Origin: Acidobacteriota bacterium | GTDB taxonomy: Bacteria > Actinomycetota > Acidimicrobiia > Acidimicrobiales > Microtrichaceae | Assembly (NCBI GenBank): GCA_003577145.1 | Contig: QEUP01000022.1 | Span: 1-64,000, forward strand | Length of the DNA stretch: 64,000 nucleotides | Direction of reading: 5' to 3' | In this document: positions 1 to 64,000 of the stretch, piece by piece | How the letters are laid out: each line of letters begins with the position of its first letter | Position numbering within the stretch: position 1 is the first letter of the stretch | The notes under the pieces: model-generated | The model's database searches: none | Told to the model about the DNA's origin: nothing | Seen by the model: only the letters and a program-made list of their open reading frames with translations | Made by a program: the position numbers and the translations under genes

Positions 1-116
1 CAGAGCCCCCGCCCATCCAACACAACTGGCGACCACCCACAGGCGAGACCCTCGACGCCCGCTGGTTCGCCTGGCGGACCATCCCCACCCCCACCCCGAC
101 ACGGGCACCGCCCTGA
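1..116 (+). CDS. C-terminal end of an unidentified protein (partial)
   Basis: An open frame enters from the left edge and ends at TGA 114-116, giving 37 visible residues that end in a Thr-Pro rich tail. The visible part includes GETLDARWFAWRTIP, which resembles the last strand and turn of Nudix hydrolases (an ARWF followed by a Leu/Ile-Pro), but that is only a resemblance over a short stretch. The stop is followed by two imperfect copies of CTGACGCAGCGGCG. The function cannot be settled without the upstream sequence. Confidence 0.35.
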   Translation, partial: EPPPIQHNWRPPTGETLDARWFAWRTIPTPTPTRAPP

Positions 117-145
117 CGCAGCGGCGACCTGACGCAGCGGCGGGC

Positions 146-1855
146 TTACTGCTCGATCCACACCCCTACGAGCTGTCCGATGGAGGCCACCATCTGGAGC
201 GGCCGGTCACCGTTGGGGAGCAGGGGCGGATCGATGAAACCGTGAACCTCGGGCTTCGAAGCCCAGCCTGTGACCGCGAAGCTCGTCCAGATGTTCCAGA
301 GCTGGTCGGCGAAGCGGCGGTTGATCTCCTCGTAGATGGCGGGACGGTCTGCGGGGTCGGCCGTGTGGCCCTCGTCGAGCAGACGGTTGATCTCGGGGTC
401 GTCGAAGCCGCCGAAGTTCACCGGCGAACCGCCGTACCACCAGAAGTAGTTGGTGTCGGGATCAGATCCGGGGTGGTTGTTCCACAGGAACGCATCGAAG
501 TCACCCGAGACCGCCTGGTTGATCGCCTCGGACTGCAAGACGCTGTGGGTTTCGATGCTCACGTTGTCGTAGGCGCTCATCTGGGTGACTACCTCATCGG
601 CGCGCTGTTCGTTGGTCGGCGCGGCCCCGAACGACAGCGTGAACTCCAGCCCGCCCATCTCGTCGATCAGCTCCTGGGCTCGCTCGGGGTCGTAGTCGGG
701 AAAACCCGAGTCCTCGAGGTGGCCCATCACCGCCGATCCGAACGGACCGTCGGCGGTGGTGCCGCGCCCCCCGCTGATGACCTCGTTGTACAGGTCACGG
801 TCCAAGCCCACCGCCAGTGCCTCACGGGCGCGGGGATCGTCAAAGGGTGGCCTCTCGGCGTTGAGCATGATGTAGTCGACGGTCTCCTGCTCATCGCCGG
901 CGACGAGGATGTTCACCTCCCCTCGTGCGGCCTTCTCCTCCAGTTCGGCGATCTCGATCGGGTCGCTGACCATGATCAGGTCCATGCCTCCCGAAGTTGC
1001 GGTGAGGTTGCCAACTCGCTTCGCCTCGTCGGGTTGGGCACGGAAGGTAATGGCGTCGAGGTGAGGTAGTCCCTCCTCGGCTCGCCAGTAGTTGTCGAAC
1101 TTCTCGACTCGGATCTCCCCGGTGAGGTCCCAGGGAGTGTCCACCGCTTTGAAGGGCCCGGTGCCTATTGGTGTCGTCGCGCAGGTCTCCCGGCTGGCTT
1201 GGATCTGCTCGGCGGCCATCATCATGAAGCGGCCCGCGCCCCAGTAGACGGGAAAGGCCGGCCATGGCCGGCTGGTGGTCACCTTCACGGTGAGGTCGTC
1301 GACCACCTCCACACCGGTGATCTCCTGGAACACGAACGAGCTGAGGGTCGGGATCAGCGGGTAGGACTCGACACCGCGGTACACGTCGATGTTCATCTTC
1401 ACCAACTCGGCGTCGAGCACCTCACCGTTGTGGAACTCGATGCCCTCACGCACCTTGATGGTCCACTCGTCGAAGGTCTCGTTGGGCTCGAAGGACTCGG
1501 CCAGGTAGGGCGTGGGTTCCAGCTTGTCGTTGAGGGCGATCAGGCCGTTGTAGACCGCGCTGGCCGCCACGATGCCCGAGGACGCGAACTGCGCCTCGGG
1601 AAGGCAGAAGCCTCCCTCGGTCAGGTTCGTCAGGCCGAAGACGATCTCACCGCCGTCCTGTGGCTCGAGGTCGGTCTCTTCACTACCGCTTCCGCTACCG
1701 TCACCGCCGTCACCGCCTGCACTGTCACCGCTGGAGCAGGCGGCCGTGAGCAACGCCGCAGCCAGCACAACCGCCAGCGCGCGCCGCGCCTGTCCCGGCC
1801 GGCAACGGCCGGCGACGCCGCGCGGTTTGCCGTATACCAGACCCGCCTCACCCAT
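146..1855 (-). CDS. ABC transporter solute-binding lipoprotein (peptide/nickel family 5)
   Basis: 569 aa. It is probably the extracytoplasmic receptor of an oligopeptide or nickel-type ABC importer (SBP family 5). The N-terminus is basic, then hydrophobic, then LLTAAC with the lipidated Cys at residue 40, followed by an acidic Gly/Ser/Asp linker. The mature part has the family features GGEIVFGLTN, YLAESFEPN, GTGPFKAVDTPW and a C-terminal region with PAIYEEINRRFAD, and the length is normal. I chose ATG 1853-1855 because it gives a complete signal peptide; the same frame stays open for 950 further codons upstream, but that translation is low-complexity and is an antisense shadow of the galactosidase and lyase genes. 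No permease or ATPase genes are next to it, so the partners are elsewhere or left of the window. Substrate unknown. Confidence 0.88.
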   Translation of the reverse strand: MGEAGLVYGKPRGVAGRCRPGQARRALAVVLAAALLTAACSSGDSAGGDGGDGSGSGSEETDLEPQDGGEIVFGLTNLTEGGFCLPEAQFASSGIVAASAVYNGLIALNDKLEPTPYLAESFEPNETFDEWTIKVREGIEFHNGEVLDAELVKMNIDVYRGVESYPLIPTLSSFVFQEITGVEVVDDLTVKVTTSRPWPAFPVYWGAGRFMMMAAEQIQASRETCATTPIGTGPFKAVDTPWDLTGEIRVEKFDNYWRAEEGLPHLDAITFRAQPDEAKRVGNLTATSGGMDLIMVSDPIEIAELEEKAARGEVNILVAGDEQETVDYIMLNAERPPFDDPRAREALAVGLDRDLYNEVISGGRGTTADGPFGSAVMGHLEDSGFPDYDPERAQELIDEMGGLEFTLSFGAAPTNEQRADEVVTQMSAYDNVSIETHSVLQSEAINQAVSGDFDAFLWNNHPGSDPDTNYFWWYGGSPVNFGGFDDPEINRLLDEGHTADPADRPAIYEEINRRFADQLWNIWTSFAVTGWASKPEVHGFIDPPLLPNGDRPLQMVASIGQLVGVWIEQ

Positions 1856-1943
1856 CACGCAGTCCCTCGTTGCCTCCCCCTTCGCTGCGCGTGAGTCTCG
1901 CCGATCGTGGCGTGGCCGCGCCAGCGGATCGAGCCTCGGGAGG

Positions 1944-1988
1944 GGGAGTCCGGTATCCGGGAGTCCGCTATCAGGGAGTCCGGTGTCC
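1944..1988. repeat. Three tandem 15-bp units
   Basis: Three imperfect direct repeats of GGGAGTCCGGTATCC lie at 1944-1958, 1959-1973 and 1974-1988, between the lipoprotein gene and the small membrane-protein gene upstream of it. A fourth, degenerate half unit follows. Role unknown; replication slippage is the simplest explanation. Confidence 0.6.
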
Positions 1989-1992
1989 GATA

Positions 1993-2124
1993 TCAGGCGG
2001 TTTCGGGGGTGCGGCTGAAGCACCGGCCGACGACCAGAGCGACCGTCAGCGCGAACGTGGCGACCAGCGCGATCACCAGTGAGATCGCTGTCCAAGTTGC
2101 CAAGAGGTTCGGGATGTCGCTCAT
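1993..2124 (-). CDS. Small single-pass membrane protein (43 aa)
   Basis: A short frame starts at ATG 2122-2124 and ends at TGA 1993-1995. A purine-rich AGGGGG lies 7 nt upstream of the ATG, a good ribosome binding site. The product starts MSDIPNLLATWTAISLVIAL, has one strongly hydrophobic segment (about residues 12-33) and a short C-terminal tail with Arg, Cys and Ser. The codon choice is GC-rich at third positions like the neighbours. It is divergent from the alpha-galactosidase gene. No function is recognised; it could be a small membrane regulator or an accessory subunit. Confidence 0.55.
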   Translation of the reverse strand: MSDIPNLLATWTAISLVIALVATFALTVALVVGRCFSRTPETA

Positions 2125-2163
2125 GTCGTTGCCCCCTGTTCATGGCATCAGAGGAGGCTGATC

Positions 2164-2179
2164 GCGGGAATGTTCCCGC
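2164..2179. promoter_or_regulatory. Perfect inverted repeat, candidate operator
   Basis: GCGGGAA-TG-TTCCCGC is a perfect 7-bp inverted repeat in the 79-bp gap between the divergent small membrane-protein gene and the alpha-galactosidase gene, 25 bp before the galactosidase start. Its position and symmetry suit a dimeric repressor controlling one or both genes. No regulator gene is adjacent. Confidence 0.4.
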
Positions 2180-2203
2180 CGGGGCCTCGAAGTTGTCCGT
2201 AGC

Positions 2204-3940
2204 ATGCAGGCCATGTTCATCCGCCTCGACAGCGGCGAGGTCATCGTGGCGACACCGACGGGCAGCGAGGCCGACCCGCGGGCGATCGAGCTCGACACCC
2301 GGGTGGCCGATACCGGCTTGGACTGGACGGTGCGCAACACCGGCCGGGAACCGGTCGCGGTGCGCGCGGTCGGCTGGCGGGTTCCGGTGGAAGCCACCGG
2401 ACCAGTGCGGATGTTCGCCAACGGCTACCAGTCGTGGTCGCCTACGGGACTGGTGGTCCTCGGTCGCGACGTCGACCCTTCGCTGTCCGACAACTCGATC
2501 GATATCGCTCGTGGTTGCTACCACGCCGATCAGGATGTAGTGGCTCCCGGTGAGCTTCGCAGCGAGCTTGTGACCGTGCTCGCCGACACGGCCGGAAGCG
2601 TGCTCGTCGGGTTCACCGGCGGCGATCGTCATGACGGGACCTTCCGCTTGAGCAAGACCGAAGATGGCGTACAACTCGTGTGCGAGGCCTTCCTCGGTGA
2701 TGCGGTGCTGGCGCCCGGCGAGGAGCGCCGCCTTCACGGCGTGGCCGTCAGGTCCGACGCGACACCCGCGGAGATGCTCGACCGGTGGGCTGCGGAGGTC
2801 GGTCAGCTCAACCGCGCCAGGGTCGCTGCCCCCTATCAGGTGGGATGGTGCTCCTGGTACCACTACTTCCACGAGGTCACCGAAGCTGACTTCCTCGGCA
2901 ACCTCGAACGGGCGGCGGACTGGCCCTTCGAGGTGTTCCAACTCGATGACGGCTTCCAGGCGGCCATCGGGGACTGGCTCAGCACCACGGCGTCGTTTCC
3001 CAACGGCCTCGAGGCACCGGCGGCCGCAGTGCGGGCGGCCGGACTGCGGCCCGGTATCTGGCTTGCACCTTTCCTCGTGGCACCGTCGTCGGAGATCGCC
3101 CGGTACCACCCGGAGTGGATCGCTCGCGATCCCGCCGGCGAGCAGCCCCTCATCGGCATGTACAACGACCACTGGGGTGGGTTCGTGCACGTTCTCGACA
3201 CGTCGAACCCGGCGGTGCTGGAGCACCTCGAACGCCTCGCCGCGGACCTGGTCGACGCCGGCTTCACCTACCTGAAGCTCGACTTCACCTACGCACCGAG
3301 CATCGACGGGACATATCTGGACCCGTCCAGGACGCCCGCCGAGAGAGTGCGGGCCGGCTACGACGCCATCCGGCGAGGCGCGGGTGAGGATACCTTCGTC
3401 CTGGGCTGCGGCTGCCCGCTCGGTCCGGCGATAGGCGTGGTGGACGGAATGCGGATCGGCCCCGACGTCGCTCCCAACTGGGCGCTGAGCCCCGATCAGT
3501 TGTACGTGCCGGGGTACGCCGAGGCGGCGCCCGCCACCCTGAACGCCTGGCGCAGCACCCTCGCCCGCAGCTTCATGCATCGCCGCTTGTGGCTGAACGA
3601 CCCGGACTGCATCATGTTGCGAACCGACCAGACCGAACTGGTCCCCGCGGCCGCCCGCGCGTGGGCCCACGCCGTGGCGGTGTCGGGTGGCATGGCTCTC
3701 GTGTCCGACGACTTGTCGTTGCTCGGGGACGCCGCCCGGCTGGTGCTCGAGGAGGTGGTCGAGACCGGTCGCCAAGTCGATGCTTCCGCCCGGACCGGCC
3801 CGGCGCCGGCGTGCCCCGATCTGCTCGATCGCCGCACGCCTGAGCGACTCCGGGGGGACGGCTACGAACTGGTCGGCGTCGTCGACTCGACCGTCAGCGG
3901 GACTGCTTCGGGCGCGACGCTTCGCCCGTACCAGCTGTGA
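2204..3940 (+). CDS. Alpha-galactosidase, glycoside hydrolase family 36
   Basis: 578 aa. Hydrolyses terminal alpha-galactosides (melibiose, raffinose type sugars); no signal peptide, so cytoplasmic. An N-terminal beta-sandwich (to about residue 200) is followed by a TIM barrel that opens with VGWCSWYHYF and FEVFQLDDGFQ. The nucleophile is Asp360 in YLKLDFTYAP and the acid/base is Asp421 in RIGPDVAPNW, both intact. A second in-frame ATG lies 9 bp downstream (MFIRLDSG), and neither has a strong ribosome binding site. There is no adjacent sugar transporter. The family call is firm; exact substrate is inference. Confidence 0.9.
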   Translation: MQAMFIRLDSGEVIVATPTGSEADPRAIELDTRVADTGLDWTVRNTGREPVAVRAVGWRVPVEATGPVRMFANGYQSWSPTGLVVLGRDVDPSLSDNSIDIARGCYHADQDVVAPGELRSELVTVLADTAGSVLVGFTGGDRHDGTFRLSKTEDGVQLVCEAFLGDAVLAPGEERRLHGVAVRSDATPAEMLDRWAAEVGQLNRARVAAPYQVGWCSWYHYFHEVTEADFLGNLERAADWPFEVFQLDDGFQAAIGDWLSTTASFPNGLEAPAAAVRAAGLRPGIWLAPFLVAPSSEIARYHPEWIARDPAGEQPLIGMYNDHWGGFVHVLDTSNPAVLEHLERLAADLVDAGFTYLKLDFTYAPSIDGTYLDPSRTPAERVRAGYDAIRRGAGEDTFVLGCGCPLGPAIGVVDGMRIGPDVAPNWALSPDQLYVPGYAEAAPATLNAWRSTLARSFMHRRLWLNDPDCIMLRTDQTELVPAAARAWAHAVAVSGGMALVSDDLSLLGDAARLVLEEVVETGRQVDASARTGPAPACPDLLDRRTPERLRGDGYELVGVVDSTVSGTASGATLRPYQL

Positions 3941-3997
3941 GATGTGGCACGGAGCTGAGATGGTGCGCCCGCAGAGCCGCGATCTACCATCATCGCC

Positions 3998-4945
3998 ATG
4001 TCTGAACGCACCCGTGACCTCCCCCGTCGCTCGTGCCTGTCCGTCCCCGGCTCCAGTGACAAGATGCTCGCCAAGGCGCCCACGCTCGACGCCGACATGG
4101 TGTTCCTCGACCTCGAGGACTCCGTAGCGCCGCTGGAGAAGGAGTCGGCTCGGGCGAAGGTCGTCGACGCCGTGAAGAACCAGGACTGGGGCGAGAAGGT
4201 CCTCTGCGTCCGGGTCAACGCCTGGGACACCAAATGGACCTATGGCGACGTGATCGAGGTCGCCGGCAACGCCGGCGAGCGGCTCGAGGAGCTGATGCTC
4301 CCCAAGGTGCAGAACGCCGCCGAGGTCGTCGCCCTCGATCTCCTGTTGACCCAGGTCGAGATCAACGCCGGCCTTCCCGAGAACCACATAGGCATCGAGG
4401 CTCAAATCGAGACCACGACGGGCCTCATCAACGTCGAAGAGATCTGCGCGGCGTCCCCTCGTCTCGAGACCATCATCTTCGGGCCCGCCGACTTCGCCGC
4501 GTCGATGGAGATGCCGGTGCTCACCGGCGGAGTGCAGATCCCCGAGTACCCGGGCGACCACTTCCACTACGTCTTCTCGAAGATCCTCATGGCCGGGCGG
4601 GCCAACGGCCTCCAGGTGATCGACGGCCCCTACCTGAAGATCCGTGACATGGACGGCTTCCGGGACTACGTGAACCGCACCAAGATCCTGGGCTACGACG
4701 GCAAGTGGGCCCTGCACCCCGATCAGGTGAGCGTGCTCAACGAGCTGTTCTCACCAACTCAGGAGCAGTTCGACCATGCCCACGCGCTGTTGGAGGCGTA
4801 CAGGGAGGCAACCGAGGAGGATCGTCGCGGCGCCGTGATGTTCGGTGACGAGATGATCGACGAGGCATCCCGCAAGATGGCCACGAAGTTCGTGAGGCGG
4901 GGCGCGCGCGCCGGTCTGAGGCGCAGCGAGTCGGACGAGAGCTGA
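3998..4945 (+). CDS. mcl: HpcH/HpaI (CitE-like) lyase, probable malyl-CoA/beta-methylmalyl-CoA lyase
   Basis: 315 aa. The family cleaves beta-hydroxyacyl-CoA esters to acetyl- or propionyl-CoA plus glyoxylate, using Mg2+. Family marks are SCLSVPGSSDKMLAKA at the N-terminus, VFLDLEDSVAP, IEAQIETTTGLINVEEI and a C-terminal GYDGKWALHPDQV. The close agreement with the CoA-lyase branch rather than citrate-lyase beta subunit (no citF or citD nearby), and the presence of methylsuccinyl-CoA dehydrogenase and mesaconyl-CoA hydratase genes within 10 kb, point to the ethylmalonyl-CoA pathway. Start ATG is 57 bp after the galactosidase stop, with no clear ribosome binding site. Confidence 0.85.
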   Translation: MSERTRDLPRRSCLSVPGSSDKMLAKAPTLDADMVFLDLEDSVAPLEKESARAKVVDAVKNQDWGEKVLCVRVNAWDTKWTYGDVIEVAGNAGERLEELMLPKVQNAAEVVALDLLLTQVEINAGLPENHIGIEAQIETTTGLINVEEICAASPRLETIIFGPADFAASMEMPVLTGGVQIPEYPGDHFHYVFSKILMAGRANGLQVIDGPYLKIRDMDGFRDYVNRTKILGYDGKWALHPDQVSVLNELFSPTQEQFDHAHALLEAYREATEEDRRGAVMFGDEMIDEASRKMATKFVRRGARAGLRRSESDES

Positions 4946-5001
4946 CGAGGGTGGGACGGACTTCTGCCCGTCCGCGTCCGGGGGAACGCCGAGACGGTGG
5001 C

Positions 5002-5688
5002 GTGACGATCGACGTGGTGATGCCGGCCCGCAACGAGGCCGCCACCGTAGCCGGCAACGTGGCTGCAGCAAGAGGTTGCGCGTACGTCCGCGAGGTCATC
5101 GTGATCGACGACGGCTCGACCGACGGTACCCCCGAGCTGGCCCGCGCGGCCGGCGCCAAGGTCGAGACGATCGACGGCTCGGCGGGATCCAAGGCCCACG
5201 CGATGGCGATGGGTGTCGCCTACTCCGATGCGGATGCCTTCCTCTTCGTGGACGCCGACTGCTTGGGGTTGACTGCCGCTCACCTCGATGCGCTCTGCGT
5301 GCCGTTTCTGGATGGCCGATGTGTGATGTCGATCGGGGCCTTCGACTACGGCGAACCGCTCAACCGGATCGTCCGGCGCTGCCCGCCTCTCAGCGGTGAA
5401 CGCGTCCTGGCGCGCTGGGTGTTCGAAGCAATCCCGACCGAGCATCTCGACGGCTACACGATCGAGATCCGCATAAACGAAGTGGTGGCGAAGGCCAGGC
5501 TGCCGGTTGCCATCCAGACGATGGCGGGAGTCACCCATCGGACCAAACGCGACAAGTTCGGGGTGGCGGAGGGGCTGCGACGCACGTGGTGGATGTTCCG
5601 GGACCTGCTCAAGCTGTTGCTGCCCGGCCAGGTGCGTTGGCGGCTGTACTGGTACTACCTCCAGAAGCTCAGGGTCCTCCAGGGGTGA
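5002..5688 (+). CDS. Family 2 glycosyltransferase, glucosyl-3-phosphoglycerate synthase-like
   Basis: About 228 aa from GTG 5002 (VTIDVVMPARNEAATV); an upstream in-frame GTG at 4951 would add 17 low-complexity residues and is less likely. GT-A fold marks are VVMPARNEA, VIVIDDGSTDGT and the metal-binding DAD in FLFVDADCLG. The HRTKRDK and YTIEIRINE segments resemble glucosyl-3-phosphoglycerate synthases that begin methylglucose lipopolysaccharide or glucosylglycerate synthesis. Those are longer, so the donor and acceptor remain uncertain. It lies 56 bp after the lyase gene on the same strand. Confidence 0.72.
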   Translation: MTIDVVMPARNEAATVAGNVAAARGCAYVREVIVIDDGSTDGTPELARAAGAKVETIDGSAGSKAHAMAMGVAYSDADAFLFVDADCLGLTAAHLDALCVPFLDGRCVMSIGAFDYGEPLNRIVRRCPPLSGERVLARWVFEAIPTEHLDGYTIEIRINEVVAKARLPVAIQTMAGVTHRTKRDKFGVAEGLRRTWWMFRDLLKLLLPGQVRWRLYWYYLQKLRVLQG

Positions 5689-5704
5689 GCTGAGCCTGCT
5701 CAGC
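5689..5704. terminator. Hairpin between convergent genes
   Basis: GCTGAGC-CT-GCTCAGC is a perfect 7-bp inverted repeat that spans the junction between the glycosyltransferase stop and the rtcB stop. The outer bases GGTGA and TCACC extend the pairing. No U-run follows on either strand, so it could act as an intrinsic terminator only weakly, or as a 3'-end stabiliser for both transcripts. Confidence 0.45.
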
Positions 5705-7157
5705 CCTTCACCACGCCGACTGGCCGCAGCCTGACGACTCGACGGGCCAGCCCGGCTTGCTCGCAGATGGCGACCACCTCGTCCACGTCCTTGTAGGAGA
5801 AGGGGGCCTCCTCGGCCAGGCCCTTCCAGGATGATGCCCGCACCCGGATGCCCGCGCCTTCGAGTTGGCGGGCGAGCGCCTTGCCGCCGACTTGCTTCCT
5901 GGCTGCATGGCGGCTCATCACCCGGCCGGCACCGTGCGCCGTCGAATGGAAGGCATGGCCGTTCTCGGCCCCCGCCAGCACGTAGGACGCCGTGCCCATC
6001 GAACCCGGTAGGAGAACCGGCTGTCCGACGGGAGCGAGTTCGGCCGGGAGCTCTGCGTGCCCGGGCGGCAGGGCCCGCGTGGCTCCCTTGCGATGAACGC
6101 ACAGCAGCTTCTTTCGTCCCTCGACCTCGTGCTCCTCGAGCTTGGCGAGGTTGTGCGACACGTCATAGAGCAGGTCGAGCTGGCCGGTGCCGACGATCCC
6201 GGCAAACGAGCGTCGGGTGGCTTCGCTCAGCAGCTGGCGGTTGGCTCGCCCGTAGTTGGCGGCTGCGGCCATCGCCCCGAGGTAACGGCGGCCCTCAGGA
6301 GATCGCACTCGGGCGCACGCGAGCTGCTTGTCGGGTACCGAGATCCCCGCGGCCGGCATGGCGTCGAGCATCTCCTTCACGTGATCGGAGCAGATCTGAT
6401 GGCCCAGCCCACGTGATCCGCAGTGGATCATGACGCAGACCTGGCCGAGGTGGAGGCCGAAGGCGTCCGCCACGTCGGAGTCGAACAACGAGTCGACCAC
6501 CTGGACCTCCAGGAAGTGGTTCCCCGACCCGAGGCTCCCCACCTGCTGCAGGCCTCGCTCCTTGGCCCTCTGACTGACCTCTGCGGCGTCGGCGTCGGCG
6601 ACGGAGCCCCTGTCCTCGCAGCGCTCCAGGTCCCTGTCGCTGCCGTGGCCCCGCTCGACTGCGAAGGACGCCCCGTGCCGGAGGATCGAGTCCAGCTCGG
6701 CATCCGACACGTTCCACACCGCTCCTTTGCCCATGCCCGCCGGGATGCTGCGCCCGAGCTCGTCCATCAGCGCATCGAGCCGCGGCTCGACGTCTTCTCC
6801 TTCGAGGGGTGAGAGCAACAGCCTCACGCCGCACGAGATGTCGAACCCGACTCCGCCCGGCGAGACGACGCCGTCGTGGTCCACGTCGGTGGCGGCGACA
6901 CCTCCGATGGGAAACCCATAGCCCCAGTGGACATCGGGCATCGCGTAGGAGGCAGCGACGATTCCGGGGAGAGTCGCCACGTTGGCGACCTGCTGCAGCG
7001 AGCGGTCACCGACGACCCCGGGTAGAAGGCTCTCCGAGGCGTACACCACACCCGGCACCCGCATGTCCCCGACCGGCTCGATGTGCCACTCGACAGCCGA
7101 TCTCCTCACCAGCTCGATCTCATGCGCCTGATTCCCTGTCGGTTTCGACCCGGCCAT
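5700..7157 (-). CDS. rtcB: RtcB RNA-splicing ligase
   Basis: 485 aa. RtcB joins RNA 2',3'-cyclic phosphate or 3'-phosphate ends to 5'-OH ends with GTP and Mn2+. Conserved blocks are present in order: [30 protein letters not shown] with the metal Cys, [37 protein letters not shown] and the [12 protein letters not shown] block bearing the guanylylated His. All metal and nucleotide residues I can place are kept, and the length is normal. Convergent with the glycosyltransferase gene. No archease or rtcA gene is adjacent, so its physiological partner system (RNA repair or tRNA repair) is not indicated by context. Confidence 0.95.
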
Positions 7158-7242
7158 GGCCTCACCCCCCGGGATGTTCTCACACGTCGCTGCTCACGCG
7201 ACAGAGACAGCGCGCCCCGGATCGCTCGGCCACCCTCGTCCT

Positions 7243-8856
7243 TCAGACCGCTTGTTCACTGTTGTGCCGGCTCACGAGCTGTCGGGCGATGACCTTGAGG
7301 CAGAGTGTCTCGTCGGCACCTTCGAAGATTGAAAGCACCCGGGCGTCGACGTAGTAGCGACTCACCGGGTACTCCTCGGCGTATCCGAAGCCTCCGTGGA
7401 TCTGCATCGCCTCCCGGGTGACCCACTCGGCGGCCTTGCAGACGTAGGCCTTGACCATGGAGGCCTCTAGCGCGCCTTCGCCTTTGGCCATGAGCCGGGC
7501 AACCTCGTAGCTGAACTGCCGTGCCCCCTGGATGATGACCGCCATGCGCGCGAGCTTGGCGCGAGTCAGTTGGTACTCGGCGACAGGTCGGCCGAACACG
7601 ACCCGGTCGCCGGCGTACTCCTTGGCGTCCTCGAAGGCAGCCTGCATCACTCCGATCGCCCGGGCAGCGGTCTGGAGGCGGCCGTTCTCGAAGCCGGCCA
7701 TCTGGTAGTAGAAGCCCCTGCCCAGGCCGTCCTCGAGGCCGATCTGGTTGCCGGCGGGCACGAACCAGTTGTCGAAGGCGATCTCATAGGAGTGCATGCC
7801 CCGGTAGCCGATGGTGTCGATCGGTCGCCCCTCCATCCGGCCGCCACCGGGGATTCCCTGGCCCTCCTGTTGGGTGAGTACGAAGCCCTCGCCCTCGCCG
7901 CGCTCCTTGGGCACGATGAACATGCTCAGACCGCGATGTGCCTTGCTGCGGTCGGGGTCGGTCCGGGCCAGCAGCATGATGACATCAGCACGAGCCGCGA
8001 ACGTGCACCACGTCTTGACGCCGTTCACCAGCCAGCCGCCGTCGGTGGGCGTGGCGGTCACCTTCACGCCGGCGACATCGGATCCGAAGTCGGGTTCTGT
8101 CACGGCCACGGCGTTCATGATCTCGCCTGCTGCCAGGCGGGGGAGCCAGGTCTGCTTCTGCTCCTCGGTACCGCCAGCTTCGAGGGCCCGGGTGAGGATC
8201 TCGGGTCTTGTGATCAAAGAGCCGCCGACGCCGAGCGAGCCGCGCGACAGCTCCTCGGTGGCGACCACCATGCTGATGTAGTCGCTCTCCCCGCCGGCTG
8301 CGAAGCCGCCGTACTCCTCGGGGATGCTGAGCCCGAAGGTGCCGATCTCGGCAAGGCCGCTGATGACCTCCTCGGGAATGTCGAGGTTGTGACGGTGGAC
8401 CTCCTCGGCGATCGGCCGGATCTTCTCCTCGGCGAAACGCCGGAAGGTGTCTTGCACCATCTCGAAGTCGTCGTCGAGGTGGCGCGGGCCGTCGTCTCCC
8501 GCCAGACCCGCCAAGAAGCCGACCGAGCGGTAGGTGGCCAGGAAGCCCCTGGTGGCGTCGAGCGCATCTGCGGTGACACCCCATTCGGCTTCGCGGCCGA
8601 ACACCTTGGTGGCCAGGTCGTGGACGGCGTCGGCGACGAAGGCGCAGGCGATGGCCGCCTCGGTGTCGCCTCTGGCGCCGTAGTCCAACAAGGTCCTCGC
8701 CGTCCGGACTCCGGCCGCCGCATGAGCCAGGTCGTAGGCCAGCACCTGGTTGTCGTCGAGGTCGGACAGCTCGGCGAGGCTGGTGGTGCCGGCGTCTATC
8801 ACGCCCTGGGCCGTGTCGACGACAGCTGCGGCAGCGGTGAGATCGGTCTCGGTCAT
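7243..8856 (-). CDS. mcd: Acyl-CoA dehydrogenase with N-terminal extension, probable (2S)-methylsuccinyl-CoA dehydrogenase
   Basis: 537 aa from ATG 8854-8856. The first about 150 residues are a helical extension before the dehydrogenase core (FEMVQDTFRRFAEEKIRPIAEE onward). The core has AVTEPDFGSDVAG, WCTFAARAD, the FAD/CoA region GMHSYEIAFDNWFVP and the C-terminal MQIHGGFGYAEEYPVSRYY with FEGADETL. The long N-terminal extension is characteristic of methylsuccinyl-CoA dehydrogenase of the ethylmalonyl-CoA pathway, and mcl and mch homologues are in this window, which supports the assignment; a different branched acyl-CoA substrate is still possible. The frame is open further upstream, but that stretch is antisense to the secreted-protein gene. 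Confidence 0.82.
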   Translation of the reverse strand: MTETDLTAAAAVVDTAQGVIDAGTTSLAELSDLDDNQVLAYDLAHAAAGVRTARTLLDYGARGDTEAAIACAFVADAVHDLATKVFGREAEWGVTADALDATRGFLATYRSVGFLAGLAGDDGPRHLDDDFEMVQDTFRRFAEEKIRPIAEEVHRHNLDIPEEVISGLAEIGTFGLSIPEEYGGFAAGGESDYISMVVATEELSRGSLGVGGSLITRPEILTRALEAGGTEEQKQTWLPRLAAGEIMNAVAVTEPDFGSDVAGVKVTATPTDGGWLVNGVKTWCTFAARADVIMLLARTDPDRSKAHRGLSMFIVPKERGEGEGFVLTQQEGQGIPGGGRMEGRPIDTIGYRGMHSYEIAFDNWFVPAGNQIGLEDGLGRGFYYQMAGFENGRLQTAARAIGVMQAAFEDAKEYAGDRVVFGRPVAEYQLTRAKLARMAVIIQGARQFSYEVARLMAKGEGALEASMVKAYVCKAAEWVTREAMQIHGGFGYAEEYPVSRYYVDARVLSIFEGADETLCLKVIARQLVSRHNSEQAV

Positions 8857-8968
8857 GAGCCCGAGGCTACTGAGCGGTAACCGGGCTCTCACATCTGTGG
8901 CGCGGTTGCCGAAGGGAGAAGACGCCATCGAACGGTGCTCGGACCGGTGTTGACGGAGGGAGAAGCTG

Positions 8969-10783
8969 GTGAAGTCGCTCAACCCCAGACGAGTCGCAGT
9001 TGCAGCGCTGGTGATGCTGCTCGGCTTCGTGTTGCTGCTGTTGCTCGCCGACGAGGCCGGCGCGCAAGGAGCCGTTGAGGGCACCGGCTCGACGGAGGCG
9101 ACGATCGAGGAGCCACCCGAGGCTGCCGCCCCGGCTCCGGCGGCTGAGCCGCTCGAACCGGCCGAGGCGACGATCGAGGAGCCACCCGAGGCTGCCGCCC
9201 CGGCTCCGGCGGCTGAGCCGCTCGAACCGGCCGAGGGCGAAGCGTCTGATGACCTCCCGGCACTTTTCATCGACCTGCCGAGGATGGTTGACGACAGCGG
9301 CAGCTACCACCTCGAGGAGACGGTACGGGACCTGCACCAGGGCGACCAGCCCGAGAACATCCCCACCAAGGTGGCCGACGGCAGCGACGAACCCGACATC
9401 GGCTGTGGAGCAGGATGCCACCGGTCGCAGATCACTCAGAAGCTCCTCGACCGGTGGTGGACCGGAACCCAGTGGGCGGTCGTCATCGAGGCGACACTTG
9501 ATTCCAACCGGTTCTGCCACCTCCTGTGGTATCACTGCGTCGTCTCGCCCGCGCAGCCGCTGACCACCGACTTGGTGCTCTTCGACATCGAGTGCCTCAG
9601 CCCCCACTGGCTGGACTACGGCGACCGGTGCGTGAAGCGGGGCCACCTCGCGGGTCAGGACCAGAAGTTCAATTTCACCTTCCTGGTCGACCCGAGCGTC
9701 ATCAGCGGGAGCGTCTTCGAGACCGTCGAGTTCTGGCGTCCGATGTTCCCCTGCTGGTGCAAGCAGATCCTTGCCTCCGACACCATCGAAGTCGACTTCG
9801 ACGTCGAGTTGGAGATCGTCAAGGACTGCCCCGACACGGTCCAGGCAGGGACCGCCAGCTTCCAGTGCAACATCACGGTCTTCTATCCGGATCCCACTGG
9901 GCAGGCGACCCCGGACGGCCCGATCATCAGTCCCGGTCCGAGCCTCAGCGCCATAGCGGTGGAGGACTTCACCCCTGCGGCGTTCACGCCTGCCGGCCTG
10001 TCCTTCCTCTCCGGCAGCGGCACATGGAACTGCCCTGGCACCCACCTGTGCAGCGACGGCGAGCTTGATCCGGGCCAGGAGGCAGTGTTCCTCCTGACCA
10101 CCGGTGTGGATCCCGCGGCCGACGGTGTCGTGACGAACACGGCTGAGGTCCGCTGGAACGTCGGCAACCTGCCCTTCTCCGACAGCGACTCTGACGACAT
10201 CGACATCTACCGGCCCTCGGACACGAAGATCGCGATCAACAAGGACAGAGACGAACTCGTGGTGCTGCCGGGCCAGCCCATCTCGTGGCACGTGACCATC
10301 ACCAACACAGGGGGTGGCGCGGGAACAAACCTCGCGCTGAACGTTCGCGTCAGTGACTCGCCCCCGTCGTTCATCGAGGGCGCCGAGCTGACCTACGAGT
10401 CCGGCGTCGGCACGTGGAGTTGCTCCGGTCTGCTGTGCACGACTCCGGTGATGCCGGTCGGGACCACGGTCTTCAAGGTGTCGGGCACCGTCTCTGCCGG
10501 CACGTCCACTCCGAGCTTCGTCCACAACGAGGCCCAGGTCGAGTGGGACAACAACATCTTCGGCCCTGACTTCCCCGAGACCGCAGGGTCGACCACCGTG
10601 GTGCTGTCCAACTCGATCGAGCGCCAACCGGCAGCTCCGGAACCGGCTTCTTCCGCCGGCGAGACCGAGGGTCAGGCGCTGGCGGTCACCGGTAGCGGTC
10701 TCACCCTGCCGTTGTCGCTGCTCGGCCTGTTGTTCCTGGCGGTCGGGTTCGCCGTGCGGCGGGCGAGCATGCTGTTGCCCTGA
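8969..10783 (+). CDS. Secreted cell-wall anchored protein with LAVTG sorting signal
   Basis: 604 aa from GTG 8969, with GGAGGG placed 8-13 nt upstream. A signal peptide (about residues 1-32) is followed by a Pro/Ala/Glu stalk made of a perfect 23-residue tandem repeat, a Cys-rich region (CGAGCH, FPCWCKQ), and two beta-sandwich modules typical of DUF11-like surface repeats (SWHVTITNTGGGAGTN, VTNTAEVRWN). The C-terminus has LAVTG at about residue 571, a hydrophobic segment and RRAS. LAXTG is the class E sortase signal of high-GC Gram-positives, so the protein is probably covalently attached to peptidoglycan. No sortase gene is in the window. Ligand unknown. Confidence 0.8.
   Translation: MKSLNPRRVAVAALVMLLGFVLLLLLADEAGAQGAVEGTGSTEATIEEPPEAAAPAPAAEPLEPAEATIEEPPEAAAPAPAAEPLEPAEGEASDDLPALFIDLPRMVDDSGSYHLEETVRDLHQGDQPENIPTKVADGSDEPDIGCGAGCHRSQITQKLLDRWWTGTQWAVVIEATLDSNRFCHLLWYHCVVSPAQPLTTDLVLFDIECLSPHWLDYGDRCVKRGHLAGQDQKFNFTFLVDPSVISGSVFETVEFWRPMFPCWCKQILASDTIEVDFDVELEIVKDCPDTVQAGTASFQCNITVFYPDPTGQATPDGPIISPGPSLSAIAVEDFTPAAFTPAGLSFLSGSGTWNCPGTHLCSDGELDPGQEAVFLLTTGVDPAADGVVTNTAEVRWNVGNLPFSDSDSDDIDIYRPSDTKIAINKDRDELVVLPGQPISWHVTITNTGGGAGTNLALNVRVSDSPPSFIEGAELTYESGVGTWSCSGLLCTTPVMPVGTTVFKVSGTVSAGTSTPSFVHNEAQVEWDNNIFGPDFPETAGSTTVVLSNSIERQPAAPEPASSAGETEGQALAVTGSGLTLPLSLLGLLFLAVGFAVRRASMLLP
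9095..9232 (+). repeat. Perfect 69-bp tandem duplication inside the surface-protein gene
   Basis: The 69-bp units 9095-9163 and 9164-9232 are identical base for base and encode the 23-residue stalk unit that starts EATIEEPPEAAAPAPA. The lack of any difference between the copies suggests a recent expansion, and copy number may vary between strains. Confidence 0.9.
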
Positions 10784-10797
10784 GGAGCCTGCTGCTG

Positions 10798-13425
10798 TCA
10801 GCCCGCCGAGCGACCGCCGCCGAGCAGCCGCAGGTGGCGGTTCCATGACCCCTGGCCCTTGGTGGCGAGCCAGGCGTCGCAGGCATCGACCGGCAGCGGC
10901 GGGCTGACGAAGAACCCCTGAGCCCGATCGCAACCGAGGCCGCGGAGGCGACCGAGGGCATCGCCCTGCTCGACGCCTTCGGCAACCACTCGCAGGCCCA
11001 GGTTGTGAGCCAGGTCGATGATCGACCGCACGAGGGTCACGTCGCCCTGCTCCATCTCGGAGATGAACCCGCGGTCGATCTTGACCTCGTTGATCGGCAG
11101 GTTCTGGAGATAGGACAGCGAGGACTGGCCTGTGCCGAAGTCGTCGACGCTGATGTTGATCCCCCGGCGCTGGAGCTGCCCCAGCACCTGCATGGCCACC
11201 AGAGGGTCGTCCATGACCTCGCTCTCGGTGAGCTCGAGGCACAGCTTCTGCGCCGGCAGTTCGGTGGCCGACAGCATCACGGCGATCCACTCGTCGAGTT
11301 CCGGCGAGTAGAGGCTCCGTACCGACAGGTTGACCGCGACGCTCAGGTCGTGGCCCTCCTTGCGCCAACGGACAACATCGCGCGCCGCCTGCTCGAGGAC
11401 GATCTGGGTCAGCGGCTGGATCATGCCCGAGACCTCCGCCAGCTCGATGAACTCGACGGGGAGCATGAGCCCGTGATCGGGATGGTTCCAGCGGACGAGC
11501 GCCTCGACACCCACCACCTCGCCGCTGGCAAGCTCGATGATCGGCTGGTAGTGGACCTCGAACTGGTCCTGGTGTATGGCGCGTCTCAACTCACCCAACA
11601 GGGTCAGGCGCCAGACGCTCGAGCGGTCGTGCTCGGGCGCGTACACCGCGAAGCCTGCGGCGGACCGCTTGGCGGCGTACATGGCGATGTCGGCCTTCTG
11701 CACCAGGGTCTCGGCGTCGGTGGCGTGCTCGGGGAAGAAGGCGATGCCGACGCTGGCGCCGGTCTGGAGCGAGATCCCGTCGACCAGGACCGGCTCCTCC
11801 AGGGCGCGCGTGATCCGCTGTGCCACCGTGATCGCCCCTGACAGGGACGCGTTGGTGGTCAGAAGGATCGCGAACTCGTCCCCACCGAGACGGACGATCG
11901 TGTCGGCTTCGCGCAGCACCTCGGTGAGACGGTTGCTCAGCTCGACCAGCAGCCGGTCGCCGTGATGGTGGCCCAGAGCGTCGTTGACCTCCTTGAACTG
12001 GTCGAGGTCCATCACCAGCAGAGCGACGGGGGTTGCCGTCCTCTCCGCCGTGCGCAGAGCCGTCCCGAGCCGGTCGTTCAGGAGGGTCCGGTTCGGCAGC
12101 CCGGTCAGCGGGTCGTGCAGCGCCTGGTGACGCAGAGCCCTCGCCGTCATCGCCCGATCAGTGACATCGTCGAGCGAGACTCCCGCCGCCTGCCCCGGCA
12201 AGGGGAACGCCCGCAGGCTCAGGACAACGGGGTGTTCGCCGCCTTCGACGGTGAAGTCCTCGAGCCCGGCAGGTTCACCGGTGCGGATGACGCGGGCTAT
12301 GCGTTCGGGGATCTCACTGCCGACGAGCCTGGGGAAGGCGTCGGTGGCCAGTTGGCCTATCACGTCGGGGATGCTCCGATTCGTGAGCCGTCCAGCCTCG
12401 GGATTCGCGGCAATGATCCGCAGGCTCGTCTCGTCGTCGGGATCCTCCAGTTGGACGAGGAGCAGAGCGACCCCGATGTGCTCGACGATGTCGGCATACT
12501 GCCGGACTCGTTCCTCGGCCCGTTTGCGGTCCGAGACGTCGACGATCACACCACGGCGACTCGTCACCTCACCGGTCAGGTTGGTCATGACCTTCACGAC
12601 CTCGTGCACCCACACGATGTCGCCACCGGCTGTCGTGATCCGGTATTCGGCCTCGTCGTTGCCACCGGCCGAGATCGCCTTCCGCCGATCGTCGATGACC
12701 GCGGCATCATCGGGGTGGATGACCGACTCCCAATGACCGGCGCTGCGCCACGCGGCGCAAGGGTATCCGAGGAGCTCCACCACCTTCTCGTCGATGTAGT
12801 CGGGTGGGCCCTCCGAACCGGGCGCCTCCCAGACGACTGCGTCGACGCCGGAGACGAGGTCGCGGTAGCGAAGCCTCAGGCCCAGCTCACCCTCGGCCAT
12901 CTCGCCCAGGACGGTGGCACCGATCGTGGCAGTGATGGAATAGACCACCACCGACACCACCCAACCGGTCGGCTGGTGGACGAATCCCAAGGTCACCAGG
13001 CCCACTACGGCGACGCCGATGGCGCTGAAGCCCACCCGACGCCCGAACCCCAGCACGATCTGGGTGAGGATGGCGAGAAGGATCATGACCGCCGCGGTGT
13101 AGAGGGCCGGTGCGATGGCCGCAACCGCCAGGATCGCCGCATAGTCGCCGTAGGCAGTTATGGGCGGGAGTCTCCCGCTGCGCCGCACCACCACATCGCA
13201 GACCACGTTGTAAGGGATGCCCACCACCACCACGACCGCGGCCAACCAGACACGACGCTCGCCGAAGACCGGGAACACCAGCGGCGCCAGCGCCAGGCAG
13301 ACGATCGCGAGGTACCGGTAGGCGATCACGAGGCGCCAGAAGGACCGGCGCGCTGCCAGGGCGTCGCCTGGCAGCCCGGCCGTTTCCGGCGGCAGCGGCA
13401 TTTCTGACTTGCTTCGCGGTGTCAT
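10798..13425 (-). CDS. Membrane-bound PAS-GGDEF-EAL cyclic-di-GMP enzyme
   Basis: 875 aa. Five or six membrane segments occupy about residues 28-180, then two PAS-like sensor domains (about 190-305 and 310-430, the first ending in RRGVIVDVSDRKRAEE), a GGDEF domain and an EAL domain. The GGDEF motif is intact in RLGGDEFAIL, and the EAL domain keeps EALVRWNHP, LELTESEVM, DDFGTGQSS and KIDRGFI. Both synthesis and hydrolysis of c-di-GMP are therefore possible. Convergent with the surface-protein gene, with only 14 bp between stops. The input signal is unknown. Confidence 0.92.
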   Translation of the reverse strand: MTPRSKSEMPLPPETAGLPGDALAARRSFWRLVIAYRYLAIVCLALAPLVFPVFGERRVWLAAVVVVVGIPYNVVCDVVVRRSGRLPPITAYGDYAAILAVAAIAPALYTAAVMILLAILTQIVLGFGRRVGFSAIGVAVVGLVTLGFVHQPTGWVVSVVVYSITATIGATVLGEMAEGELGLRLRYRDLVSGVDAVVWEAPGSEGPPDYIDEKVVELLGYPCAAWRSAGHWESVIHPDDAAVIDDRRKAISAGGNDEAEYRITTAGGDIVWVHEVVKVMTNLTGEVTSRRGVIVDVSDRKRAEERVRQYADIVEHIGVALLLVQLEDPDDETSLRIIAANPEAGRLTNRSIPDVIGQLATDAFPRLVGSEIPERIARVIRTGEPAGLEDFTVEGGEHPVVLSLRAFPLPGQAAGVSLDDVTDRAMTARALRHQALHDPLTGLPNRTLLNDRLGTALRTAERTATPVALLVMDLDQFKEVNDALGHHHGDRLLVELSNRLTEVLREADTIVRLGGDEFAILLTTNASLSGAITVAQRITRALEEPVLVDGISLQTGASVGIAFFPEHATDAETLVQKADIAMYAAKRSAAGFAVYAPEHDRSSVWRLTLLGELRRAIHQDQFEVHYQPIIELASGEVVGVEALVRWNHPDHGLMLPVEFIELAEVSGMIQPLTQIVLEQAARDVVRWRKEGHDLSVAVNLSVRSLYSPELDEWIAVMLSATELPAQKLCLELTESEVMDDPLVAMQVLGQLQRRGINISVDDFGTGQSSLSYLQNLPINEVKIDRGFISEMEQGDVTLVRSIIDLAHNLGLRVVAEGVEQGDALGRLRGLGCDRAQGFFVSPPLPVDACDAWLATKGQGSWNRHLRLLGGGRSAG

Positions 13426-13597
13426 CTGCTTGGGTGATCTCCGTCGCGTCCCGCCACCTGAGCTACGCGGAGTGCTCAGGTGAGCACCGCTTGTAACACT
13501 GTAGGCCGACTGATCCGTGTTGTCTCCCCAAACGGCGACTACGTAATGTCAGCCGCGACCGTTCGCCGAGATGGGCGACGAACACGAGAGGACCGCC

Positions 13598-14113
13598 GTG
13601 ACCACCCACGATCGACCTTTTGGCCGCTATCTGGAGGATTTCGCGGTCGGTGACGTCTACCGGCACTGGCCCGGCAAGACGATCACCGAGTACGACGATC
13701 ACTTGTTCTGCATGATCACCATGAACCACCACCCGCTGCACACCAACGCCTGGTTCGCCGAGCACGAGACGGTTCACGGCAAGAACGTGGTGGTGGGCAA
13801 CCTCGTGTACTCGGTCGTGCTCGGGATGAGCGTTCCCGACGTCAGCGGTGCGGCCATCGCCAACCTCGAGGTCGAGGTCCTCACCCACAAGAAGCCGACC
13901 TTCCACGGCGACACCATCTATGCCGAGACCAGGGTGCTGGACGTGCGCGAATCCAAGTCCCGCGACGACCGGGGCGTTGTCACCGTGGAGACCAAGGGAT
14001 TCAACCAGCACGGGGACGAGGTCTGCTACTTCCGGCGCAAGGTCATGGTGTGGAAGCGCGACCACGCGCCGGCGCGCCAGCGACCCTACGGTGACGACAT
14101 CTGGGATGAGTAG
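13598..14113 (+). CDS. mch: MaoC-family hydratase, probable mesaconyl-CoA hydratase
   Basis: 171 aa from GTG 13598, preferred because GAGAGGA lies 6 nt upstream; an in-frame ATG at 13571 would add nine residues. Single hot-dog MaoC domain with HWPGKTITEYDDHLFCMITMNHH and ASP/HIS-type catalytic region, then GKNVVVGNLVYSVVLGMSVPDVSG. This block is what I recall for the small MaoC protein encoded in the ethylmalonyl-CoA gene cluster of Streptomyces, where it hydrates mesaconyl-CoA to methylmalyl-CoA. With mcl and mcd homologues nearby, that role is the best reading. The c. 145-bp upstream gap probably holds its promoter; no box is clear. Confidence 0.8.
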   Translation: MTTHDRPFGRYLEDFAVGDVYRHWPGKTITEYDDHLFCMITMNHHPLHTNAWFAEHETVHGKNVVVGNLVYSVVLGMSVPDVSGAAIANLEVEVLTHKKPTFHGDTIYAETRVLDVRESKSRDDRGVVTVETKGFNQHGDEVCYFRRKVMVWKRDHAPARQRPYGDDIWDE

Positions 14114-14276
14114 ACAGCGGTGTGCGATGAGCACAGGATGAATCCGCTGCCTGACACAGGCTTCAGCCGGGGCGCCCAGCACCTTGCCGCCTAGAGTGGG
14201 TGTCGGCCAACCCCCGCTTCGAGCCTTCTCACCCCACCGTCGTCTACTACCGGCGCCGGTGGTGCATCGATCGCCG

Positions 14277-14795
14277 TCAGGCGCTCAGAGCCGCGACGAT
14301 GTCGTCCAGCGCTCCGTCAGCGAGAGCGCGCATCTCCTCGTCGGTACGATCCTGGATCGGGTGGGTGACATAGACGGCGGCGAGAGTGATGCCGAGGGCC
14401 TTCATCTGGGCGGCAGCAGCGTCGGCGAACTCGCTGGACGCGACGAACACGCCGGGCAGCCCGCGGCGTTCGAGATCAGCGATGTCGTGCACACTGCACG
14501 ACGTGCAGCTTCCTCAATCCGCCAGTGCCTCGATGATCACGTCGCATTGCTGGCTTATCTCATGACGGAGATCGATCGGCGCCGGCTTGGTGAAGGTGGG
14601 CTTCGTGTAGCGCCTCGTCTCGATCCCCCGCTCGTCCAGACGCTGCCCGATGTGGTCGAGGAAGACGTCACCCCTGGCCTTGCTTATGTCGAGCAGGCCG
14701 ACGGTGAGGCTCTCCAGCGTTGCCGGACGCTCGGTGAGCGCGCGCTGGGCGGCGTGACGCTCCCCGGTCGGATCCAGGACTGTGGTCGGGCTCAT
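14277..14795 (-). CDS. UGSC-family selenoprotein with in-frame UGA (Sec94)
   Basis: 172 residues if the single in-frame TGA (14514-14516) is read as selenocysteine. The sequence around it is ALAD-U-GSCTSCSVHD, matching the UGSC motif that names this (seleno)protein family, in which U or Thr/Cys precedes Gly-Ser-Cys. Both sides are in one frame, with no other stop or frameshift, and the frame continues coherently (LERRGLPGVFVASSEF) to TGA 14277-14279. A strong hairpin lies 11 nt after the UGA (separate entry). The start ATG overlaps the stop of the thioredoxin-fold gene as ATGA, indicating translational coupling. The family is thought to be redox active; reaction unknown. The alternative is a nonsense-disrupted pseudogene, less likely given the motif and hairpin. 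Confidence 0.85.
14484..14502 (-). ncRNA. Candidate bacterial SECIS hairpin
   Basis: On the minus strand, 11 nt after the UGA, lies GTCGTGCA-GTG-TGCACGAC, a perfect 8-bp stem with a 3-nt loop whose first base is G. The loop begins 20 nt after the UGA. Bacterial SECIS elements are expected to place a small loop with a G in its first two positions about 16-37 nt after the UGA, so position, loop size and loop base all fit. A competing 6-bp stem CTGCAC-GTC-GTGCAG overlaps it. SelB and tRNA-Sec genes must lie outside the window. Confidence 0.7.
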
Positions 14796-16231
14796 GGCTT
14801 CACCTCCAGGGTTACGGGCTGGCTTCCGGCGTCACCGCTGACCCACCCGCCGATGATTGCAGAGAACAGGCCGGCGCTGCCTCCGACGTGGACGAGCTGC
14901 AGACCACCTGGCCGGAACTTCGGGAGCTGCAGGCCGGCGAACACCGGGGGAACGCCCTCGGCCATACCCGCGGTTCCCCGCTCGATCTCATCGGGGTCGA
15001 GCAGCAGGAGGGCGTCGAGCTCCTGCCGCAGCCGAGCCTTGCTCCACCCGGCCTCGCCGAAGACACGACCGTGTTCGGGCGTCACCGCGAGCAGCGCGTC
15101 GAAAGCGAGGGGGAGCTTGGGGTGCGCGACGGAGCGGAGGCACGATGCATAGGTTCGGGCGAGGGACTCGGGCTCGCGGGAGAGCTGGTCGACCACGCCG
15201 CGGACACCCTCGCCGGCGAACAGCGTCACGGTGGAGGCTTCAGGCGGGAACCCGCGTTCCACGGCCAGCGACTCCCATGGAGATCCGTCCTCGTCCTCGG
15301 CGAAGCAGAAGGTGTACTTGCCCGGGTTGCCCAACGTCGCCCGGTCGATGCCTCCCGGCACGCCGCCCCCTACGTTGCGTACCACGAGTTGAAGTGCCCG
15401 GCCGATCGTGGCGTTGGCGCGGTTGCCCTGGCCGAAGGCGTTGGTCCCCGAGTTCATCCCGATCGCCCGTGACAGCGGCCCGTTGACGATCACCACCGGA
15501 CCGCTGAAGTAGGTGGTGGCCAGCAGGCCGTGCATGTTGAACTCGTCGGTGCAGGCTGCTTCGACCGCCGCGATCACCATCGGCAGGTACTCGGGGCGGC
15601 AGCCTGCCATGACCGCGTTGATCGCCACCTTCTCGACCGTGCAGTCGACGAGGTCAGGGGGTACGACTGCGACCACGTCTCCAGGGTCTCGCGTCGTGCC
15701 TTCGAGCATCCGGAGCACGCGGCCCTCGGTGGGTGGAACCACGGGTAGGCCATCGGTCCACCCCCGGTCGAAGAGCGCCTCGAGCTCGTCCTCCAGCTCG
15801 CCGATCGCCACCCTGCGCGATCGCAACCCGCCCGCCTCGAAGCGGGCACGCAACTCGTCGACCCGGGCGGGATCAACGCTCAGGGATCCACAGCCCGGCC
15901 GGTATTCGGGCAGGCCCGCACCGAGGTCGTCGATCCCGGTGAAGTCCTCCCATCGCGCGCGGTCCCATCCGACCGTGCGATCCACCTCTTCGCCCGCGTC
16001 GACCCGGATGAGCGTGGGCACCGTCTCGATGCCGTGGTGGTAGGAGACCTCCAGTGACGTGTCGTCAACGACGGCATGCACAGAACCGGGGAACGACGGG
16101 TCGTCCTGGCTGTACACCGTGAGCGCCACGGTACCGGAGTCGAGCTGGCCCAGGACCGGCGCGACCAGGACACAGGTGGGGCAGTCGTGCTTGACCACCG
16201 CGACGATCCCGTCGGGCAGAACCGGTCTCAT
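14792..16231 (-). CDS. Thioredoxin-fold protein with large C-terminal domain, UGSC partner
   Basis: 479 aa. The N-terminal about 110 residues look like a thioredoxin fold, with a CPTC redox motif at Cys17/Cys20 and a cis-Pro-like TVPTLIRV. The rest (about residues 140-479) is a larger domain with conserved-looking WTDGLPVVPPTEGRV, MAGCRPEYLPMVIAAVEA, SGPVVIVNGP and GGGVPGG that I do not recognise by function. It overlaps the start of the UGSC gene (ATGA) and its own start overlaps the stop of the upstream hydrolase gene (ATGA), so the three genes are one coupled operon. The likely role is a thiol/selenol redox partner or an enzyme whose cysteine chemistry is served by the selenoprotein; this is inference. 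Confidence 0.72.
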   Translation of the reverse strand: MRPVLPDGIVAVVKHDCPTCVLVAPVLGQLDSGTVALTVYSQDDPSFPGSVHAVVDDTSLEVSYHHGIETVPTLIRVDAGEEVDRTVGWDRARWEDFTGIDDLGAGLPEYRPGCGSLSVDPARVDELRARFEAGGLRSRRVAIGELEDELEALFDRGWTDGLPVVPPTEGRVLRMLEGTTRDPGDVVAVVPPDLVDCTVEKVAINAVMAGCRPEYLPMVIAAVEAACTDEFNMHGLLATTYFSGPVVIVNGPLSRAIGMNSGTNAFGQGNRANATIGRALQLVVRNVGGGVPGGIDRATLGNPGKYTFCFAEDEDGSPWESLAVERGFPPEASTVTLFAGEGVRGVVDQLSREPESLARTYASCLRSVAHPKLPLAFDALLAVTPEHGRVFGEAGWSKARLRQELDALLLLDPDEIERGTAGMAEGVPPVFAGLQLPKFRPGGLQLVHVGGSAGLFSAIIGGWVSGDAGSQPVTLEVKP

Positions 16232-17124
16232 GGCGTGAGGAAGTCGACCATCAAGCGGTTCACCTCGTCGGGACGTTCGAGGTGCAAGAAGTGGCCGACA
16301 TCCTCGAGGATCTCGTAACGCGATCCTTCGCTGTCGAGGTACCCGGCACCGATCCGGGCGAACTCGACGCTGATGCAACCGTCCTCAGCGCCGTGCAGGT
16401 ACAGGGTCGGTTGGGGCGGTACCTGAAGAGTCGCTGCTTGAGCGGCGGACAGGGTCGGGTCCTGGCGAGAGACCTGCAGGCTGTCTCGGTAGTAGGCGAT
16501 GGCGGCGGCCATGTTGGCCGGCTCGGCGAGAGCGGCGCGGACGTGGGCGACGTCCTCGGCGCAGCCGTAACCGGGTGACCAGTCCTGCCACAAGCGGACC
16601 ATGAACTCGCAGTCGTTCAGCGGGACGACCATCTCGGCCAGGTCGGCGAGGAAGAAGAACATGTACCAGGATCGGCGCAGCTGGTCGAAGGACATGAACG
16701 CCTGAGCCATGCTCGCACCCGGGGGGACAGCGGCGGCGACAACGCGGCGCCACCGCTCGGGCTGAAGGCAGGCGGCACCGTAGGCGGCCAAGGCACCCCA
16801 GTCGTGGCCGACGAGTACGGCGTCGGCGTCACCGGCGAGGGCCTGGTGGAGCTCGCATGCGTCCAGCGCCAGCACGCCGCTCTGGTAGCGGTTGTCGGCG
16901 GGCACCGCGGTCGGCGCGTAGCCCCGGGTGAACGGCGCCACCGCCCGGTAGCCGGCCCTGGCGAGCTCGGGCAGCAGGTGCCGCCAGGTCCAAGCGGTGT
17001 CGGGAAAACCGTGCAGGCACAGGGCCAGGGGACCCTCGCCGACCGCGAGGTAGGCGAACTCCAGGCCATTTGCCGATACGGAGCCCCGCTCGAAATCCAC
17101 AGCAGGCAGATCCACAGCAGGCAA
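16228..17124 (-). CDS. Alpha/beta hydrolase with Asp nucleophile (epoxide hydrolase/haloalkane dehalogenase type)
   Basis: Up to 298 aa. HGFPDTAWTW forms the oxyanion-hole region, GHDWGA holds the Asp nucleophile (Asp108), and GHFLHLERPDE holds the catalytic His. An Asp rather than Ser nucleophile places it with epoxide hydrolases, haloalkane dehalogenases and fluoroacetate dehalogenases. Start is uncertain: TTG 17124 is the longest, with in-frame GTG codons 9 and 24 bp downstream, and none has a clear ribosome binding site; the first 15 bp are tandemly duplicated. It is the first gene of the coupled hydrolase-thioredoxin-UGSC operon, so its substrate may feed that redox pair. Confidence 0.8.
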   Translation of the reverse strand: MPAVDLPAVDFERGSVSANGLEFAYLAVGEGPLALCLHGFPDTAWTWRHLLPELARAGYRAVAPFTRGYAPTAVPADNRYQSGVLALDACELHQALAGDADAVLVGHDWGALAAYGAACLQPERWRRVVAAAVPPGASMAQAFMSFDQLRRSWYMFFFLADLAEMVVPLNDCEFMVRLWQDWSPGYGCAEDVAHVRAALAEPANMAAAIAYYRDSLQVSRQDPTLSAAQAATLQVPPQPTLYLHGAEDGCISVEFARIGAGYLDSEGSRYEILEDVGHFLHLERPDEVNRLMVDFLTP

Positions 17125-17180
17125 GGTAGCGCAGCAGGGAGGCGTCCAGCGGAGGCCTCATCGTGGCCCCGCGCTGGTCG

Positions 17181-17234
17181 CGCCCTGCCTCAGCCGTGCG
17201 CCCTGCCTCAGCCGTGCGCCCTGCCTCAGCCGTG
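17181..17234. repeat. Three tandem 18-bp units
   Basis: CGCCCTGCCTCAGCCGTG occurs three times in perfect tandem between the divergent hydrolase and metallo-beta-lactamase genes. Eighteen base pairs would be neutral to any reading frame through it. A possible upstream extension of the MBL gene reads through it, but the resulting peptide is repetitive and not convincing, so I treat it as intergenic. Confidence 0.85.
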
Positions 17235-17357
17235 CGCCCGCAGCGGCAGTTCATCTGCTGGAGAGAAACCTGTCACACATTCGACAGATGCCCCCTCACT
17301 GGCGGTACTCTCCAGACCACATCGTGTCGATCCAGTGGGAGGGGGCCGGCACTGAAT

Positions 17358-18200
17358 GTGACCTTCTACGGGGTGCGCGGGTCCACGCCTTCACCCTGCG
17401 AGGACAACCGGCGCTACGGCGGGAACACGAGCTGCGTCGCGCTCGAAGTGCCGGGCCACGAGCCCATCGTCTTCGACCTCGGAACCGGGCTGCGTTACTG
17501 GGGGAGTGCCGTTGCGGCGAACGGATCCTTCCGGGGGACCGCGCTGGTCACGCATCTGCACTGGGATCACATCCAGGGCCTGCCGTTCTTCACGCCTCTT
17601 CACCGTGCCGGCGCCGAGCTCGACGTGTTGGGTCCCACCCAGCCCGGCGGTTCGCTGCGCGACACCGTGGACTTCTTCCTGAGGCCGCCCTACTTCCCGG
17701 TGACGGTCACCGAGTTGCCGGGCCACATCGGCTTCACCGAACTGGATGACGACACGATCGAGGTCGGCTCGGCGCTCGTCACCGCCATCCCCGTTCCTCA
17801 CATCGGTCCCACCAACGGCTACCGCGTCGACTGGAACGGCATCTCCGTCGCCTACGTGCCCGACCACCAGCAGCCCATGGACGGTGGCATGGACGTCGAC
17901 CCACGGGTCCTGGAGCTGTGCAACGGCGTCGACTTGTTGATCCACGACGCTCAGTTCGACGAAGACGAGTTTGCCGAGAAGTCGCACTGGGGCCATTGCA
18001 CGGTTGACTACGCGGTTCACGTCGCCGCCGAGTCACAGGCCAAGCGGCTCGTTCTGTTCCATCACGACCCCACCCACACCGACCCGATCGTCGACAAGCT
18101 CTTGGAGCAGTCGGCGCACCTCGGCGACCGCTTCGGTATCGGCGAGGTGCTGGCGGCCCACGAGGGCCTCACGATCTCGTTCACCGGTGACGACGAGTAG
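17358..18200 (+). CDS. Metallo-beta-lactamase fold hydrolase (RNase Z/cyclic phosphodiesterase-like)
   Basis: 280 aa. Starts VTFYGVRGSTPSP, a signature of the MBL subgroup related to RNase Z and 3',5'-cyclic nucleotide phosphodiesterases. Metal ligands are THLHWDHIQG (HxHxDH), PHIGPTNG, LIHDAQF and LFHHDPTHTD. The start is not certain: GTG 17358 is used, but CTG 17352 is better spaced (9 nt) from the GGAGG at 17338-17342 and aligns with the usual Met position. The substrate cannot be read from sequence. Confidence 0.8.
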   Translation: MTFYGVRGSTPSPCEDNRRYGGNTSCVALEVPGHEPIVFDLGTGLRYWGSAVAANGSFRGTALVTHLHWDHIQGLPFFTPLHRAGAELDVLGPTQPGGSLRDTVDFFLRPPYFPVTVTELPGHIGFTELDDDTIEVGSALVTAIPVPHIGPTNGYRVDWNGISVAYVPDHQQPMDGGMDVDPRVLELCNGVDLLIHDAQFDEDEFAEKSHWGHCTVDYAVHVAAESQAKRLVLFHHDPTHTDPIVDKLLEQSAHLGDRFGIGEVLAAHEGLTISFTGDDE

Positions 18201-18242
18201 CCTCAGCCTGCTCCTCTACAACGGGCGAAGGAGTTGAAGCCC

Positions 18243-18743
18243 TTGGGCGTGTCGCCGATCGAGTTCGACTCGAACATGTACCGTGAGGTCCTGGGTCACT
18301 TCCCGACCGGTGTAACGGTGATATCGGCGCTCGACCAGGAGTCACCGGTCGGCTTGGCGGTCGGATCCTTCTTCTCGGTGTCGCTGGACCCGCCGCTGGT
18401 CGGCTTCTGTGCAGACAAGGGCTCCACCACGTTCCCCAAGATCCGCCGCGCGGGCCGCTTCTGCGTCAACATCCTGGCTGAGGACCAGCACGAGACCAGC
18501 AACCGGTTCGCCGGCAAAGGCGAGGACAAGTACCAGGGCATCGAATGGGAGCCGAGTCACGTAACCGGGTCGCCGATGATCAAAGGCTCACTGGCTCACA
18601 TCGACTGCGAGTTGGAGAACGTGCACGAGGCCGGGGATCACTTCATCGCCCTCGGCAGGGTCAAAGCGCTCGAGGCAGTGCGCTCGGATACCGGTCCACT
18701 CCTCTTCTTCAAGGGCAGATATGGATCCCACTCCGATATGTGA
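18243..18743 (+). CDS. Flavin reductase-like FMN-binding protein
   Basis: About 166 aa. FMN-binding split-barrel fold of the NAD(P)H:flavin oxidoreductase/styrene monooxygenase small-subunit type: FPTGVTVISAL, VGSFFSVSLDPPLVGFC, FCVNILAEDQ and HIDCELENVHEAGDHFIALGRV. These enzymes supply reduced flavin to two-component monooxygenases. AAGGAG at 18228-18233 directly abuts the furthest upstream TTG (18234) and so favours TTG 18243 (9-nt spacing); GTG 18249 is the other option. No monooxygenase component is adjacent. Confidence 0.85.
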   Translation: MGVSPIEFDSNMYREVLGHFPTGVTVISALDQESPVGLAVGSFFSVSLDPPLVGFCADKGSTTFPKIRRAGRFCVNILAEDQHETSNRFAGKGEDKYQGIEWEPSHVTGSPMIKGSLAHIDCELENVHEAGDHFIALGRVKALEAVRSDTGPLLFFKGRYGSHSDM

Positions 18744-18749
18744 GGCCAA

Positions 18750-18875
18750 TCATCCTCGGCGAGATCGCGACCGTCGGCGCGCGTCCTGCCGGCTTCGCCA
18801 GGCGCGTACAGCAAGCGCCAGGACGAAGGTCGAACCCAGGACCATCCAGACCCGCCAGTTCACCGCGGTGAGCAT
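18750..18875 (-). CDS. Possible small membrane protein (41 aa)
   Basis: A short frame in the gap between the flavin reductase and carbonic anhydrase genes, on the opposite strand. Product starts MLTAVNWRVWMVLGSTFVLA, giving one hydrophobic segment followed by a very basic Arg/Ser tail, the layout expected of a cytoplasm-in single-pass protein. The ribosome binding site is weak. It may equally be chance in high-GC DNA. Confidence 0.35.
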   Translation of the reverse strand: MLTAVNWRVWMVLGSTFVLALAVRAWRSRQDARRRSRSRRG

Positions 18876-18897
18876 CTCGGCAGTGTAGGTGGCAGCG

Positions 18898-19419
18898 ATG
18901 ACCGTCTATGCCCTCGGTGACCAAGAGCCCGACATCCACCCCTCCGCCTATGTCCACCCCGACGCGGTCGTGATCGGCAACGTCGTGATAGGAGCGGAGA
19001 GCTCGGTGTGGCCGGGAGCGGTCCTGCGGGGCGACGACGGGTTCATCTACGTCGGCGACCAGACATCGATCCAGGACGGCGTGGTGGTTCACACGACCAG
19101 AGCGCAGCCGACCCGGATCGGCTCGAGGTGCACGATCGGCCACAACGCCCACCTCGAAGGGTGCACCGTCCACGACAAGGCACTGGTCGGCTCGGGCTCG
19201 GTCGTCCTGCACCGTTCCGTGATCGGTGAGGAGGCGCTGGTCGGCGCCAATGCCTTGGTGGGAAACGACAAGGTGGTTCCGCCGAGGGCCAGGGCGCTCG
19301 GTATCCCGGCCAAGATCACCGAGGATGTCGTCGAACCGGGCCAGTTCGACGAGGGCGTGGACTTCTACGTCGCCCGCGGTGCCCGCTACCGACGCGAGCT
19401 TCGGCCTCTGCATCGCTGA
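18898..19419 (+). CDS. Gamma-class carbonic anhydrase family protein
   Basis: 173 aa from ATG 18898 (an in-frame GTG lies 9 bp upstream). Left-handed beta-helix hexapeptide protein: repeated V/I-G-x-x units with HPSAYVHPDAVVIG, GAVLRGDDGFIYVGDQTSIQDG, and metal-type histidines in VVVHTTRA and TIGHNAHLEGCTV. The C-terminal helix is short. Gamma carbonic anhydrase homologues bind Zn or Fe, and many family members have no proven hydratase activity, so the activity is inferred from ligands only. Confidence 0.88.
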   Translation: MTVYALGDQEPDIHPSAYVHPDAVVIGNVVIGAESSVWPGAVLRGDDGFIYVGDQTSIQDGVVVHTTRAQPTRIGSRCTIGHNAHLEGCTVHDKALVGSGSVVLHRSVIGEEALVGANALVGNDKVVPPRARALGIPAKITEDVVEPGQFDEGVDFYVARGARYRRELRPLHR

Positions 19420-19458
19420 GGCGCCGACCGTCGCGGCACCGATGCGTTGGGCTCGGCG

Positions 19459-19866
19459 TCAGCTCAGGCCCGAGCCGAGGTATTCGACGAATCCGCCGAA
19501 AGGGAGGTTGCGCACGACGGTGAAGGCGACCACGACCGTCGCCACCACCAGGAGAGCTCTGGGGCTCATGGGGAATTTGGCCGGCCTGGTCCAACCGAAC
19601 GCCGAGGCCGCCCAGGCTGCATAGGCGACGATGAGGGCCGGCACGATCGCCAGCAGCAGGAGGTTGTGGTCGAGCGCGTCGCCGATGCGTCCCCTCATCA
19701 GCGCGCCCAGTCCTCGCAGGCAGCCACAGCCCGGGCAGTCCACGCCGAACAGCGCCCGGCTGGGGCACAGCGGGGAAGCACCGTCGTCGGGCCCGATGAG
19801 GGCGAGGCCGGCACACCCGGCGATGCCCGCCAAGCCGACAACCGGTGCCGCAAGCGTCGGGCGCAT
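19459..19866 (-). CDS. DUF2752 membrane protein
   Basis: 135 aa with three or four hydrophobic segments. The family mark is present: CPSRALFGVDCPGCGCLRGL, with the usual Thr-Arg of CPGCGxTR altered to Cys-Leu-Arg. DUF2752 proteins are small membrane proteins of unknown function common in Actinobacteria and Bacteroidetes. Convergent with the carbonic anhydrase gene. Confidence 0.75.
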   Translation of the reverse strand: MRPTLAAPVVGLAGIAGCAGLALIGPDDGASPLCPSRALFGVDCPGCGCLRGLGALMRGRIGDALDHNLLLLAIVPALIVAYAAWAASAFGWTRPAKFPMSPRALLVVATVVVAFTVVRNLPFGGFVEYLGSGLS

Positions 19867-19989
19867 GTCCCCGAGGCTATCCGCCCGGTAGGTTGCCGGG
19901 GCATTGAGATCGGCCGCGAGGGCATGACCGGGTTTCCGCTCCAGCAGTGGCGCCTGCTCGCAGAAGCGCTCGTGTGAACGTGCTACGGA

Positions 19990-22839
19990 TCAGATCGTGA
20001 ACGGGCGGTCGAGTGCGTGCTCGACCTCCGCGGGGGGAAGTGGCCTGCTGAAGAGGAACCCCTGGGCCGACCTACAGCCGAGCTCTCGGAGCAGCTCCAA
20101 CTGCTGGATCGTCTCGACTCCCTCGGCGATCGTCTCCAGTTCCAGGGTCTCGGCAAGGCTGATGACGGCGGCGACGATGGCGGAGTCCTCGGCGTCGGGA
20201 CCCAGCCCGTCGACGAATGTCCGGTCGATCTTGAGGATGTCCACCGGGAACCGACGCAGGAAGGCCAGCGAGGAGTAGCCGGTCCCGAAGTCGTCTATGG
20301 CCAGGCTCAGGCCCAGCTCCTTCAGGCGTCGCAGGGTGGAGACTGCGCGGGCGGCGTCGTCCATGAGGTCGGTCTCGCTCATCTCGAGGCACAGGAAGCG
20401 GGGCGGGAGCCCGACCCTGCGGAGCACGTCTTCCACCTCGTGGTGCAAGTCGTCGGAGGCGAGCTGACGCTTGGAGAGGTTGACATGGATGACCGGCGCC
20501 CCCGGCCCGTGCCGGCGGACCCATTCCTGTCCCTGGGCGCATGCCTGGTTGAGCACGAGGAGGCCCAGGGGCACGATCAGGCCGGTCTCCTCGGCGAGGG
20601 TCATGAACTCGCTCGGTGGGAGCAGGCCCCGGTCGGGATGATCCCAGCGGGCCAAGGCCTCGACGGCGATCACCGTACCGGTGTCCATGTCGATGGTGGG
20701 CTGGTAGTTGGCGACGATCCGCCCGTCCTCGATCGCCTTGGACAACTCGTCGGCCATCGTGACCCGAGCCTGGGCTTGGGCCCGGAGCTGCTCGTCATAC
20801 ACCTCCAGGCGGGCGCGGCCCAGCTCCTTGGCCCGGTACATGGCGGCGTCGGCGTCGCGCAGGAGAGCCTCGGGATGGCGCGCGTCCCCCGTCGAGAGGG
20901 CAACGCCTCCACTCACTGTCACGTCGAGCTCAGCTCCGCCTATCCGGAACGGTGATCGTTCGATGGACGAGCACACCCGGTTGGCGATCGCGATGGCGTG
21001 CTGCTCGCTCTCGACGTAGGGGCAGAGCACCACGAACTCATCGCCTCCGAGCCGCGCGACCGTGTCGCTGGGGCGGACGGTCTGGGTGATCCGGTGAGCG
21101 GATTCGACCAGCAGCCGATCTCCCGCGTCATGCCCCAAGTTGTCGTTCACCGTCTTCAAGCGGTCGAGATCCAGGAACACGAGCGCCACGATCGAGTTGT
21201 CGCGGGCCGAACGTGCCAGCGCCAGCTCCATGTGGTCGAGGAGCAGCGCCCGGTTGGGCAAACCGGTGAGTGAGTCGTGCGTCGCCTGATGGGCCAGCTC
21301 GGCTTCGAGCCGGCGCTGCTCGCTCATGTCCCGTCCCACCGCCGAGATCGTGAGGAGGGTGCCGTCGCCGTCGAGCTCGCCCACCACCGAATGATGCACC
21401 GGGAAGGGTTCGCCTCCATGAGCGTGGAGCATCATCAGCTCGCCTTCCCACACCTCTCCACGCTGCAGTGTGCCGATCAGGTCTTCGGCGTGCCGGGCCA
21501 CCGCTGCCGGGTCATACAGGTCGAAGACGTTCACCTCGATGGTGCCTCGCTTCGCGTAGCCGAGGCGCTCGCGGGCGGCCCGGTTGGCGTACTCGACGAC
21601 ACCTGTTTGGGCGTCGACGATGCCCACCATGTCGCTGGTGGACTCGACAATTCGAGCCAGGCGGTCTCTGATGTCGAATGCCTGGCGCTGCCCCGAGATG
21701 TCCATGACATGCGAAGCGATCGCATAGGGCGTCCCATCGGGCTTGCGGATCAGCTTGGTGCTGGCGTCGACCCACACCGTCTCACCGCTCTTGTGCATCA
21801 GCCGTCTCTCGTCACGGACGACGCCGATCTCGCCCCCCTCCAGACGCTCGAACCCCTCGACTGCCGGGGCCATGTCATCGGGGTGGATGAGACCAGTCGG
21901 ATACGTGCCGGCCAACTCGTCGACCTCGTAGCCCAGCATGCGGGCATACACCTCGTTGACGTGAACGATCCTCCCCTCCAGGTTCACGACGATCTGACCT
22001 ATCGGCGACCCCTCGCCCAGATGGTGCAGCAGGTCTACTTCGTCCGGTGCCTCATCGGCGGTGGCTGGAACGGAGAGCGCTGCCTCCACGAACTCGGTGA
22101 CGTCGGCGAGCGACGCCACCCAACCGAGCAGCTGCGCCTCCTCGTCGAGCACTGGCGCGACGCGAAGATCCACCCATCGGATGGCACCGGTGGGCCGCTG
22201 GACGCGTCCCTGGAAGGAGAGCTCCGCGGGAGGATCGGACGACTCGCGGATGGTCGTTGCCAGACGCGTGCGGTCGTCGTGATGGACGACATCGAGGAGG
22301 TGTCGGCCTGGGTGGTCGTAGTGGCTACGGGTGACCTCGACCCAGCGGTCGTTGGCGAAGGTGATGGTCCCGCCGGGATCGAGAGCGGCGATACCCACCG
22401 GTGCCGCACCCGCCAGCACCTCGAAGTCACCGTCGGGGCCACCTGGTCGGATCAGGGGCATGTCCACGTCGGACACGTTGGTGATCTGCATGTGGTACCC
22501 GCTCACCTCTCCATGGTCCTCACGCAGAGCCGTCATCGACGTGTGACCCCAGACGTCGGCGGCGCCGGCACGCCGGTAGCGGAGCGCGCTGAGGAAGCTC
22601 TGGAGCTCTCCGCTGCGAAGCAGACGGATCCCGATCTCGTGGAAGTAGCTGCTACCGGGGTGGAGGAGACGGGTGGCGGGCCGGCCGACTAGCTCCTCGG
22701 CGGGGTATCCCAGCAGCTCGGTGAGGGCCCGGTTCGCTCGCGTGATGCGGTTGTCGAGTCCGAGCAACATCTGCGGCAGGGGCGCGTCGTCGAACGCGGG
22801 ATCCCGGGCTGTCGGTTCGCCCTCGGGATCGTCGCTCAT
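19990..22839 (-). CDS. Multi-PAS GGDEF-EAL cyclic-di-GMP enzyme (soluble)
   Basis: 949 aa from ATG 22837-22839, which has GAGAGGTGA 5-13 nt upstream. No membrane segment. Four PAS-like domains (about 20-130, 140-255, 270-390, 395-515) are followed by GGDEF (about 520-680) and EAL (about 690-945). Active motifs are kept: ARLGGDEFVVL, EALARWDHP, LEMSETDLMDD, DDFGTGYSS, KIDRTFV. It is the second full-length c-di-GMP protein within 10 kb but differs from the first in lacking membrane segments and having more PAS domains. Multiple PAS domains suggest integration of several redox or ligand signals. Confidence 0.93.
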   Translation of the reverse strand: MSDDPEGEPTARDPAFDDAPLPQMLLGLDNRITRANRALTELLGYPAEELVGRPATRLLHPGSSYFHEIGIRLLRSGELQSFLSALRYRRAGAADVWGHTSMTALREDHGEVSGYHMQITNVSDVDMPLIRPGGPDGDFEVLAGAAPVGIAALDPGGTITFANDRWVEVTRSHYDHPGRHLLDVVHHDDRTRLATTIRESSDPPAELSFQGRVQRPTGAIRWVDLRVAPVLDEEAQLLGWVASLADVTEFVEAALSVPATADEAPDEVDLLHHLGEGSPIGQIVVNLEGRIVHVNEVYARMLGYEVDELAGTYPTGLIHPDDMAPAVEGFERLEGGEIGVVRDERRLMHKSGETVWVDASTKLIRKPDGTPYAIASHVMDISGQRQAFDIRDRLARIVESTSDMVGIVDAQTGVVEYANRAARERLGYAKRGTIEVNVFDLYDPAAVARHAEDLIGTLQRGEVWEGELMMLHAHGGEPFPVHHSVVGELDGDGTLLTISAVGRDMSEQRRLEAELAHQATHDSLTGLPNRALLLDHMELALARSARDNSIVALVFLDLDRLKTVNDNLGHDAGDRLLVESAHRITQTVRPSDTVARLGGDEFVVLCPYVESEQHAIAIANRVCSSIERSPFRIGGAELDVTVSGGVALSTGDARHPEALLRDADAAMYRAKELGRARLEVYDEQLRAQAQARVTMADELSKAIEDGRIVANYQPTIDMDTGTVIAVEALARWDHPDRGLLPPSEFMTLAEETGLIVPLGLLVLNQACAQGQEWVRRHGPGAPVIHVNLSKRQLASDDLHHEVEDVLRRVGLPPRFLCLEMSETDLMDDAARAVSTLRRLKELGLSLAIDDFGTGYSSLAFLRRFPVDILKIDRTFVDGLGPDAEDSAIVAAVISLAETLELETIAEGVETIQQLELLRELGCRSAQGFLFSRPLPPAEVEHALDRPFTI

Positions 22840-23140
22840 CTACTTCACCTCTCGCCGGCCAAGAGAGCGCCTGCCGGGTCGATCGCCCCGCGTTCCCACC
22901 CTTTCTTGGCAGCGTTTCCCGCCCATGGAGGGGGTATTGCAGCCAAGAACGGCGATGTGGCTTCGGTGAAGTAATGGGCCCCAGCGTGCGCACCCCTAGG
23001 GATGGCCGGGCCAGGCTAGCCGGGGATGGAGACCTCCGGCGGAGTTGTTACTATCTACGTAGGAGAAATTCCTGGGTGGCTGCGGCATGCCGTCGCTACC
23101 CGGTACGCCCCAGCCTGCCTAGTGCGGAGTCGATCAAGCG
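22840..23140. promoter_or_regulatory. Divergent control region, GGDEF-EAL gene / sufB
   Basis: A 301-bp gap with no convincing gene. It contains an inverted repeat TTCTTGGCAGC (22903-22913) and GCAGCCAAGAA (22939-22949), nearer the c-di-GMP gene, and the shared suf motif at 23050-23069, nearer sufB. Both divergent promoters must lie here, but no confident -35/-10 pair was seen. Confidence 0.5.
23050..23069. promoter_or_regulatory. Shared suf motif, copy 1
   Basis: ACTATCTACGTAGGAGAAAT lies 72 bp before sufB. It contains the 8-bp palindrome CTACGTAG. The copy before sufC2 (36272-36291) matches at 18 of 20 positions. The two blocks are read in opposite directions while the motif keeps the same plus-strand orientation, which fits a roughly symmetric repressor site. 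An Fe-S responsive regulator such as SufR or an Rrf2 protein is the natural candidate; none is encoded in the window. Confidence 0.55.
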
Positions 23141-24544
23141 ATGGCGAGCACCGAGCTCGGTCTCGACCTGAGCCGTTACAAGCTCGGGTGGAGCGATGAG
23201 GAGGATTACGTCTTCAAGCCCAAGAAGGGCTTGGACGAGGCCATGATCCGCGAGATGTCGTGGATGAAGGGTGAGCCGGACTGGATGCTCCAGAACCGGT
23301 TGAAGGCCCTGGGTCACTTCGAGCGCCGCCCGCTTCCGGCCTGGGGGGGCGACCTGTCGGGCATCGACTTCGACGACATCTACTACTACATCAAGCCCAC
23401 CGAGGGACAGGTCGACGCGTGGGAGGAGCTGCCCGAGTCGGTCAAGAACACCTACGAGAAGCTGGGCATCCCCGAAGCCGAGCGGAAGTACCTGGCGGGC
23501 GTCACCGCGCAGTATGAGTCGGAAGTCGTCTACCACCGCAACCGAGAAGATCTCGAACGGCAAGGTGTGATCTTCACCGACATGGACACTGCCCTGCGCG
23601 AGTACCCCGACATCGTCAAGCCCTACTTCGGCCGGGTCATCCCCAAGAACGACAACAAGTTCGCGGCCCTCAACACTGCCGTGTGGTCCGGCGGCTCGTT
23701 CATCTATGTCCCCCCGGGAGTCAACGTCGAGATGCCGTTGCAGGCCTACTTCCGGATCAACGCCGAGAACATGGGCCAGTTCGAGCGGACGCTGATCATC
23801 GCCGACGAGGGCTCCCAGGTCCATTACATCGAGGGCTGCTCCGCCCCTGTCTACACCTCTGACTCGCTGCACTCGGCGGTGGTCGAGATCGTGGTGAAGG
23901 AGGCCGCCCGGGTCACTTACACGACCATCCAGAACTGGTCCAACAACGTGTTCAACCTGGTCACCAAGCGTGCCCGGGTCGAGGCAGAGGGCCACATGGA
24001 ATGGATCGACGGCAACATCGGGTCACAGCTCACCATGAAGTACCCGGCGGTCGTGATGGTGGGCCCCAAGGCCTCGGGCGAGGTGCTCTCGGTCGCGTAT
24101 GCCGGTCCCGGTCAGCATCAAGACGCCGGTGCCAAGATGACCCATGCTGCTCCCGAGACGACCTCCAAGATCGTGTCTAAGTCGATCTCCAAGGACGGTG
24201 GCCGCACCAGCTACCGAGGGCTCGTGCGCGTCAAGGACGACGCCTACGGCTGCCGGAGCCACGTCCAGTGCGACGCGCTGATCCTCGACGACGACAGCGT
24301 CTCGGACACTTACCCGTACATGGAGGTGGGCACCAGGGACGCCGTCATCGGACACGAGGCCACTGTCTCCAAGGTTGCCGACGAGCAGATGTTCTATCTC
24401 ATGAGCCGTGGGCTCTCCGAGGAGCAGGCCATGGGCATGATCGTCAACGGCTTCATCGAGCCGGTTACGCGGACGCTGCCGATGGAGTACGCCGTCGAGT
24501 GGAGTCGGCTCATCGAGCTCCAGATGGAGGGCTCGGTGGGGTGA
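23141..24544 (+). CDS. sufB: Fe-S cluster assembly scaffold SufB
   Basis: 467 aa. Scaffold subunit of the SufBCD complex that builds Fe-S clusters in the cytoplasm. Typical SufB blocks: [73 protein letters not shown] and the C-terminal [21 protein letters not shown]. No intein. First gene of a plus-strand run sufB, Cys-rich protein, sufD, sufC. Usually a sufR regulator precedes sufB in Actinobacteria; here a c-di-GMP gene diverges instead. Confidence 0.96.
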
Positions 24545-24615
24545 CATGGGCCGACAACCGGTAGGCCCAGCCGGCCGCGGAACAACGCACAATCCGATCT
24601 GGGACACTGAGAACC

Positions 24616-24969
24616 ATGCCAATGCGGCAAGACTGCAAGTTCTTCGAGAGCCGCAGCTACCCGAGCGGGGAGACCGTCCGGAAGTGCGATCTGGATCTGG
24701 CGCCGGAGGCACCGTGGCGCTGTCCCGACGACTGCCCTGCCTTCCAGCCGCGTCGCGCCGACGTGGCGTGGCAGCACGGTTCGCTGGTGACGTCTCCCAC
24801 CCCCGCCGAGCCCGCCAGCGTGGGCGAGGATCCCAGCATCGGGGCTCTGCTCGACGAGGCGGAGGAGATCGTGAACTCGGTCGTGGACGAGACCCGCGCG
24901 GAGGTTGCGGCCGACCGCGCCCGGCAGGGCTCGCGCTGGCGCCGGATGTTCCGCCGCAAGAAGGACTGA
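24616..24969 (+). CDS. Cys-rich small protein between sufB and sufD
   Basis: 117 aa. Four cysteines in the first 40 residues (C7, C24, C36, C40, as DCKFFESR, VRKCDLD, WRCPDDCPAF) could bind Zn or an Fe-S cluster. A long acidic helical region (about 65-100) and a basic tail RRMFRRKKD follow. It sits 71 bp after sufB and 10 bp before sufD on the same strand, so it is part of the suf operon. I do not recognise a characterised family. Role in cluster assembly is inference from position and cysteines. Confidence 0.75.
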   Translation: MPMRQDCKFFESRSYPSGETVRKCDLDLAPEAPWRCPDDCPAFQPRRADVAWQHGSLVTSPTPAEPASVGEDPSIGALLDEAEEIVNSVVDETRAEVAADRARQGSRWRRMFRRKKD

Positions 24970-24979
24970 AATCCTCCAC

Positions 24980-26254
24980 ATGACGCCTGTCCCCTTCGAG
25001 GTCGAGAGCGCGCGTTCCCTGCCAGGTCCGCGCTGGCTCCGAGACCGGCGGGCCTCGGCGGCCGCAACCCTCGCCGGCGCCGAACTGCCGACCACCGAAG
25101 AGGAAGTGTGGCGTTACAGCCGCATAGCCGAGCTCGAGCTCGGCGCTTTTCGCCTTGTCGAGCACGCCTCCGGAGATGAGCCCGAGGCGCTGCGACCGGT
25201 GATCGACCTCGTTCCCGAGCGCGCCGGTGTGATCGTCGTACGCAACGGCCGGGTCGTCCGTGCGGAGCTGGCCGACGACCTGGCGTCCAAGGGGGTGTTC
25301 TTCGGCGCTCTCGCCGAGGCCGAGAACCCCAGCTCGTTGCTGGGCTCGGTCGCGTCGGCTGGCCCCGACGTCTTTGCCTTGATGAACGACGCCTTCGCCG
25401 CTGATCCCGTGGCCCTGGTCGTGCCGTCGGGCGTGGTGGTAGAGGCCCCCTTCGCCGTCGCCCACTGGATTGATGAGGAGGCGGCGGCTGTCTTGCCGCG
25501 ACTCGTCGTGACCACGGGGGAGGGCAGCGAGATCAGCGTGCTGGAGTACTACGGGTCGGCTGCCGTTACCGCGTTGATGGTTCCCCTGGTAGAGCTCTCG
25601 GTCGGGCCGGCGGCTCGCGTCGGCTACGTCGGCGTGCAGGACCTGGCTCCGTCTGTGTGGCAGGTCGGATCGCACGTCTCGGCGGTAGACCGTTCGGGGG
25701 TGCTGCGCTCAGCGGCCGCCATGCTCGGTGGGGACTACGCCCGCTTGCGCATGGACTGCCGCCTGGTGGGGCGGGGGGCCCAGGGAGATCTGATGTCGGT
25801 CTACTTCGGTGAGGGCCACCAGACGCTGGATCTGCGCACTTTCCAGGACCATCGCGCTCCGGACACGTCCAGCGAGCTGACCTTCAAGGGTGCGGTCTCG
25901 GGGAGCGCCCGGTCGATCTACACCGGCCTGATCAAGGTGGAGCCCGACGCGCGGGGAACCAACGCTCGGCAGAGCAACCGCCTGCTGAAGCTGTCCGAGG
26001 ACGCCTGGGCGGAGTCCGTGCCGAACCTCGAGATCGAGACGAACGACGTGCGCTGCAGCCACGCCTCCGCCGTCGGGCCGGTCGACGAGGACCAGCGCTT
26101 CTACTTGGAGAGCCGCGGGGTTAAGCCAGAGGTGGCCCAGCGCCTCGTCGTGACCGGTTTCTTCGAAGAAGTGCTCGCACAGCTGCCGGTTCCCGGTGTC
26201 GGTGAGCCGTTGCGGGCGCGCATCATCGACAAGCTCGAGGGGGGCGGCGCGTGA
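24980..26254 (+). CDS. sufD: Fe-S cluster assembly protein SufD
   Basis: 424 aa from ATG 24980. SufB/D beta-helix family: early TTEEEVWRYSRI, then LVVTTGEGSEISVLEYY, DLRTFQDHRAPDTSSELTFKGAVSGSARSIYTGLIKVEPDARGTNARQSN-type core (positions about 290-350) and the terminal SRGVKPEVAQRLVVTGFFEEVL. Stop overlaps the sufC start (GTGA), so translation is coupled. The frame is open 75 bp upstream into the Cys-rich gene, but MTPVPFEVES is the natural start. Confidence 0.93.
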   Translation: MTPVPFEVESARSLPGPRWLRDRRASAAATLAGAELPTTEEEVWRYSRIAELELGAFRLVEHASGDEPEALRPVIDLVPERAGVIVVRNGRVVRAELADDLASKGVFFGALAEAENPSSLLGSVASAGPDVFALMNDAFAADPVALVVPSGVVVEAPFAVAHWIDEEAAAVLPRLVVTTGEGSEISVLEYYGSAAVTALMVPLVELSVGPAARVGYVGVQDLAPSVWQVGSHVSAVDRSGVLRSAAAMLGGDYARLRMDCRLVGRGAQGDLMSVYFGEGHQTLDLRTFQDHRAPDTSSELTFKGAVSGSARSIYTGLIKVEPDARGTNARQSNRLLKLSEDAWAESVPNLEIETNDVRCSHASAVGPVDEDQRFYLESRGVKPEVAQRLVVTGFFEEVLAQLPVPGVGEPLRARIIDKLEGGGA

Positions 26255-27087
26255 GCGAGCTCGCGATCGCCGACCTGCGGGTTTCGGTGGACGGCAAACC
26301 CATCCTCGACGGGATCAACCTCACCGTGTGCAGTGGCGAGGTTCACGCCGTGATGGGCCCGAACGGGTCGGGCAAGTCGACGCTCTCCCATGTGATCATG
26401 GGCAAGCCCGGCTACGAGGTGGTAGCCGGTTCGGTGACGCTGGACGACTGCGACGTCCTTGCCATGGAGCCCTGGCAGCGGGCACAGGCCGGGCTGTTCC
26501 TCGCGATGCAGTACCCGACCGAGGTGCCAGGTGTGTACCTCGACGACATGCTCACCGAGGCGTTCGAGGCAGGAGACCGGGGCGATCGTGCGCTGGTCGA
26601 GGCGCGCCTCGTTCGTGAGGCCGCCGCTATCGGCTTCGACGAGACCTTCCTGCATCGCCCCCTCAACGTGGATCTCTCCGGTGGCGAGAAGAAGCGCAAC
26701 GAGACCCTCCAACTCGGGGTGCTGCAGCCGAAGATCGCGGTGCTCGACGAGATCGACTCCGGCCTCGATGTCGATGCACTCCGGCTGGTGAGCCGCAGGA
26801 TCGAGGAGGAGACTAACCGGCGTGGCCTGGGCGTGCTGGCGATCACCCACTACAGCCGCTTGCTCAGCGAGCTGAAGCCCGATGTGGTGCACATCCTCGT
26901 CAGGGGCCGGATCGTGCAGACCGCTGGACCGGAGCTGGCGGGCCGGCTCGAAGAGACCGGGTACGCCGCTTGGGAACCGCCGGAGAACGGTGGCACCGAG
27001 GTGGGCATACGGGGACACCTCCACCGCGAGCACCCCGATCCCTTCGCCGATCCCTTCGCCGATCCCTTCGCCGATCCGCTGGCCTGA
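26251..27087 (+). CDS. sufC: Fe-S cluster assembly ATPase SufC (first copy)
   Basis: 278 aa from GTG 26251. ABC-type ATPase of the SufBCD complex: Walker A GPNGSGKSTLSH, Q-loop FLAMQYPTEVPG, signature LSGGEKKRNE, Walker B KIAVLDEIDSGLDVDAL, and the switch His in ITHYSR. Walker B reads DEIDSGLD, as in SufC. It is about 30 residues longer than the second copy because of a C-terminal tail that ends in four DPFA/DPLA units from a 12-bp repeat. Last gene of the sufBDC run. Confidence 0.92.
   Translation: MSELAIADLRVSVDGKPILDGINLTVCSGEVHAVMGPNGSGKSTLSHVIMGKPGYEVVAGSVTLDDCDVLAMEPWQRAQAGLFLAMQYPTEVPGVYLDDMLTEAFEAGDRGDRALVEARLVREAAAIGFDETFLHRPLNVDLSGGEKKRNETLQLGVLQPKIAVLDEIDSGLDVDALRLVSRRIEEETNRRGLGVLAITHYSRLLSELKPDVVHILVRGRIVQTAGPELAGRLEETGYAAWEPPENGGTEVGIRGHLHREHPDPFADPFADPFADPLA
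27037..27084 (+). repeat. 12-bp tandem repeat at the end of sufC
   Basis: GATCCCTTCGCC occurs three times (27037-27072), followed by a variant GATCCGCTGGCC, and the stop comes directly after. It encodes DPFA three times then DPLA. The length is a multiple of three, so copy-number change would alter tail length without breaking the frame. Confidence 0.9.
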
Positions 27088-27174
27088 GGCTTTGGTGGGG
27101 CCGTGCCCCGAGTACCGGATCGTTGGGTCGCGCTGGGCGCGACTTGGCGGTCCCGAATCCCTGATAGAGAGGTG

Positions 27175-27205
27175 TTGACTTCCGAAAAAGGGGGGGGGTT
27201 GCTAG
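27175..27205 (+). promoter_or_regulatory. Candidate promoter with nine-G spacer tract
   Basis: TTGACT (27175-27180) is a good -35 box. It is followed by AAAAA and nine consecutive G residues (27190-27198) and then TTGCTAGCGT. No -10 hexamer matches well at a standard spacing; TAGCGT would be 22 bp from the -35. Slippage in the G tract would change the spacing. The secreted protease gene starts 31 bp further on. Confidence 0.4.
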
Positions 27206-27235
27206 CGTTCCCGCCAAGTGGCGGGGAGGTCTGCG

Positions 27236-27844
27236 GTGAAGGCATCCGGTCGGTGGCAGAGGCGGGCAGCAGTAGGTGTCGCGGCGGCGGCCGCGGTATC
27301 GGTGTGCCAGAGCGGAACGTCTGAGGCGGTCACCGTTCCGCCGTTGGGTTCGGGGTGCCAGCTCTTTTCGTTCCTCGACCAGGTCAGGTTCGAGTATCAG
27401 ACCTCCAACGGCAACGTGCAATCGGCGGGTGACTGGGCAGGGTTCTGGTGGAACTACGTCAACCACGACGCCCCCGACATCACCAAGGCCGGCGGCGGCG
27501 ACATCAAGGTGAAGGCGTTCTATGAGCCATACACCTTGACCAGTGCGAAGGTGGGTGTTGCCGGCTCGTGGCAACAGGATCCGAGGTGCGGGGCGGCGGC
27601 GTGGAAGGACATGCCCGTCATCTGGGCCAACACCTACTACTTCGACGCCGGCGGGGGGATCGGCGTGGAGCGCATGGCGCACGAGTGGGGCCACGTCTTC
27701 GGCTTGGGTCACACCTCCGGCGGGTCGTCGAGTTGTGGCAACACCGCGTTGATGCACCCGAGCTCGTCCCATGTCTGGAGCTGCCAGATAGTCGGGCCTA
27801 CCGGCTGGGACGTCGCGACGATCAACCAGATCTACAAACCGTGA
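27236..27844 (+). CDS. Small secreted zinc metalloprotease, metzincin-like
   Basis: 202 aa from GTG 27236, with GGGGAGG 5 nt upstream. Signal peptide about residues 1-33. The catalytic region HEWGHVFGLGH is a full HExxHxxGxxH metzincin zinc site, and ALMHPSS about 20 residues later can form the Met-turn. Six cysteines suggest disulfides. It is short, close in size to snapalysin, but snapalysins end the motif with Asp rather than His. The substrate is unknown; an extracellular protease or a zinc-binding relative with lost activity are both possible. Confidence 0.75.
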   Translation: MKASGRWQRRAAVGVAAAAAVSVCQSGTSEAVTVPPLGSGCQLFSFLDQVRFEYQTSNGNVQSAGDWAGFWWNYVNHDAPDITKAGGGDIKVKAFYEPYTLTSAKVGVAGSWQQDPRCGAAAWKDMPVIWANTYYFDAGGGIGVERMAHEWGHVFGLGHTSGGSSSCGNTALMHPSSSHVWSCQIVGPTGWDVATINQIYKP

Positions 27845-27855
27845 GGTGGGGAACG

Positions 27856-28500
27856 ATGGGCAGCCGATCATGGCCGAGGCTGGCAATGGCGGTCGCGGGG
27901 ACGGTGCTGTTGCTGTCCGCGTGCACTGACGCGAGCGACTCGGCAAGCGAGACGAGCGCGTTGGACGACCAGACCCCGACGACGACGAGTTCTTCGGCAC
28001 CCTCGACGACCGGTGATCCAATGGCCACGTCCGACGAGACGCCGGTCCATTCGTCGCTGGCCGAGAAGGCGGGCTTCGTGGATCTGATCGTGGAGGGCAC
28101 CGTGCTCGATTCCGAGGCGATCTACACGTCGTTCACCGAGCACGACGGCGAGATCCTCCCCTCCGGTGAGAGTGAGTGGCTGGATCTCCGCATCGAGCAG
28201 GTCATCGCCGGGACCCCTCCACCCGGGGAGGTGATCAAGGTGGCCTGGGCGAGCGGTGACCCGGCTCAGCAGCCCCTCCTGCCGGGCGAGCACCTGGTGC
28301 TGTTGCTGGTGCCCTTCAACGGCACCAGCGAGGCCGGCGAGCTGGTGGTCGAGGGCTGGGTGCCATTGGCCGGCAACGAGGCGGTGGTCGATGTCGTGGC
28401 GGACCGCGGCGTGTCCAGGGGCCCCTACCCCGAGGGTGACCTCGCTGAGATGGTCGCTGAGATCAGTGCCGGCTACGCGGCCGGCCATGACGACGGCTGA
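27856..28500 (+). CDS. Secreted lipoprotein of unknown function
   Basis: 214 aa from ATG 27856, with GGTGGGGA upstream. Signal peptide with lipobox LLLSAC near residue 22, then a Ser/Thr-rich linker with TPTTTSSSAPSTT. The globular part reads as beta strands (VDLIVEGTVLDSEAIYTSF, LDLRIEQVIAGTPPPGEVIKVAW, GEHLVLLLVPFNG), the pattern of small OB-like or beta-barrel extracytoplasmic domains. Twelve bp after the protease gene, so probably one transcript. Confidence 0.75.
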   Translation: MGSRSWPRLAMAVAGTVLLLSACTDASDSASETSALDDQTPTTTSSSAPSTTGDPMATSDETPVHSSLAEKAGFVDLIVEGTVLDSEAIYTSFTEHDGEILPSGESEWLDLRIEQVIAGTPPPGEVIKVAWASGDPAQQPLLPGEHLVLLLVPFNGTSEAGELVVEGWVPLAGNEAVVDVVADRGVSRGPYPEGDLAEMVAEISAGYAAGHDDG

Positions 28501-28503
28501 GCG

Positions 28504-28918
28504 GTGGGTGCGGAGCTGTTGAGCTTCGAGGCCTTCGTGGCCCGCCTCGCGGCCGAGGTCGACCTGACCTGTCCCGCGCCTACCAGGGCCGCCGATCTGG
28601 CAGACGATTGGGGTCTGGACTCCCTCGACCTGTTCCGGGCGCTGGCGCTCACCGACGCTCGAGGCCGTCGGTCTCTTCTTGAACCATCTCTTCGAAACCT
28701 ACGGCTTCTTCAAGATCTACGCGGAGGTACCCGAGTTCAACTTCGAGGCCTTCGCGAGCTGGGACAAGCTCTTCAGCGAGGAGGGCCACCTCGTCGATCA
28801 CGAGAGGTTCGCCGGCCGTCGCTGGGATCGGCTGATCCTGGCGCTGACCAGATCGCAGTGGGACGACAACCGACCATGGGTCGCCCGCATGTGCGGCCTG
28901 CCAACCGAGGAGCAATAG
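28504..28918 (+). pseudogene. Fused remnants of an acyl carrier protein and a GNAT acetyltransferase
   Basis: The first frame (from GTG 28504) encodes the first half of an acyl carrier domain, ending in DDWGLDSLDLFRALALT with the phosphopantetheine Ser. Around 28650 the meaningful frame shifts by +1 and continues as TLEAVGLFLNHLFETYGFFK, IYAEVPEFNFEAF, to the stop at 28916-28918, which is the C-terminal half of a GNAT acetyltransferase. The second half of the ACP and the first half of the acetyltransferase are missing. An internal deletion that joined two neighbouring genes out of frame explains it. Confidence 0.7.
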
Positions 28919-29253
28919 GGCACCCGGTTCTGCCAGCAACAGCTACTGGGAGGGCTTACCAGCGCCGAGGCGCGTGCTTCGCTCACCGACAGCTCGGTGA
29001 TTTCGGACCGCCAAGGTTCGTCAGACGCGATGTCCGTTCAGACGCGACCCATCGATCCCAGAGCATCGACACCGCCCCCGGCACAGCACGACGCGGTACC
29101 GTCGAGCGGCAGGCTGACCTCATCGGAGGAGGTTTCCACTCCTCGCTTGACATCTCCACCGAAAGCTGATATGGACCAGCCGTTCTCTCCTGCGTATTCT
29201 GGCTGTCCCTACCGTATTGGGGCAGTCACGCAAGCGGAGATTGGAGGTTGGCC
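28919..29253. other. Gene-poor stretch with a relic repeat
   Basis: 335 bp without a supported gene. The first 70 bp is a diverged copy of sequence at the 3' end of the Tat-signal gene further right (separate repeat entry). The rest shows only low-quality frames. A GGAGG at 29243-29247 serves the next gene. Confidence 0.6.
28921..28992. repeat. Diverged direct repeat, copy 1
   Basis: 28921-28992 and 30204-30270 align over about 70 bp (shared blocks CACCCGG, TACTGGG, ACCAGCGCCGA, GCTTCGCTCACCGA) with small gaps. On the minus strand copy 2 encodes the end of the Tat-signal protein (SVSEARASALVALTQ); copy 1 encodes SVSEARASALV and then diverges. The repeats bracket the two small secreted-protein genes at 29.25-30.20 kb. 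Confidence 0.7.
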
Positions 29254-29685
29254 ATGGTTCGGCGAACCTGGATGGTCGTACTTGCGTGGATCGTGATGTT
29301 CGCCCTGTTTGCTCCTGCTGGGTGGGCGCATGGCACACGCGGCTATCGGTTCACGCCCTATGTGGGGGGCGGCACCGGCTGTGGGATCCAGTCTTCGTTC
29401 CCCACCTACGGGTCCAGCGAAACTCAGGTTGTCGCGTTCCCCTGGGTCTGCAACTAGAACGTCGTCGTTGCCCAGAGCGAAGTAGGGATGTGGCTCTACG
29501 CCTACTCCGGCGGTACGAGGTACTGCGGTTTCTACCATGCAGGCCCGGCGACATGGCTGGGCGCAAGTGTGAACGACAACCTCTGCCTCGGGGTGACAAC
29601 GGGTGAGATGTACTCAGCGAATGGCGCGCGTGTTGGGGGGACCTGGTACGCGACGCCCGTCCCCATCTTCTGGCCGATCTACTAG
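29254..29685 (+). pseudogene. Small secreted protein gene with an in-frame TAG
   Basis: ATG 29254 follows GGAGG at 6-nt spacing. A signal peptide (MVRRTWMVVLAWIVMFALFA) is followed by a secreted domain with VGGGTGCGIQSSF and WVCN, then TAG at 29455-29457. The same frame continues for 75 more sensible residues (VGMWLYAYSGGTRYCGFYH, WLGASVNDNLCLG, YATPVPIFWPIY) to TAG 29683-29685. Four cysteines are split two and two across the stop, which suggests a single domain. A recent nonsense mutation is most likely; readthrough or a sequencing error cannot be excluded. No known family. Confidence 0.65.
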
Positions 29686-29697
29686 CGGAGGATCACC

Positions 29698-30198
29698 GTG
29701 TTACGTCGAATAGCAGCTATTGGTGGTCTCGTCGCGTTGCTGGCTGCGGTTGCGGGACTCTATGTGGCTATCGGTCTTGCTTCCGCGGAAGATGAAGCCG
29801 CTAGTGGTCGTGAGCCGGTGACGGCTGTTCCGGCGGACGTTCAGCCGAGCTTCAGCTTCCAGAACAGCGATTTCGGCCCGCAGCCCGGCGCGTCTGAGCG
29901 AGACGCTGAGGCGATGGCCGAAACTCAGGCGATCCTAGATTCAGGCTGGGTGCCAGTCGGGGGAGAAACCGACACCGTCGGCTATGTGCGATCGGAGGAC
30001 GTTGTCAACCCTCCCGGCCGTGGCGGCTACTCGCTGGTATACACCGCCCCGGATTCGGACACGATCACTGGCTACCTCGTGACCAACATAGGCTTCGTCG
30101 ATCGCGAGATTTTCGAATCTCCTGAGTTCGACCTCGAAGCGGAACTCGAGCAAGCCGAGGAAGAGATGCAGGCCCGTGCCGATTCGATGGGGCAGTGA
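29698..30198 (+). CDS. Membrane-anchored or secreted protein of unknown function
   Basis: 166 aa from GTG 29698, with GGAGG 6 nt upstream. One N-terminal hydrophobic segment (IAAIGGLVALLAAVAGLYVAIG) then a hydrophilic domain with GYVRSEDVVNP and TITGYLVTNIGFVD, ending in an acidic coiled-coil-like helix (EAELEQAEEEMQARAD). It follows the TAG-interrupted gene by 12 bp, so the two are a transcription unit. Composition is less GC-rich than flanking genes, suggesting foreign origin. No family recognised. Confidence 0.75.
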   Translation: MLRRIAAIGGLVALLAAVAGLYVAIGLASAEDEAASGREPVTAVPADVQPSFSFQNSDFGPQPGASERDAEAMAETQAILDSGWVPVGGETDTVGYVRSEDVVNPPGRGGYSLVYTAPDSDTITGYLVTNIGFVDREIFESPEFDLEAELEQAEEEMQARADSMGQ

Positions 30199-30203
30199 TC
30201 ACT

Positions 30204-30270
30204 CACCCGGCTCTACCAGCTACTGGGTGAGGGCCACCAGCGCCGACGCTCGCGCTTCGCTCACCGAGAG
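30204..30270. repeat. Diverged direct repeat, copy 2
   Basis: Right-hand partner of 28921-28992. It covers the last codons of the Tat-signal gene (minus strand) and the 15 bp beyond its stop. Confidence 0.7.
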
Positions 30271-30648
30271 TCGCCACCCGTCGAGGTTGACGACCTCGCC
30301 GGTGTCGAAGTCAGTCTGGATCGTCTCCGACGAGGTGGCCAGGAACTCCATGGCTGCCGAGTCCGTTGCGGGGATCCCGAGCTGTTCGGCGAGGGCGGCC
30401 GGGTCGGCCTCGCCGGGGTGAGCCTCCAGGTAGGCAGCTCCGACGCGGGCTATGCCTGTACTCGTGTCGAGTGAGGGCTGTGTCCCGTTGCCGTCGGTAC
30501 CGGAGCCGCTGTCGCGGATGAGGAAGTAGGCGCCGGCGCCGGTGACCACAGCTGCGCCACCCGCGAGGCCTACCAGCATGGTCCGACGCGAGATCCTGCT
30601 ATCGGGCCGCTCGGTGCGGTCGGACGGTTCGTCGGTGTTCGAGCTCAT
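30220..30648 (-). CDS. Tat-signal small subunit of a GMC oxidoreductase (gluconate dehydrogenase subunit 3-like)
   Basis: 142 aa. Twin-arginine signal SRISRRTMLVGLAGGAAVV near residues 18-40, then a small helical domain (IARVGAAYLEAHPGEADPAALAEQLG). ATG 30646-30648 overlaps the TGA of the upstream GMC gene (TGATG), so translation is coupled. The large subunit has no export signal of its own; in gluconate-2-dehydrogenase type systems the small subunit carries the Tat signal and takes the folded flavoprotein across the membrane. That role is inferred from context and size. Confidence 0.72.
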   Translation of the reverse strand: MSSNTDEPSDRTERPDSRISRRTMLVGLAGGAAVVTGAGAYFLIRDSGSGTDGNGTQPSLDTSTGIARVGAAYLEAHPGEADPAALAEQLGIPATDSAAMEFLATSSETIQTDFDTGEVVNLDGWRLSVSEARASALVALTQ

Positions 30649-32177
30649 CACAGGACCTGGTTGCGGAGGTGATCGGACAGTCGCAGGGCGAGGGCGACGA
30701 TGGTGAGCGTGGGGTTGGCGTAGCCCGATGTCGTGAAGACACTACTGCCGGCGACGTAGAGGTTGGCGACGTCGTGCACCCGGCAGTTGGCGTCTACCAC
30801 GCCCCGGCGCGGCTCCTCTGCCATGCGGGTAGTTCCCATGTGGTGCCCGCCGATCTCGACGGGCCAATCTGCGACTGGCTGGGAGTCCTGTTCGACCTGT
30901 ACGCGGCCCTTGCGGTGGGTGCCGAAACGGTTGGCGACGAGGACCAGGCTCCGGTGGATGGAGTCGATGTCCTGGTCGCTGACCCTCCAGTCGAGCTGGG
31001 CTCGGCGGATGCCCAGGGCGTCACGCTCGGCCGACAGCGTCACGCGGCTCGCCGGGTCGGGTGCCTGCTCGCCGCGGGCCCAGAGCTGCAGGCGACCGGC
31101 CGAGGGCGCCCCGGCCTCGACGTCGAGGAGCTCGGTCACGTCCGGCGCGGCGGGCGTGCCTGAGCCGGCGTCAGGCAACGCGGTTCGGACGGTGAATGCC
31201 GCACCGAGCAGTTCATGCGTGGCGCGACCCTCGGGCGTGACGGCAAAGGCACCGTGGGCCGTGGCCATCGGAGGCAGCGGCGGACCGATTCCCTGCTCGG
31301 AGATCTCCCGGTGGCCGTAGTAGAGGTAGGCCGACACCTCTCCTTCGAGCACGACGAGACCGCGCATCACGTGGGGGTGCTCCATGAAGTACCGGCCGAC
31401 GAGGTCGTGCTGGTTGCCGAGGCCGGCGCGGCGTACGTCGTTGCTGGCGAGCAGCATGCGGGGGACCTCGATCCCACCGGTCGCCAGCACGTAGGCGGTA
31501 GCCACGACGGTGAAGGTGGTTCCGTCGAGGGTCGACACCGAGACCGAATCGAGCAGGTCGGATTCGGGTGCGATGTCGAGGTTGGTCACGTTGGCCCAGA
31601 TCACGAGACGGACGTTGTCGGCGTCGACGAGATCGTCGCGGTAGGCCTGGGACATGCGGATGGGCTCGCTCATCTGGTAGGTCACGGTCTCGACCACGTC
31701 GTCGTCCACCAGCGGCTCCCCGAGCCCGTAGTTGTCGGACCAGTAGCGCCAGTCGTAGTCGTAGGGGCCGAGGCCGAGCAGGCCTTGGGCGGCCGGGTAG
31801 TAGGGCTCGACGTCGCCGAAGGCGATCGGCCAGCCCGAGTTGGGGATCCACGGCCGTTGCTCGAAGTCCTCGGGATCCAGCGGTCGGCACAGGCCACTCC
31901 AGTGGTTGGTCGATCCACCGAAGGCCCTTATCCGCACCGTGTCGAGGTGCATGTCGGCCTCGGCCATCACCATCGGATGGCCCACGTTCTCCCCGGCGTA
32001 GAGGTCCTGGGTCTGCGGGTCCAGCCCGTCGAGACCACCCGATTCGAGCACCACGACGTCATGGCCACTGCCTGCGAGGTCCATCGCGATGGCTATGCCG
32101 GCCGCCCCGGCTCCGATGATGCAGACGTCGGTGCGCAGCTCGTCGCCGGTTGCGAGGTCATGGGCGTCTAGCAGCAT
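30648..32177 (-). CDS. GMC-family FAD oxidoreductase (copy 1)
   Basis: 509 aa. FAD-binding VCIIGAGAAGIAIAMDL at the N-terminus, FGGSTNHWSGLCRPL, AYVLATGGIEVPRMLLAS, and the GMC C-terminal region GGHHMGTTRMAEEPRRGVVD and SGYANPTLTIVALALRL with the catalytic His-His/Asn environment. No signal peptide. Stop overlaps the Tat small-subunit gene. Sequence is closely similar along its whole length to the next GMC gene upstream, a tandem duplication. Electron acceptor and sugar/alcohol substrate unknown. Confidence 0.88.
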   Translation of the reverse strand: MLLDAHDLATGDELRTDVCIIGAGAAGIAIAMDLAGSGHDVVVLESGGLDGLDPQTQDLYAGENVGHPMVMAEADMHLDTVRIRAFGGSTNHWSGLCRPLDPEDFEQRPWIPNSGWPIAFGDVEPYYPAAQGLLGLGPYDYDWRYWSDNYGLGEPLVDDDVVETVTYQMSEPIRMSQAYRDDLVDADNVRLVIWANVTNLDIAPESDLLDSVSVSTLDGTTFTVVATAYVLATGGIEVPRMLLASNDVRRAGLGNQHDLVGRYFMEHPHVMRGLVVLEGEVSAYLYYGHREISEQGIGPPLPPMATAHGAFAVTPEGRATHELLGAAFTVRTALPDAGSGTPAAPDVTELLDVEAGAPSAGRLQLWARGEQAPDPASRVTLSAERDALGIRRAQLDWRVSDQDIDSIHRSLVLVANRFGTHRKGRVQVEQDSQPVADWPVEIGGHHMGTTRMAEEPRRGVVDANCRVHDVANLYVAGSSVFTTSGYANPTLTIVALALRLSDHLRNQVL

Positions 32178-32183
32178 CCCGGC

Positions 32184-33719
32184 TCACAGGATCTGGGTGC
32201 GGAGGTGCTCGGCCAGGCGTAGGGCGAGGGCGACGATGGTGAGGGTGGGGTTGGCGTAGCCCGACGTGGTGAACACGCTGCTGCTGGCCACGTAGAGGTT
32301 TGCGACGTCGTGGACCCGGCAGTTGGCGTCCACGACGCCTCGGCGCGGGTCGGCGGCCATGCGGGTGGTTCCCATGTGGTGGTTGCCGACTTCGATCGGC
32401 CAGTCCGCCGGCGGGAGCGCGTTCTGCTCGACTTGGACGCGCCCCACCTGGTGGACGCCGAACCGCTCGGCGAGCACCACGAGTGTCCGCTGCACCGACT
32501 CGATGTCCTGGTCGCTGAGGCGCCAGTCGAGCTGGGCCCGCGGTAGGCCGAGGGCGTCGCGTTCCTCCGACAGCGTTACACGGCTCTCGGGGTTGGGGGC
32601 CTGCTCGGCCCGCACCATGAGCTGTGCATCGACCTGGGGCCTTCTCCCGGTCTCCGCCTCGTAGAGCTCGCCCACGCTGGTCTGATCGAGCCCGCCGGTC
32701 CAGGCGGGAGGGTGGACCGGGTTCTCCGGCAGGGTCACCGCTGCTCCGAGCAGCTCGCGCGAAGCGCGCTCGGCGGCGGTGGCGGCGAACCCCCCGTAGG
32801 CCCGGCCGGGGACCTGCGGCTGCGCCGGGTCGTCGATCTCCAGGTAGCGCAGCGGTGAGTAGAGGGAGAGCTCTCGCCACGACCGGCCGAGCGAAGCCAG
32901 GCCGATCGGCACGTGGGGGTGCTCCATGAAGTACCGGCCGACGAGATCGTGCTGGTTGCCGAGGCCGGCGCGGCGTACGTCGTTGCTGGCGAGCAGCAGG
33001 CGGGGAACCTCGATGCCGCCGGCGGCGAGCACGAACACCTTTGCTTCGACGGTCACCTCATCGCCCTCGAGCGTGGCGACGGTGACCGATGCCAACCGGT
33101 CGGATTCCGGTTCGATGTTGAGGTTGGTGGCGTTTGCCCAGATCAGCAGGCGCACGTTGGCCGCATTGACGAGATCCTCCCGATACAGGGTCCCGAACCG
33201 GGCAGGTGGGCTGAGCTGGTACATGACGGTCGCCACGGCGTCGTCATGGATCAGCGGTTGGCCGATGTCGTAGTTCTCGGTCCAGTACTGCCAGTCGTAC
33301 TCGAAGGGCCCCAGAGCCAACAGCTCCTGGGCCCCGGGGTAGTAAGGGTCGAGGTCCGCCCGCTCGATGGGCCATCCGGAGTCGGGGATCCACCGCCGCT
33401 GCTCGAAGTCCTCCACGTCGAGGGGTCGGCACACACCGTTCCAGTGCATCGTGGTGCCGCCGAGGATGCGGAGATGGGTCGAGGCGAGGGACAGCTCCGA
33501 ACCGAGGAAGGTCAGCGTCCGCCCGACGTTGGCGCCGGCCCCGAGGTCCTGGGTCTCGGGATCGAGCACTTCGGAGTCACCGGATTCGAGCAGGATCACC
33601 TCGGTGTCGGCACCGATGAGCTCTGTCGCGATGGTGATACCGGCCGCGCCGGCGCCCACTATGCAGAGGTCACCGCGCACGGGCTCGGACGGGTCGAGCT
33701 CCCGGGTGTCGATGAGCAT
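32184..33719 (-). CDS. GMC-family FAD oxidoreductase (copy 2)
   Basis: 511 aa. Same layout as copy 1: LCIVGAGAAGITIATELIG, LGGTTMHWNGVCRPLD, VFVLAAGGIEVPRLLLAS, VGNHHMGTTRMAADPRRGVVD and TSGYANPTLTIVALALRLAEHL. Runs such as NDVRRAGLGNQHDLVGRYF are identical in both copies, while the substrate-side middle part (about residues 260-380) differs more. Six bp separate the two genes. Both could share the one Tat small subunit. The first of the pair starts 42 bp after sufU. Confidence 0.88.
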   Translation of the reverse strand: MLIDTRELDPSEPVRGDLCIVGAGAAGITIATELIGADTEVILLESGDSEVLDPETQDLGAGANVGRTLTFLGSELSLASTHLRILGGTTMHWNGVCRPLDVEDFEQRRWIPDSGWPIERADLDPYYPGAQELLALGPFEYDWQYWTENYDIGQPLIHDDAVATVMYQLSPPARFGTLYREDLVNAANVRLLIWANATNLNIEPESDRLASVTVATLEGDEVTVEAKVFVLAAGGIEVPRLLLASNDVRRAGLGNQHDLVGRYFMEHPHVPIGLASLGRSWRELSLYSPLRYLEIDDPAQPQVPGRAYGGFAATAAERASRELLGAAVTLPENPVHPPAWTGGLDQTSVGELYEAETGRRPQVDAQLMVRAEQAPNPESRVTLSEERDALGLPRAQLDWRLSDQDIESVQRTLVVLAERFGVHQVGRVQVEQNALPPADWPIEVGNHHMGTTRMAADPRRGVVDANCRVHDVANLYVASSSVFTTSGYANPTLTIVALALRLAEHLRTQIL

Positions 33720-33761
33720 CGGTATGCGATCCGTTGGGGCTCGGGGTTCCCTGGCGGGCTC

Positions 33762-34253
33762 TCAGGTGGACTCGTCGGCCGCTAGCTCGTCGAGGCCCTG
33801 GGCGAGCGTGTTCCACGACAGGGTGGCGCATTTGATGCGCACCGGGAACTTCACCACCCCGCGCAACGCCTCCAGGTCACCCAGCGCGATGTCGCTGCCG
33901 GAATCCGGTGGGGGTTCGCCCTCCTCGTCGGTCCCTTCGAGCTGTGTCTCATGGATCGACATCATGCCCTTGAAGGCGGTCGTGAGGTCGCGGACTTCGG
34001 CGACGGTCTTGCCCTTCACCGCAGCTGACATCATCGACGCCGAGGATTGGCTGATCGAGCAGCCCTGGCCACCTATGCGGACGTCGCTCACGACTCCATC
34101 CTCCAAGTCGACGTAGACCAGGATCTCGTCACCGCACAGGGGGTTGAAGCCCTCGAAGCGGTGGGCCGGCGGGGTCGGCAGCTCGCCCCGGTTGCGGGGG
34201 TTCCTGTAGTGGTCGAGGATGATCTCGCGGTAGAGGTCTTCGAGTCCCGGCAT
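33762..34253 (-). CDS. sufU: SufU Zn-dependent sulfur acceptor
   Basis: 163 aa. IscU-like fold; SufU receives persulfide from SufS by Zn-ligand exchange. Key residues seen: LYREIILDHYRNPRN, NPLCGDEI (Cys and Asp), GQGCSISQSSASMM and KCATLSWNTL, the three Cys and Asp that bind Zn. The usual about 20-residue SufU insertion relative to IscU is present (EGTDEEGEPPPDSGSD). Fifteen bp after sufS. Confidence 0.93.
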   Translation of the reverse strand: MPGLEDLYREIILDHYRNPRNRGELPTPPAHRFEGFNPLCGDEILVYVDLEDGVVSDVRIGGQGCSISQSSASMMSAAVKGKTVAEVRDLTTAFKGMMSIHETQLEGTDEEGEPPPDSGSDIALGDLEALRGVVKFPVRIKCATLSWNTLAQGLDELAADEST

Positions 34254-34268
34254 CGGTGTCCAGTCTGT

Positions 34269-35509
<1,241 letters not shown>

Positions 35510-35519
<10 letters not shown>

Positions 35520-36253
35520 GAGTCGTAGCCCTCGCGCTCGAGGCGGACGGCGAGGTCGGGCCCGCCGGTCTCGACCACCCGGCCCCCTACGAGGATGTGC
35601 ACCTTGTCGGGCGCGAGGTAGTCGAGCAGCCGCTGGTAGTGGGTGATGGCGAGCACCCCCAACCCCGGCCTCTCCGAGCGCACCTCCTGCACGCCATGGG
35701 CGACGATTCGCAAGGCGTCGATGTCGAGCCCGGAGTCGGTCTCGTCGAGGATGGCCATCTCGGGGTCGAGGATGGCCAGCTGGAGGATCTCGTTGCGCTT
35801 CTTCTCGCCCCCCGAGAACCCCTCGTTGAGGTAGCGGTCGGCAAAGGAGGGATCCATGCCCAGGCGGTCCATCCATTCCATGATGGCCAACCGCAGCTCG
35901 AGCACCGACAGGTCGATCCCTCGCCTCTCGGACAGCGCCTGGCGCAAGAAGTTGATGACCGAGACCCCCGGGATCTCCTGGGGGTACTGGAAGGCGAGGA
36001 AGATGCCCGCCTTCCCCCGTACGTCAGGGCCCCATTCGGTGATGTCGTCACCCCGGAAGCGCACGCTGCCCCGGGTCACCCGGTAGTCGGGATTGCCCAG
36101 CAAGGTGTTGGCGAGAGTGGATTTGCCCGACCCGTTCGGACCCATGAGGGCGTGGACCTCGCCGGTGTCGACCGTCAGGTCCACCCCGCGCAGGATCTCC
36201 ACGTCTGCCACCGAGACGTGCAGATCCTCGATCTCGAACAGGGGGCTGCTCAT
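35510..36253 (-). CDS. sufC: Fe-S cluster assembly ATPase SufC (second copy)
   Basis: 247 aa. Walker A GPNGSGKSTLANTL, Q-loop FLAFQYPQEIPG, signature FSGGEKKRNEI, Walker B MAILDETDSGLDIDAL, switch His ITHYQR. Normal SufC length, without the extra tail of the other copy. It leads a sufC2-sufS-sufU operon. Two full SufC genes in one genome 9 kb apart is unusual; both keep all nucleotide-binding motifs, so both are probably active. Confidence 0.93.
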
Positions 36254-36271
36254 GACGACAAGTGTATTAGC

Positions 36272-36291
36272 ACTATCTACATAGTAGAAAT
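36272..36291. promoter_or_regulatory. Shared suf motif, copy 2
   Basis: ACTATCTACATAGTAGAAAT lies 18 bp upstream of the sufC2 start (minus strand). It contains ACTAT-CTAC-ATAGT, a 5-bp inverted repeat. Downstream, read on the minus strand, TGCTAATAC could be an extended -10, which would put the motif across the promoter core as expected for a repressor. It also lies immediately before the stop codon of the neighbouring MBL gene. Confidence 0.55.
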
Positions 36292-36292
36292 G

Positions 36293-36904
36293 TCACCAGC
36301 CGCGATCCACCCACTCCTGGAGGTGGGGCCGCTCGGCCCCGATGGTGGTGTCCTCGCCATGACCGGGCATCACGATGGTGTCCTCGGCGAGCTTGGAGAA
36401 GAACCTCTCGTCGATGGTGGCGATGATCGTCTTGAAGTCGCCGCCGGGGAAGCTGGTGGCGCCGGGTCCTCCCGGGAAGAGCGTGTCGCCGCTGAAGAGC
36501 ACGGGTGAGCCCTCGACGAGGAACGACATCGAGCCGGGGGTGTGACCCGGCGAGTGGATCGTGTGCAGGCGGAGGCGACCCACCGCGATGACGGACTCGT
36601 CCTCGAGCACGAAGTCGTACGCGTCGAGCATGTGGGCGTCTTCACGCGTGACCCCGACGTCGTACCCGGCGTCGCGGATCTGGGGGATCGCCTGGACGTG
36701 ATCCCAGTGCCCGTGGGTTTCGAGCACGGTTCTCACATCGAGCCCACGGCACAGGTCGAGCAGCCGCTCGTGCTCGTTGGCTGCGTCGAGGAGAACGGCC
36801 TCACCGGTGTCCCGGCAGCGCAGCACGAAGACGTTGTTGTCGACGGGGCCGACCACGACCTTGTGGATCTCGCACTGGCTGTCTTCGTAGTGGAGCGTGC
36901 TCAT
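36293..36904 (-). CDS. MBL-fold hydrolase, glyoxalase II-like
   Basis: 203 aa. Zinc ligands in order: THGHWDHVQA (HxHxDH), HSPGHTPGS, LFSGDTLFPGG and VMPGHGEDT, the pattern of the glyoxalase II/persulfide dioxygenase branch. Its position just upstream of the suf operon, with a shared orientation, could mean a sulfur-related role such as persulfide handling, but the sequence does not show the substrate. The promoter of sufC2 begins at its 3' end. Confidence 0.85.
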   Translation of the reverse strand: MSTLHYEDSQCEIHKVVVGPVDNNVFVLRCRDTGEAVLLDAANEHERLLDLCRGLDVRTVLETHGHWDHVQAIPQIRDAGYDVGVTREDAHMLDAYDFVLEDESVIAVGRLRLHTIHSPGHTPGSMSFLVEGSPVLFSGDTLFPGGPGATSFPGGDFKTIIATIDERFFSKLAEDTIVMPGHGEDTTIGAERPHLQEWVDRGW

Positions 36905-36965
36905 GCGCCAAGTCTGGCCCCTGGCGGCGGAGTGCGAAAGCGTGGCGCTGGCTGATACCGGCGGA

Positions 36966-37379
36966 TCAGGTGGCGACAGGCGATGCCACGTCGAGGCCGA
37001 GCGCCAGCGCGGCGGGGATCTGGCGGCGGTCGAGGGTCAGGTACCGCAGCGGGCGGGGGAGCCGGTCGGCAGCCGCAAGGTGGATGGCGTCGGTCGTGCT
37101 CAGGCCGAACTCGGCGCCGATCTCGACCGCCCTGGCGAGGCACATGTCGTCCACCGGCACAACGACGAAGGCCTCCCAGTCCCGGCGGAACGAGCTCCAC
37201 AGCGCCGCCTGTTGCCGGGGATCACCCGCCGCCCGGTGAAGCGCCAGCATCGTCTCGGCGCGGCACAGCGCCGAGGCACACCAGGTGGGATCCGAGGTCA
37301 TCTGCTCGGTCACCAGCCGGCGATCCGGGTCCTGGACGTAACGTCTCACAAGTGCCGTGGTGTCGATCGCCAGGGTCAT
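36966..37379 (-). CDS. vapC: PIN-domain toxin (VapC-like)
   Basis: 137 aa. PIN ribonuclease fold with acidic residues at AIDTTALVRRY (Asp5), CRAETMLAL (Glu), and LSTTDAIHLAAA (Asp), then LTLDRR. Start lies one base after the antitoxin stop, the usual tight toxin-after-antitoxin order. Target RNA unknown. Confidence 0.85.
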   Translation of the reverse strand: MTLAIDTTALVRRYVQDPDRRLVTEQMTSDPTWCASALCRAETMLALHRAAGDPRQQAALWSSFRRDWEAFVVVPVDDMCLARAVEIGAEFGLSTTDAIHLAAADRLPRPLRYLTLDRRQIPAALALGLDVASPVAT

Positions 37380-37380
37380 C

Positions 37381-37656
37381 TCAGCCTCGGCGGACTTCCT
37401 CGACGAGTTGTTCGGCGCGCATGTCGACGGGCAACGCCGAGGGGAGGGGTGGCTCGGCGGGAGCGTCGACCGCCGGTGCGGTGGCCAGGCCCGCCGCGAA
37501 GAGATCGTCGAGGCCGGGTCGACCGACCGGCTCGAGAGGACCGAGCTGGGCGACCGGGGCGCCGTCGAGGGTCACCACGATGCGCTCCCCAGCCTTTGCC
37601 CGGCGCACCACGGCGGCTACCTGGTTGCGCAGCTCACGGATCCCGACCCGCTCCAC
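37381..37656 (-). CDS. Phd/YefM-type antitoxin
   Basis: 91 aa from GTG 37654-37656: MERVGIRELRNQVAAVVRRA and VVTLDGAPVAQLGPL are the DNA-binding Phd/YefM fold. The C-terminal 45 residues (Pro/Ala/Glu rich, AEQLVEEVRRG) should wrap the PIN toxin. The operon probably represses itself through the about 130-bp gap before the divergent acyl-CoA dehydrogenase gene. Confidence 0.82.
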   Translation of the reverse strand: MERVGIRELRNQVAAVVRRAKAGERIVVTLDGAPVAQLGPLEPVGRPGLDDLFAAGLATAPAVDAPAEPPLPSALPVDMRAEQLVEEVRRG

Positions 37657-37792
37657 GCAGCCATCATAGCGTCCGTGTAGCACGCGTGTACACCAAAGGA
37701 TTGGTCCCGGGAGGTCCCCTCGGGGTACGTTCATGACGCCAGCCGCGCGGGCATCCGATCGACCGGAGCCGGCCAAGACAGGGAGGCCCAAC

Positions 37793-38908
37793 TTGAACTT
37801 CGCGTTCTCCGAGGAGCAAGAGGAACTACGCAAGATCGTCCGGCAGTTCCTCGAGGACAAGTCACCGGAGCTCGCAGTCCGCGAGCAGATGGAGACCGAG
37901 CAGGGCTATGACCCCGATGTCTGGAGCCAGATGGCCGAGCAGATGATGCTCCAGGGCCTGATCATCCCCGAGGAGTACGGCGGCTCGGGCTACAGCTACG
38001 TGGAGCTCATCGTGGTCCTCGAGGAGATGGGGCGGGCTCTGCTGTGCGCCCCCTATTTCTCGACGGTGGTCCTGGCCGGAAACACGCTGCTGTACAGCGG
38101 CGACGAGGCCGCCAAGAAGGATCTGCTGCCCGGGATCGCCTCGGGTGAGACCATCGCCACCCTCGCGTTCACCGAGGACAACGGCCGCTGGGACGAGCAG
38201 GGCATCACCATGGAGGCCACCCAGTCGGGAGACGGCTGGACCTTGAGCGGCTCGAAGATGTTCGTGCTCGACGGCCACAGCGCCGACCTGATCCTGGTGG
38301 CAGCCAGGACCCCCGCGGGGGTCTCGCTGTTCCACGTGCCCGGTGACGCCCGGGGGCTCACCCGCACCGCGCTGTCGACCATGGACATGACCCGCAAGCA
38401 GGCCAAGCTCGAGTTCGACGCCGTCGACGCCGCCCTCATCGGCGAGCAGGGCACGGGCTGGTCGGTACTCGAACGGGTCCTGGATCTCGCCGCCGTCGCG
38501 CTGGCAGCCGAACAGGTAGGCGGAGCCCAGATGTGCCTCGACATGTCCGTCGAGTACGCCAAGGTCCGTGTCCAGTTCGGACGGCCGATCGGGTCCTTTC
38601 AGGCGATCAAGCACAAGTGCGCCGACATGCTGCTCGAGGTCGAGTCCGCCAAGTCAGCCGCGTACTACGCCGGCTGGTGTGCGGCCGAGCTCAACGACGA
38701 GCTCCCGTCTGTCGCCAGCCTCGCCAAGGCCTACTGCTCGGACGCGTACTTCCACGCCGCAGCCGAGAACATCCAGATCCACGGCGGGATCGGCTTCACT
38801 TGGGAGCATCCTGCTCACCTGTACTTCAAGCGGGCGAAGAGCTCCGAGCTGCTCTTCGGCGACCCGACCTACCACCGCGAGCTGCTGGCTCAGCGCATCG
38901 GCATCTGA
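37793..38908 (+). CDS. Acyl-CoA dehydrogenase (short FadE type)
   Basis: 371 aa from TTG 37793 (MNFAFSEEQEELRKIV), which has AGGGAGG 6 nt upstream; an in-frame ATG 60 bp before it lacks a site. Core motifs: FTEDNGRWDEQG in place of the usual TEP-GSD, LDLAAVALAAEQVGGAQ, GRPIGSFQAIKHKCADM and the C-terminal IQIHGGIGFTWEHPAHLYFKRAKSS. The C-terminal region resembles the FadE subunits that work as heteromers in actinobacterial steroid and CoA-ester side-chain degradation, but no partner FadE lies next to it. The catalytic base normally provided by Glu is not obvious to me. Confidence 0.83.
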   Translation: MNFAFSEEQEELRKIVRQFLEDKSPELAVREQMETEQGYDPDVWSQMAEQMMLQGLIIPEEYGGSGYSYVELIVVLEEMGRALLCAPYFSTVVLAGNTLLYSGDEAAKKDLLPGIASGETIATLAFTEDNGRWDEQGITMEATQSGDGWTLSGSKMFVLDGHSADLILVAARTPAGVSLFHVPGDARGLTRTALSTMDMTRKQAKLEFDAVDAALIGEQGTGWSVLERVLDLAAVALAAEQVGGAQMCLDMSVEYAKVRVQFGRPIGSFQAIKHKCADMLLEVESAKSAAYYAGWCAAELNDELPSVASLAKAYCSDAYFHAAAENIQIHGGIGFTWEHPAHLYFKRAKSSELLFGDPTYHRELLAQRIGI

Positions 38909-38953
38909 TCCCCAGCAGGCGCTCGAGAGGGCACCACGAGCCTCGGGCTTGGG

Positions 38954-39427
38954 GTGGATGCATCAGTGGCCTGGATCCTCATAACCTTCGCATCCCTACT
39001 GGTCTTCGTCTTGGCGGCTGTCGCGGTCGGGAGGGTGTCCTTGCAGCTAGCTCAGCGCGCTCGCCGCTCCGTGTACGACCTCGACGAGGCCGTGCAGTTC
39101 GTCGCCGACGCGTTGCCCTTCGAGGTGAGCTCCCAGATCAGCTACGACGACGTCCGCCAGATCCTGTTGTGGCACGTCGAGTACCTGCAAGCGAAAGGCG
39201 TTGCCGACTACGGCTCCGAGCCCGCAGAGCCCGAGCGTCTCGTCGTCGTACCTGACCACGAGCCCGTCGCCTACGTGCTGGGGCGCGTATCCGAGCACGG
39301 CCTCGACGTCTCCGACGAGGATGTGTTGGCGGTGCTCGACGCGGAGACCGAGTACTACCGGGCCATCGGCGCCATCGGAGGGCCGGTCTCGGGCCCGCCT
39401 GAAGGCGATGGTGACCAAAGCGGCTGA
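38954..39427 (+). CDS. Single-pass membrane protein of unknown function
   Basis: 157 aa from GTG 38954 (a second GTG lies 12 bp later). One N-terminal membrane segment (ILITFASLLVFVLAAVAVG), then a cytoplasmic helical domain with VYDLDEAVQFVADALP, SYDDVRQILLWHVEYLQAKG, and EDVLAVLDAETEYYRAIGAIGG. No family recognised; the layout is common in actinobacterial genomes. Confidence 0.7.
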   Translation: MDASVAWILITFASLLVFVLAAVAVGRVSLQLAQRARRSVYDLDEAVQFVADALPFEVSSQISYDDVRQILLWHVEYLQAKGVADYGSEPAEPERLVVVPDHEPVAYVLGRVSEHGLDVSDEDVLAVLDAETEYYRAIGAIGGPVSGPPEGDGDQSG

Positions 39428-39805
39428 CCCGCCCGAAAGGCTGTGCCATATCGGGGCGGAGTTGTGGTTTGATGGTGGGTACCGAGGAAAGGAGGTGGTC
39501 CAAATCAGTAGTAGATCGCATGGGACCTCGGAGGTGACTGGCCGCTAGGCGGCTTGCTGGACCGCCTGGGCGAATTCCCACCAGGCACCCCCGGGACAGA
39601 GCGGTCGGGGAGTGGTCCCTCCCGGCTGAACGCTTCCCGGGCCTTTCCAGCCATGAACTCTTTGGACGGGAGGGGCGCGCTACGCGTCCCTCCCGTCTCG
39701 CGTAAGGACCCCGGGCCGTGCACGAGCTCCCTGTCGAGGCGCGAGCGACACGTTTGCGGCTCGCGGGTCCGGCTTGCAAGGCTGTCGCGCGACTTGGAGG
39801 TGAAC
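39428..39805 (+). ncRNA. Structured leader candidate with short ORF
   Basis: A 378-bp gap with unusual features. AAAGGAGGTGGTCC (39488-39501) is an almost complete anti-Shine-Dalgarno match, but the codon at proper spacing is ATC (39504), opening a 14-codon frame (ISSRSHGTSEVTGR) that ends TAG 39546-39548; an ATG at 39472 opens a 21-codon frame across it. Hairpins follow: GCCGC-TAG-GCGGC, GCCTGG...CCAGGC, and a very strong one at 39665-39697 (10-bp outer stem GACGGGAGGG/CCCTCCCGTC with an inner CGCG-CTA-CGCG). No U-run follows. A translated leader that controls the next gene is a reasonable reading. Confidence 0.5.
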
Positions 39806-40036
39806 GTGGACCGGCCCACCCGCTTCGAGAACCACAGGTACCTAGGTGACAAGCGCAAGCAGGTCGTCTACGACGTCGACGCGATCGAGCCTGGCGACGA
39901 GGAGATAATCGACGAGCTGATGGCAACCGAGCAGTTCATCAGCTTCGCACCTGACACGCTCCCCGAAGCACGCAACCGCGGCTATCGCCTGTGGTCCAGG
40001 CAGGCGCCCGCCGTTGAGGAGCAGGCGTCCGAGTAG
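39806..40036 (+). CDS. Small conserved-type protein of unknown function
   Basis: 76 aa from GTG 39806, with GGAGG 5 nt upstream. VDRPTRFENHRYLGDKRKQV, then VYDVDAIEPGDEEIIDELMATEQFISFAPDTLPEARNRGYRLW. The compact Asp/Glu-rich helix pair and the terminal FAPDTLPEARNRGYR are the kind of sequence kept across Actinobacteria. No function known to me. The upstream structured leader suggests tight regulation. Confidence 0.72.
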   Translation: MDRPTRFENHRYLGDKRKQVVYDVDAIEPGDEEIIDELMATEQFISFAPDTLPEARNRGYRLWSRQAPAVEEQASE

Positions 40037-40056
40037 GCGCGGGCCCGGCGAGCCGG

Positions 40057-40815
40057 TTGAACTACTTCTTCGATTCCGACGGAGTCCGACTGGCCGGTCA
40101 CCTCGCCGAACCACCCGGTAGCCGCACCAACCACGCTCCCGGACTGGTCATCTGCCACGGCTTCCCCTCGGGTGGAGGCGGCGCGGCGAACTCGGGCAAG
40201 TCGTTCCCCGAGCTGGCGGATCGGATCGCGACCGAGATGGACTGGGTCGTCCTCACGATGGCGCTGCGCGGCTGCGGCCAGTCCGAGGGCAACTTCTCGC
40301 TCGACGGCTGGCTCGACGACATCCACGCCGCGGTAGAGCACCTCCGATCCCTCAAGGGGATCGCCGGGGTTTGGCTGGCGGGCTTCGGGACCGGTGGGGC
40401 TCTCTGCATCTGCGAAGCCGCCAGGAACGACTCGGTGAGAGGAGTGGCCGCCATGGCCGCTCCCGCCGACTTCGACGACTGGGCCACCAACCCGCGCCGC
40501 CTCCTCCTGCACGCGCAGGAGGTGGGGGCGATAAGGAGCGCGGACTTCCCCGAGTCCTTCGACCGATGGTCCCGCCAGCTCAAGGCGCACCGGTCGATCG
40601 CCTGCGTCGAGGACCTCGCGCCCCGACCCCTGCTGGTGGTGCACGGGTCCGACGACGACCTCGTACCCGTGTTCGACGCGCGCGTGCTGAGCGATGCCCA
40701 CGCAAGCGCCGAGCTGCGCATCATCGACGGAGCCGGCCACCAGCTCCGCCATGACCCTCGGGCGATCGCGGTCCTGCTCGGCTGGCTCGACCGGCAGCGC
40801 CGACGTTTGACGTGA
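40057..40815 (+). CDS. Alpha/beta hydrolase-fold protein with a changed nucleophile elbow
   Basis: 252 aa from TTG 40057. Fold marks: GLVICHGFPSGGGG (oxyanion region), LTMALRGCGQSEG, LVVHGSDDDLVPV (acid) and DGAGHQLRHDPR (His). The nucleophile elbow reads LAGFGTGGAL, with Gly where GxSxG puts Ser; Thr next to it does not occupy the nucleophile position. It may be non-catalytic or use another residue. Twenty bp after the small protein gene. Confidence 0.78.
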   Translation: MNYFFDSDGVRLAGHLAEPPGSRTNHAPGLVICHGFPSGGGGAANSGKSFPELADRIATEMDWVVLTMALRGCGQSEGNFSLDGWLDDIHAAVEHLRSLKGIAGVWLAGFGTGGALCICEAARNDSVRGVAAMAAPADFDDWATNPRRLLLHAQEVGAIRSADFPESFDRWSRQLKAHRSIACVEDLAPRPLLVVHGSDDDLVPVFDARVLSDAHASAELRIIDGAGHQLRHDPRAIAVLLGWLDRQRRRLT

Positions 40816-40850
40816 GGCCAGGGAGGCAGCCTGAGGGAGGTGTGGGGCGG

Positions 40851-41432
40851 TCAGGCCTGCTTGGACTTGCCCTCGGCCTTCATGGCCTTCTTCCACTGCC
40901 TGACGGCGCTGAGCGATTCCGCGGAGCCGACATCGGCAACTGATCGGGGCTTGTCGTCACCGAAGGGCTGGGCGGCGTCCGCCCAGCCTTCGAGGGCGAT
41001 GCCGAATCGCTTCACGAGAACCGCGATGAAGATCTTCGACTTCTCCGCTCCGAAGCCGGGGAGCTCACGCAGGCGGTCGTAGAGGTCCCCGGCGTCGCGC
41101 ACGCCCCTCCAGACTGCCTCGGCATCGCCGTCATAGTGCTCGACGAGGAACACGCACAGCTCGTGGATGCGGCCGCCCATCGCAGCCGGGAAACGGTGTA
41201 TTGCCGGTTTCAGCTTGCAGAGGTCGATGAACTCCTCGGCGTCCATGGCCGCTATCGACTCGGCGTCGAACTCCCCGCCCATACGGGCCTTGATCGTGGC
41301 CGGACCCTTGAAGGCCCACTCCATCGGGACCTGCTGATCGAGGAGCATCCCGGTGAGCAGCGCCAGCGGGCTTTCGGCGAGGAGCGCGTCGGCGTGCGGA
41401 TCGCCGGTTATCGGGAGGAGGGGCGCGGTCAC
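40851..41432 (-). CDS. HhH-GPD family base-excision repair protein
   Basis: 193 aa. Helix-hairpin-helix with LRELPGFGAEKSKIFIAVL, and an early LLTGMLLDQQVPMEWAFKGP, typical of the compact actinobacterial HhH-GPD DNA glycosylases related to AlkA/Nth. No Fe-S cysteine cluster. The lesion specificity cannot be read. Convergent with the hydrolase gene. Confidence 0.82.
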   Translation of the reverse strand: MTAPLLPITGDPHADALLAESPLALLTGMLLDQQVPMEWAFKGPATIKARMGGEFDAESIAAMDAEEFIDLCKLKPAIHRFPAAMGGRIHELCVFLVEHYDGDAEAVWRGVRDAGDLYDRLRELPGFGAEKSKIFIAVLVKRFGIALEGWADAAQPFGDDKPRSVADVGSAESLSAVRQWKKAMKAEGKSKQA

Positions 41433-41532
41433 CGCTAGAGCCTACCCGAGCCCTGTCGCGGAGAAGATGCGCTCACTACCGCCAAGCGGTTGACCGATGG
41501 AAGAGGTGAGGCGATGGGGTGAGGAGCCGGAC

Positions 41533-42303
41533 ATGGCCGCGGCCGATACGTGGGAAGCAGATCTGTTGAACCTGCGGCAGGGCAACGGGCGCGCGCGCGT
41601 GCTCAGGCTCTGCTGGTGGGTCAGGGACAAGCTCGGCCGGAGCGGTGACCACTACGTCGGCTTGTACGCGCTGGACGCCCGACCCGGGGACGAGGCACTC
41701 GTCGTGTTCAAGGTGGACTCCGGTGAGGACCTCACGCGGGTGGGCCAGGGTGAGGAGGTGAGCGCACGCGGCGAACTGCGACCGGGTGCCGCCCTGGTTG
41801 TCTCGCGCGAGGACAAGGAGTTCTGGGCCGCCGAGCCGGCACGAGCCCCGGCGTATTGGGCGGCGAGGTTCGGCTACGGGTGGGTGGGTCCGAGGTACCT
41901 GCTGTGGCTGCAGGTGGTCACCCCGGTGATCGCCGGCATGTGTGCCGCCGCCGCGGTGGTCGCCGTGACCGTCGGAGAGCAGTTGACGGCGGTGGTGTTC
42001 GGTCTGCTGGCGGCCATCGAGGGCCTCAACTACCTGCGGCTGGGGGCCCCGGCAGGGAGGCGGGAGCCGGCGCGGGTTTCGCCTCGCGCCCCGGCTCAGC
42101 GCGGCGGGAGGCCGGCAACGGCCAAGGAGTGGCTGGTCGCGATGGTGACCCCTCTGCTGGTCGCCTTCTGGGCGTGCGTGGCGCTGGTGTCGGCTGCCGA
42201 CGGCCGCTTGGTCGTCGCGGCGATGTCGCTCGTGCTCGGTTTCGCCGCCGGCTACCAGCTCGCCCACTTCCTGCAACGGCAGCGAAGCCTGAGGGTCGGG
42301 TAG
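41533..42303 (+). CDS. Membrane protein of unknown function
   Basis: 256 aa from ATG 41533, with GAGGAG 7 nt upstream (an ATG 36 bp earlier lacks a site). The N-terminal half is soluble and beta-rich (HYVGLYALDARPGDEALVVF, GAALVVSREDKEFWAAEPA); the second half has four hydrophobic segments in two hairpins separated by a basic loop rich in Arg and Pro. No family recognised. Confidence 0.72.
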   Translation: MAAADTWEADLLNLRQGNGRARVLRLCWWVRDKLGRSGDHYVGLYALDARPGDEALVVFKVDSGEDLTRVGQGEEVSARGELRPGAALVVSREDKEFWAAEPARAPAYWAARFGYGWVGPRYLLWLQVVTPVIAGMCAAAAVVAVTVGEQLTAVVFGLLAAIEGLNYLRLGAPAGRREPARVSPRAPAQRGGRPATAKEWLVAMVTPLLVAFWACVALVSAADGRLVVAAMSLVLGFAAGYQLAHFLQRQRSLRVG

Positions 42304-42311
42304 CTCGTTTT

Positions 42312-42351
42312 GTGAACCGAAATGGCCCCTATAGGGGCCATACGCGTTCAC
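42312..42351. terminator. Bidirectional terminator-like palindrome
   Basis: Between the convergent membrane-protein and aceE genes lies ATGGCCCCTATAGGGGCCAT (42322-42341), a perfect 20-bp palindrome, framed by GTGAAC (42312-42317) and GTTCAC (42346-42351). The structure is symmetric, so it can fold in either transcript. There is no run of T after it. Confidence 0.75.
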
Positions 42352-42363
42352 AGAACCGGTTGG

Positions 42364-45102
42364 TCAGATGGTCCAGGGGTCGGGTGCCTCGGTCGCCAGG
42401 CCATAGCGCTCGATTGCGTCGCGCGCCAGTTCGGGTTTGATGTGCCCTTCGGCGGCGAGCTGTGACAGGACGCCTACAACCACGTGAGCGGCATCGGTCT
42501 CGAAGAAGCGCCTGAGCGCCTCGCGGGTGTCGCTGCGGCCGAAGCCGTCGGTGCCGAGCGACACGTAGGAGTGGGGCACCCAGCGGGCGACCTGATCGGG
42601 GACCATCCGCATGAAGTCGGTGACGGCCAGAACCGGGCCCGGTGCATGCGAGAGGATCTCGGTCACCCGAGGCGTCCGAGCCGGCTGCTCGGGGTGCAGG
42701 CGGTTCCACCGCTCCACGCTCAGCGCCTCTTCGCGCATTTGCTTGTAGGACGTGGCGCTCCACAGCTCCACGCCGACGTCGTAGTGCTCGGCCAGTTCGT
42801 GGCGTGCCTCGGCTGCGGCGAGGTGGGCGGTTCCGGAGAACAGGACCGTGGCGCAGTGCTCGGCCTCCGGGGCCGCTGACCAGCGGTAGAGGCCACCGAG
42901 GACACCCTCGGTCACGCCCTCAGGCATGGCCGGCTGCGGGTAGTTCTCGTTGTAGAGGGTCAGATAGTAGAAGACGTCCTCTTCGTCGAGGACCATCCGG
43001 CGGATGCCGTCCTGCACGATGAGGGCCATCTCGAAGGCGAAAGCAGGGTCGTAGGCACGACAGACCGGGACCGTCGTCGCCAACACCAGGCTCTGGCCGT
43101 CCTGGTGCTGGAGGCCTTCACCCATCAGCGTGGTCCGACCGGCGGTCGCGCCGATCAGGAAACCCCGGGCGCGCGCGTCGGCTGCCGCCCAGATGAGATC
43201 GCCGATCCGCTGGAAGCCGAACATCGAGTAGAAGGTGAAGAACGGCATCATCTGCACGCCTCGGGTGGCGTAGGAGGTGGCCGCCGCGGTCCAGCTGGCC
43301 ATGGCGCCGGCCTCGGTGATCCCTTCTTCGAGGATCTGCCCGTCCTTCGCCTCGGCATAGGAGATGAGCAGATCGTGGTCGACCGGCTCGTAGCGCTGCC
43401 CCTGCGAGGCGTAGATCTTCAGTTCGCGGAACAAGGCGTCCCAACCGAACGTACGCGCCTCGTCGGGGATGATCGGCACGACACGGTGACCGAAACGCTC
43501 GTCTCGTGTGAGGTTCTTCAGAAGTCGCGTGAAGGCCACAGTGGTCGAGACCGCCTGGGTACCCGAGCCGGCTAGGAGGTCGTCGACCGCAGGCTGAGCC
43601 GGAGGCTCGAGCACCGTGCGCCGGGCTACCGGCCGTGCTGGCAGCTCACCGTCGAGGTGGCGGCGGCACTGCATCAGGTACTCGAACTCGGGTGAGTCCG
43701 TCGGGGGCCGGTAGTACGGCAGGATGTCCTCGGTCAAGGACCCGTCGGGGATCTCGTCTTGGAGGTGGAGGCGGTCGCGCAGCCTCATCAGATCCTCGCC
43801 GGTCATCTTCTTGATCTGGTGGGTGGCGTTGCGGCTCTCGATCTTGGGTCCCAGCGTCCATCCCTTGATCGTCTTGGCGAGGATCACCGTCGGCGCGCCT
43901 TCGGTCTCGACGGCGGCCTTGTAGGCGGCGTAGAGCTTGCGGTAGTCGTGGCCACCGCGTGGCAGGCTCTGGAGATCCTCGTCGCTCAGGTGCTCGACCA
44001 TCTTGCGCAGGCGGGGGTCGGGTCCGAAGAAGTTGTCGCGGATGTAGTCACCGGTGTCGACCGCGTAGCGCTGGTACTCGCCGTCGACGGTGGTGTTCAT
44101 CTTGTTCAACAGCACGCCGTCGACGTCTTTGGCCAGCAACTCGTCCCATCTGCCGCCCCAGATGACCTTGATGACGTTCCATCCCGCGCCCCGGAACACC
44201 GCCTCGAGCTCCTGGATTATCTTGCCGTTGCCGCGCACCGGCCCGTCGAGCCGCTGGAGGTTGCAGTTGAGGACCCAGACGAGGTTGTCGAGGCGCTCGC
44301 GGGCCGCGAGCGAGATCGAACCCAGCGTCTCGGGCTCGTCGGTCTCACCGTCGCCGAGGAAGCACCAGACCCGGGAATCGGAGGTGTCGTCGATCCGCCG
44401 GTTCTGGAGATACCGCAGGAAACGCGCCTGGTAGATGGAGTTGATCGGCCCGAGCCCCATCGACACCGTCGGGTACTCCCAGAACTCGGGCATGAGTCGC
44501 GGGTGGGGGTAGCTCGGGAGGCCGTTGCCACCGAGCTCGCGACGGAAGTTGTCGAGGTGGGTCTCGTCGATCCGGCGTTCGAGGAAGGCACGAGCGTAGA
44601 TGCCGGGTGCTGCGTGGCCCTGGATGTACACGTGATCACCGGGCCGGCCGTCGGCCTTGCCGCGGAAGAAGTGGTTGAACCCCACCTCATAGAGAGCCGC
44701 CGAGGAGGCGAAGGTGGAGAGGTGCCCTCCGATTCCTTCGGCCCGGCGGTTCGCACGGACCACCATCACCGCGGCGTTCCAACGTATGAAGCGGCGAATC
44801 CGCTTCTCGAGGTACTCGTCGCCGGGGAACCAGGGTTCCTCCTCGGGTGGGATCGAGTTCACGTAGGGGGTGCTCACCGTTGCCGGCGTCCCGACCTGCA
44901 GCTGGCGGGCACGCTCGATGAGCTTGCTCATCAAGAAGCGTCCGCGGGTCTTGCCGCGCTGCTCCACCACGGCCTCGAGCGAGTCGAGCCACTCCTCGGT
45001 CTCGTCGGGATCGATGTCGGGGAGCTGGTGAACGAATCCGTCGATGATCATGGCCGATCTGTGATGAGCCCTGTCGTAGTCGTCTGGGTTCGTGATTCCC
45101 AT
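42364..45102 (-). CDS. aceE: Pyruvate dehydrogenase E1 component (homodimeric type)
   Basis: 912 aa from ATG 45100-45102; ATG 45049-45051 is an alternative. Decarboxylates pyruvate with thiamine diphosphate in the pyruvate dehydrogenase complex. ThDP motif in CFLGDGETDEPETLGSISLA to NCN; early DIDPDETEEWLDSL, FNHFFRGKADGRPGDHVYIQG, LPSYPHPRLMPEFWE, and late DGFGRSDTREALRRFFETDA match AceE along the full length. No frameshift. E2 and E3 genes are not in the window, as is common for actinobacterial aceE. The start region faces the rnhA-like gene, whose transcript leader overlaps it. Confidence 0.96.
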   Translation of the reverse strand: MGITNPDDYDRAHHRSAMIIDGFVHQLPDIDPDETEEWLDSLEAVVEQRGKTRGRFLMSKLIERARQLQVGTPATVSTPYVNSIPPEEEPWFPGDEYLEKRIRRFIRWNAAVMVVRANRRAEGIGGHLSTFASSAALYEVGFNHFFRGKADGRPGDHVYIQGHAAPGIYARAFLERRIDETHLDNFRRELGGNGLPSYPHPRLMPEFWEYPTVSMGLGPINSIYQARFLRYLQNRRIDDTSDSRVWCFLGDGETDEPETLGSISLAARERLDNLVWVLNCNLQRLDGPVRGNGKIIQELEAVFRGAGWNVIKVIWGGRWDELLAKDVDGVLLNKMNTTVDGEYQRYAVDTGDYIRDNFFGPDPRLRKMVEHLSDEDLQSLPRGGHDYRKLYAAYKAAVETEGAPTVILAKTIKGWTLGPKIESRNATHQIKKMTGEDLMRLRDRLHLQDEIPDGSLTEDILPYYRPPTDSPEFEYLMQCRRHLDGELPARPVARRTVLEPPAQPAVDDLLAGSGTQAVSTTVAFTRLLKNLTRDERFGHRVVPIIPDEARTFGWDALFRELKIYASQGQRYEPVDHDLLISYAEAKDGQILEEGITEAGAMASWTAAATSYATRGVQMMPFFTFYSMFGFQRIGDLIWAAADARARGFLIGATAGRTTLMGEGLQHQDGQSLVLATTVPVCRAYDPAFAFEMALIVQDGIRRMVLDEEDVFYYLTLYNENYPQPAMPEGVTEGVLGGLYRWSAAPEAEHCATVLFSGTAHLAAAEARHELAEHYDVGVELWSATSYKQMREEALSVERWNRLHPEQPARTPRVTEILSHAPGPVLAVTDFMRMVPDQVARWVPHSYVSLGTDGFGRSDTREALRRFFETDAAHVVVGVLSQLAAEGHIKPELARDAIERYGLATEAPDPWTI

Positions 45103-45235
45103 CGGTTGGACCGAGGCTGCCCCTGAGGCCTCAGTTCCCCTTTCGTCACGCCTTGCGGGGCCAATCGTGCGAACATCCGGGGATGCCTCTCCTACTGAGA
45201 ACGCTACTGGACCCGGCCGGCCTTCCTTCGTGCAG

Positions 45236-46261
45236 ATGACCGCAAGGGACGTGTACACCGACGGTGCCTGCGCCGGGAACCCCGGCCCGGGTGGCTGGGC
45301 GTGGGTCGTCGACGGGGGCCCGTTCGCCAGCGGGTTCGTCCCGGCGACCACCAACCAGCGGATGGAGATAACCGCTGCGTCCGAGGCGGTGCGGTCCCTC
45401 GATGGCCCACTGGAGGTGGTGAGCGACTCGACCTATGTCGTCAGGTGCTTCAACGACGGCTGGTGGAGGGGCTGGGTCGAGCGCGGCTGGCGCACCGCCC
45501 AGCGCAAGGAGGTGGCCAACCGGGACCTGTGGGAGCCGTTCATCGAGTTGGTCAACGAACGCGGTGACATCAGCTTCCGGTGGGTGAAAGGCCACAGCGA
45601 GGATCCCCTGAACGACCTCGCCGACCGTCTGGCCGTGGAAGCCATCGCCAACCGCCGAGGGCGCTCCGGCGAGGTCCTACCGACCGATGTGGGGCCGCCG
45701 GACGGTGCTGTTGCCAACTCCGATGCCCGGAGCAGGCGTGCCGATTCCCGGGTTCCCTCCGGACACCTCCTCGGCGTGTTCGGCCACCGCCCGCTCGAGC
45801 TCGGCGGCTACGAGCCCAACGACCTCCAGGATGGTGTGCGGAGCAGGCTCGTCGACATCTTGTCCGCCAAGCAGCAGATGCACGAGGACTTGGTGGTCCT
45901 CACCGGGCTGCGGCTCGGGGCCGAGCAACTCGGGGCGGAGGCGGCGGCAGAGGCCGGGGTGCCCTTCGTCGCAGTTCTGCCCTATCCCGATCCCCAGTCG
46001 GCGTGGCCCGAGCGCAGCCAGGCCCGGTTCCGCGAGCTGGTCGGCGCGGCGGCGGGAGTTGTACAGCTCGAGCGCAAGGTGCCGGGTTCGAATAAGGAGG
46101 TGGGCGAGGCTCTGGCGCGCCGCGACGGCTGGTTGGCCGCGAACCTCGACGAGGCGATCGTGGTGTGGGACCGAGGAGACGCCGCCATCGGGAAGCTCGT
46201 CAAGAAGCTGGAGAGGGCCCTCGGTGAGGACATCTGGATCGTCGACCCATCCGAGATCTGA
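45236..46261 (+). CDS. rnhA: RNase HI fused to a SLOG (YpsA/DUF1273-like) domain
   Basis: 341 aa from ATG 45236 (GTG 45230 also possible). Residues 1-145 are RNase HI with all four catalytic acids: YTDGACAGNPGPGGWAW, NQRMEITAASEA, VVSDSTYVV and DLADRLAVEA. After a linker, residues about 178-340 open with VFGHRPLELGGYEPND and continue with VVLTGLRLGAEQLGAEAAAEAGVPFVAVLPY, a Rossmann-like SLOG domain of the YpsA type that binds nucleotides or nucleotide-derived ligands. The linker is Arg/Ser rich and there is no stop between the domains. Confidence 0.83.
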   Translation: MTARDVYTDGACAGNPGPGGWAWVVDGGPFASGFVPATTNQRMEITAASEAVRSLDGPLEVVSDSTYVVRCFNDGWWRGWVERGWRTAQRKEVANRDLWEPFIELVNERGDISFRWVKGHSEDPLNDLADRLAVEAIANRRGRSGEVLPTDVGPPDGAVANSDARSRRADSRVPSGHLLGVFGHRPLELGGYEPNDLQDGVRSRLVDILSAKQQMHEDLVVLTGLRLGAEQLGAEAAAEAGVPFVAVLPYPDPQSAWPERSQARFRELVGAAAGVVQLERKVPGSNKEVGEALARRDGWLAANLDEAIVVWDRGDAAIGKLVKKLERALGEDIWIVDPSEI

Positions 46262-46278
46262 GCCCGGTGATGGCGGGC
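46262..46278. terminator. Weak hairpin between convergent genes
   Basis: GCCCG-gtgatgg-CGGGC sits in the 21-bp gap between the rnhA-like and J-domain gene stops. Short stem and no T-run, so only a possible terminator. Confidence 0.25.
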
Positions 46279-46282
46279 AAGC

Positions 46283-46786
46283 TCAAGGGGCTTCGGAGAC
46301 CCCTGAGCTGGTGGCAGGCCGGCGTTCCTGCAGCGACAGCACCTCGCTGTAGGCGGCGTTCACCAGTGACATGCGCCGTTCGGCTCGCTGCCGTGCCTCG
46401 ATCCCGCGGTTCTGGTAGCGATCCGGGTGATAGCGCTTGACGAGCTTCTTGTGGGCGGCGCGTATCTGTTCGACGGTCGCCTCACGGCTGAGGCCCAGCA
46501 CTTCGAACGGGTCAGTCGGGCGCTGGCGCTCCTGGACCTGCTCCTGCTGTTGCTGGTCGTAGCTGGCGAACAGCGTCTCGATCGGGAAGTAGTGCTCGAA
46601 CTGGCCGGCTTGGCTGGCCGCCGCGCTGCTCCTGGGAAAGAAGCACTCCGGCTCGGCGAAGCCGGTGTCCACGAAGGAGACCTCGACGCGTTCGGCCTTC
46701 GGCGTGCCGTCAGCGGCGTCGTCGGCGCGCTCGGGATGCACATCGGGTAGTTCGGCGCGGGAAGGCGAGAGCTTGAGCGGTGCCAT
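46283..46786 (-). CDS. J-domain protein
   Basis: 167 aa. The J domain is at the C-terminal half: DPFEVLGLSREATVEQIRAAHKKLVKRYHPDRYQ with intact HPD, then AYSEVLSL. The first 90 residues are acidic and disordered-looking (Glu, Gln, Asp, with YDQQQQEQVQERQRP). It has no DnaJ zinc finger or substrate-binding domain, so it is a class C co-chaperone that stimulates a DnaK for a particular client. Confidence 0.85.
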   Translation of the reverse strand: MAPLKLSPSRAELPDVHPERADDAADGTPKAERVEVSFVDTGFAEPECFFPRSSAAASQAGQFEHYFPIETLFASYDQQQQEQVQERQRPTDPFEVLGLSREATVEQIRAAHKKLVKRYHPDRYQNRGIEARQRAERRMSLVNAAYSEVLSLQERRPATSSGVSEAP

Positions 46787-46833
46787 TGCGGCAGTGCCTG
46801 CCGGCGGCGTATCGGAGTTAGCTTCTGTCGGTG

Positions 46834-48645
46834 ATGCGCATCGGGGCCGACACCGGAGGGACCTTCACCGACGTCGTGTCCGGGGACGGCCGGTCTGCCA
46901 AGACCCTCTCCACGCCGAGCGATCCCGCTGAAGCGGTCAGGGATGGGGTGGCTGTGCTCGCCGGTGGTGCCGCGGTGGACCTGCTGGCTCACGGCACCAC
47001 GGTGGCCACCAACGCCCTGCTCGAGCGGCGAGGTGCCCGTGTCGCGCTGTACACCACGCAGGGCTTTTCCGATGTCATCGAGATAGCCCGCCAGGACCGC
47101 CCGTCGCTGTATGACCCGTGGGCCGACCGTCCGGTGCCGCTGGTCGCCCGCGAGGATCGACTGGAGGTGGGTGGGCGCCTCGACGCCGCCGGCGCCATCG
47201 TCGAGGACCTGGATGTGGCTTCGGTTCCGCGACCGCCGGAGGGAGTTGAGGCGGCTGCCGTCTGCCTGCTCCACAGCGACATCGACCCGGTGCACGAGGC
47301 TCTGGTCTGCGACCACCTCCAGGCTCAGGGGATCGACGTCACCGCGTCGTTCCAGGTGAGCCCCGAGTTCCGGGAGTACGAGCGGACGGTCACCACGGTC
47401 CTCGACGCCTACCTGAGACCGGTGTGCCGTAGCTACCTCGCCGCCCTCGACGGGCTGGCGACGGTGGTGTTGGTGATGACCTCCGCAGGCGGTCTCGTGC
47501 CGATCCTGACCGCGGCCGAGCGGCCGGCGTCGCTGCTCCTCTCGGGCCCGGCAGGTGGGGTGAGGGCGGCAGCTGCCTGCGCCGACGCCAACGGCTTCCC
47601 GGATGCGATCACCTTCGACATGGGTGGCACGAGCACCGATGTCTGCCTGGTGCTCGACGGCCACCCCGAGCCCGCCGGCGAGCGGCATGTCGGCGGGTTC
47701 CCGGTGCGGCTCCCGGCTTTGGACGTGCACACCATCGGTGCGGGGGGCGGCTCGATCGCCAGGATCGACCAGGGTGGCGCGCTGGTGGTCGGTCCGCGGA
47801 GTGCCGGTGCGGCTCCCGGTCCGGCCTGCTACGGGCGTGGCGGGGTCGAGGCGACCGTCACCGACGCCAACCTGGTTGCAGGGCGCATCGACCCGGCCGC
47901 GACGTTCCCAGGCCTGGGTCCACTCGACGTCGATGCCGCACGTTTGGCACTCGAGCGCGGCGGCGTCACGGCTGAAGGTGTCCTGGCGGTCGTCAACGCC
48001 AACATGGAGAAGGCCTTGAGAGCCGTCTCGGTGGATCGCGGAGTCGACCCGCGGGAGCTGGCGCTGGTGGCGTTCGGCGGTGCAGGCCCGCTTCACGCAT
48101 GTGACCTCGCTCGATCCCTCGGCATGTCGACGGTGATCGTGCCGCCCCGCGCGGGCGTGCTCTCGGCCGTGGGGCTGCTGTGCTCGCCCGTCCAGCGCGA
48201 TCTGGTGCAGAGCTGGCCCACGCCACGGGACCACACCGGGCTCCGAGCCACGAGGGCGGATCTGGCCCGGCAGGTCCTCGAGTTGACGGGGGACCGGCGC
48301 GACGACGCGGTCGTGACGACCGCGCTCGACTGTCGCTACCGGGGTCAGAGCCACGAGCTGACCGTCGACGACCTCGGCGACTTCCACCAAGAGCACCGGC
48401 GTCGCAACGGCTATGACCGTCCGAGTGACGCCGTCGAGGTCATCGCGGTCCGAGCCCGGGCTCGCCTGCCTGCGCCCCTGGCGATCGCCGATCTCGGGAC
48501 GGTTCCGAGGCCCGGTGCGGTGGGGCCCCAGGTGATAGCCGAGCACGACTGCACCATCTGGGTGCCTGACGGTTGGGAGGCCGAGCCCGGCGAACTGGGG
48601 GCTCTGCTGATACGGCTCGAGCGCAAGGGTGCAGGCCGGTCGTGA
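46834..48645 (+). CDS. hyuA: Hydantoinase/oxoprolinase subunit A
   Basis: 603 aa from ATG 46834 (GTG 46831 is three bases upstream). N-terminal actin-like ATPase fold with RIGADTGGTFTDVV, HGTTVATNALLERRGARVAL, TQGFSDVIEIARQDRPSLYD and the second phosphate site FDMGGTSTDVCLV. The LHTIGAGGGS-type region and GRGGVEATVTDANLV are present. It works with HyuB to hydrolyse hydantoins, oxoproline or related cyclic amides with ATP. The stop overlaps the hyuB start (GTGA). Confidence 0.92.
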   Translation: MRIGADTGGTFTDVVSGDGRSAKTLSTPSDPAEAVRDGVAVLAGGAAVDLLAHGTTVATNALLERRGARVALYTTQGFSDVIEIARQDRPSLYDPWADRPVPLVAREDRLEVGGRLDAAGAIVEDLDVASVPRPPEGVEAAAVCLLHSDIDPVHEALVCDHLQAQGIDVTASFQVSPEFREYERTVTTVLDAYLRPVCRSYLAALDGLATVVLVMTSAGGLVPILTAAERPASLLLSGPAGGVRAAAACADANGFPDAITFDMGGTSTDVCLVLDGHPEPAGERHVGGFPVRLPALDVHTIGAGGGSIARIDQGGALVVGPRSAGAAPGPACYGRGGVEATVTDANLVAGRIDPAATFPGLGPLDVDAARLALERGGVTAEGVLAVVNANMEKALRAVSVDRGVDPRELALVAFGGAGPLHACDLARSLGMSTVIVPPRAGVLSAVGLLCSPVQRDLVQSWPTPRDHTGLRATRADLARQVLELTGDRRDDAVVTTALDCRYRGQSHELTVDDLGDFHQEHRRRNGYDRPSDAVEVIAVRARARLPAPLAIADLGTVPRPGAVGPQVIAEHDCTIWVPDGWEAEPGELGALLIRLERKGAGRS

Positions 48646-49857
48646 AGCCCCGTCTCGATCCAGCCTCGCTGCAGATCCTCATCTCCCGCCTGACGAGCAT
48701 CGCCGAGGAGATGGGCAGGATCCTCATCCGCTCCGCCTTCAGCCCCAACATCAAGGAGCGGGCGGACTGCTCGGCCGCCCTCTTCGACGCCGACGGCGAG
48801 CTGTTGGTGCAGGCCGAGCACATCCCGGTGCACCTCGGGTCGATGCCCGCGTCGGTGAAGGCTGCCATCGCCAGGTTCGGGCCGGCGCTGGCTCCGGGGG
48901 AGCAGGTCGTGTTGAACGACCCGTTCGAAGGGGGCACACACCTGAACGACATCACCGTGGTCGCCCCCTGCTTTGCCGGGGGTCGGCTGGTGGGGTGGGT
49001 CGGGAACCGCGCCCATCACGCCGACGTCGGCGGGGCAGCGCCCGGCTCCATGCCCGCCGGTGCATCGGAGGTCTTCCAGGAGGGGCTGCGCATCCCGCCG
49101 ACGAGGGTGTCGCAAGGGCTGATCGAGCTGTTGCAGGCGAACTCCAGGACCCCCGCCGAGCGGGCCGGTGACCTCGACGCCCAACTCGGTGCGAACCGGA
49201 TGGGTGTGGAGCGTCTCGCCGACTTCGGTGATGCGCCCCTCCACGAGGTCTTCGCATACGGGGAACGGCGGATGAGGGCGGCCCTTTCGTCGATCCCCGA
49301 CGGTCGCTACAGCTTCGTCGACGTCCTCGACTCATTCGGGCCCGGTGAAACGCCGCGGCAGCCCTCGGAGATACGGGTCGAGCTCGTCGTCGATGGTGAC
49401 GAGGCTGTCTTCGATTTCTCGGGCACCTCACCTCAGCGCCGGGGCAACCTCAACACCGTCGAGGCGGTCACGGTGAGCTGTGTCTCGTTTGCGCTGCGAT
49501 CGGCCACCGACGCGACGATCCCCGCCAACGGGGGAGCGCTGCGACCTGTCACCGTCATCGCCCCGCGGGGCACGATCGTCGCCGCCGAGCCACCCGCGGC
49601 GGTGGGAGCGGGCAACGTGGAGGTCAGCCAGCGCATCGCCGACGCCTGCCTCGGCGCTCTCGCCCAGGCGGTGCCCGGCCGGGTGCCCGCAGCGTCGCAG
49701 GGCACGATGAACAACGTGCTCATCGGTGGCCACGGAGACGGGCCGAGCGGTGAGTGGGTCTACTACGAGACGATCGCCGGGGGTCAAGGCGGCCGCCCGC
49801 CGCGGCCAGGGAGCATTGGTGGTGCCGTCGCCGGCATGAGCGGCGTGCACACCGCCA

Positions 49858-49867
49858 TGACCAACAC
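49858..49867 (+). mobile_element. att-like site A (oldest left junction)
   Basis: TGACCAACAC encodes the MTNT of the first SGVHTAMTNT. The sequence to its left (GGAVAGMSGVHT) is the best match to the native HyuB sequence, while what follows (SQAATGSSAVELGPGT) has no HyuB counterpart. This is the expected form of a left junction. Confidence 0.55.
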
Positions 49868-49944
49868 CAGTCAAGCGGCTACCGGTTCGTCGGCCGTCGA
49901 GCTTGGGCCGGGGACGCCGGGGCAGTCGGGCATTCATACGTGCA

Positions 49945-49967
49945 TGACGAACACAGATCAAGTTGAC
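49945..49967 (+). mobile_element. attL of the 10.7-kb element (site B)
   Basis: TGACGAACAC at 49945-49954 follows PGQSGIHTC-M. It shares the 7-bp core TGACGAA with attR. TTGAC at 49963-49967 is the right-hand arm that pairs with GTCAA at 60656-60660 when the two junctions are combined into attP. Confidence 0.65.
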
Positions 49968-50016
49968 CACCGGTCAGCGGAACCTCGCCCCGGCCAGTCG
50001 GGAATTCACACCGCGA

Positions 50017-50026
50017 TGACTAACAC
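50017..50026 (+). mobile_element. att-like site C in the element-borne hyuB 3' end
   Basis: TGACTAACAC follows PGQSGIHTA-M and is followed by the normal HyuB sequence NTPIEALERAF. It is the start of the replacement 3' end carried by the element. The DNA after it is about 87 percent identical by eye to the 60.67-61.05 kb copy. Confidence 0.5.
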
Positions 50027-50059
50027 GCGGAATACCCCCATCGAAGCGCTGGAGCGGGC

Positions 50060-50109
50060 GTTCCCGTTGAGAGTGCTCCGGTACGTTCCCGTTGAGAGTG
50101 CTCCGGTAC
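50060..50109 (+). repeat. Exact 25-bp tandem duplication in hyuB
   Basis: The 25-bp unit at 50060-50084 (GTTCCCGTTGAGAGTGCTCC then GGTAC) is repeated exactly at 50085-50109. Removing one copy restores the frame ALERAFPLRVLRYRLRRGSG. Twenty-five is not a multiple of three, so it is the disabling change. Confidence 0.95.
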
Positions 50110-50511
50110 CGGCTACGACGGGGGAGCGGCGGCGCCGGGTGGTCCGCCGGCGGCGAGGGCATCGAGCGTGACCTCCAGGTGCTCGAGGACGCGACGGTGT
50201 CGCTGATCACCGAGCGACGCGTCTCGCAGCCGTGGGGTCTTGCGGGTGGAGAGCCCGGGGCGGTGGGGGAGAACTGGCTGCTGCCCGGCGGCGAGGAGGC
50301 CCGAGCCGAGCGCCTCCCCGACAAGTGCACGATCCAGCTGAAGGCCGGCGACGTTCTCCGGATGCTGACGCCTGGTGGTGGTGGCTGGGGGCGCCCAACC
50401 CCATCGGCGTAGGTCGGGATCGGATTCCCCTATCGAAAGCCGTGCTCACGGTCCTAGGCTGAACTACGCCGTTGTCATTCGACCTGCGGTCGCCGCTCAA
50501 GGAGCCCGGTC

Positions 50512-51459
50512 ATGCCGCCGAGACGATCTCCAGCTCAGATCCGCAGTCAGCTTCGCCAAGCCCAGTCCCGGGCGCGGTCGAACCAGCAGAAGCTCAACCA
50601 GGCGATCCGCAACTACAACCGGCAAGTCGACAAGGTGAACGCTTCCCGGCGGAAATTCGTGAACGAGTACAACGCCGCCGTGAGGCAGTACAACCGGTCG
50701 GTCGACGCCTTCAACCGGGAGCAGAAGCGGCGGGCAGCCACTGCGCGAACGAACAGGTCGAGACTTGAGCAGGAGCTGCGAAGGCTCGATCGAGCTACGA
50801 CCTCCCGCACCGTCCGGACGGAGTTCCGAACCTCGGTCGATTCCCTCGCTGCGTCCGCGGCACGCTTCCAGGACGGGCACTCGGCTGCCTGGTCGACCAC
50901 TGATCTCGGCGATCTGCTCCAGGGCGAGGCTGCGAACAGCGTGGCGACTCTCTCTGCGCTCCTCACCGACGAGGAGGTCCCGGACGGAGACCCCGAACAG
51001 GTCCAGCAGTCGATGCTGCGTGACGTCCTGGAGGAACTCGATCCGGAGATCGGCGCTCGGTGGACCGGGGCACTCTTCGCCCTGAACCCGGCCAATCCAG
51101 ATGCTGCGCGGCACTTCTGCACCTCAGCGCGGGAGATGCTCGCGGACGTGCTCGACCGCTTGGCGCCTTCGGAGGTCGTTGAGCAGGACGATCCTTCATG
51201 TGATCGAACACCCCAAGGCACCGTGTCGCGTCGCGCTCGGATCCACTTCTGCCTGAAGCAGGGGGGAGTGACCGATCGGGCCCTGGAGGACTTTGCAGAG
51301 GAGGACATCAAGAACGTCCTGGCTCTGTTCCAGGAGTTCAACAGCGCGACCCACGGCAGGTCGGGCAAGTTCAACCTCGGTCAGCTCGGGGCTCTCAAGC
51401 GACGTGTCGAAGATGCGATCTACTTCATCATGAGGCTGGGGACAGCACCCATCGGGTAG
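50512..51459 (+). CDS. Coiled-coil protein with pPIWI-associating nuclease-like C-terminus
   Basis: 315 aa; AAGGAG lies 7 nt before the ATG. Residues about 8-90 are a long basic coiled coil (RSQLRQAQSRARSNQQKLNQ and RKFVNEYNAAVRQYNRSV). The C-terminal 150 residues (RWTGALFALNPANPDAARHF, CDRTPQGTVSRRARIHFCL, FQEFNSATHGRSGKFNLGQL) match what I recall of proteins labelled predicted pPIWI-associating nuclease, including the THGR motif at residues 280-283. These occur in defence and mobile contexts, often with no PIWI gene beside them, as here. Nuclease activity is a family prediction. Confidence 0.65.
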   Translation: MPPRRSPAQIRSQLRQAQSRARSNQQKLNQAIRNYNRQVDKVNASRRKFVNEYNAAVRQYNRSVDAFNREQKRRAATARTNRSRLEQELRRLDRATTSRTVRTEFRTSVDSLAASAARFQDGHSAAWSTTDLGDLLQGEAANSVATLSALLTDEEVPDGDPEQVQQSMLRDVLEELDPEIGARWTGALFALNPANPDAARHFCTSAREMLADVLDRLAPSEVVEQDDPSCDRTPQGTVSRRARIHFCLKQGGVTDRALEDFAEEDIKNVLALFQEFNSATHGRSGKFNLGQLGALKRRVEDAIYFIMRLGTAPIG

Positions 51460-51598
51460 GCGGGCCACTCCTCGCCGAGAGGCAGGCGTGGCCGTCGGGC
51501 TGGGCGCGCGGCGCCGCTGGCCGGTGGCGCCTACGGCGTTCCTGTCACAGGGCCTCCGTACTCTTCTTGCGGAGGCAGACCAGAAGGAGACCTCACTC

Positions 51599-51985
51599 AT
51601 GGCGCTCGTGCCCGTGTTCATCAGCTTCGACTACGACCATGACCTCGACTGCAAGAACCTGCTCGTTGGGCAGGCCAAGAACCCTGACACGCCCTTCGAG
51701 ATCTCGGACCACTCGGTCAAGGTGGCCTCGCCCGGCTGGAAGGACGACGCTCGTCGCCGCATCAAGAGGGTTCAGCAGGTCATCGTGATCTGCGGCGAAC
51801 ACACCCACACCGCCACCGGCGTGAATGAGGAGATCCGGATCGCTCGATCCGAGGGGAAGCCCTACTTCCTGCTGAACGGACGTCCGAACGGGACGGTCCG
51901 GAAGCCGACGGCCGCGCTCGACGGGGACAAGATCTACAAGTGGACGTGGGACAACCTCAAGAAGTTGATCGCCGGTGAGCGGTAG
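51599..51985 (+). CDS. TIR-like domain protein (Thoeris ThsB/DUF1863 type)
   Basis: 128 aa from ATG 51599, with AGAAGGAG 9 nt upstream. A stand-alone TIR-like domain: VPVFISFDYDHDLDCKNLL, FEISDHSVK, RRIKRVQQVIVICGEHTHTATGVNEEIRIA with the candidate catalytic Glu77/Glu78, and KPYFLLNGR. It agrees with the MTH538/DUF1863 branch that includes ThsB of Thoeris, which makes a cyclic ADP-ribose signal from NAD+ on phage infection. The next gene overlaps its end by 11 bp. No ThsA (SIR2-SLOG) is present. Confidence 0.8.
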   Translation: MALVPVFISFDYDHDLDCKNLLVGQAKNPDTPFEISDHSVKVASPGWKDDARRRIKRVQQVIVICGEHTHTATGVNEEIRIARSEGKPYFLLNGRPNGTVRKPTAALDGDKIYKWTWDNLKKLIAGER

Positions 51986-52463
51986 CTCGTCGGTGGACCC
52001 GGTAGTCCTCGATCTCTACAAGGTGGCCGTCGAGCAGGTCGACCGGATCTCCGGTCGGCGAGCGACGGCGAACAGCTACTTCCTTACGATCAACACCGGT
52101 CTCGCAGCGTTCGTCGGCCTGTTGGCGGCCGCGACGGATGCGAGCAGCGAGGATCTGCCCAAGCCGGATGGAGTAGCGCTGCTCGCTACAGCTGGAGTCG
52201 GGGCCATCCTGTCGCTGACGTGGTGGCTGCTTCTCCGGAGCTACCGCGACCTGAATCGCGCCAAGTTCAAGGTCATCACGGAGATCGAGAAGGAGCACCT
52301 TCCCGTCAGGATCTTCGAACGCGAGTGGGAGTTCCTCAAGACCGACGAGTCGCTCCCCTGGTGGAAGGGACGCTACGCCGAGCTGGGGTTCGTCGAGCGC
52401 GTGGTCCCGCTGCTGTTCTTCGCGGTGTACTTGATGCTTGGGACGCGAGTGTTGATGTCGTGA
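51975..52463 (+). CDS. RipA/SLATT-like small membrane protein, candidate effector
   Basis: 162 aa from GTG 51975, inside the end of the TIR-like gene. An amphipathic helix (YKVAVEQVDRISGRRATANS) precedes TM1 (about 32-50) and TM2 (about 66-86, AGVGAILSLTWWLLLRSYRD), a cytoplasmic helical part (LNRAKFKVITEIEKEHLP, REWEFLKTD) and a last hydrophobic segment (about 140-160). The family is annotated as RipA-like octameric membrane protein and resembles the SLATT class proposed as membrane effectors in nucleotide-signalled defence. A role as the pore or killing subunit activated by the TIR product is inference. Confidence 0.7.
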   Translation: MSGSSSVDPVVLDLYKVAVEQVDRISGRRATANSYFLTINTGLAAFVGLLAAATDASSEDLPKPDGVALLATAGVGAILSLTWWLLLRSYRDLNRAKFKVITEIEKEHLPVRIFEREWEFLKTDESLPWWKGRYAELGFVERVVPLLFFAVYLMLGTRVLMS

Positions 52464-52771
52464 CGTACCTGTCCGATGTCGCCGACGAGATCAAGCGGGA
52501 GCTGCCACCCGACGTGGTGCCGTCGGAAGACGCAGGCGATCTCATGCTGCTGTACGCGGTCCTTTGCCTCGCCGTCGGGCACGCGGTGACCGCAGAGAAC
52601 GTTCATGATGCCTGGACAGCCTGGATGACCGCTCGCGGCCAAGAGCACGACTCGATGGTGCCGTTCGGCGACCTGGCGCCCGACGTGCAGCTCGAGGACG
52701 AGCCCTTTGTGCTGGCGATTCGGCGAGTCGCGGACAGGCTCGGCGCACCGGGCTCTGGGCGTGCTGAGTGA
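52460..52771 (+). CDS. DUF7701-type small protein
   Basis: 103 aa from GTG 52460, overlapping the previous stop (GTGA). VTYLSDVADEIKRELPPDVV, LLYAVLCLAVGHAVTAENVHDAWTAWM and VQLEDEPFVLAIRRVADRLG. The sequence type is frequent in actinobacterial accessory DNA as a stand-alone gene, and no activity is known. Third gene of the coupled TIR-like unit. Confidence 0.68.
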   Translation: MTYLSDVADEIKRELPPDVVPSEDAGDLMLLYAVLCLAVGHAVTAENVHDAWTAWMTARGQEHDSMVPFGDLAPDVQLEDEPFVLAIRRVADRLGAPGSGRAE

Positions 52772-53047
52772 GGGCTGCAAGAGGGGAGGCGCGCTTGGCC
52801 TTGTCCGTTGGCGAGACCCTTCCATTGGCTGCCACGTCTCCCGCTTGAAGGTGTGAGGCGACGAGGATCCTCTAGCGGCGAGGGGAATCACACCGTTGTA
52901 GTCTGACCGTGTGCGTCGCCGGCAGCCCCTGACCTCAGCAAGCCGCGACTGTCACAGTCCCTGCGTAAGGTGGTCCAGCGCTCTCGGTAGGCCAGCGCGC
53001 GACCTGCGGCCTCCTCCTCAACACCCCGTCTGCAAAGGCGCCCGCCG

Positions 53048-54661
53048 ATGACTCTTGCTTCATCCAGCGGCAACCGAGGCCGCACCCGTGCAGTTCCTCC
53101 GGTCGGCCGAACCCCGGATCCGAACACCCACCTCGCGAGGTTCGACCCCGCTACCTCACGCGTGATCGTCGACATTGAGGAGCGCCGTCGACGTACCGGT
53201 GAGGCGCTTGATCCGGCGCGACGAGCGGAGCTGGGCCAGTTCTTCACCCCGTCAGAGGTCGCTGCCTTCATGGCGGACATGTTCGAGGTGACCGACCGCC
53301 CAGCTCGACTCCTCGATCCTGGTGCTGGTGTCGGATCGCTGACAGCTGCGGTGACTGCCCGGTGGCAGCGTGAGCGGGGCGGACCGCTCGCCGTAACCGC
53401 AGTCGAGGCCGACCCCCTGCTGCACGAGCCGTTGGGGCGAACGATCGCCGAGCTCGGCAAGGTGCACCAAGTGAACGGCGCCGTGGTCGAGGGCGACTTC
53501 ATCGAGTGGGCCGCAGGGCACGTCTCTGGCTTCGGAGCGCTGGAGGCCCCGAAGTTCGATCTCGTGGTCATGAACCCGCCGTACCGGAAGATCCACACGG
53601 CATCACACGAGCGGAGGACCCTCGCTGCGGCCGGTATCGAGGTCCCCAACTTGTACGCCGGATTTGTCGCGCTCGCGGCCGAATTGCTCGACGACCAGGG
53701 TCAGCTAGTCGCGATCATCCCGCGGAGCTTCACGAACGGCCCGTACTTCCGCCGCTTCCGCAGGCTCCTGTTGGATCGCATCGGACTGCAACAGATCCAT
53801 GTCCTCGACTCACGCGACGTCGCGTTCGCGGACAGCGCCGTGCTCCAGGAAAATGTCGTCATCCGCGGGGTCCGCGGCGAGCGCTCAGCAGCGGTCGTGG
53901 TGTCGTCGAGCCGGTCGGCTGCCGAGCCTGTGACAACTCGAGAGGTTCCCTACTCCGAGGTGGTCCGCCCCGACGACCCCGAGACCTTCATCCACATCAC
54001 GCTCGACGAGGCGTCAGCGGAGTTCGCTCGACAGGTGCTCGAGTTGCCATGTCGGCTTGCGACGCTCGACCTCAGCGTTTCCACCGGTCCCGTCGTTGAC
54101 TTCCGCGCGAAGGAACACCTACGGCAGACGCCAGGCGAGGACACCGTCCCGCTCATCTTCCCGGCGCACCTGCGGAAGGGGAGCGTGGTGTGGCCCCAGA
54201 CGGAGGGCAAGAAGCCAAACGCCTTGGTGCGATGCGAAGCCACAGAGCGGAGCCTCATGCCATCGGGGACCTATGTGCTGGTGAAGCGCTTCAGCTCAAA
54301 GGAGGAACGTCGTCGCATCACGGCGACGGTGGTCTCGGCGAGCGACCTCCCAGGCGACACATTCGCCTTCGAGAACCACTTGAACGTCTTCCATCGGGCG
54401 GGCCAAGGACTTCCCGACCGGCTGGCAGCGGGGCTGGCCGCGTTCCTCAACACGACGACCGTCGATCAGTTCTTCCGCCAGTTCAACGGTCACACGCAGG
54501 TGAACGCCACTGACCTTCGCAATCTCCAGTATCCGACGATCGAGGAACTGGAGATGCTCGGCATTCTGGCTGGCGACTGCCAGGACCAGCGGACACTCGA
54601 TGCGATGGCTGCCGAGGTGCTCTCGACTTTCGTGGAGACGGCCGTCGCCCAGTCCGCCTGA
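53048..54661 (+). CDS. N6-adenine DNA methyltransferase (type II, gamma-like)
   Basis: 537 aa. AdoMet site LLDPGAGVGSLTAAV (about residues 88-100) and catalytic NPPY at 176 in VVMNPPYRKIH, in the order of amino-N6 methyltransferases of the Eco57I/PstI type. The C-terminal target-recognition part contains LVKRFSSKEERRRI and HTQVNATDLRNLQYP. It is preceded by a 276-bp gap with no gene. Converges with a nuclease gene 38 bp away, forming an R-M pair. It keeps all motifs, so the modification half is probably active. Confidence 0.85.
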   Translation: MTLASSSGNRGRTRAVPPVGRTPDPNTHLARFDPATSRVIVDIEERRRRTGEALDPARRAELGQFFTPSEVAAFMADMFEVTDRPARLLDPGAGVGSLTAAVTARWQRERGGPLAVTAVEADPLLHEPLGRTIAELGKVHQVNGAVVEGDFIEWAAGHVSGFGALEAPKFDLVVMNPPYRKIHTASHERRTLAAAGIEVPNLYAGFVALAAELLDDQGQLVAIIPRSFTNGPYFRRFRRLLLDRIGLQQIHVLDSRDVAFADSAVLQENVVIRGVRGERSAAVVVSSSRSAAEPVTTREVPYSEVVRPDDPETFIHITLDEASAEFARQVLELPCRLATLDLSVSTGPVVDFRAKEHLRQTPGEDTVPLIFPAHLRKGSVVWPQTEGKKPNALVRCEATERSLMPSGTYVLVKRFSSKEERRRITATVVSASDLPGDTFAFENHLNVFHRAGQGLPDRLAAGLAAFLNTTTVDQFFRQFNGHTQVNATDLRNLQYPTIEELEMLGILAGDCQDQRTLDAMAAEVLSTFVETAVAQSA

Positions 54662-54699
54662 CCTCTGAGGCCGCCCGGCCCGAAGTTGCTCCTGGCGAA

Positions 54700-55830
54700 T
54701 CAGTAGAGGCTCGGGAGCCCCTCGTCGCCGATCCTCTGCTTGAGTCGGTCGGGACCGCCATCTCGGAGGTGCTCGACGAGCTCAGGCAGCGTGCCGAACA
54801 TCGCGGTGTTGTAGTAGGCGGCGATCTTCGTCTCCCGCGGTCGCGTTCGCGACTCGATGAAGTTGTCGTGCATGGAGAACATGTCCGTCCACCAGAACGC
54901 AACCGGGGCGAAGCGAACGGTGGGTGGTTCGACACGGTCGATGACCTGAGCGTGGAACAGGTAGACGGGGACCCCGTCCCGCGCGGCAACGGTCGTGATG
55001 TCGTCGCAATCGGATTGATCGAGCTGGAACGTTCCCATCTTCGCTCCGATGGCGTCACCCGAGATGTAGCTCTTGCCGGTCTTGAGCTCGATGGCGAAGA
55101 CCAACTCGCCCGTCTCGGTCGACACGCCCTCGAAGTCGGCGGACGCCACCTTCGCAGCGATCGTGTCTGCGTCGCGCCGCACCAGCCGGGGCTCGTCTAC
55201 CTCACGGAGCTCGATCGAGGGCACCTCGGGCGCGATCCGCTCGGTCCACGTCTCCATGATGAAGCGTGACGACGCGATCGATCGACCGAGCGACCGGAGG
55301 ACCCGATCGCACCAGGTGCACAGCAACCACTGCCGCACGCGGAGATCTCGAACGAGGTTGCAGTGAGAACAGCGCCCCTCATGAGGCGTGCCCTCGAACA
55401 CCGGCCCCTCGCCATCGAAGGAGTTGTTGACGAAGTCTCCGCAACAGGCGTCGCAGAGGAAGTGGGTGCAGAGGGTCACGTCCCACTGTGCGACGCCGTG
55501 CCGGGCGCATTCATATGGCGCCCAAGGATCGATTGCGAGCGCGAGGTCGTGGCTCTCGAGTGCATCGATGACGGCTCGCAGCGCGCCTGGTCCGAGCCCG
55601 GGCATCGCGAGCAGCTCGCGTTCGTTCCTCGTCAGTAGCTCATCGAGGTCGGTCAGTCCGTTGGCGTCGAGGACGCGCGTGACCCTCGGCGGCAAACCGA
55701 GGTCCCCAATCGTCGTCACGTCATCTGGCACGGACGGGAGTCTCTCAGATGCAGCAGCGTCGTCCAGGAACGCCAGCACATCCTCCACACACTTGCACCG
55801 GGGGTGTCCGGTTGGCGGCCGGGTGGTCAA
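54700..55830 (-). CDS. Restriction endonuclease with RpoA-CTD-like HhH and Zn-binding region
   Basis: 376 aa from TTG 55830 (start uncertain, no clear site). Residues about 38-92 resemble the alpha-CTD of RNA polymerase/HhH: TIGDLGLPPRVTRVLDANGL and LLAMPGLGPGALRAVIDALE. Residues 108-174 hold many Cys/His pairs (CTHFLCDACC, CSHCNLV, CTWCDRV), a Zn-binding module. The C-terminal half has Asp232, Glu248 and Lys250 in SADFEGV and FAIELKTGK, a PD-(D/E)xK nuclease site. Convergent with the methyltransferase, so probably its cognate cutter. Confidence 0.7.
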   Translation of the reverse strand: MTTRPPTGHPRCKCVEDVLAFLDDAAASERLPSVPDDVTTIGDLGLPPRVTRVLDANGLTDLDELLTRNERELLAMPGLGPGALRAVIDALESHDLALAIDPWAPYECARHGVAQWDVTLCTHFLCDACCGDFVNNSFDGEGPVFEGTPHEGRCSHCNLVRDLRVRQWLLCTWCDRVLRSLGRSIASSRFIMETWTERIAPEVPSIELREVDEPRLVRRDADTIAAKVASADFEGVSTETGELVFAIELKTGKSYISGDAIGAKMGTFQLDQSDCDDITTVAARDGVPVYLFHAQVIDRVEPPTVRFAPVAFWWTDMFSMHDNFIESRTRPRETKIAAYYNTAMFGTLPELVEHLRDGGPDRLKQRIGDEGLPSLY

Positions 55831-55899
55831 CGGGATAGCCAGCGGGAGGCGCGGCGGGAGGTCGCCGGCCGGCTCCTGTTGCCTCCCGTTTGAGAAATT

Positions 55900-55913
55900 C
55901 GCGATCTATCGCG
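55900..55913. other. Inverted repeat before the relaxase, candidate oriT
   Basis: CGCGAT-CT-ATCGCG is a perfect 6-bp inverted repeat 34 bp before the relaxase start. MobF relaxases nick next to such hairpins at oriT. No second known oriT feature was identified. Confidence 0.3.
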
Positions 55914-55946
55914 CGGTTTTCGGGGCCTTCAGGGGCCTACGTAGGC

Positions 55947-58291
55947 GTGCTGAGCATCGCGAAGTTCTCGTCGGCCCCCGATCCGGCGGCGTACTACCTG
56001 GAGGTCATCGCCAACGAGCGCGACGACTACTACCTCGCGTCGGGTGAGGCGCCGGGCCGGTGGATCGGCGCCGGGGCCGAGCGCCTCGGGCTGGCCGGGG
56101 CAGTCGAGGCCGACGCCCTCCGCTCGGTGATCGAGGGACGCGACCCGGCGTCGGGTGAGGCGCTCACCAGGTGGCGCAAGATCAAGGGATTCGACCTGAC
56201 CCTGTCGGCCCCGAAATCGGTGTCGCTGCTGTGGGGCCTCGGCGACCAGGGCCTGGCCGCCGACGTGGTGGCAGCGCACGACGCCGCTGTGACCGCGGCG
56301 GTGCGGTATCTGGAGGACGAGGCGTGCGTAGTCCGCCGTGGCAAGGCCGGCGCCGCCCGGCATCGGGGCGGCGGGCTGGTGTCCGCGGCGTTCCGGCACC
56401 GGACGAGCAGGGAGGCCGACCCGAACCTCCACACGCACTTGGTGACCGCGAACATGGCCCTCGGCCCGGATGGCCGGTGGAGCGCGCTGCACACCCCGGC
56501 GATCTACCAGCACTCCAAGACGGCCGGGTTCGTCTACCAGGCTGTGCTGCGCCACGAGCTGGGCGAGCGTGTCGGTGTCGGGTTCGAGCCCTCGGTTCCG
56601 GGGGTGGGGGAGATCGTCGGGTTCTCGACGAAGATGCGCCGAGCGTTCAGTCGCCGCCGAATCGAGATCGAAGTGGTGATGGCCGCACACGGTGTGCGCT
56701 CTGCGCACGGGGCGCAGGTGGCCACGCTCGATAGCCGCCCGGCCAAGCCCGAGATGGTCGATGAGGAGATCCTGCGGGAAGGGTGGCGACGACGGGCTGC
56801 CGAGGTCGGCTTCACCGGCAAGGTCCCTACCGGCACGCACCGCCCGGTCGTGGCGTCGGACGACCGGCTCGGCGCGTTGCTGACCGAGCAGGACGCCACG
56901 TTCGACCGTCGCCAGGTGATCCGGGCCGTCGCCGAGACCGCCACCCAAGGACTGGACTACGACGCGATCCGCCGGCGAGCCGACCACTACCTCGGCAGCG
57001 ACGCTGTCGTCGACGTCGCGGCTGGGTGTTGGACGACCCCCGAGATGCTGGCGCTCGAAGCCGACGTGCTCAGCCGTGCCATCGACGGACCCAGAACCGT
57101 TCCCGTCGACCCCCGATCGTTGATGCTCGCGGTCAGAGCCCGGCCGTCGATCAGCATCGAACAGGCCCTTGCCGTCAAGCGCGTGACCGTCACCGACGCG
57201 CCCGTGGCTGTGATCATCGGCCAAGCAGGCACCGGCAAGACCTTCGCCCTCGACGCTGCCCGCGACGCCTGGCACCGCACCGGACTGCGGGTTCGCGGCG
57301 CTGCCCTCGCTGCCAAGGCAGCGCGCGGGCTCCAGTCCGGGTCGGGCATCCCGAGCCAGACGATCGCCTCACTGCTCCAGGACCTCGACTCGGGCCGAGA
57401 CCGGCTGTACCGGACGGACGTGCTGGTCCTCGACGAGGCCGGAATGGTCGGCACCCGTGAGCTCCACCGGCTCATCGAGCACACCGCCAAGGCGGGGGCG
57501 AAGCTGGTCCTCGTCGGCGATCCGAAGCAGCTCGCCGAGATCGAAGCGGGTGGTCTGTTCGCCTCGCTCGCCCGACGCCTCGGCCACGCAGAGCTCACCG
57601 AGAACCGGCGACTCACGGACCGCGCCCAGCGAGCGACGGCCAGTGCGCTGCGCGATGGCCACACCGATCGGGCCTTGTTGCGCATGGAGCAGAGTGGGTC
57701 GCTCACCCTCGGCGACAACGCCGATCGCGTCCATGCCCAGATGGCCGAGGACTGGTACCTCAGCCGCACCACCGGCCGTGACACCGTGATGTTGGCGCTG
57801 CACCGCAGCGACGTCGCCGACCTCAATCAACGAGCGCGGCTGCACCTCATCGCCAACAACCGACTCGGCCCGGTCGTGCTCGACTCCGAGGACCTCGAGC
57901 TGCGCGTCGGCGACCGGGTCCTGGCGCTGCGCAACGACCGCAAGATCGGCATCGTCAACGGCACCATCGGCACCGTCACCGGTGCCGACCACGACGCAAT
58001 CCATATCGAGACCAGCGACGGCGACCGCCTCGCCGTGCCGATCGACTACATCGCAGCGGGCCACCTGACCCACGGCTACGCCATGACCATCCACAAGAGC
58101 CAGGGCATGGCGACGACACCCTCCACAAGGAAGCCGGCTACACCTCGATCACCCGAGGACGCGAACGCAACCACGTGTACGCCGTCGCCGCCCAAGAACC
58201 TGCCACCCGCCCGGCCGATGACCTCCGCCGAGCCCTCGCTGTCAGCACCGCCAAGCAGACCGCCCATGACCGCGGAGGCCTCGGCCTGTGA
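55947..58291 (+). pseudogene. MobF (TrwC/TraI-type) relaxase-helicase, frameshifted near the 3' end
   Basis: From GTG 55947 (MLSIAKFSSAPDPAAYYLEV). Relaxase HUH motif NLHTHLVTANM (His162, His164) and early Tyr pair; helicase Walker A IIGQAGTGKTFALDAA (about 425) and Walker B VLVLDEAGMVG. After AMTIHKSQGM (about 58107) the frame shifts; the matching continuation (DDTLHKEAGYTSITRGRERN, HVYAV) is in the next frame and ends at TGA 58289-58291, where a downstream gene starts as GTGA. About ten residues seem lost at the joint, with motif VI separated from the rest. In the reading frame from the start, translation runs on to 58424 with nonsense. Confidence 0.82.
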
Positions 58292-58506
58292 CCCGCCGAA
58301 CCCCTGTCGGGCCGTCGAAGGGCCAGCTCGAGCTGAGCCTCGACGAGCAGGCACACCCGCAGGTCGAGTACGCCCGCGCCCTGCGACGCGCCGCCGGACT
58401 TCCCGACTCGCTCATCGCCCCTGAGTTGATCGTGAAGGTACGAGCGATCCTCGAAGCGGACCGACGTCCGTCAGAGCGAGAGCCCTCTCGGCGGTTGGCG
58501 AGTTGA
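58288..58506 (+). CDS. Small relaxase-associated protein
   Basis: 72 aa from GTG 58288, which overlaps the stop of the restored relaxase frame. QLELSLDEQAHPQVEYARAL and LPDSLIAPELIVKVRAILEA form a small helical protein. The overlap shows it was translated together with the relaxase before the frameshift. Function unknown. Confidence 0.62.
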   Translation: MTRRTPVGPSKGQLELSLDEQAHPQVEYARALRRAAGLPDSLIAPELIVKVRAILEADRRPSEREPSRRLAS

Positions 58507-58552
58507 GTGGGCTCGGACACGCCACCTCGAGAATCCGCGCCAGACTCGTCGG

Positions 58553-59203
58553 ATGGCCAGATTCCTGCGGAGGTTCTCGCAGGGGCCGCCGCCAGTGGCG
58601 ACGGCCCCCACCGAGCGCGAAATCATGAGCCTGATGGAGCCCGCCGCTCAGCGGGCAGCGATCGATCTGTACGTGCTCTCTCACGGTCGCCCGGGCCAGC
58701 CCCTCGAGAGGACGGAGTTCTACGAGGTCACCTTCGTCCAGTTCCTGTACCAGTACCTGCTGATGTCCCCCACGTTCGCCCAGGAACAGGTCCTCTGGGA
58801 GGTGCCGTACAAGCCGACGAGTACGCAGGGGCATCCGTTTCAGGTGGACCTCGAAATTCGCAGACCGGGTAACACCGGGTGGCAGCGCATGATGATCGAG
58901 GTCGGTCAGTTCACTACGGCCAAGCTCAAGGATGACTCGGAGAAGCTCCGGATCTTGACGCATCAAGGGAACCCTGTCCCCGGCGAGAAGCGTGTGCTCC
59001 TGTACTGGCTGGGAGCCGATGCTCCAAGGACAGATGTTGCGGTCCGCCAACTGGTGCGGACACGCCAGAATCGGGCCCAGAACGTGGCTCGGATCGGGCC
59101 GAATCGGATTCGCCCACTTTGGGTGCGCGGCTTCGAGCTCTTCACGCCAGCGAGTTCTTCCGGCGTTCAGTTCAGCGCGGTGATGGTCGAGGTGCTGCCT
59201 TGA
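58553..59203 (+). CDS. Unknown accessory protein, possibly nuclease-fold
   Basis: 216 aa. FYEVTFVQFLYQYLLMSPTF, then HPFQVDLEIRRPG and MMIEVGQFTTAKLKDDSEKL, an Asp-x-Glu ... Ile-Glu-Val-Gly order that resembles the core of PD-(D/E)xK-like folds though no Lys is where one would expect. Convergent with the recombinase gene. I do not know the family; the nuclease idea is weak. Confidence 0.6.
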   Translation: MARFLRRFSQGPPPVATAPTEREIMSLMEPAAQRAAIDLYVLSHGRPGQPLERTEFYEVTFVQFLYQYLLMSPTFAQEQVLWEVPYKPTSTQGHPFQVDLEIRRPGNTGWQRMMIEVGQFTTAKLKDDSEKLRILTHQGNPVPGEKRVLLYWLGADAPRTDVAVRQLVRTRQNRAQNVARIGPNRIRPLWVRGFELFTPASSSGVQFSAVMVEVLP

Positions 59204-59243
59204 TCGGTCGCTGGAGGTAACTGCGCTAGGGGCAGCGGGACAC

Positions 59244-60650
59244 CTACGCCCTGGGCTCGACCTCCAGGCGGCCCGGGTCGAAGGCTCGCTTCCTGCTTCT
59301 CGCCGGGTTGACGACGATCGGATGCAGTAGGGCTTCGATCAGCCGTCGTTGGAAGTCGATGCCTCGCTCCTCCCAGGCGTCGACGAGTTCCTCGTAGGTG
59401 CCGGGGACCTCGGCGAGAACCCGGGTGCCGGTTCGGTTCGCGATCTGCGCTTCGACCTCGCGAGCCTCGTCGTCGAGGCGGTCCTTGTGGGTGCGGAAGC
59501 TGGCGCGGTCGATGTCGCCATCGGTGTACAGGTCGATCAAGCGCTGCCGCCGCTCGTCGATGTCCCGCAGGGACTCCAGGAGCGATCCGTCGCCCTCGTC
59601 CTCGTCGCCTGTGTCGAGGCGGGCCATCGCAGCTCGGGTGACGGGGTCGGCGAGCATCCCGCAGATCAGGTCGCGGACGTAGTCCTCGAGCTGCGGGGCG
59701 CGGATGCTGACCCGGCCGCAGCCGTCGAGGCCCGGCCCGTTCCGGCAGGCGTAGGTTCGTCGTCCGCCCTCGCGCTGAAGCGACCGCATCCGCCCTCCGC
59801 ACAGCCCGCAGCGCATCAGGCTCGTCAGCGGATAGGTCCGGCCCTTGCGGGGTTTCGCCTGCTTCGGTGCCAATGCCACGACGAGCGCCTGGTGCTGCTC
59901 CTCGGTGATGATCGGCTCCCATTGGCCCTTGGCGACCACCACGCCCTTGTGCTCGCGCAAGCCGGCGATCCGCCCGGACGTCAGGATCGATGTGATCGTC
60001 GTGACCGTCCACGGGCGACCGGTCACCGTCGGCACGCCCTGGATGTTCCAGTCGGTGCAGATGCTCCACACCGACTCGGCGGCGAGGATCCGTTTGGCGG
60101 CTTCGTGGATGCGGGCGACCTCCTCTGGGACGTGCTCGGTCATGTTGTAGTTCCAGCCGTAGGCCCGCCGCCCTGCGATGCGCGGGACGCCCTCGCGTGC
60201 CTCCCGGGCACGCACGGCCAGCATCCGGTCGGAGGTCTTCTTCGATTCCTCCCGGTCCATTGCCGAACGGATGCCGATCTCGAACTCGCTCACCCAACCA
60301 TCGGTGGTTGCCACCGCCTTGTCCGGATCGCGGCCGGCGGTCTCGAAGGCGTCGACCAGCGGCGCCCAGCCGGGACCGCCGCCACGGGAGAGCCGGTCGG
60401 TCTTGTAGGCGATCACGCAGTCGACCTCACCGGCGCGGATCAGCTCGAGCAGCTCGCCGAACTTCGGGCGGCTCCGGCCCCGGTTCCGGTAGCCAGAAGT
60501 CGATGGCGGTTCGACCAGCTCGACGACCACGTCGACCTTCAACCGCTTCGCCGCCTCCCGGCACGCTTCGATCTGCACGTCGAGGGACGCAGACCCGTCG
60601 CGTGTGATCGACTGGCGTGCATACAGGGCCGCTCGGTGTTTCGTTGTCAT
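59244..60650 (-). CDS. Large serine recombinase (integrase)
   Basis: 468 aa. Catalytic Ser14 in LYARQSITRDGS, resolvase core with YKTDRLSRGG, GIRSAMDREESKKTSDRM, then the recombinase domain (GWNYNMTEHVPEEVARI), a Zn ribbon (CGLCGGRM ... CRNGPGLDGC) and a C-terminal coiled coil. Its start is 23 bp from attR, the standard layout. It is the probable catalyst of integration in hyuB. All core residues are kept, so it may still be active. Confidence 0.92.
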   Translation of the reverse strand: MTTKHRAALYARQSITRDGSASLDVQIEACREAAKRLKVDVVVELVEPPSTSGYRNRGRSRPKFGELLELIRAGEVDCVIAYKTDRLSRGGGPGWAPLVDAFETAGRDPDKAVATTDGWVSEFEIGIRSAMDREESKKTSDRMLAVRAREAREGVPRIAGRRAYGWNYNMTEHVPEEVARIHEAAKRILAAESVWSICTDWNIQGVPTVTGRPWTVTTITSILTSGRIAGLREHKGVVVAKGQWEPIITEEQHQALVVALAPKQAKPRKGRTYPLTSLMRCGLCGGRMRSLQREGGRRTYACRNGPGLDGCGRVSIRAPQLEDYVRDLICGMLADPVTRAAMARLDTGDEDEGDGSLLESLRDIDERRQRLIDLYTDGDIDRASFRTHKDRLDDEAREVEAQIANRTGTRVLAEVPGTYEELVDAWEERGIDFQRRLIEALLHPIVVNPARSRKRAFDPGRLEVEPRA

Positions 60651-60655
60651 AGATA

Positions 60656-60682
60656 GTCAAAGAGTACTGAGTTGACGAATAC
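60656..60682 (+). mobile_element. attR of the 10.7-kb element
   Basis: GTCAA (60656-60660) and TGACGAA (60673-60679) form the right junction. To the right the HyuB frame continues (TNTKNTPIEALE). To the left the sequence has no HyuB match and runs to the recombinase start. Confidence 0.65.
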
Positions 60683-61049
60683 GAAGAACACGCCCATCGA
60701 GGCGCTCGAGCGGGCGTTCCCACTGCGTGTCCTGCGCCAGCGGCTGCGGCGGGGGAGCGGTGGTGCGGGTTCGGCGCCGGGCGGCGAGGGGATCGAGCGG
60801 GACCTCCAGGTGCTGACCGACGCGACCGTGTCGCTGATCACCGAACGTCGCGTGTCGCAGCCGTGGGGTCTGGCCGGCGGCGAGCCCGGTGCGGTGGGGG
60901 AGAACTGGCTGCTGCCGGGAGGCGACGAGAGCCGGGCCGAGCGCTTACCCGACAAGTGCACGATCCAGCTGAAGGCCGGCGACGTCCTCCGGATGCTGAC
61001 ACCCGGCGGCGGCGGATGGGGTGTGCCGAGGTCCGGCGACGGGTGTTGA
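60673..61049 (+). pseudogene. hyuB: Detached hyuB 3' end
   Basis: About 125 codons encoding the C-terminus of HyuB: TKNTPIEALERAFPLRVLRQ, RLRRGSGGAGSAPGGEGIERD, ITERRVSQPWGLAGGEPGAVG, LKAGDVLRMLTPGGGGWGVP, without frameshift. It lacks a 5' part because of the integration. It is homologous to but diverged from the 3' end at 50.02-50.41 kb, and lacks the 25-bp duplication there. Confidence 0.85.
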
Positions 61050-61070
61050 TGAGGCCAGTAGGCTGCGCGG

Positions 61071-61352
61071 ATGCGTGCTCAAGCGAGATCTCTTGTGGCG
61101 AAGGGTGTCCGTGCCTTGGCGCTGGGCACGGGAACCATCCAGGAACGTCTGGCCGATGCCCTACCTGAGAGCGGTTGGCTGGCAGGTGATCCGAACGCGA
61201 TGGGCTCGTTGACGGCGGACGAGGTGCAGTATCTCGATGCCATCCGCGACGTTGGCAGCCGCGACGCCGTGCTCTCCCTGAGCGACGATGAAGCGCTCGA
61301 GCTTGCGCACGACTGGTGGATGCTCTTCGATTCCCTGTCGACCTCGTCCTAG
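61071..61352 (+). CDS. Small protein of unknown function
   Basis: 93 aa from ATG 61071, 21 bp after the hyuB fragment. VAKGVRALALGTGTIQERLA, ADEVQYLDAIRDVGSRDAV and LSDDEALELAHDWWMLFDSL, acidic and helical. No family recognised. Position right after the hyuB fragment makes it accessory DNA. Confidence 0.55.
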   Translation: MRAQARSLVAKGVRALALGTGTIQERLADALPESGWLAGDPNAMGSLTADEVQYLDAIRDVGSRDAVLSLSDDEALELAHDWWMLFDSLSTSS

Positions 61353-61395
61353 ATCTGCTGGCGTCGACTCTGACCGCCGAAGCCTTCGGGAGCGT

Positions 61396-62988
61396 TCAGG
61401 CACTACCGGACCTCGTGAGAACCGCCTCAGCGACGTCGGCGACGGAACCAACGCGACGCCGCCCGGAGGATCTCAGCGCGTCGTGGTCCGAGAGCCACCA
61501 GTCGAGGGCGGCGCCTCGTAGATGGCTGTCGCGCCACTCGAGCACTCCCTCGGCCGGTGAGAGGCCGGCATCGGAGCAGTACTGCAGGAAGTCGAGGAAC
61601 TCCGGGGCATGGCAGGTCATCAGCTCGCTCTCGCTGCCTGCGTCCACGACCCCACGGCTGACCAGCTCCTTGTGGACCTGCTCGTTCAAAAGGGGATCGA
61701 CCACGGTCGGCGACTCGAGGACGAGCACAGGCAGCCATCGAAGTCGATGATCTGGATCCCTCCACTCGAAGGCCGAGTAGGCCTGCATCAGCTTGTCGGC
61801 GAATCGGCCGACGAGCGCCTCAACGGCGTCGACGTGGCCCGCGCCGAGCGCCCGGGAGGGCGTCATGATGGTGAACTCGAAGCCCACCAGGGCTCCGCTG
61901 CATTCCACGAGGTAGTCGCACTTGGAGATGGCGGCTGGCATCGCTGCTTCAGCGAGTCGCGACTCGTTCGCCTGCATCGGCACAGCCTCCAAGTACCGGG
62001 TGAGCAGTTCCTCGCCGCTGCGTCCGATCCGCTGAGCGACCTGTAGGTAGTCGACGCCCGTGACCTCCGAGACAGTCTGAGCGATGGCTGCCGGAAGCAG
62101 GCACCGGTTGTTGGCGCCGATCCAGAGCTGGAATCGCCGGTCATCAGGTGTCGTCAGGATTGGGCGGGACGCGAGCCATGCCAGGTCGAAGGGATCGCTG
62201 ACGGTTGGTGGATCCTTTGGTCGGCGGCGAGACAGGGTGGATCGTGCGGAGTCCACAGCCTCCCCAACTGGCGTCGACACGAGGCGGTTCCACGCGCTCT
62301 CGAGATCGGGGTCCACGTGGTCGGCCCCTCCCCAGGACCGGGCACCGTGCGTTGCGCGCGTCGCGCGTTCACCGAAGCCTCGGTACCACCACTCCTTGAT
62401 GGTCAGGCCGGTGCGCTCCTCGAAGGCCTGTTGAAGATGCGCTGCCGCGGGGTCCAGTTCGAGGGCCTGGATGAGCTCGCCACTCCAGATCATCCAGTCC
62501 TCCTGTTCGACCACTCGCCAGAGTGCACTCCGAGCCATCAGGGACAACGTGGATCGATCGTCGCCTGCCGTACCCAGGATGGCGTCGTTCCACCGCAGGC
62601 CAACTTGGGTGAGCGCGCTGGCGATGTCGTCGCGCTCCTCATCCGACCGCAGCCCCGGTCGGGATTGGCCAAGCGCCAGCGTGGTGGCGGCGAGCAGCGC
62701 GAGCGGGTGGATAGGGACCGGTGCAGGCCGCATGTCGCGACCTGGATTGTCGTACCAACGCTGCACAGCTGCGCGGTCGTTGCCAGGCAGTCGACGAACG
62801 ATGTCGGTCCGGCGCTCGCGCTCGATGTCAGCGAGGACCGTGCTCGCGGCCTCGAGGATGAGCACGGGATCGCGATCGCGCAGGAGCTGGGACTGTCGAT
62901 CCGCCGACATCGCGCTGAACGGGTCACCGACCACGGGCATCACGGCGTAGCCGCGCCTGTAGGCAGCGAGGAACCGGTTGGCACTCAT
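61396..62988 (-). CDS. Large unknown protein of the accessory region
   Basis: 530 aa from ATG 62986-62988 (MSANRFLAAYRRGYAVMPVV). An N-terminal helical half (RRLPGNDRAAVQRWYDN, LTQVGLRWNDAILGTAGDD) and a C-terminal half with LWIGANNRCLLPAAIAQ, KCDYLVECSGALVGFEFTIM and LRWLPVLVLE. The KCDYLVE ... FEFTI arrangement might be a nuclease-fold core but that is a guess. Adjacent to the ThiF-like gene on the same strand with a 58-bp gap, so possibly one functional unit. No family recognised. Confidence 0.65.
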   Translation of the reverse strand: MSANRFLAAYRRGYAVMPVVGDPFSAMSADRQSQLLRDRDPVLILEAASTVLADIERERRTDIVRRLPGNDRAAVQRWYDNPGRDMRPAPVPIHPLALLAATTLALGQSRPGLRSDEERDDIASALTQVGLRWNDAILGTAGDDRSTLSLMARSALWRVVEQEDWMIWSGELIQALELDPAAAHLQQAFEERTGLTIKEWWYRGFGERATRATHGARSWGGADHVDPDLESAWNRLVSTPVGEAVDSARSTLSRRRPKDPPTVSDPFDLAWLASRPILTTPDDRRFQLWIGANNRCLLPAAIAQTVSEVTGVDYLQVAQRIGRSGEELLTRYLEAVPMQANESRLAEAAMPAAISKCDYLVECSGALVGFEFTIMTPSRALGAGHVDAVEALVGRFADKLMQAYSAFEWRDPDHRLRWLPVLVLESPTVVDPLLNEQVHKELVSRGVVDAGSESELMTCHAPEFLDFLQYCSDAGLSPAEGVLEWRDSHLRGAALDWWLSDHDALRSSGRRRVGSVADVAEAVLTRSGSA

Positions 62989-63046
62989 CGGACGACTCTC
63001 GCACGGCGACTCGGACACGAGGGCGTGGCTTTCTGCCTGGCAGTGG

Positions 63047-64000
63047 TCATATGCGTGTCGGCAGGTCTCGGCCGTCGCCCATCGCCCTGACTGACGATGA
63101 GTCGGCTCCGCACACGTGACAGCTCGGATCTGGCTCCGGGTCCTGGACCACGACATGGGGCAGGCAGCCAGCGGGGTTCGTGCGTAGGATCCGGAAGCCA
63201 CCTGCCGGGCGTCCCAGGCCGACGATGTACTGCATGAAGTCGTTGGCAGCCCACCCGGCGCCCATGGCGTTGAGGGTGATCACGCTGGGAGCGTGGACGT
63301 CGGGGTCTTCGACGTAGCTCTGATTCGCTCGCTGGACGGGATCAGCCAGGATCTCCTCGGAGAGCTGGGCAGCGTTGATGAGGTCGTTGCACGAGAGGCA
63401 CCCCGCATCGCACCCGAGCGAGCGGACGACGGCGAACACGTCGAGCACCGAGCCGGTGTCCGGATCGATGACGGGCTTGGAGCCGACCTGCAGGGTGGGG
63501 ATGAGGTACTGGTAGGCGATCTGGTACGACGGTGCGGGCGAGCATCGTGTCGGCGGCGAGGAAGATGAAGTCGCAGTCGGTGATCTTGCGCGCCACGGCG
63601 TCGTCAGCGACATCCCCGAAGACACCCTCGAACTCGATCGCGCGGTTCGCTCGCCGGGCGATGCGCCGTGCAACTCGGACCTTCTTCGCGGCAAGCCGGC
63701 GAGCAACCGAGCGAACGATTCGGGGAATGCCGTCTCGATCGACGAACTCCATGGCGTCCAATCGGGTCGCCTCGGGCAGCCGAGGGAGGTTCGTCGTGTC
63801 GACGCGCTCCGGGTCGATCACGACCAGGTGCCCAACACCGAGCCGGGCGAGAAGCTGGACGAGGAGCATGCCGACACCGCCCGCTCCTACGATCGCAACC
63901 TTGGACCCGGCCAGGATCGCCTGGCCGATCGCGCCGAACAGGAGCGCCTGGCGGTGGTACCTCGCTGCAACCCCTGCGTCTGTCTCCGAGGGTTGAGGGG
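63047..64000 (-). pseudogene. ThiF/E1-like adenylyltransferase, frameshifted and cut by the window edge
   Basis: The frame entering from the right edge has RYHRQALLFGAIGQAILAG, VAIVGAGGVGMLLVQLLARL, VVIDPERVDTTNLPRL and DCDFIFLAADTMLAR, the ATP site and the acidic loop of E1/ThiF proteins. At about 63521-63540 the sensible frame shifts; YQIAYQYLIPTLQVGSKPVI and LGCDAGCLSCNDLINA with a C-terminal CHVCG follow in another frame to TGA 63047-63049. The start lies beyond the window. A single-base indel (real or a sequencing error) explains it. In defence contexts ThiF proteins conjugate ubiquitin-like or peptide partners. Confidence 0.72.

Follow-up and report, generated by a model that had tools for sequence, protein, structure and literature searches.

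A predicted selenoprotein of the UGSC family and its near-obligate partner in an actinobacterial genome: a candidate two-subunit selenoenzyme

The locus lies in a window of 64,000 nucleotides, by which we mean the whole stretch of DNA that was analysed. A likely operon on the minus strand runs from an alpha/beta hydrolase gene through a gene that we call the partner to a gene of the UGSC family, with both junctions formed as ATGA overlaps. The partner, directly upstream of the UGSC gene, was first listed as an over-long open reading frame from 16378; it probably starts at the ATG of position 16231, overlapping the hydrolase stop, and at the other end its stop overlaps the start of the UGSC gene. 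These genes, and others nearby on the opposite strand, are listed below.

14277..14795, minus strand: predicted UGSC selenoprotein gene, 172 aa plus stop, with Sec94; assigned from family models and predicted fold
14792..16231, minus strand: near-obligate partner gene, 479 aa; thioredoxin-like domain at about residues 1-100, Cys/Sec linker, C-domain at about residues 135-479
16228..17124, minus strand: alpha/beta hydrolase gene, first of the likely operon; adjoins the pair in 13 of 80 relatives
13571-14113, plus strand: MaoC-type hydratase gene
18234-18743, plus strand: flavin reductase gene
18889-19419, plus strand: gene for a gamma-carbonic-anhydrase-like hexapeptide protein

The best named models for the hydrolase were haloalkane dehalogenases, at 58.9 bits and thus far below the cut-off of 265, and the MaoC-type hydratase resembles the RipB/Ich enoyl-CoA hydratase (136.8 bits; cut-off 340). 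Among the 80 relatives, a flavin reductase was found near the UGSC gene in 49 and a gamma-carbonic-anhydrase-like protein in 39, always on the opposite strand, while acyl-CoA dehydrogenase was nearby in 38 and the MaoC-type hydratase in 33. Because these four are on other strands or at distances that vary, they were kept out of the mechanism proposed below. Long signalling proteins of the PAS-GGDEF-EAL type flank the region (10798-13425, minus strand, from Pfam; 19990-22839, minus strand, by eye), and a DUF11 surface-like protein, encoded at 8969-10783 on the plus strand, contains a repeated EATIEEPPEAAAPAPAAEPLEPA segment and has a hydrophobic anchor at its C-terminus. Rfam gave no match at the locus, and a promoter and terminator scan there did not rise above chance level.

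Read on the minus strand from 14795 to 14277, the UGSC gene is a single frame of 173 codons, MSPTTV...EALAD-U-GSCTSCSVHD...LSA-stop, in which the sole internal TGA is codon 94, at the U of UGSC, exactly as an earlier sequence-only reading of this DNA had described. Ordinary ORF calling recovers only the 93-aa front half. Three features within the frame are central to what follows.

14514..14516, minus strand: TGA, the predicted selenocysteine codon, U94 of U-G-S-C; in the model, where strand 3 ends and the next helix starts
14505..14507, minus strand: codon for Cys97, last residue of the UGSC motif, conserved to 99% in the diverse family and a candidate resolving thiol
14484..14502, minus strand: bacterial SECIS-like hairpin, GTCGTGCA-GTG-TGCACGAC, 8 bp, with covariation and frozen codons

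The frame can be treated as one gene because curated models match its product across the TGA: NF041046 with an E value of 1e-45 (155.1 bits; cut-off 125) and PF24696 with 2e-45 (155.3 bits; cut-off 25). Scores above both cut-offs, the U/C-G-S-C motif and the alternation of Sec with Cys all place it in the UGSC family, which, as had been noted from the sequence, was described before, and which bears those names; a 2026 review still counts it among the uncharacterised. Alignment to homologues, which the earlier reading had proposed, placed TGA at the codon 94 position in all 80 nearest relatives, with frames intact on both sides, and Cys in its place in the homologues L105 and L124. Across 81 diverse members, Sec/Cys94, Gly95, Cys97 and Asp104 are near-invariant.

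The hairpin also has the geometry first reported for it, an 8-bp stem starting 11 nt past the TGA, and its GTG loop starts 19 nt after the TGA. The loop is kept in 81 of 81 UGSC sequences, and seven of the eight stem pairs form in every one of them (pair 2 forms in 79%). One pair alternates between G-C, A-T and G-U with zero mismatches, having changed at least seven times on a protein tree built without the hairpin codons. Codons 98, 100, 101, 102 and 104 show zero synonymous variation, whereas other conserved columns use many codons. Judged by these comparisons the hairpin is not a product of chance, and it is a putative SECIS that would direct Sec insertion by SelB at UGA94.

The sequence-only reading had made its case depend on selB and a tRNA-Sec gene in the same genome, and it had proposed a search for these together with selA and selD; all four were found. 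The genome encodes selB (272.8 bits; cut-off 242) adjoining selA (393.6 bits) on contig C26, the same contig that carries a tRNA-Sec with anticodon TCA. The selD gene (L099, G000:C10:79776-80696) contains a single TGA in frame, which makes SelD another predicted selenoprotein. The distribution of selA follows that of the TGA forms: it was present in 45 of 46 genomes with TGA forms of the UGSC gene, as against two of eight with only non-TGA forms (Fisher, 7e-6) and one of 20 order-mates with no match to UGSC or partner (2e-14).

These results bear on whether the TGA is a real stop, which would leave two separate short proteins, a pseudogene or a sequencing error. The ordinary ORF caller does end there, but the TGA is common to all 80 relatives with frames open on either side, Cys replaces it in genomes that mostly lack selA, and the downstream hairpin covaries. 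We therefore rejected this explanation as extremely improbable; a sequencing error in particular, which the sequence-only reading had named as a possible refutation, is contradicted by conservation of the codon in 80 relatives together with SECIS-like covariation. By every comparative test available this is a genuine selenoprotein gene, and UGA94 is almost certainly decoded as selenocysteine.

The partner adjoins the UGSC gene in 80 of 80 relatives, and the pairing was also seen in the members examined of a phylum sample. When 148 genomes of the class were searched with the partner, 51 genomes were returned, and a search of those 51 with UGSC found 106 copies. A partner was on the same strand with a gap of at most 254 nt, in both gene orders, for 103 of these copies; among the others, no fewer than two are partial matches or sit at contig ends. 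Up to eight UGSC/partner pairs were found in one genome. Over 55 pairs, mirror-tree distances of the two proteins correlate with r = 0.94, against a null maximum of 0.23. In one homologue (L119; G136:C25, about 1486-3192) the UGSC domain and the partner C-domain form a single fused frame in which the Sec site is replaced (GDMGTSS). Genes for sugar-type ABC transport, an aldehyde dehydrogenase and an FAD oxidoreductase lie beside the fusion. UGSC and the partner very probably form one functional unit. The near-obligate partner is the main new point of the present analysis, although we make no claim of priority: a fusion of UGSC to a domain called "Unknown_1" was noted in 2008 (PMC2398784), and that domain may be the partner family of the window. 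The sequence-only reading had been right about the family and the selenocysteine but had missed the partner, the Sec/Cys site in it and the relation to GrdB and PrdB described below.

The partner of the window contains further features of interest.

16172..16183, minus strand: CPTC redox motif of the thioredoxin-like domain, seen in sequence and model
15890..15892, minus strand: codon for Cys114 (TGT) in PG-C-GS; TGA in eight relatives
15857..15877, minus strand: hairpin at the position of the partner SECIS in Sec-form relatives; eight of eight pairs form here, beside the TGT codon

Residues 1-100 have a thioredoxin fold with a CxxC motif by both sequence and model, and the likeness to thioredoxin is confined to this domain, which is fused to a C-domain outside any known family and is absent in many paralogues. 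That C-domain, of about 340 residues, had no match in Pfam, NCBIfam (June 2026) or PDB sequences. The linker codon is TGA in eight relatives (L065, L070, L075, L081, L083, L091, L097 and L098; FKPG-U-GSLT), where the frame is open on both sides and a hairpin forms seven or eight of its eight pairs with the loop about 20 nt downstream, so both subunits are predicted to be selenoproteins in some species. Haft and colleagues reportedly described selenoprotein neighbourhoods in 2023 and 2025, including the SAO and Tso operons (cited in PMC13188914). Those operons are alike in having several Sec proteins each, as do the eight relatives with TGA in both UGSC and partner. In the window the hairpin beside the TGT codon is possibly a relic SECIS or a coding palindrome; Cys-form partners in general retain partial pairing because the sequence coding for VDPxRVD is palindromic. 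Many distant paralogous partners, and in one genus the main-clade partner, lack the thioredoxin domain and consist of the C-domain only, and the common core of the system is UGSC plus the partner C-domain.

Within the partner, Cys309, Cys211, Asp160 and Arg278 are strongly conserved, and the top Foldseek matches of its model include class I fumarases (E 1.6e-3). Together with an MmgE/PrpD gene in one operon of a distant pair, these observations would suit a metal-dependent enzyme or a lyase without redox chemistry. Sec94 and Cys97 would then hold a metal or Fe-S cluster, and the partner would serve as a catalytic subunit of dehydratase-like type. The similarity to fumarase is weak, however (TM-score 0.24, rmsd 15), and did not recur among the VIA-align matches listed, which were filled by the thioredoxin domain; Cys211 is missing from some subfamilies, and the CPTC domain of the main clade points to redox. 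We consider such an enzyme quite unlikely.

The UGSC product was modelled with high confidence (pLDDT 93): the prediction is a Rossmann-like sheet of five parallel strands, with the Sec where the third strand ends. Among the matches listed by Foldseek and VIA for this model were generic flavodoxin-like proteins, with no function named. A thioredoxin-like fold was suggested for UGSC in a 2008 Global Ocean Sampling study (PMC2398784); the predicted model and the listed matches are flavodoxin-like instead. What has been known as an orphan family, presumed thioredoxin-like, is thus here predicted to have a flavodoxin-like or Rossmann-like fold and a near-obligate partner.

Profile comparison pointed to a relation with selenoproteins of amino acid reductases. 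In hhalign, UGSC aligned to the Sec region of GrdB and of small PrdB-like proteins at 94% (E 1e-7), Sec on Sec, while block-shuffled templates gave at most 18% and reversed ones 0.7%. UGSC is probably a distant homologue of the GrdB/PrdB Sec domain. Both systems have a second subunit and a UxxC motif that follows a hydrophobic strand, and in both, as proposed here for UGSC, thiols would recycle the selenium chemistry. They differ in that UGSC has no match at the Pfam level to GrdB (PF07355), a poor test of the shared part as that model ends at the Sec site, and in that the UGSC partner is not GrdE (PF09338): against the GrdE profile the partner reached a probability of 0.1%. PDB sequences gave no match to GrdB or PrdB. 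The partner as a GrdE, a relative of UGSC or a relative of GrdB was rejected, as profile comparison gave no signal for any of these, and since it is unrelated to GrdE, the pyruvoyl chemistry known for glycine and proline reductase does not transfer to this system. We also observed that small PrdB-like PF07355 proteins (L137-L144) are common in Actinobacteria, most of them with a TGA shortly beyond the point where the Pfam model stops; the sequences behind that model had evidently been cut off at Sec.

The contexts of distant pairs are catabolic, including CoA transferase family III (three pairs), acyl-CoA dehydrogenase, acyl-CoA ligases, MmgE/PrpD, uptake systems of the TRAP and ABC types, amidase and aldehyde dehydrogenase, and for this reason organic acids or CoA esters are proposed as substrates. 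Operon neighbours differ between paralogues, so the substrate may vary from pair to pair. The two proteins could also work as a peroxidase or thiol-disulfide oxidoreductase dependent on Sec, with UxxC cycling between selenol and selenenyl sulfide, electrons coming from the partner's thioredoxin domain and the C-domain acting as a redox client or regulator. The UxxC motif and the fused thioredoxin domain are consistent with such a role, and a thioredoxin-like redox function was assumed in PMC2398784. It is nevertheless unlikely, given that UGSC is predicted to be flavodoxin-like, that many pairs have no thioredoxin domain, that several paralogues belong to catabolic operons alongside genes for transporters and CoA enzymes, and that up to eight pairs in a genome fit substrate diversification better than housekeeping redox.

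The explanation we find best, while holding it at somewhat less than an even chance, is a two-subunit, selenolate-based reductase or lyase, recycled by thioredoxin and acting on organic acids or CoA esters. SelB would insert Sec at UGA94 of the UGSC subunit, guided by the downstream hairpin; the decoding as Sec is shown by comparison. This subunit would be a flavodoxin-like domain carrying Sec on the loop where strand 3 ends, a distant relative of the GrdB/PrdB Sec domain according to the profile evidence. Near-obligate pairing, the one fusion and co-evolution suggest that the partner C-domain may bind substrate or shape the active site. The selenolate would attack the substrate and cleave a carbon-heteroatom bond, and Cys97 could resolve the oxidised Sec as a selenenyl sulfide. 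In the clade of the window, the CPTC thioredoxin domain of the partner would then re-reduce Sec via Cys/Sec114. The substrates may be organic acids or CoA esters, as the neighbours of paralogous pairs suggest. It counts against this explanation that many paralogous partners, and in one genus the main-clade partner, have no thioredoxin domain. We put forward only tentatively the specific chemistry, a thioredoxin-recycled reductive or eliminative cleavage of bonds in carboxylates or CoA esters.

A further point against this explanation is that the hosts are probably aerobic actinobacteria, whereas Grd and Prd work in anaerobes. A broader proposal, which we regard as rather doubtful in its entirety, is a large and diversified family of two-subunit selenoenzymes with a GrdB/PrdB-like Sec subunit and an unnamed partner, sometimes both containing Sec, that carry out thioredoxin-driven reductive cleavage of organic acids or CoA esters. 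If true, selenium chemistry so far known from anaerobes would occur in presumably aerobic actinobacteria that are common in fresh water, the sea and soil. With the partner, the predicted fold and the link to GrdB and PrdB, a family of unknown function becomes a concrete two-protein complex amenable to expression and assay. Given that genomes of the window's order with no match to the pair almost always lack selA, the UGSC/partner system may be a main reason these bacteria keep selenocysteine.
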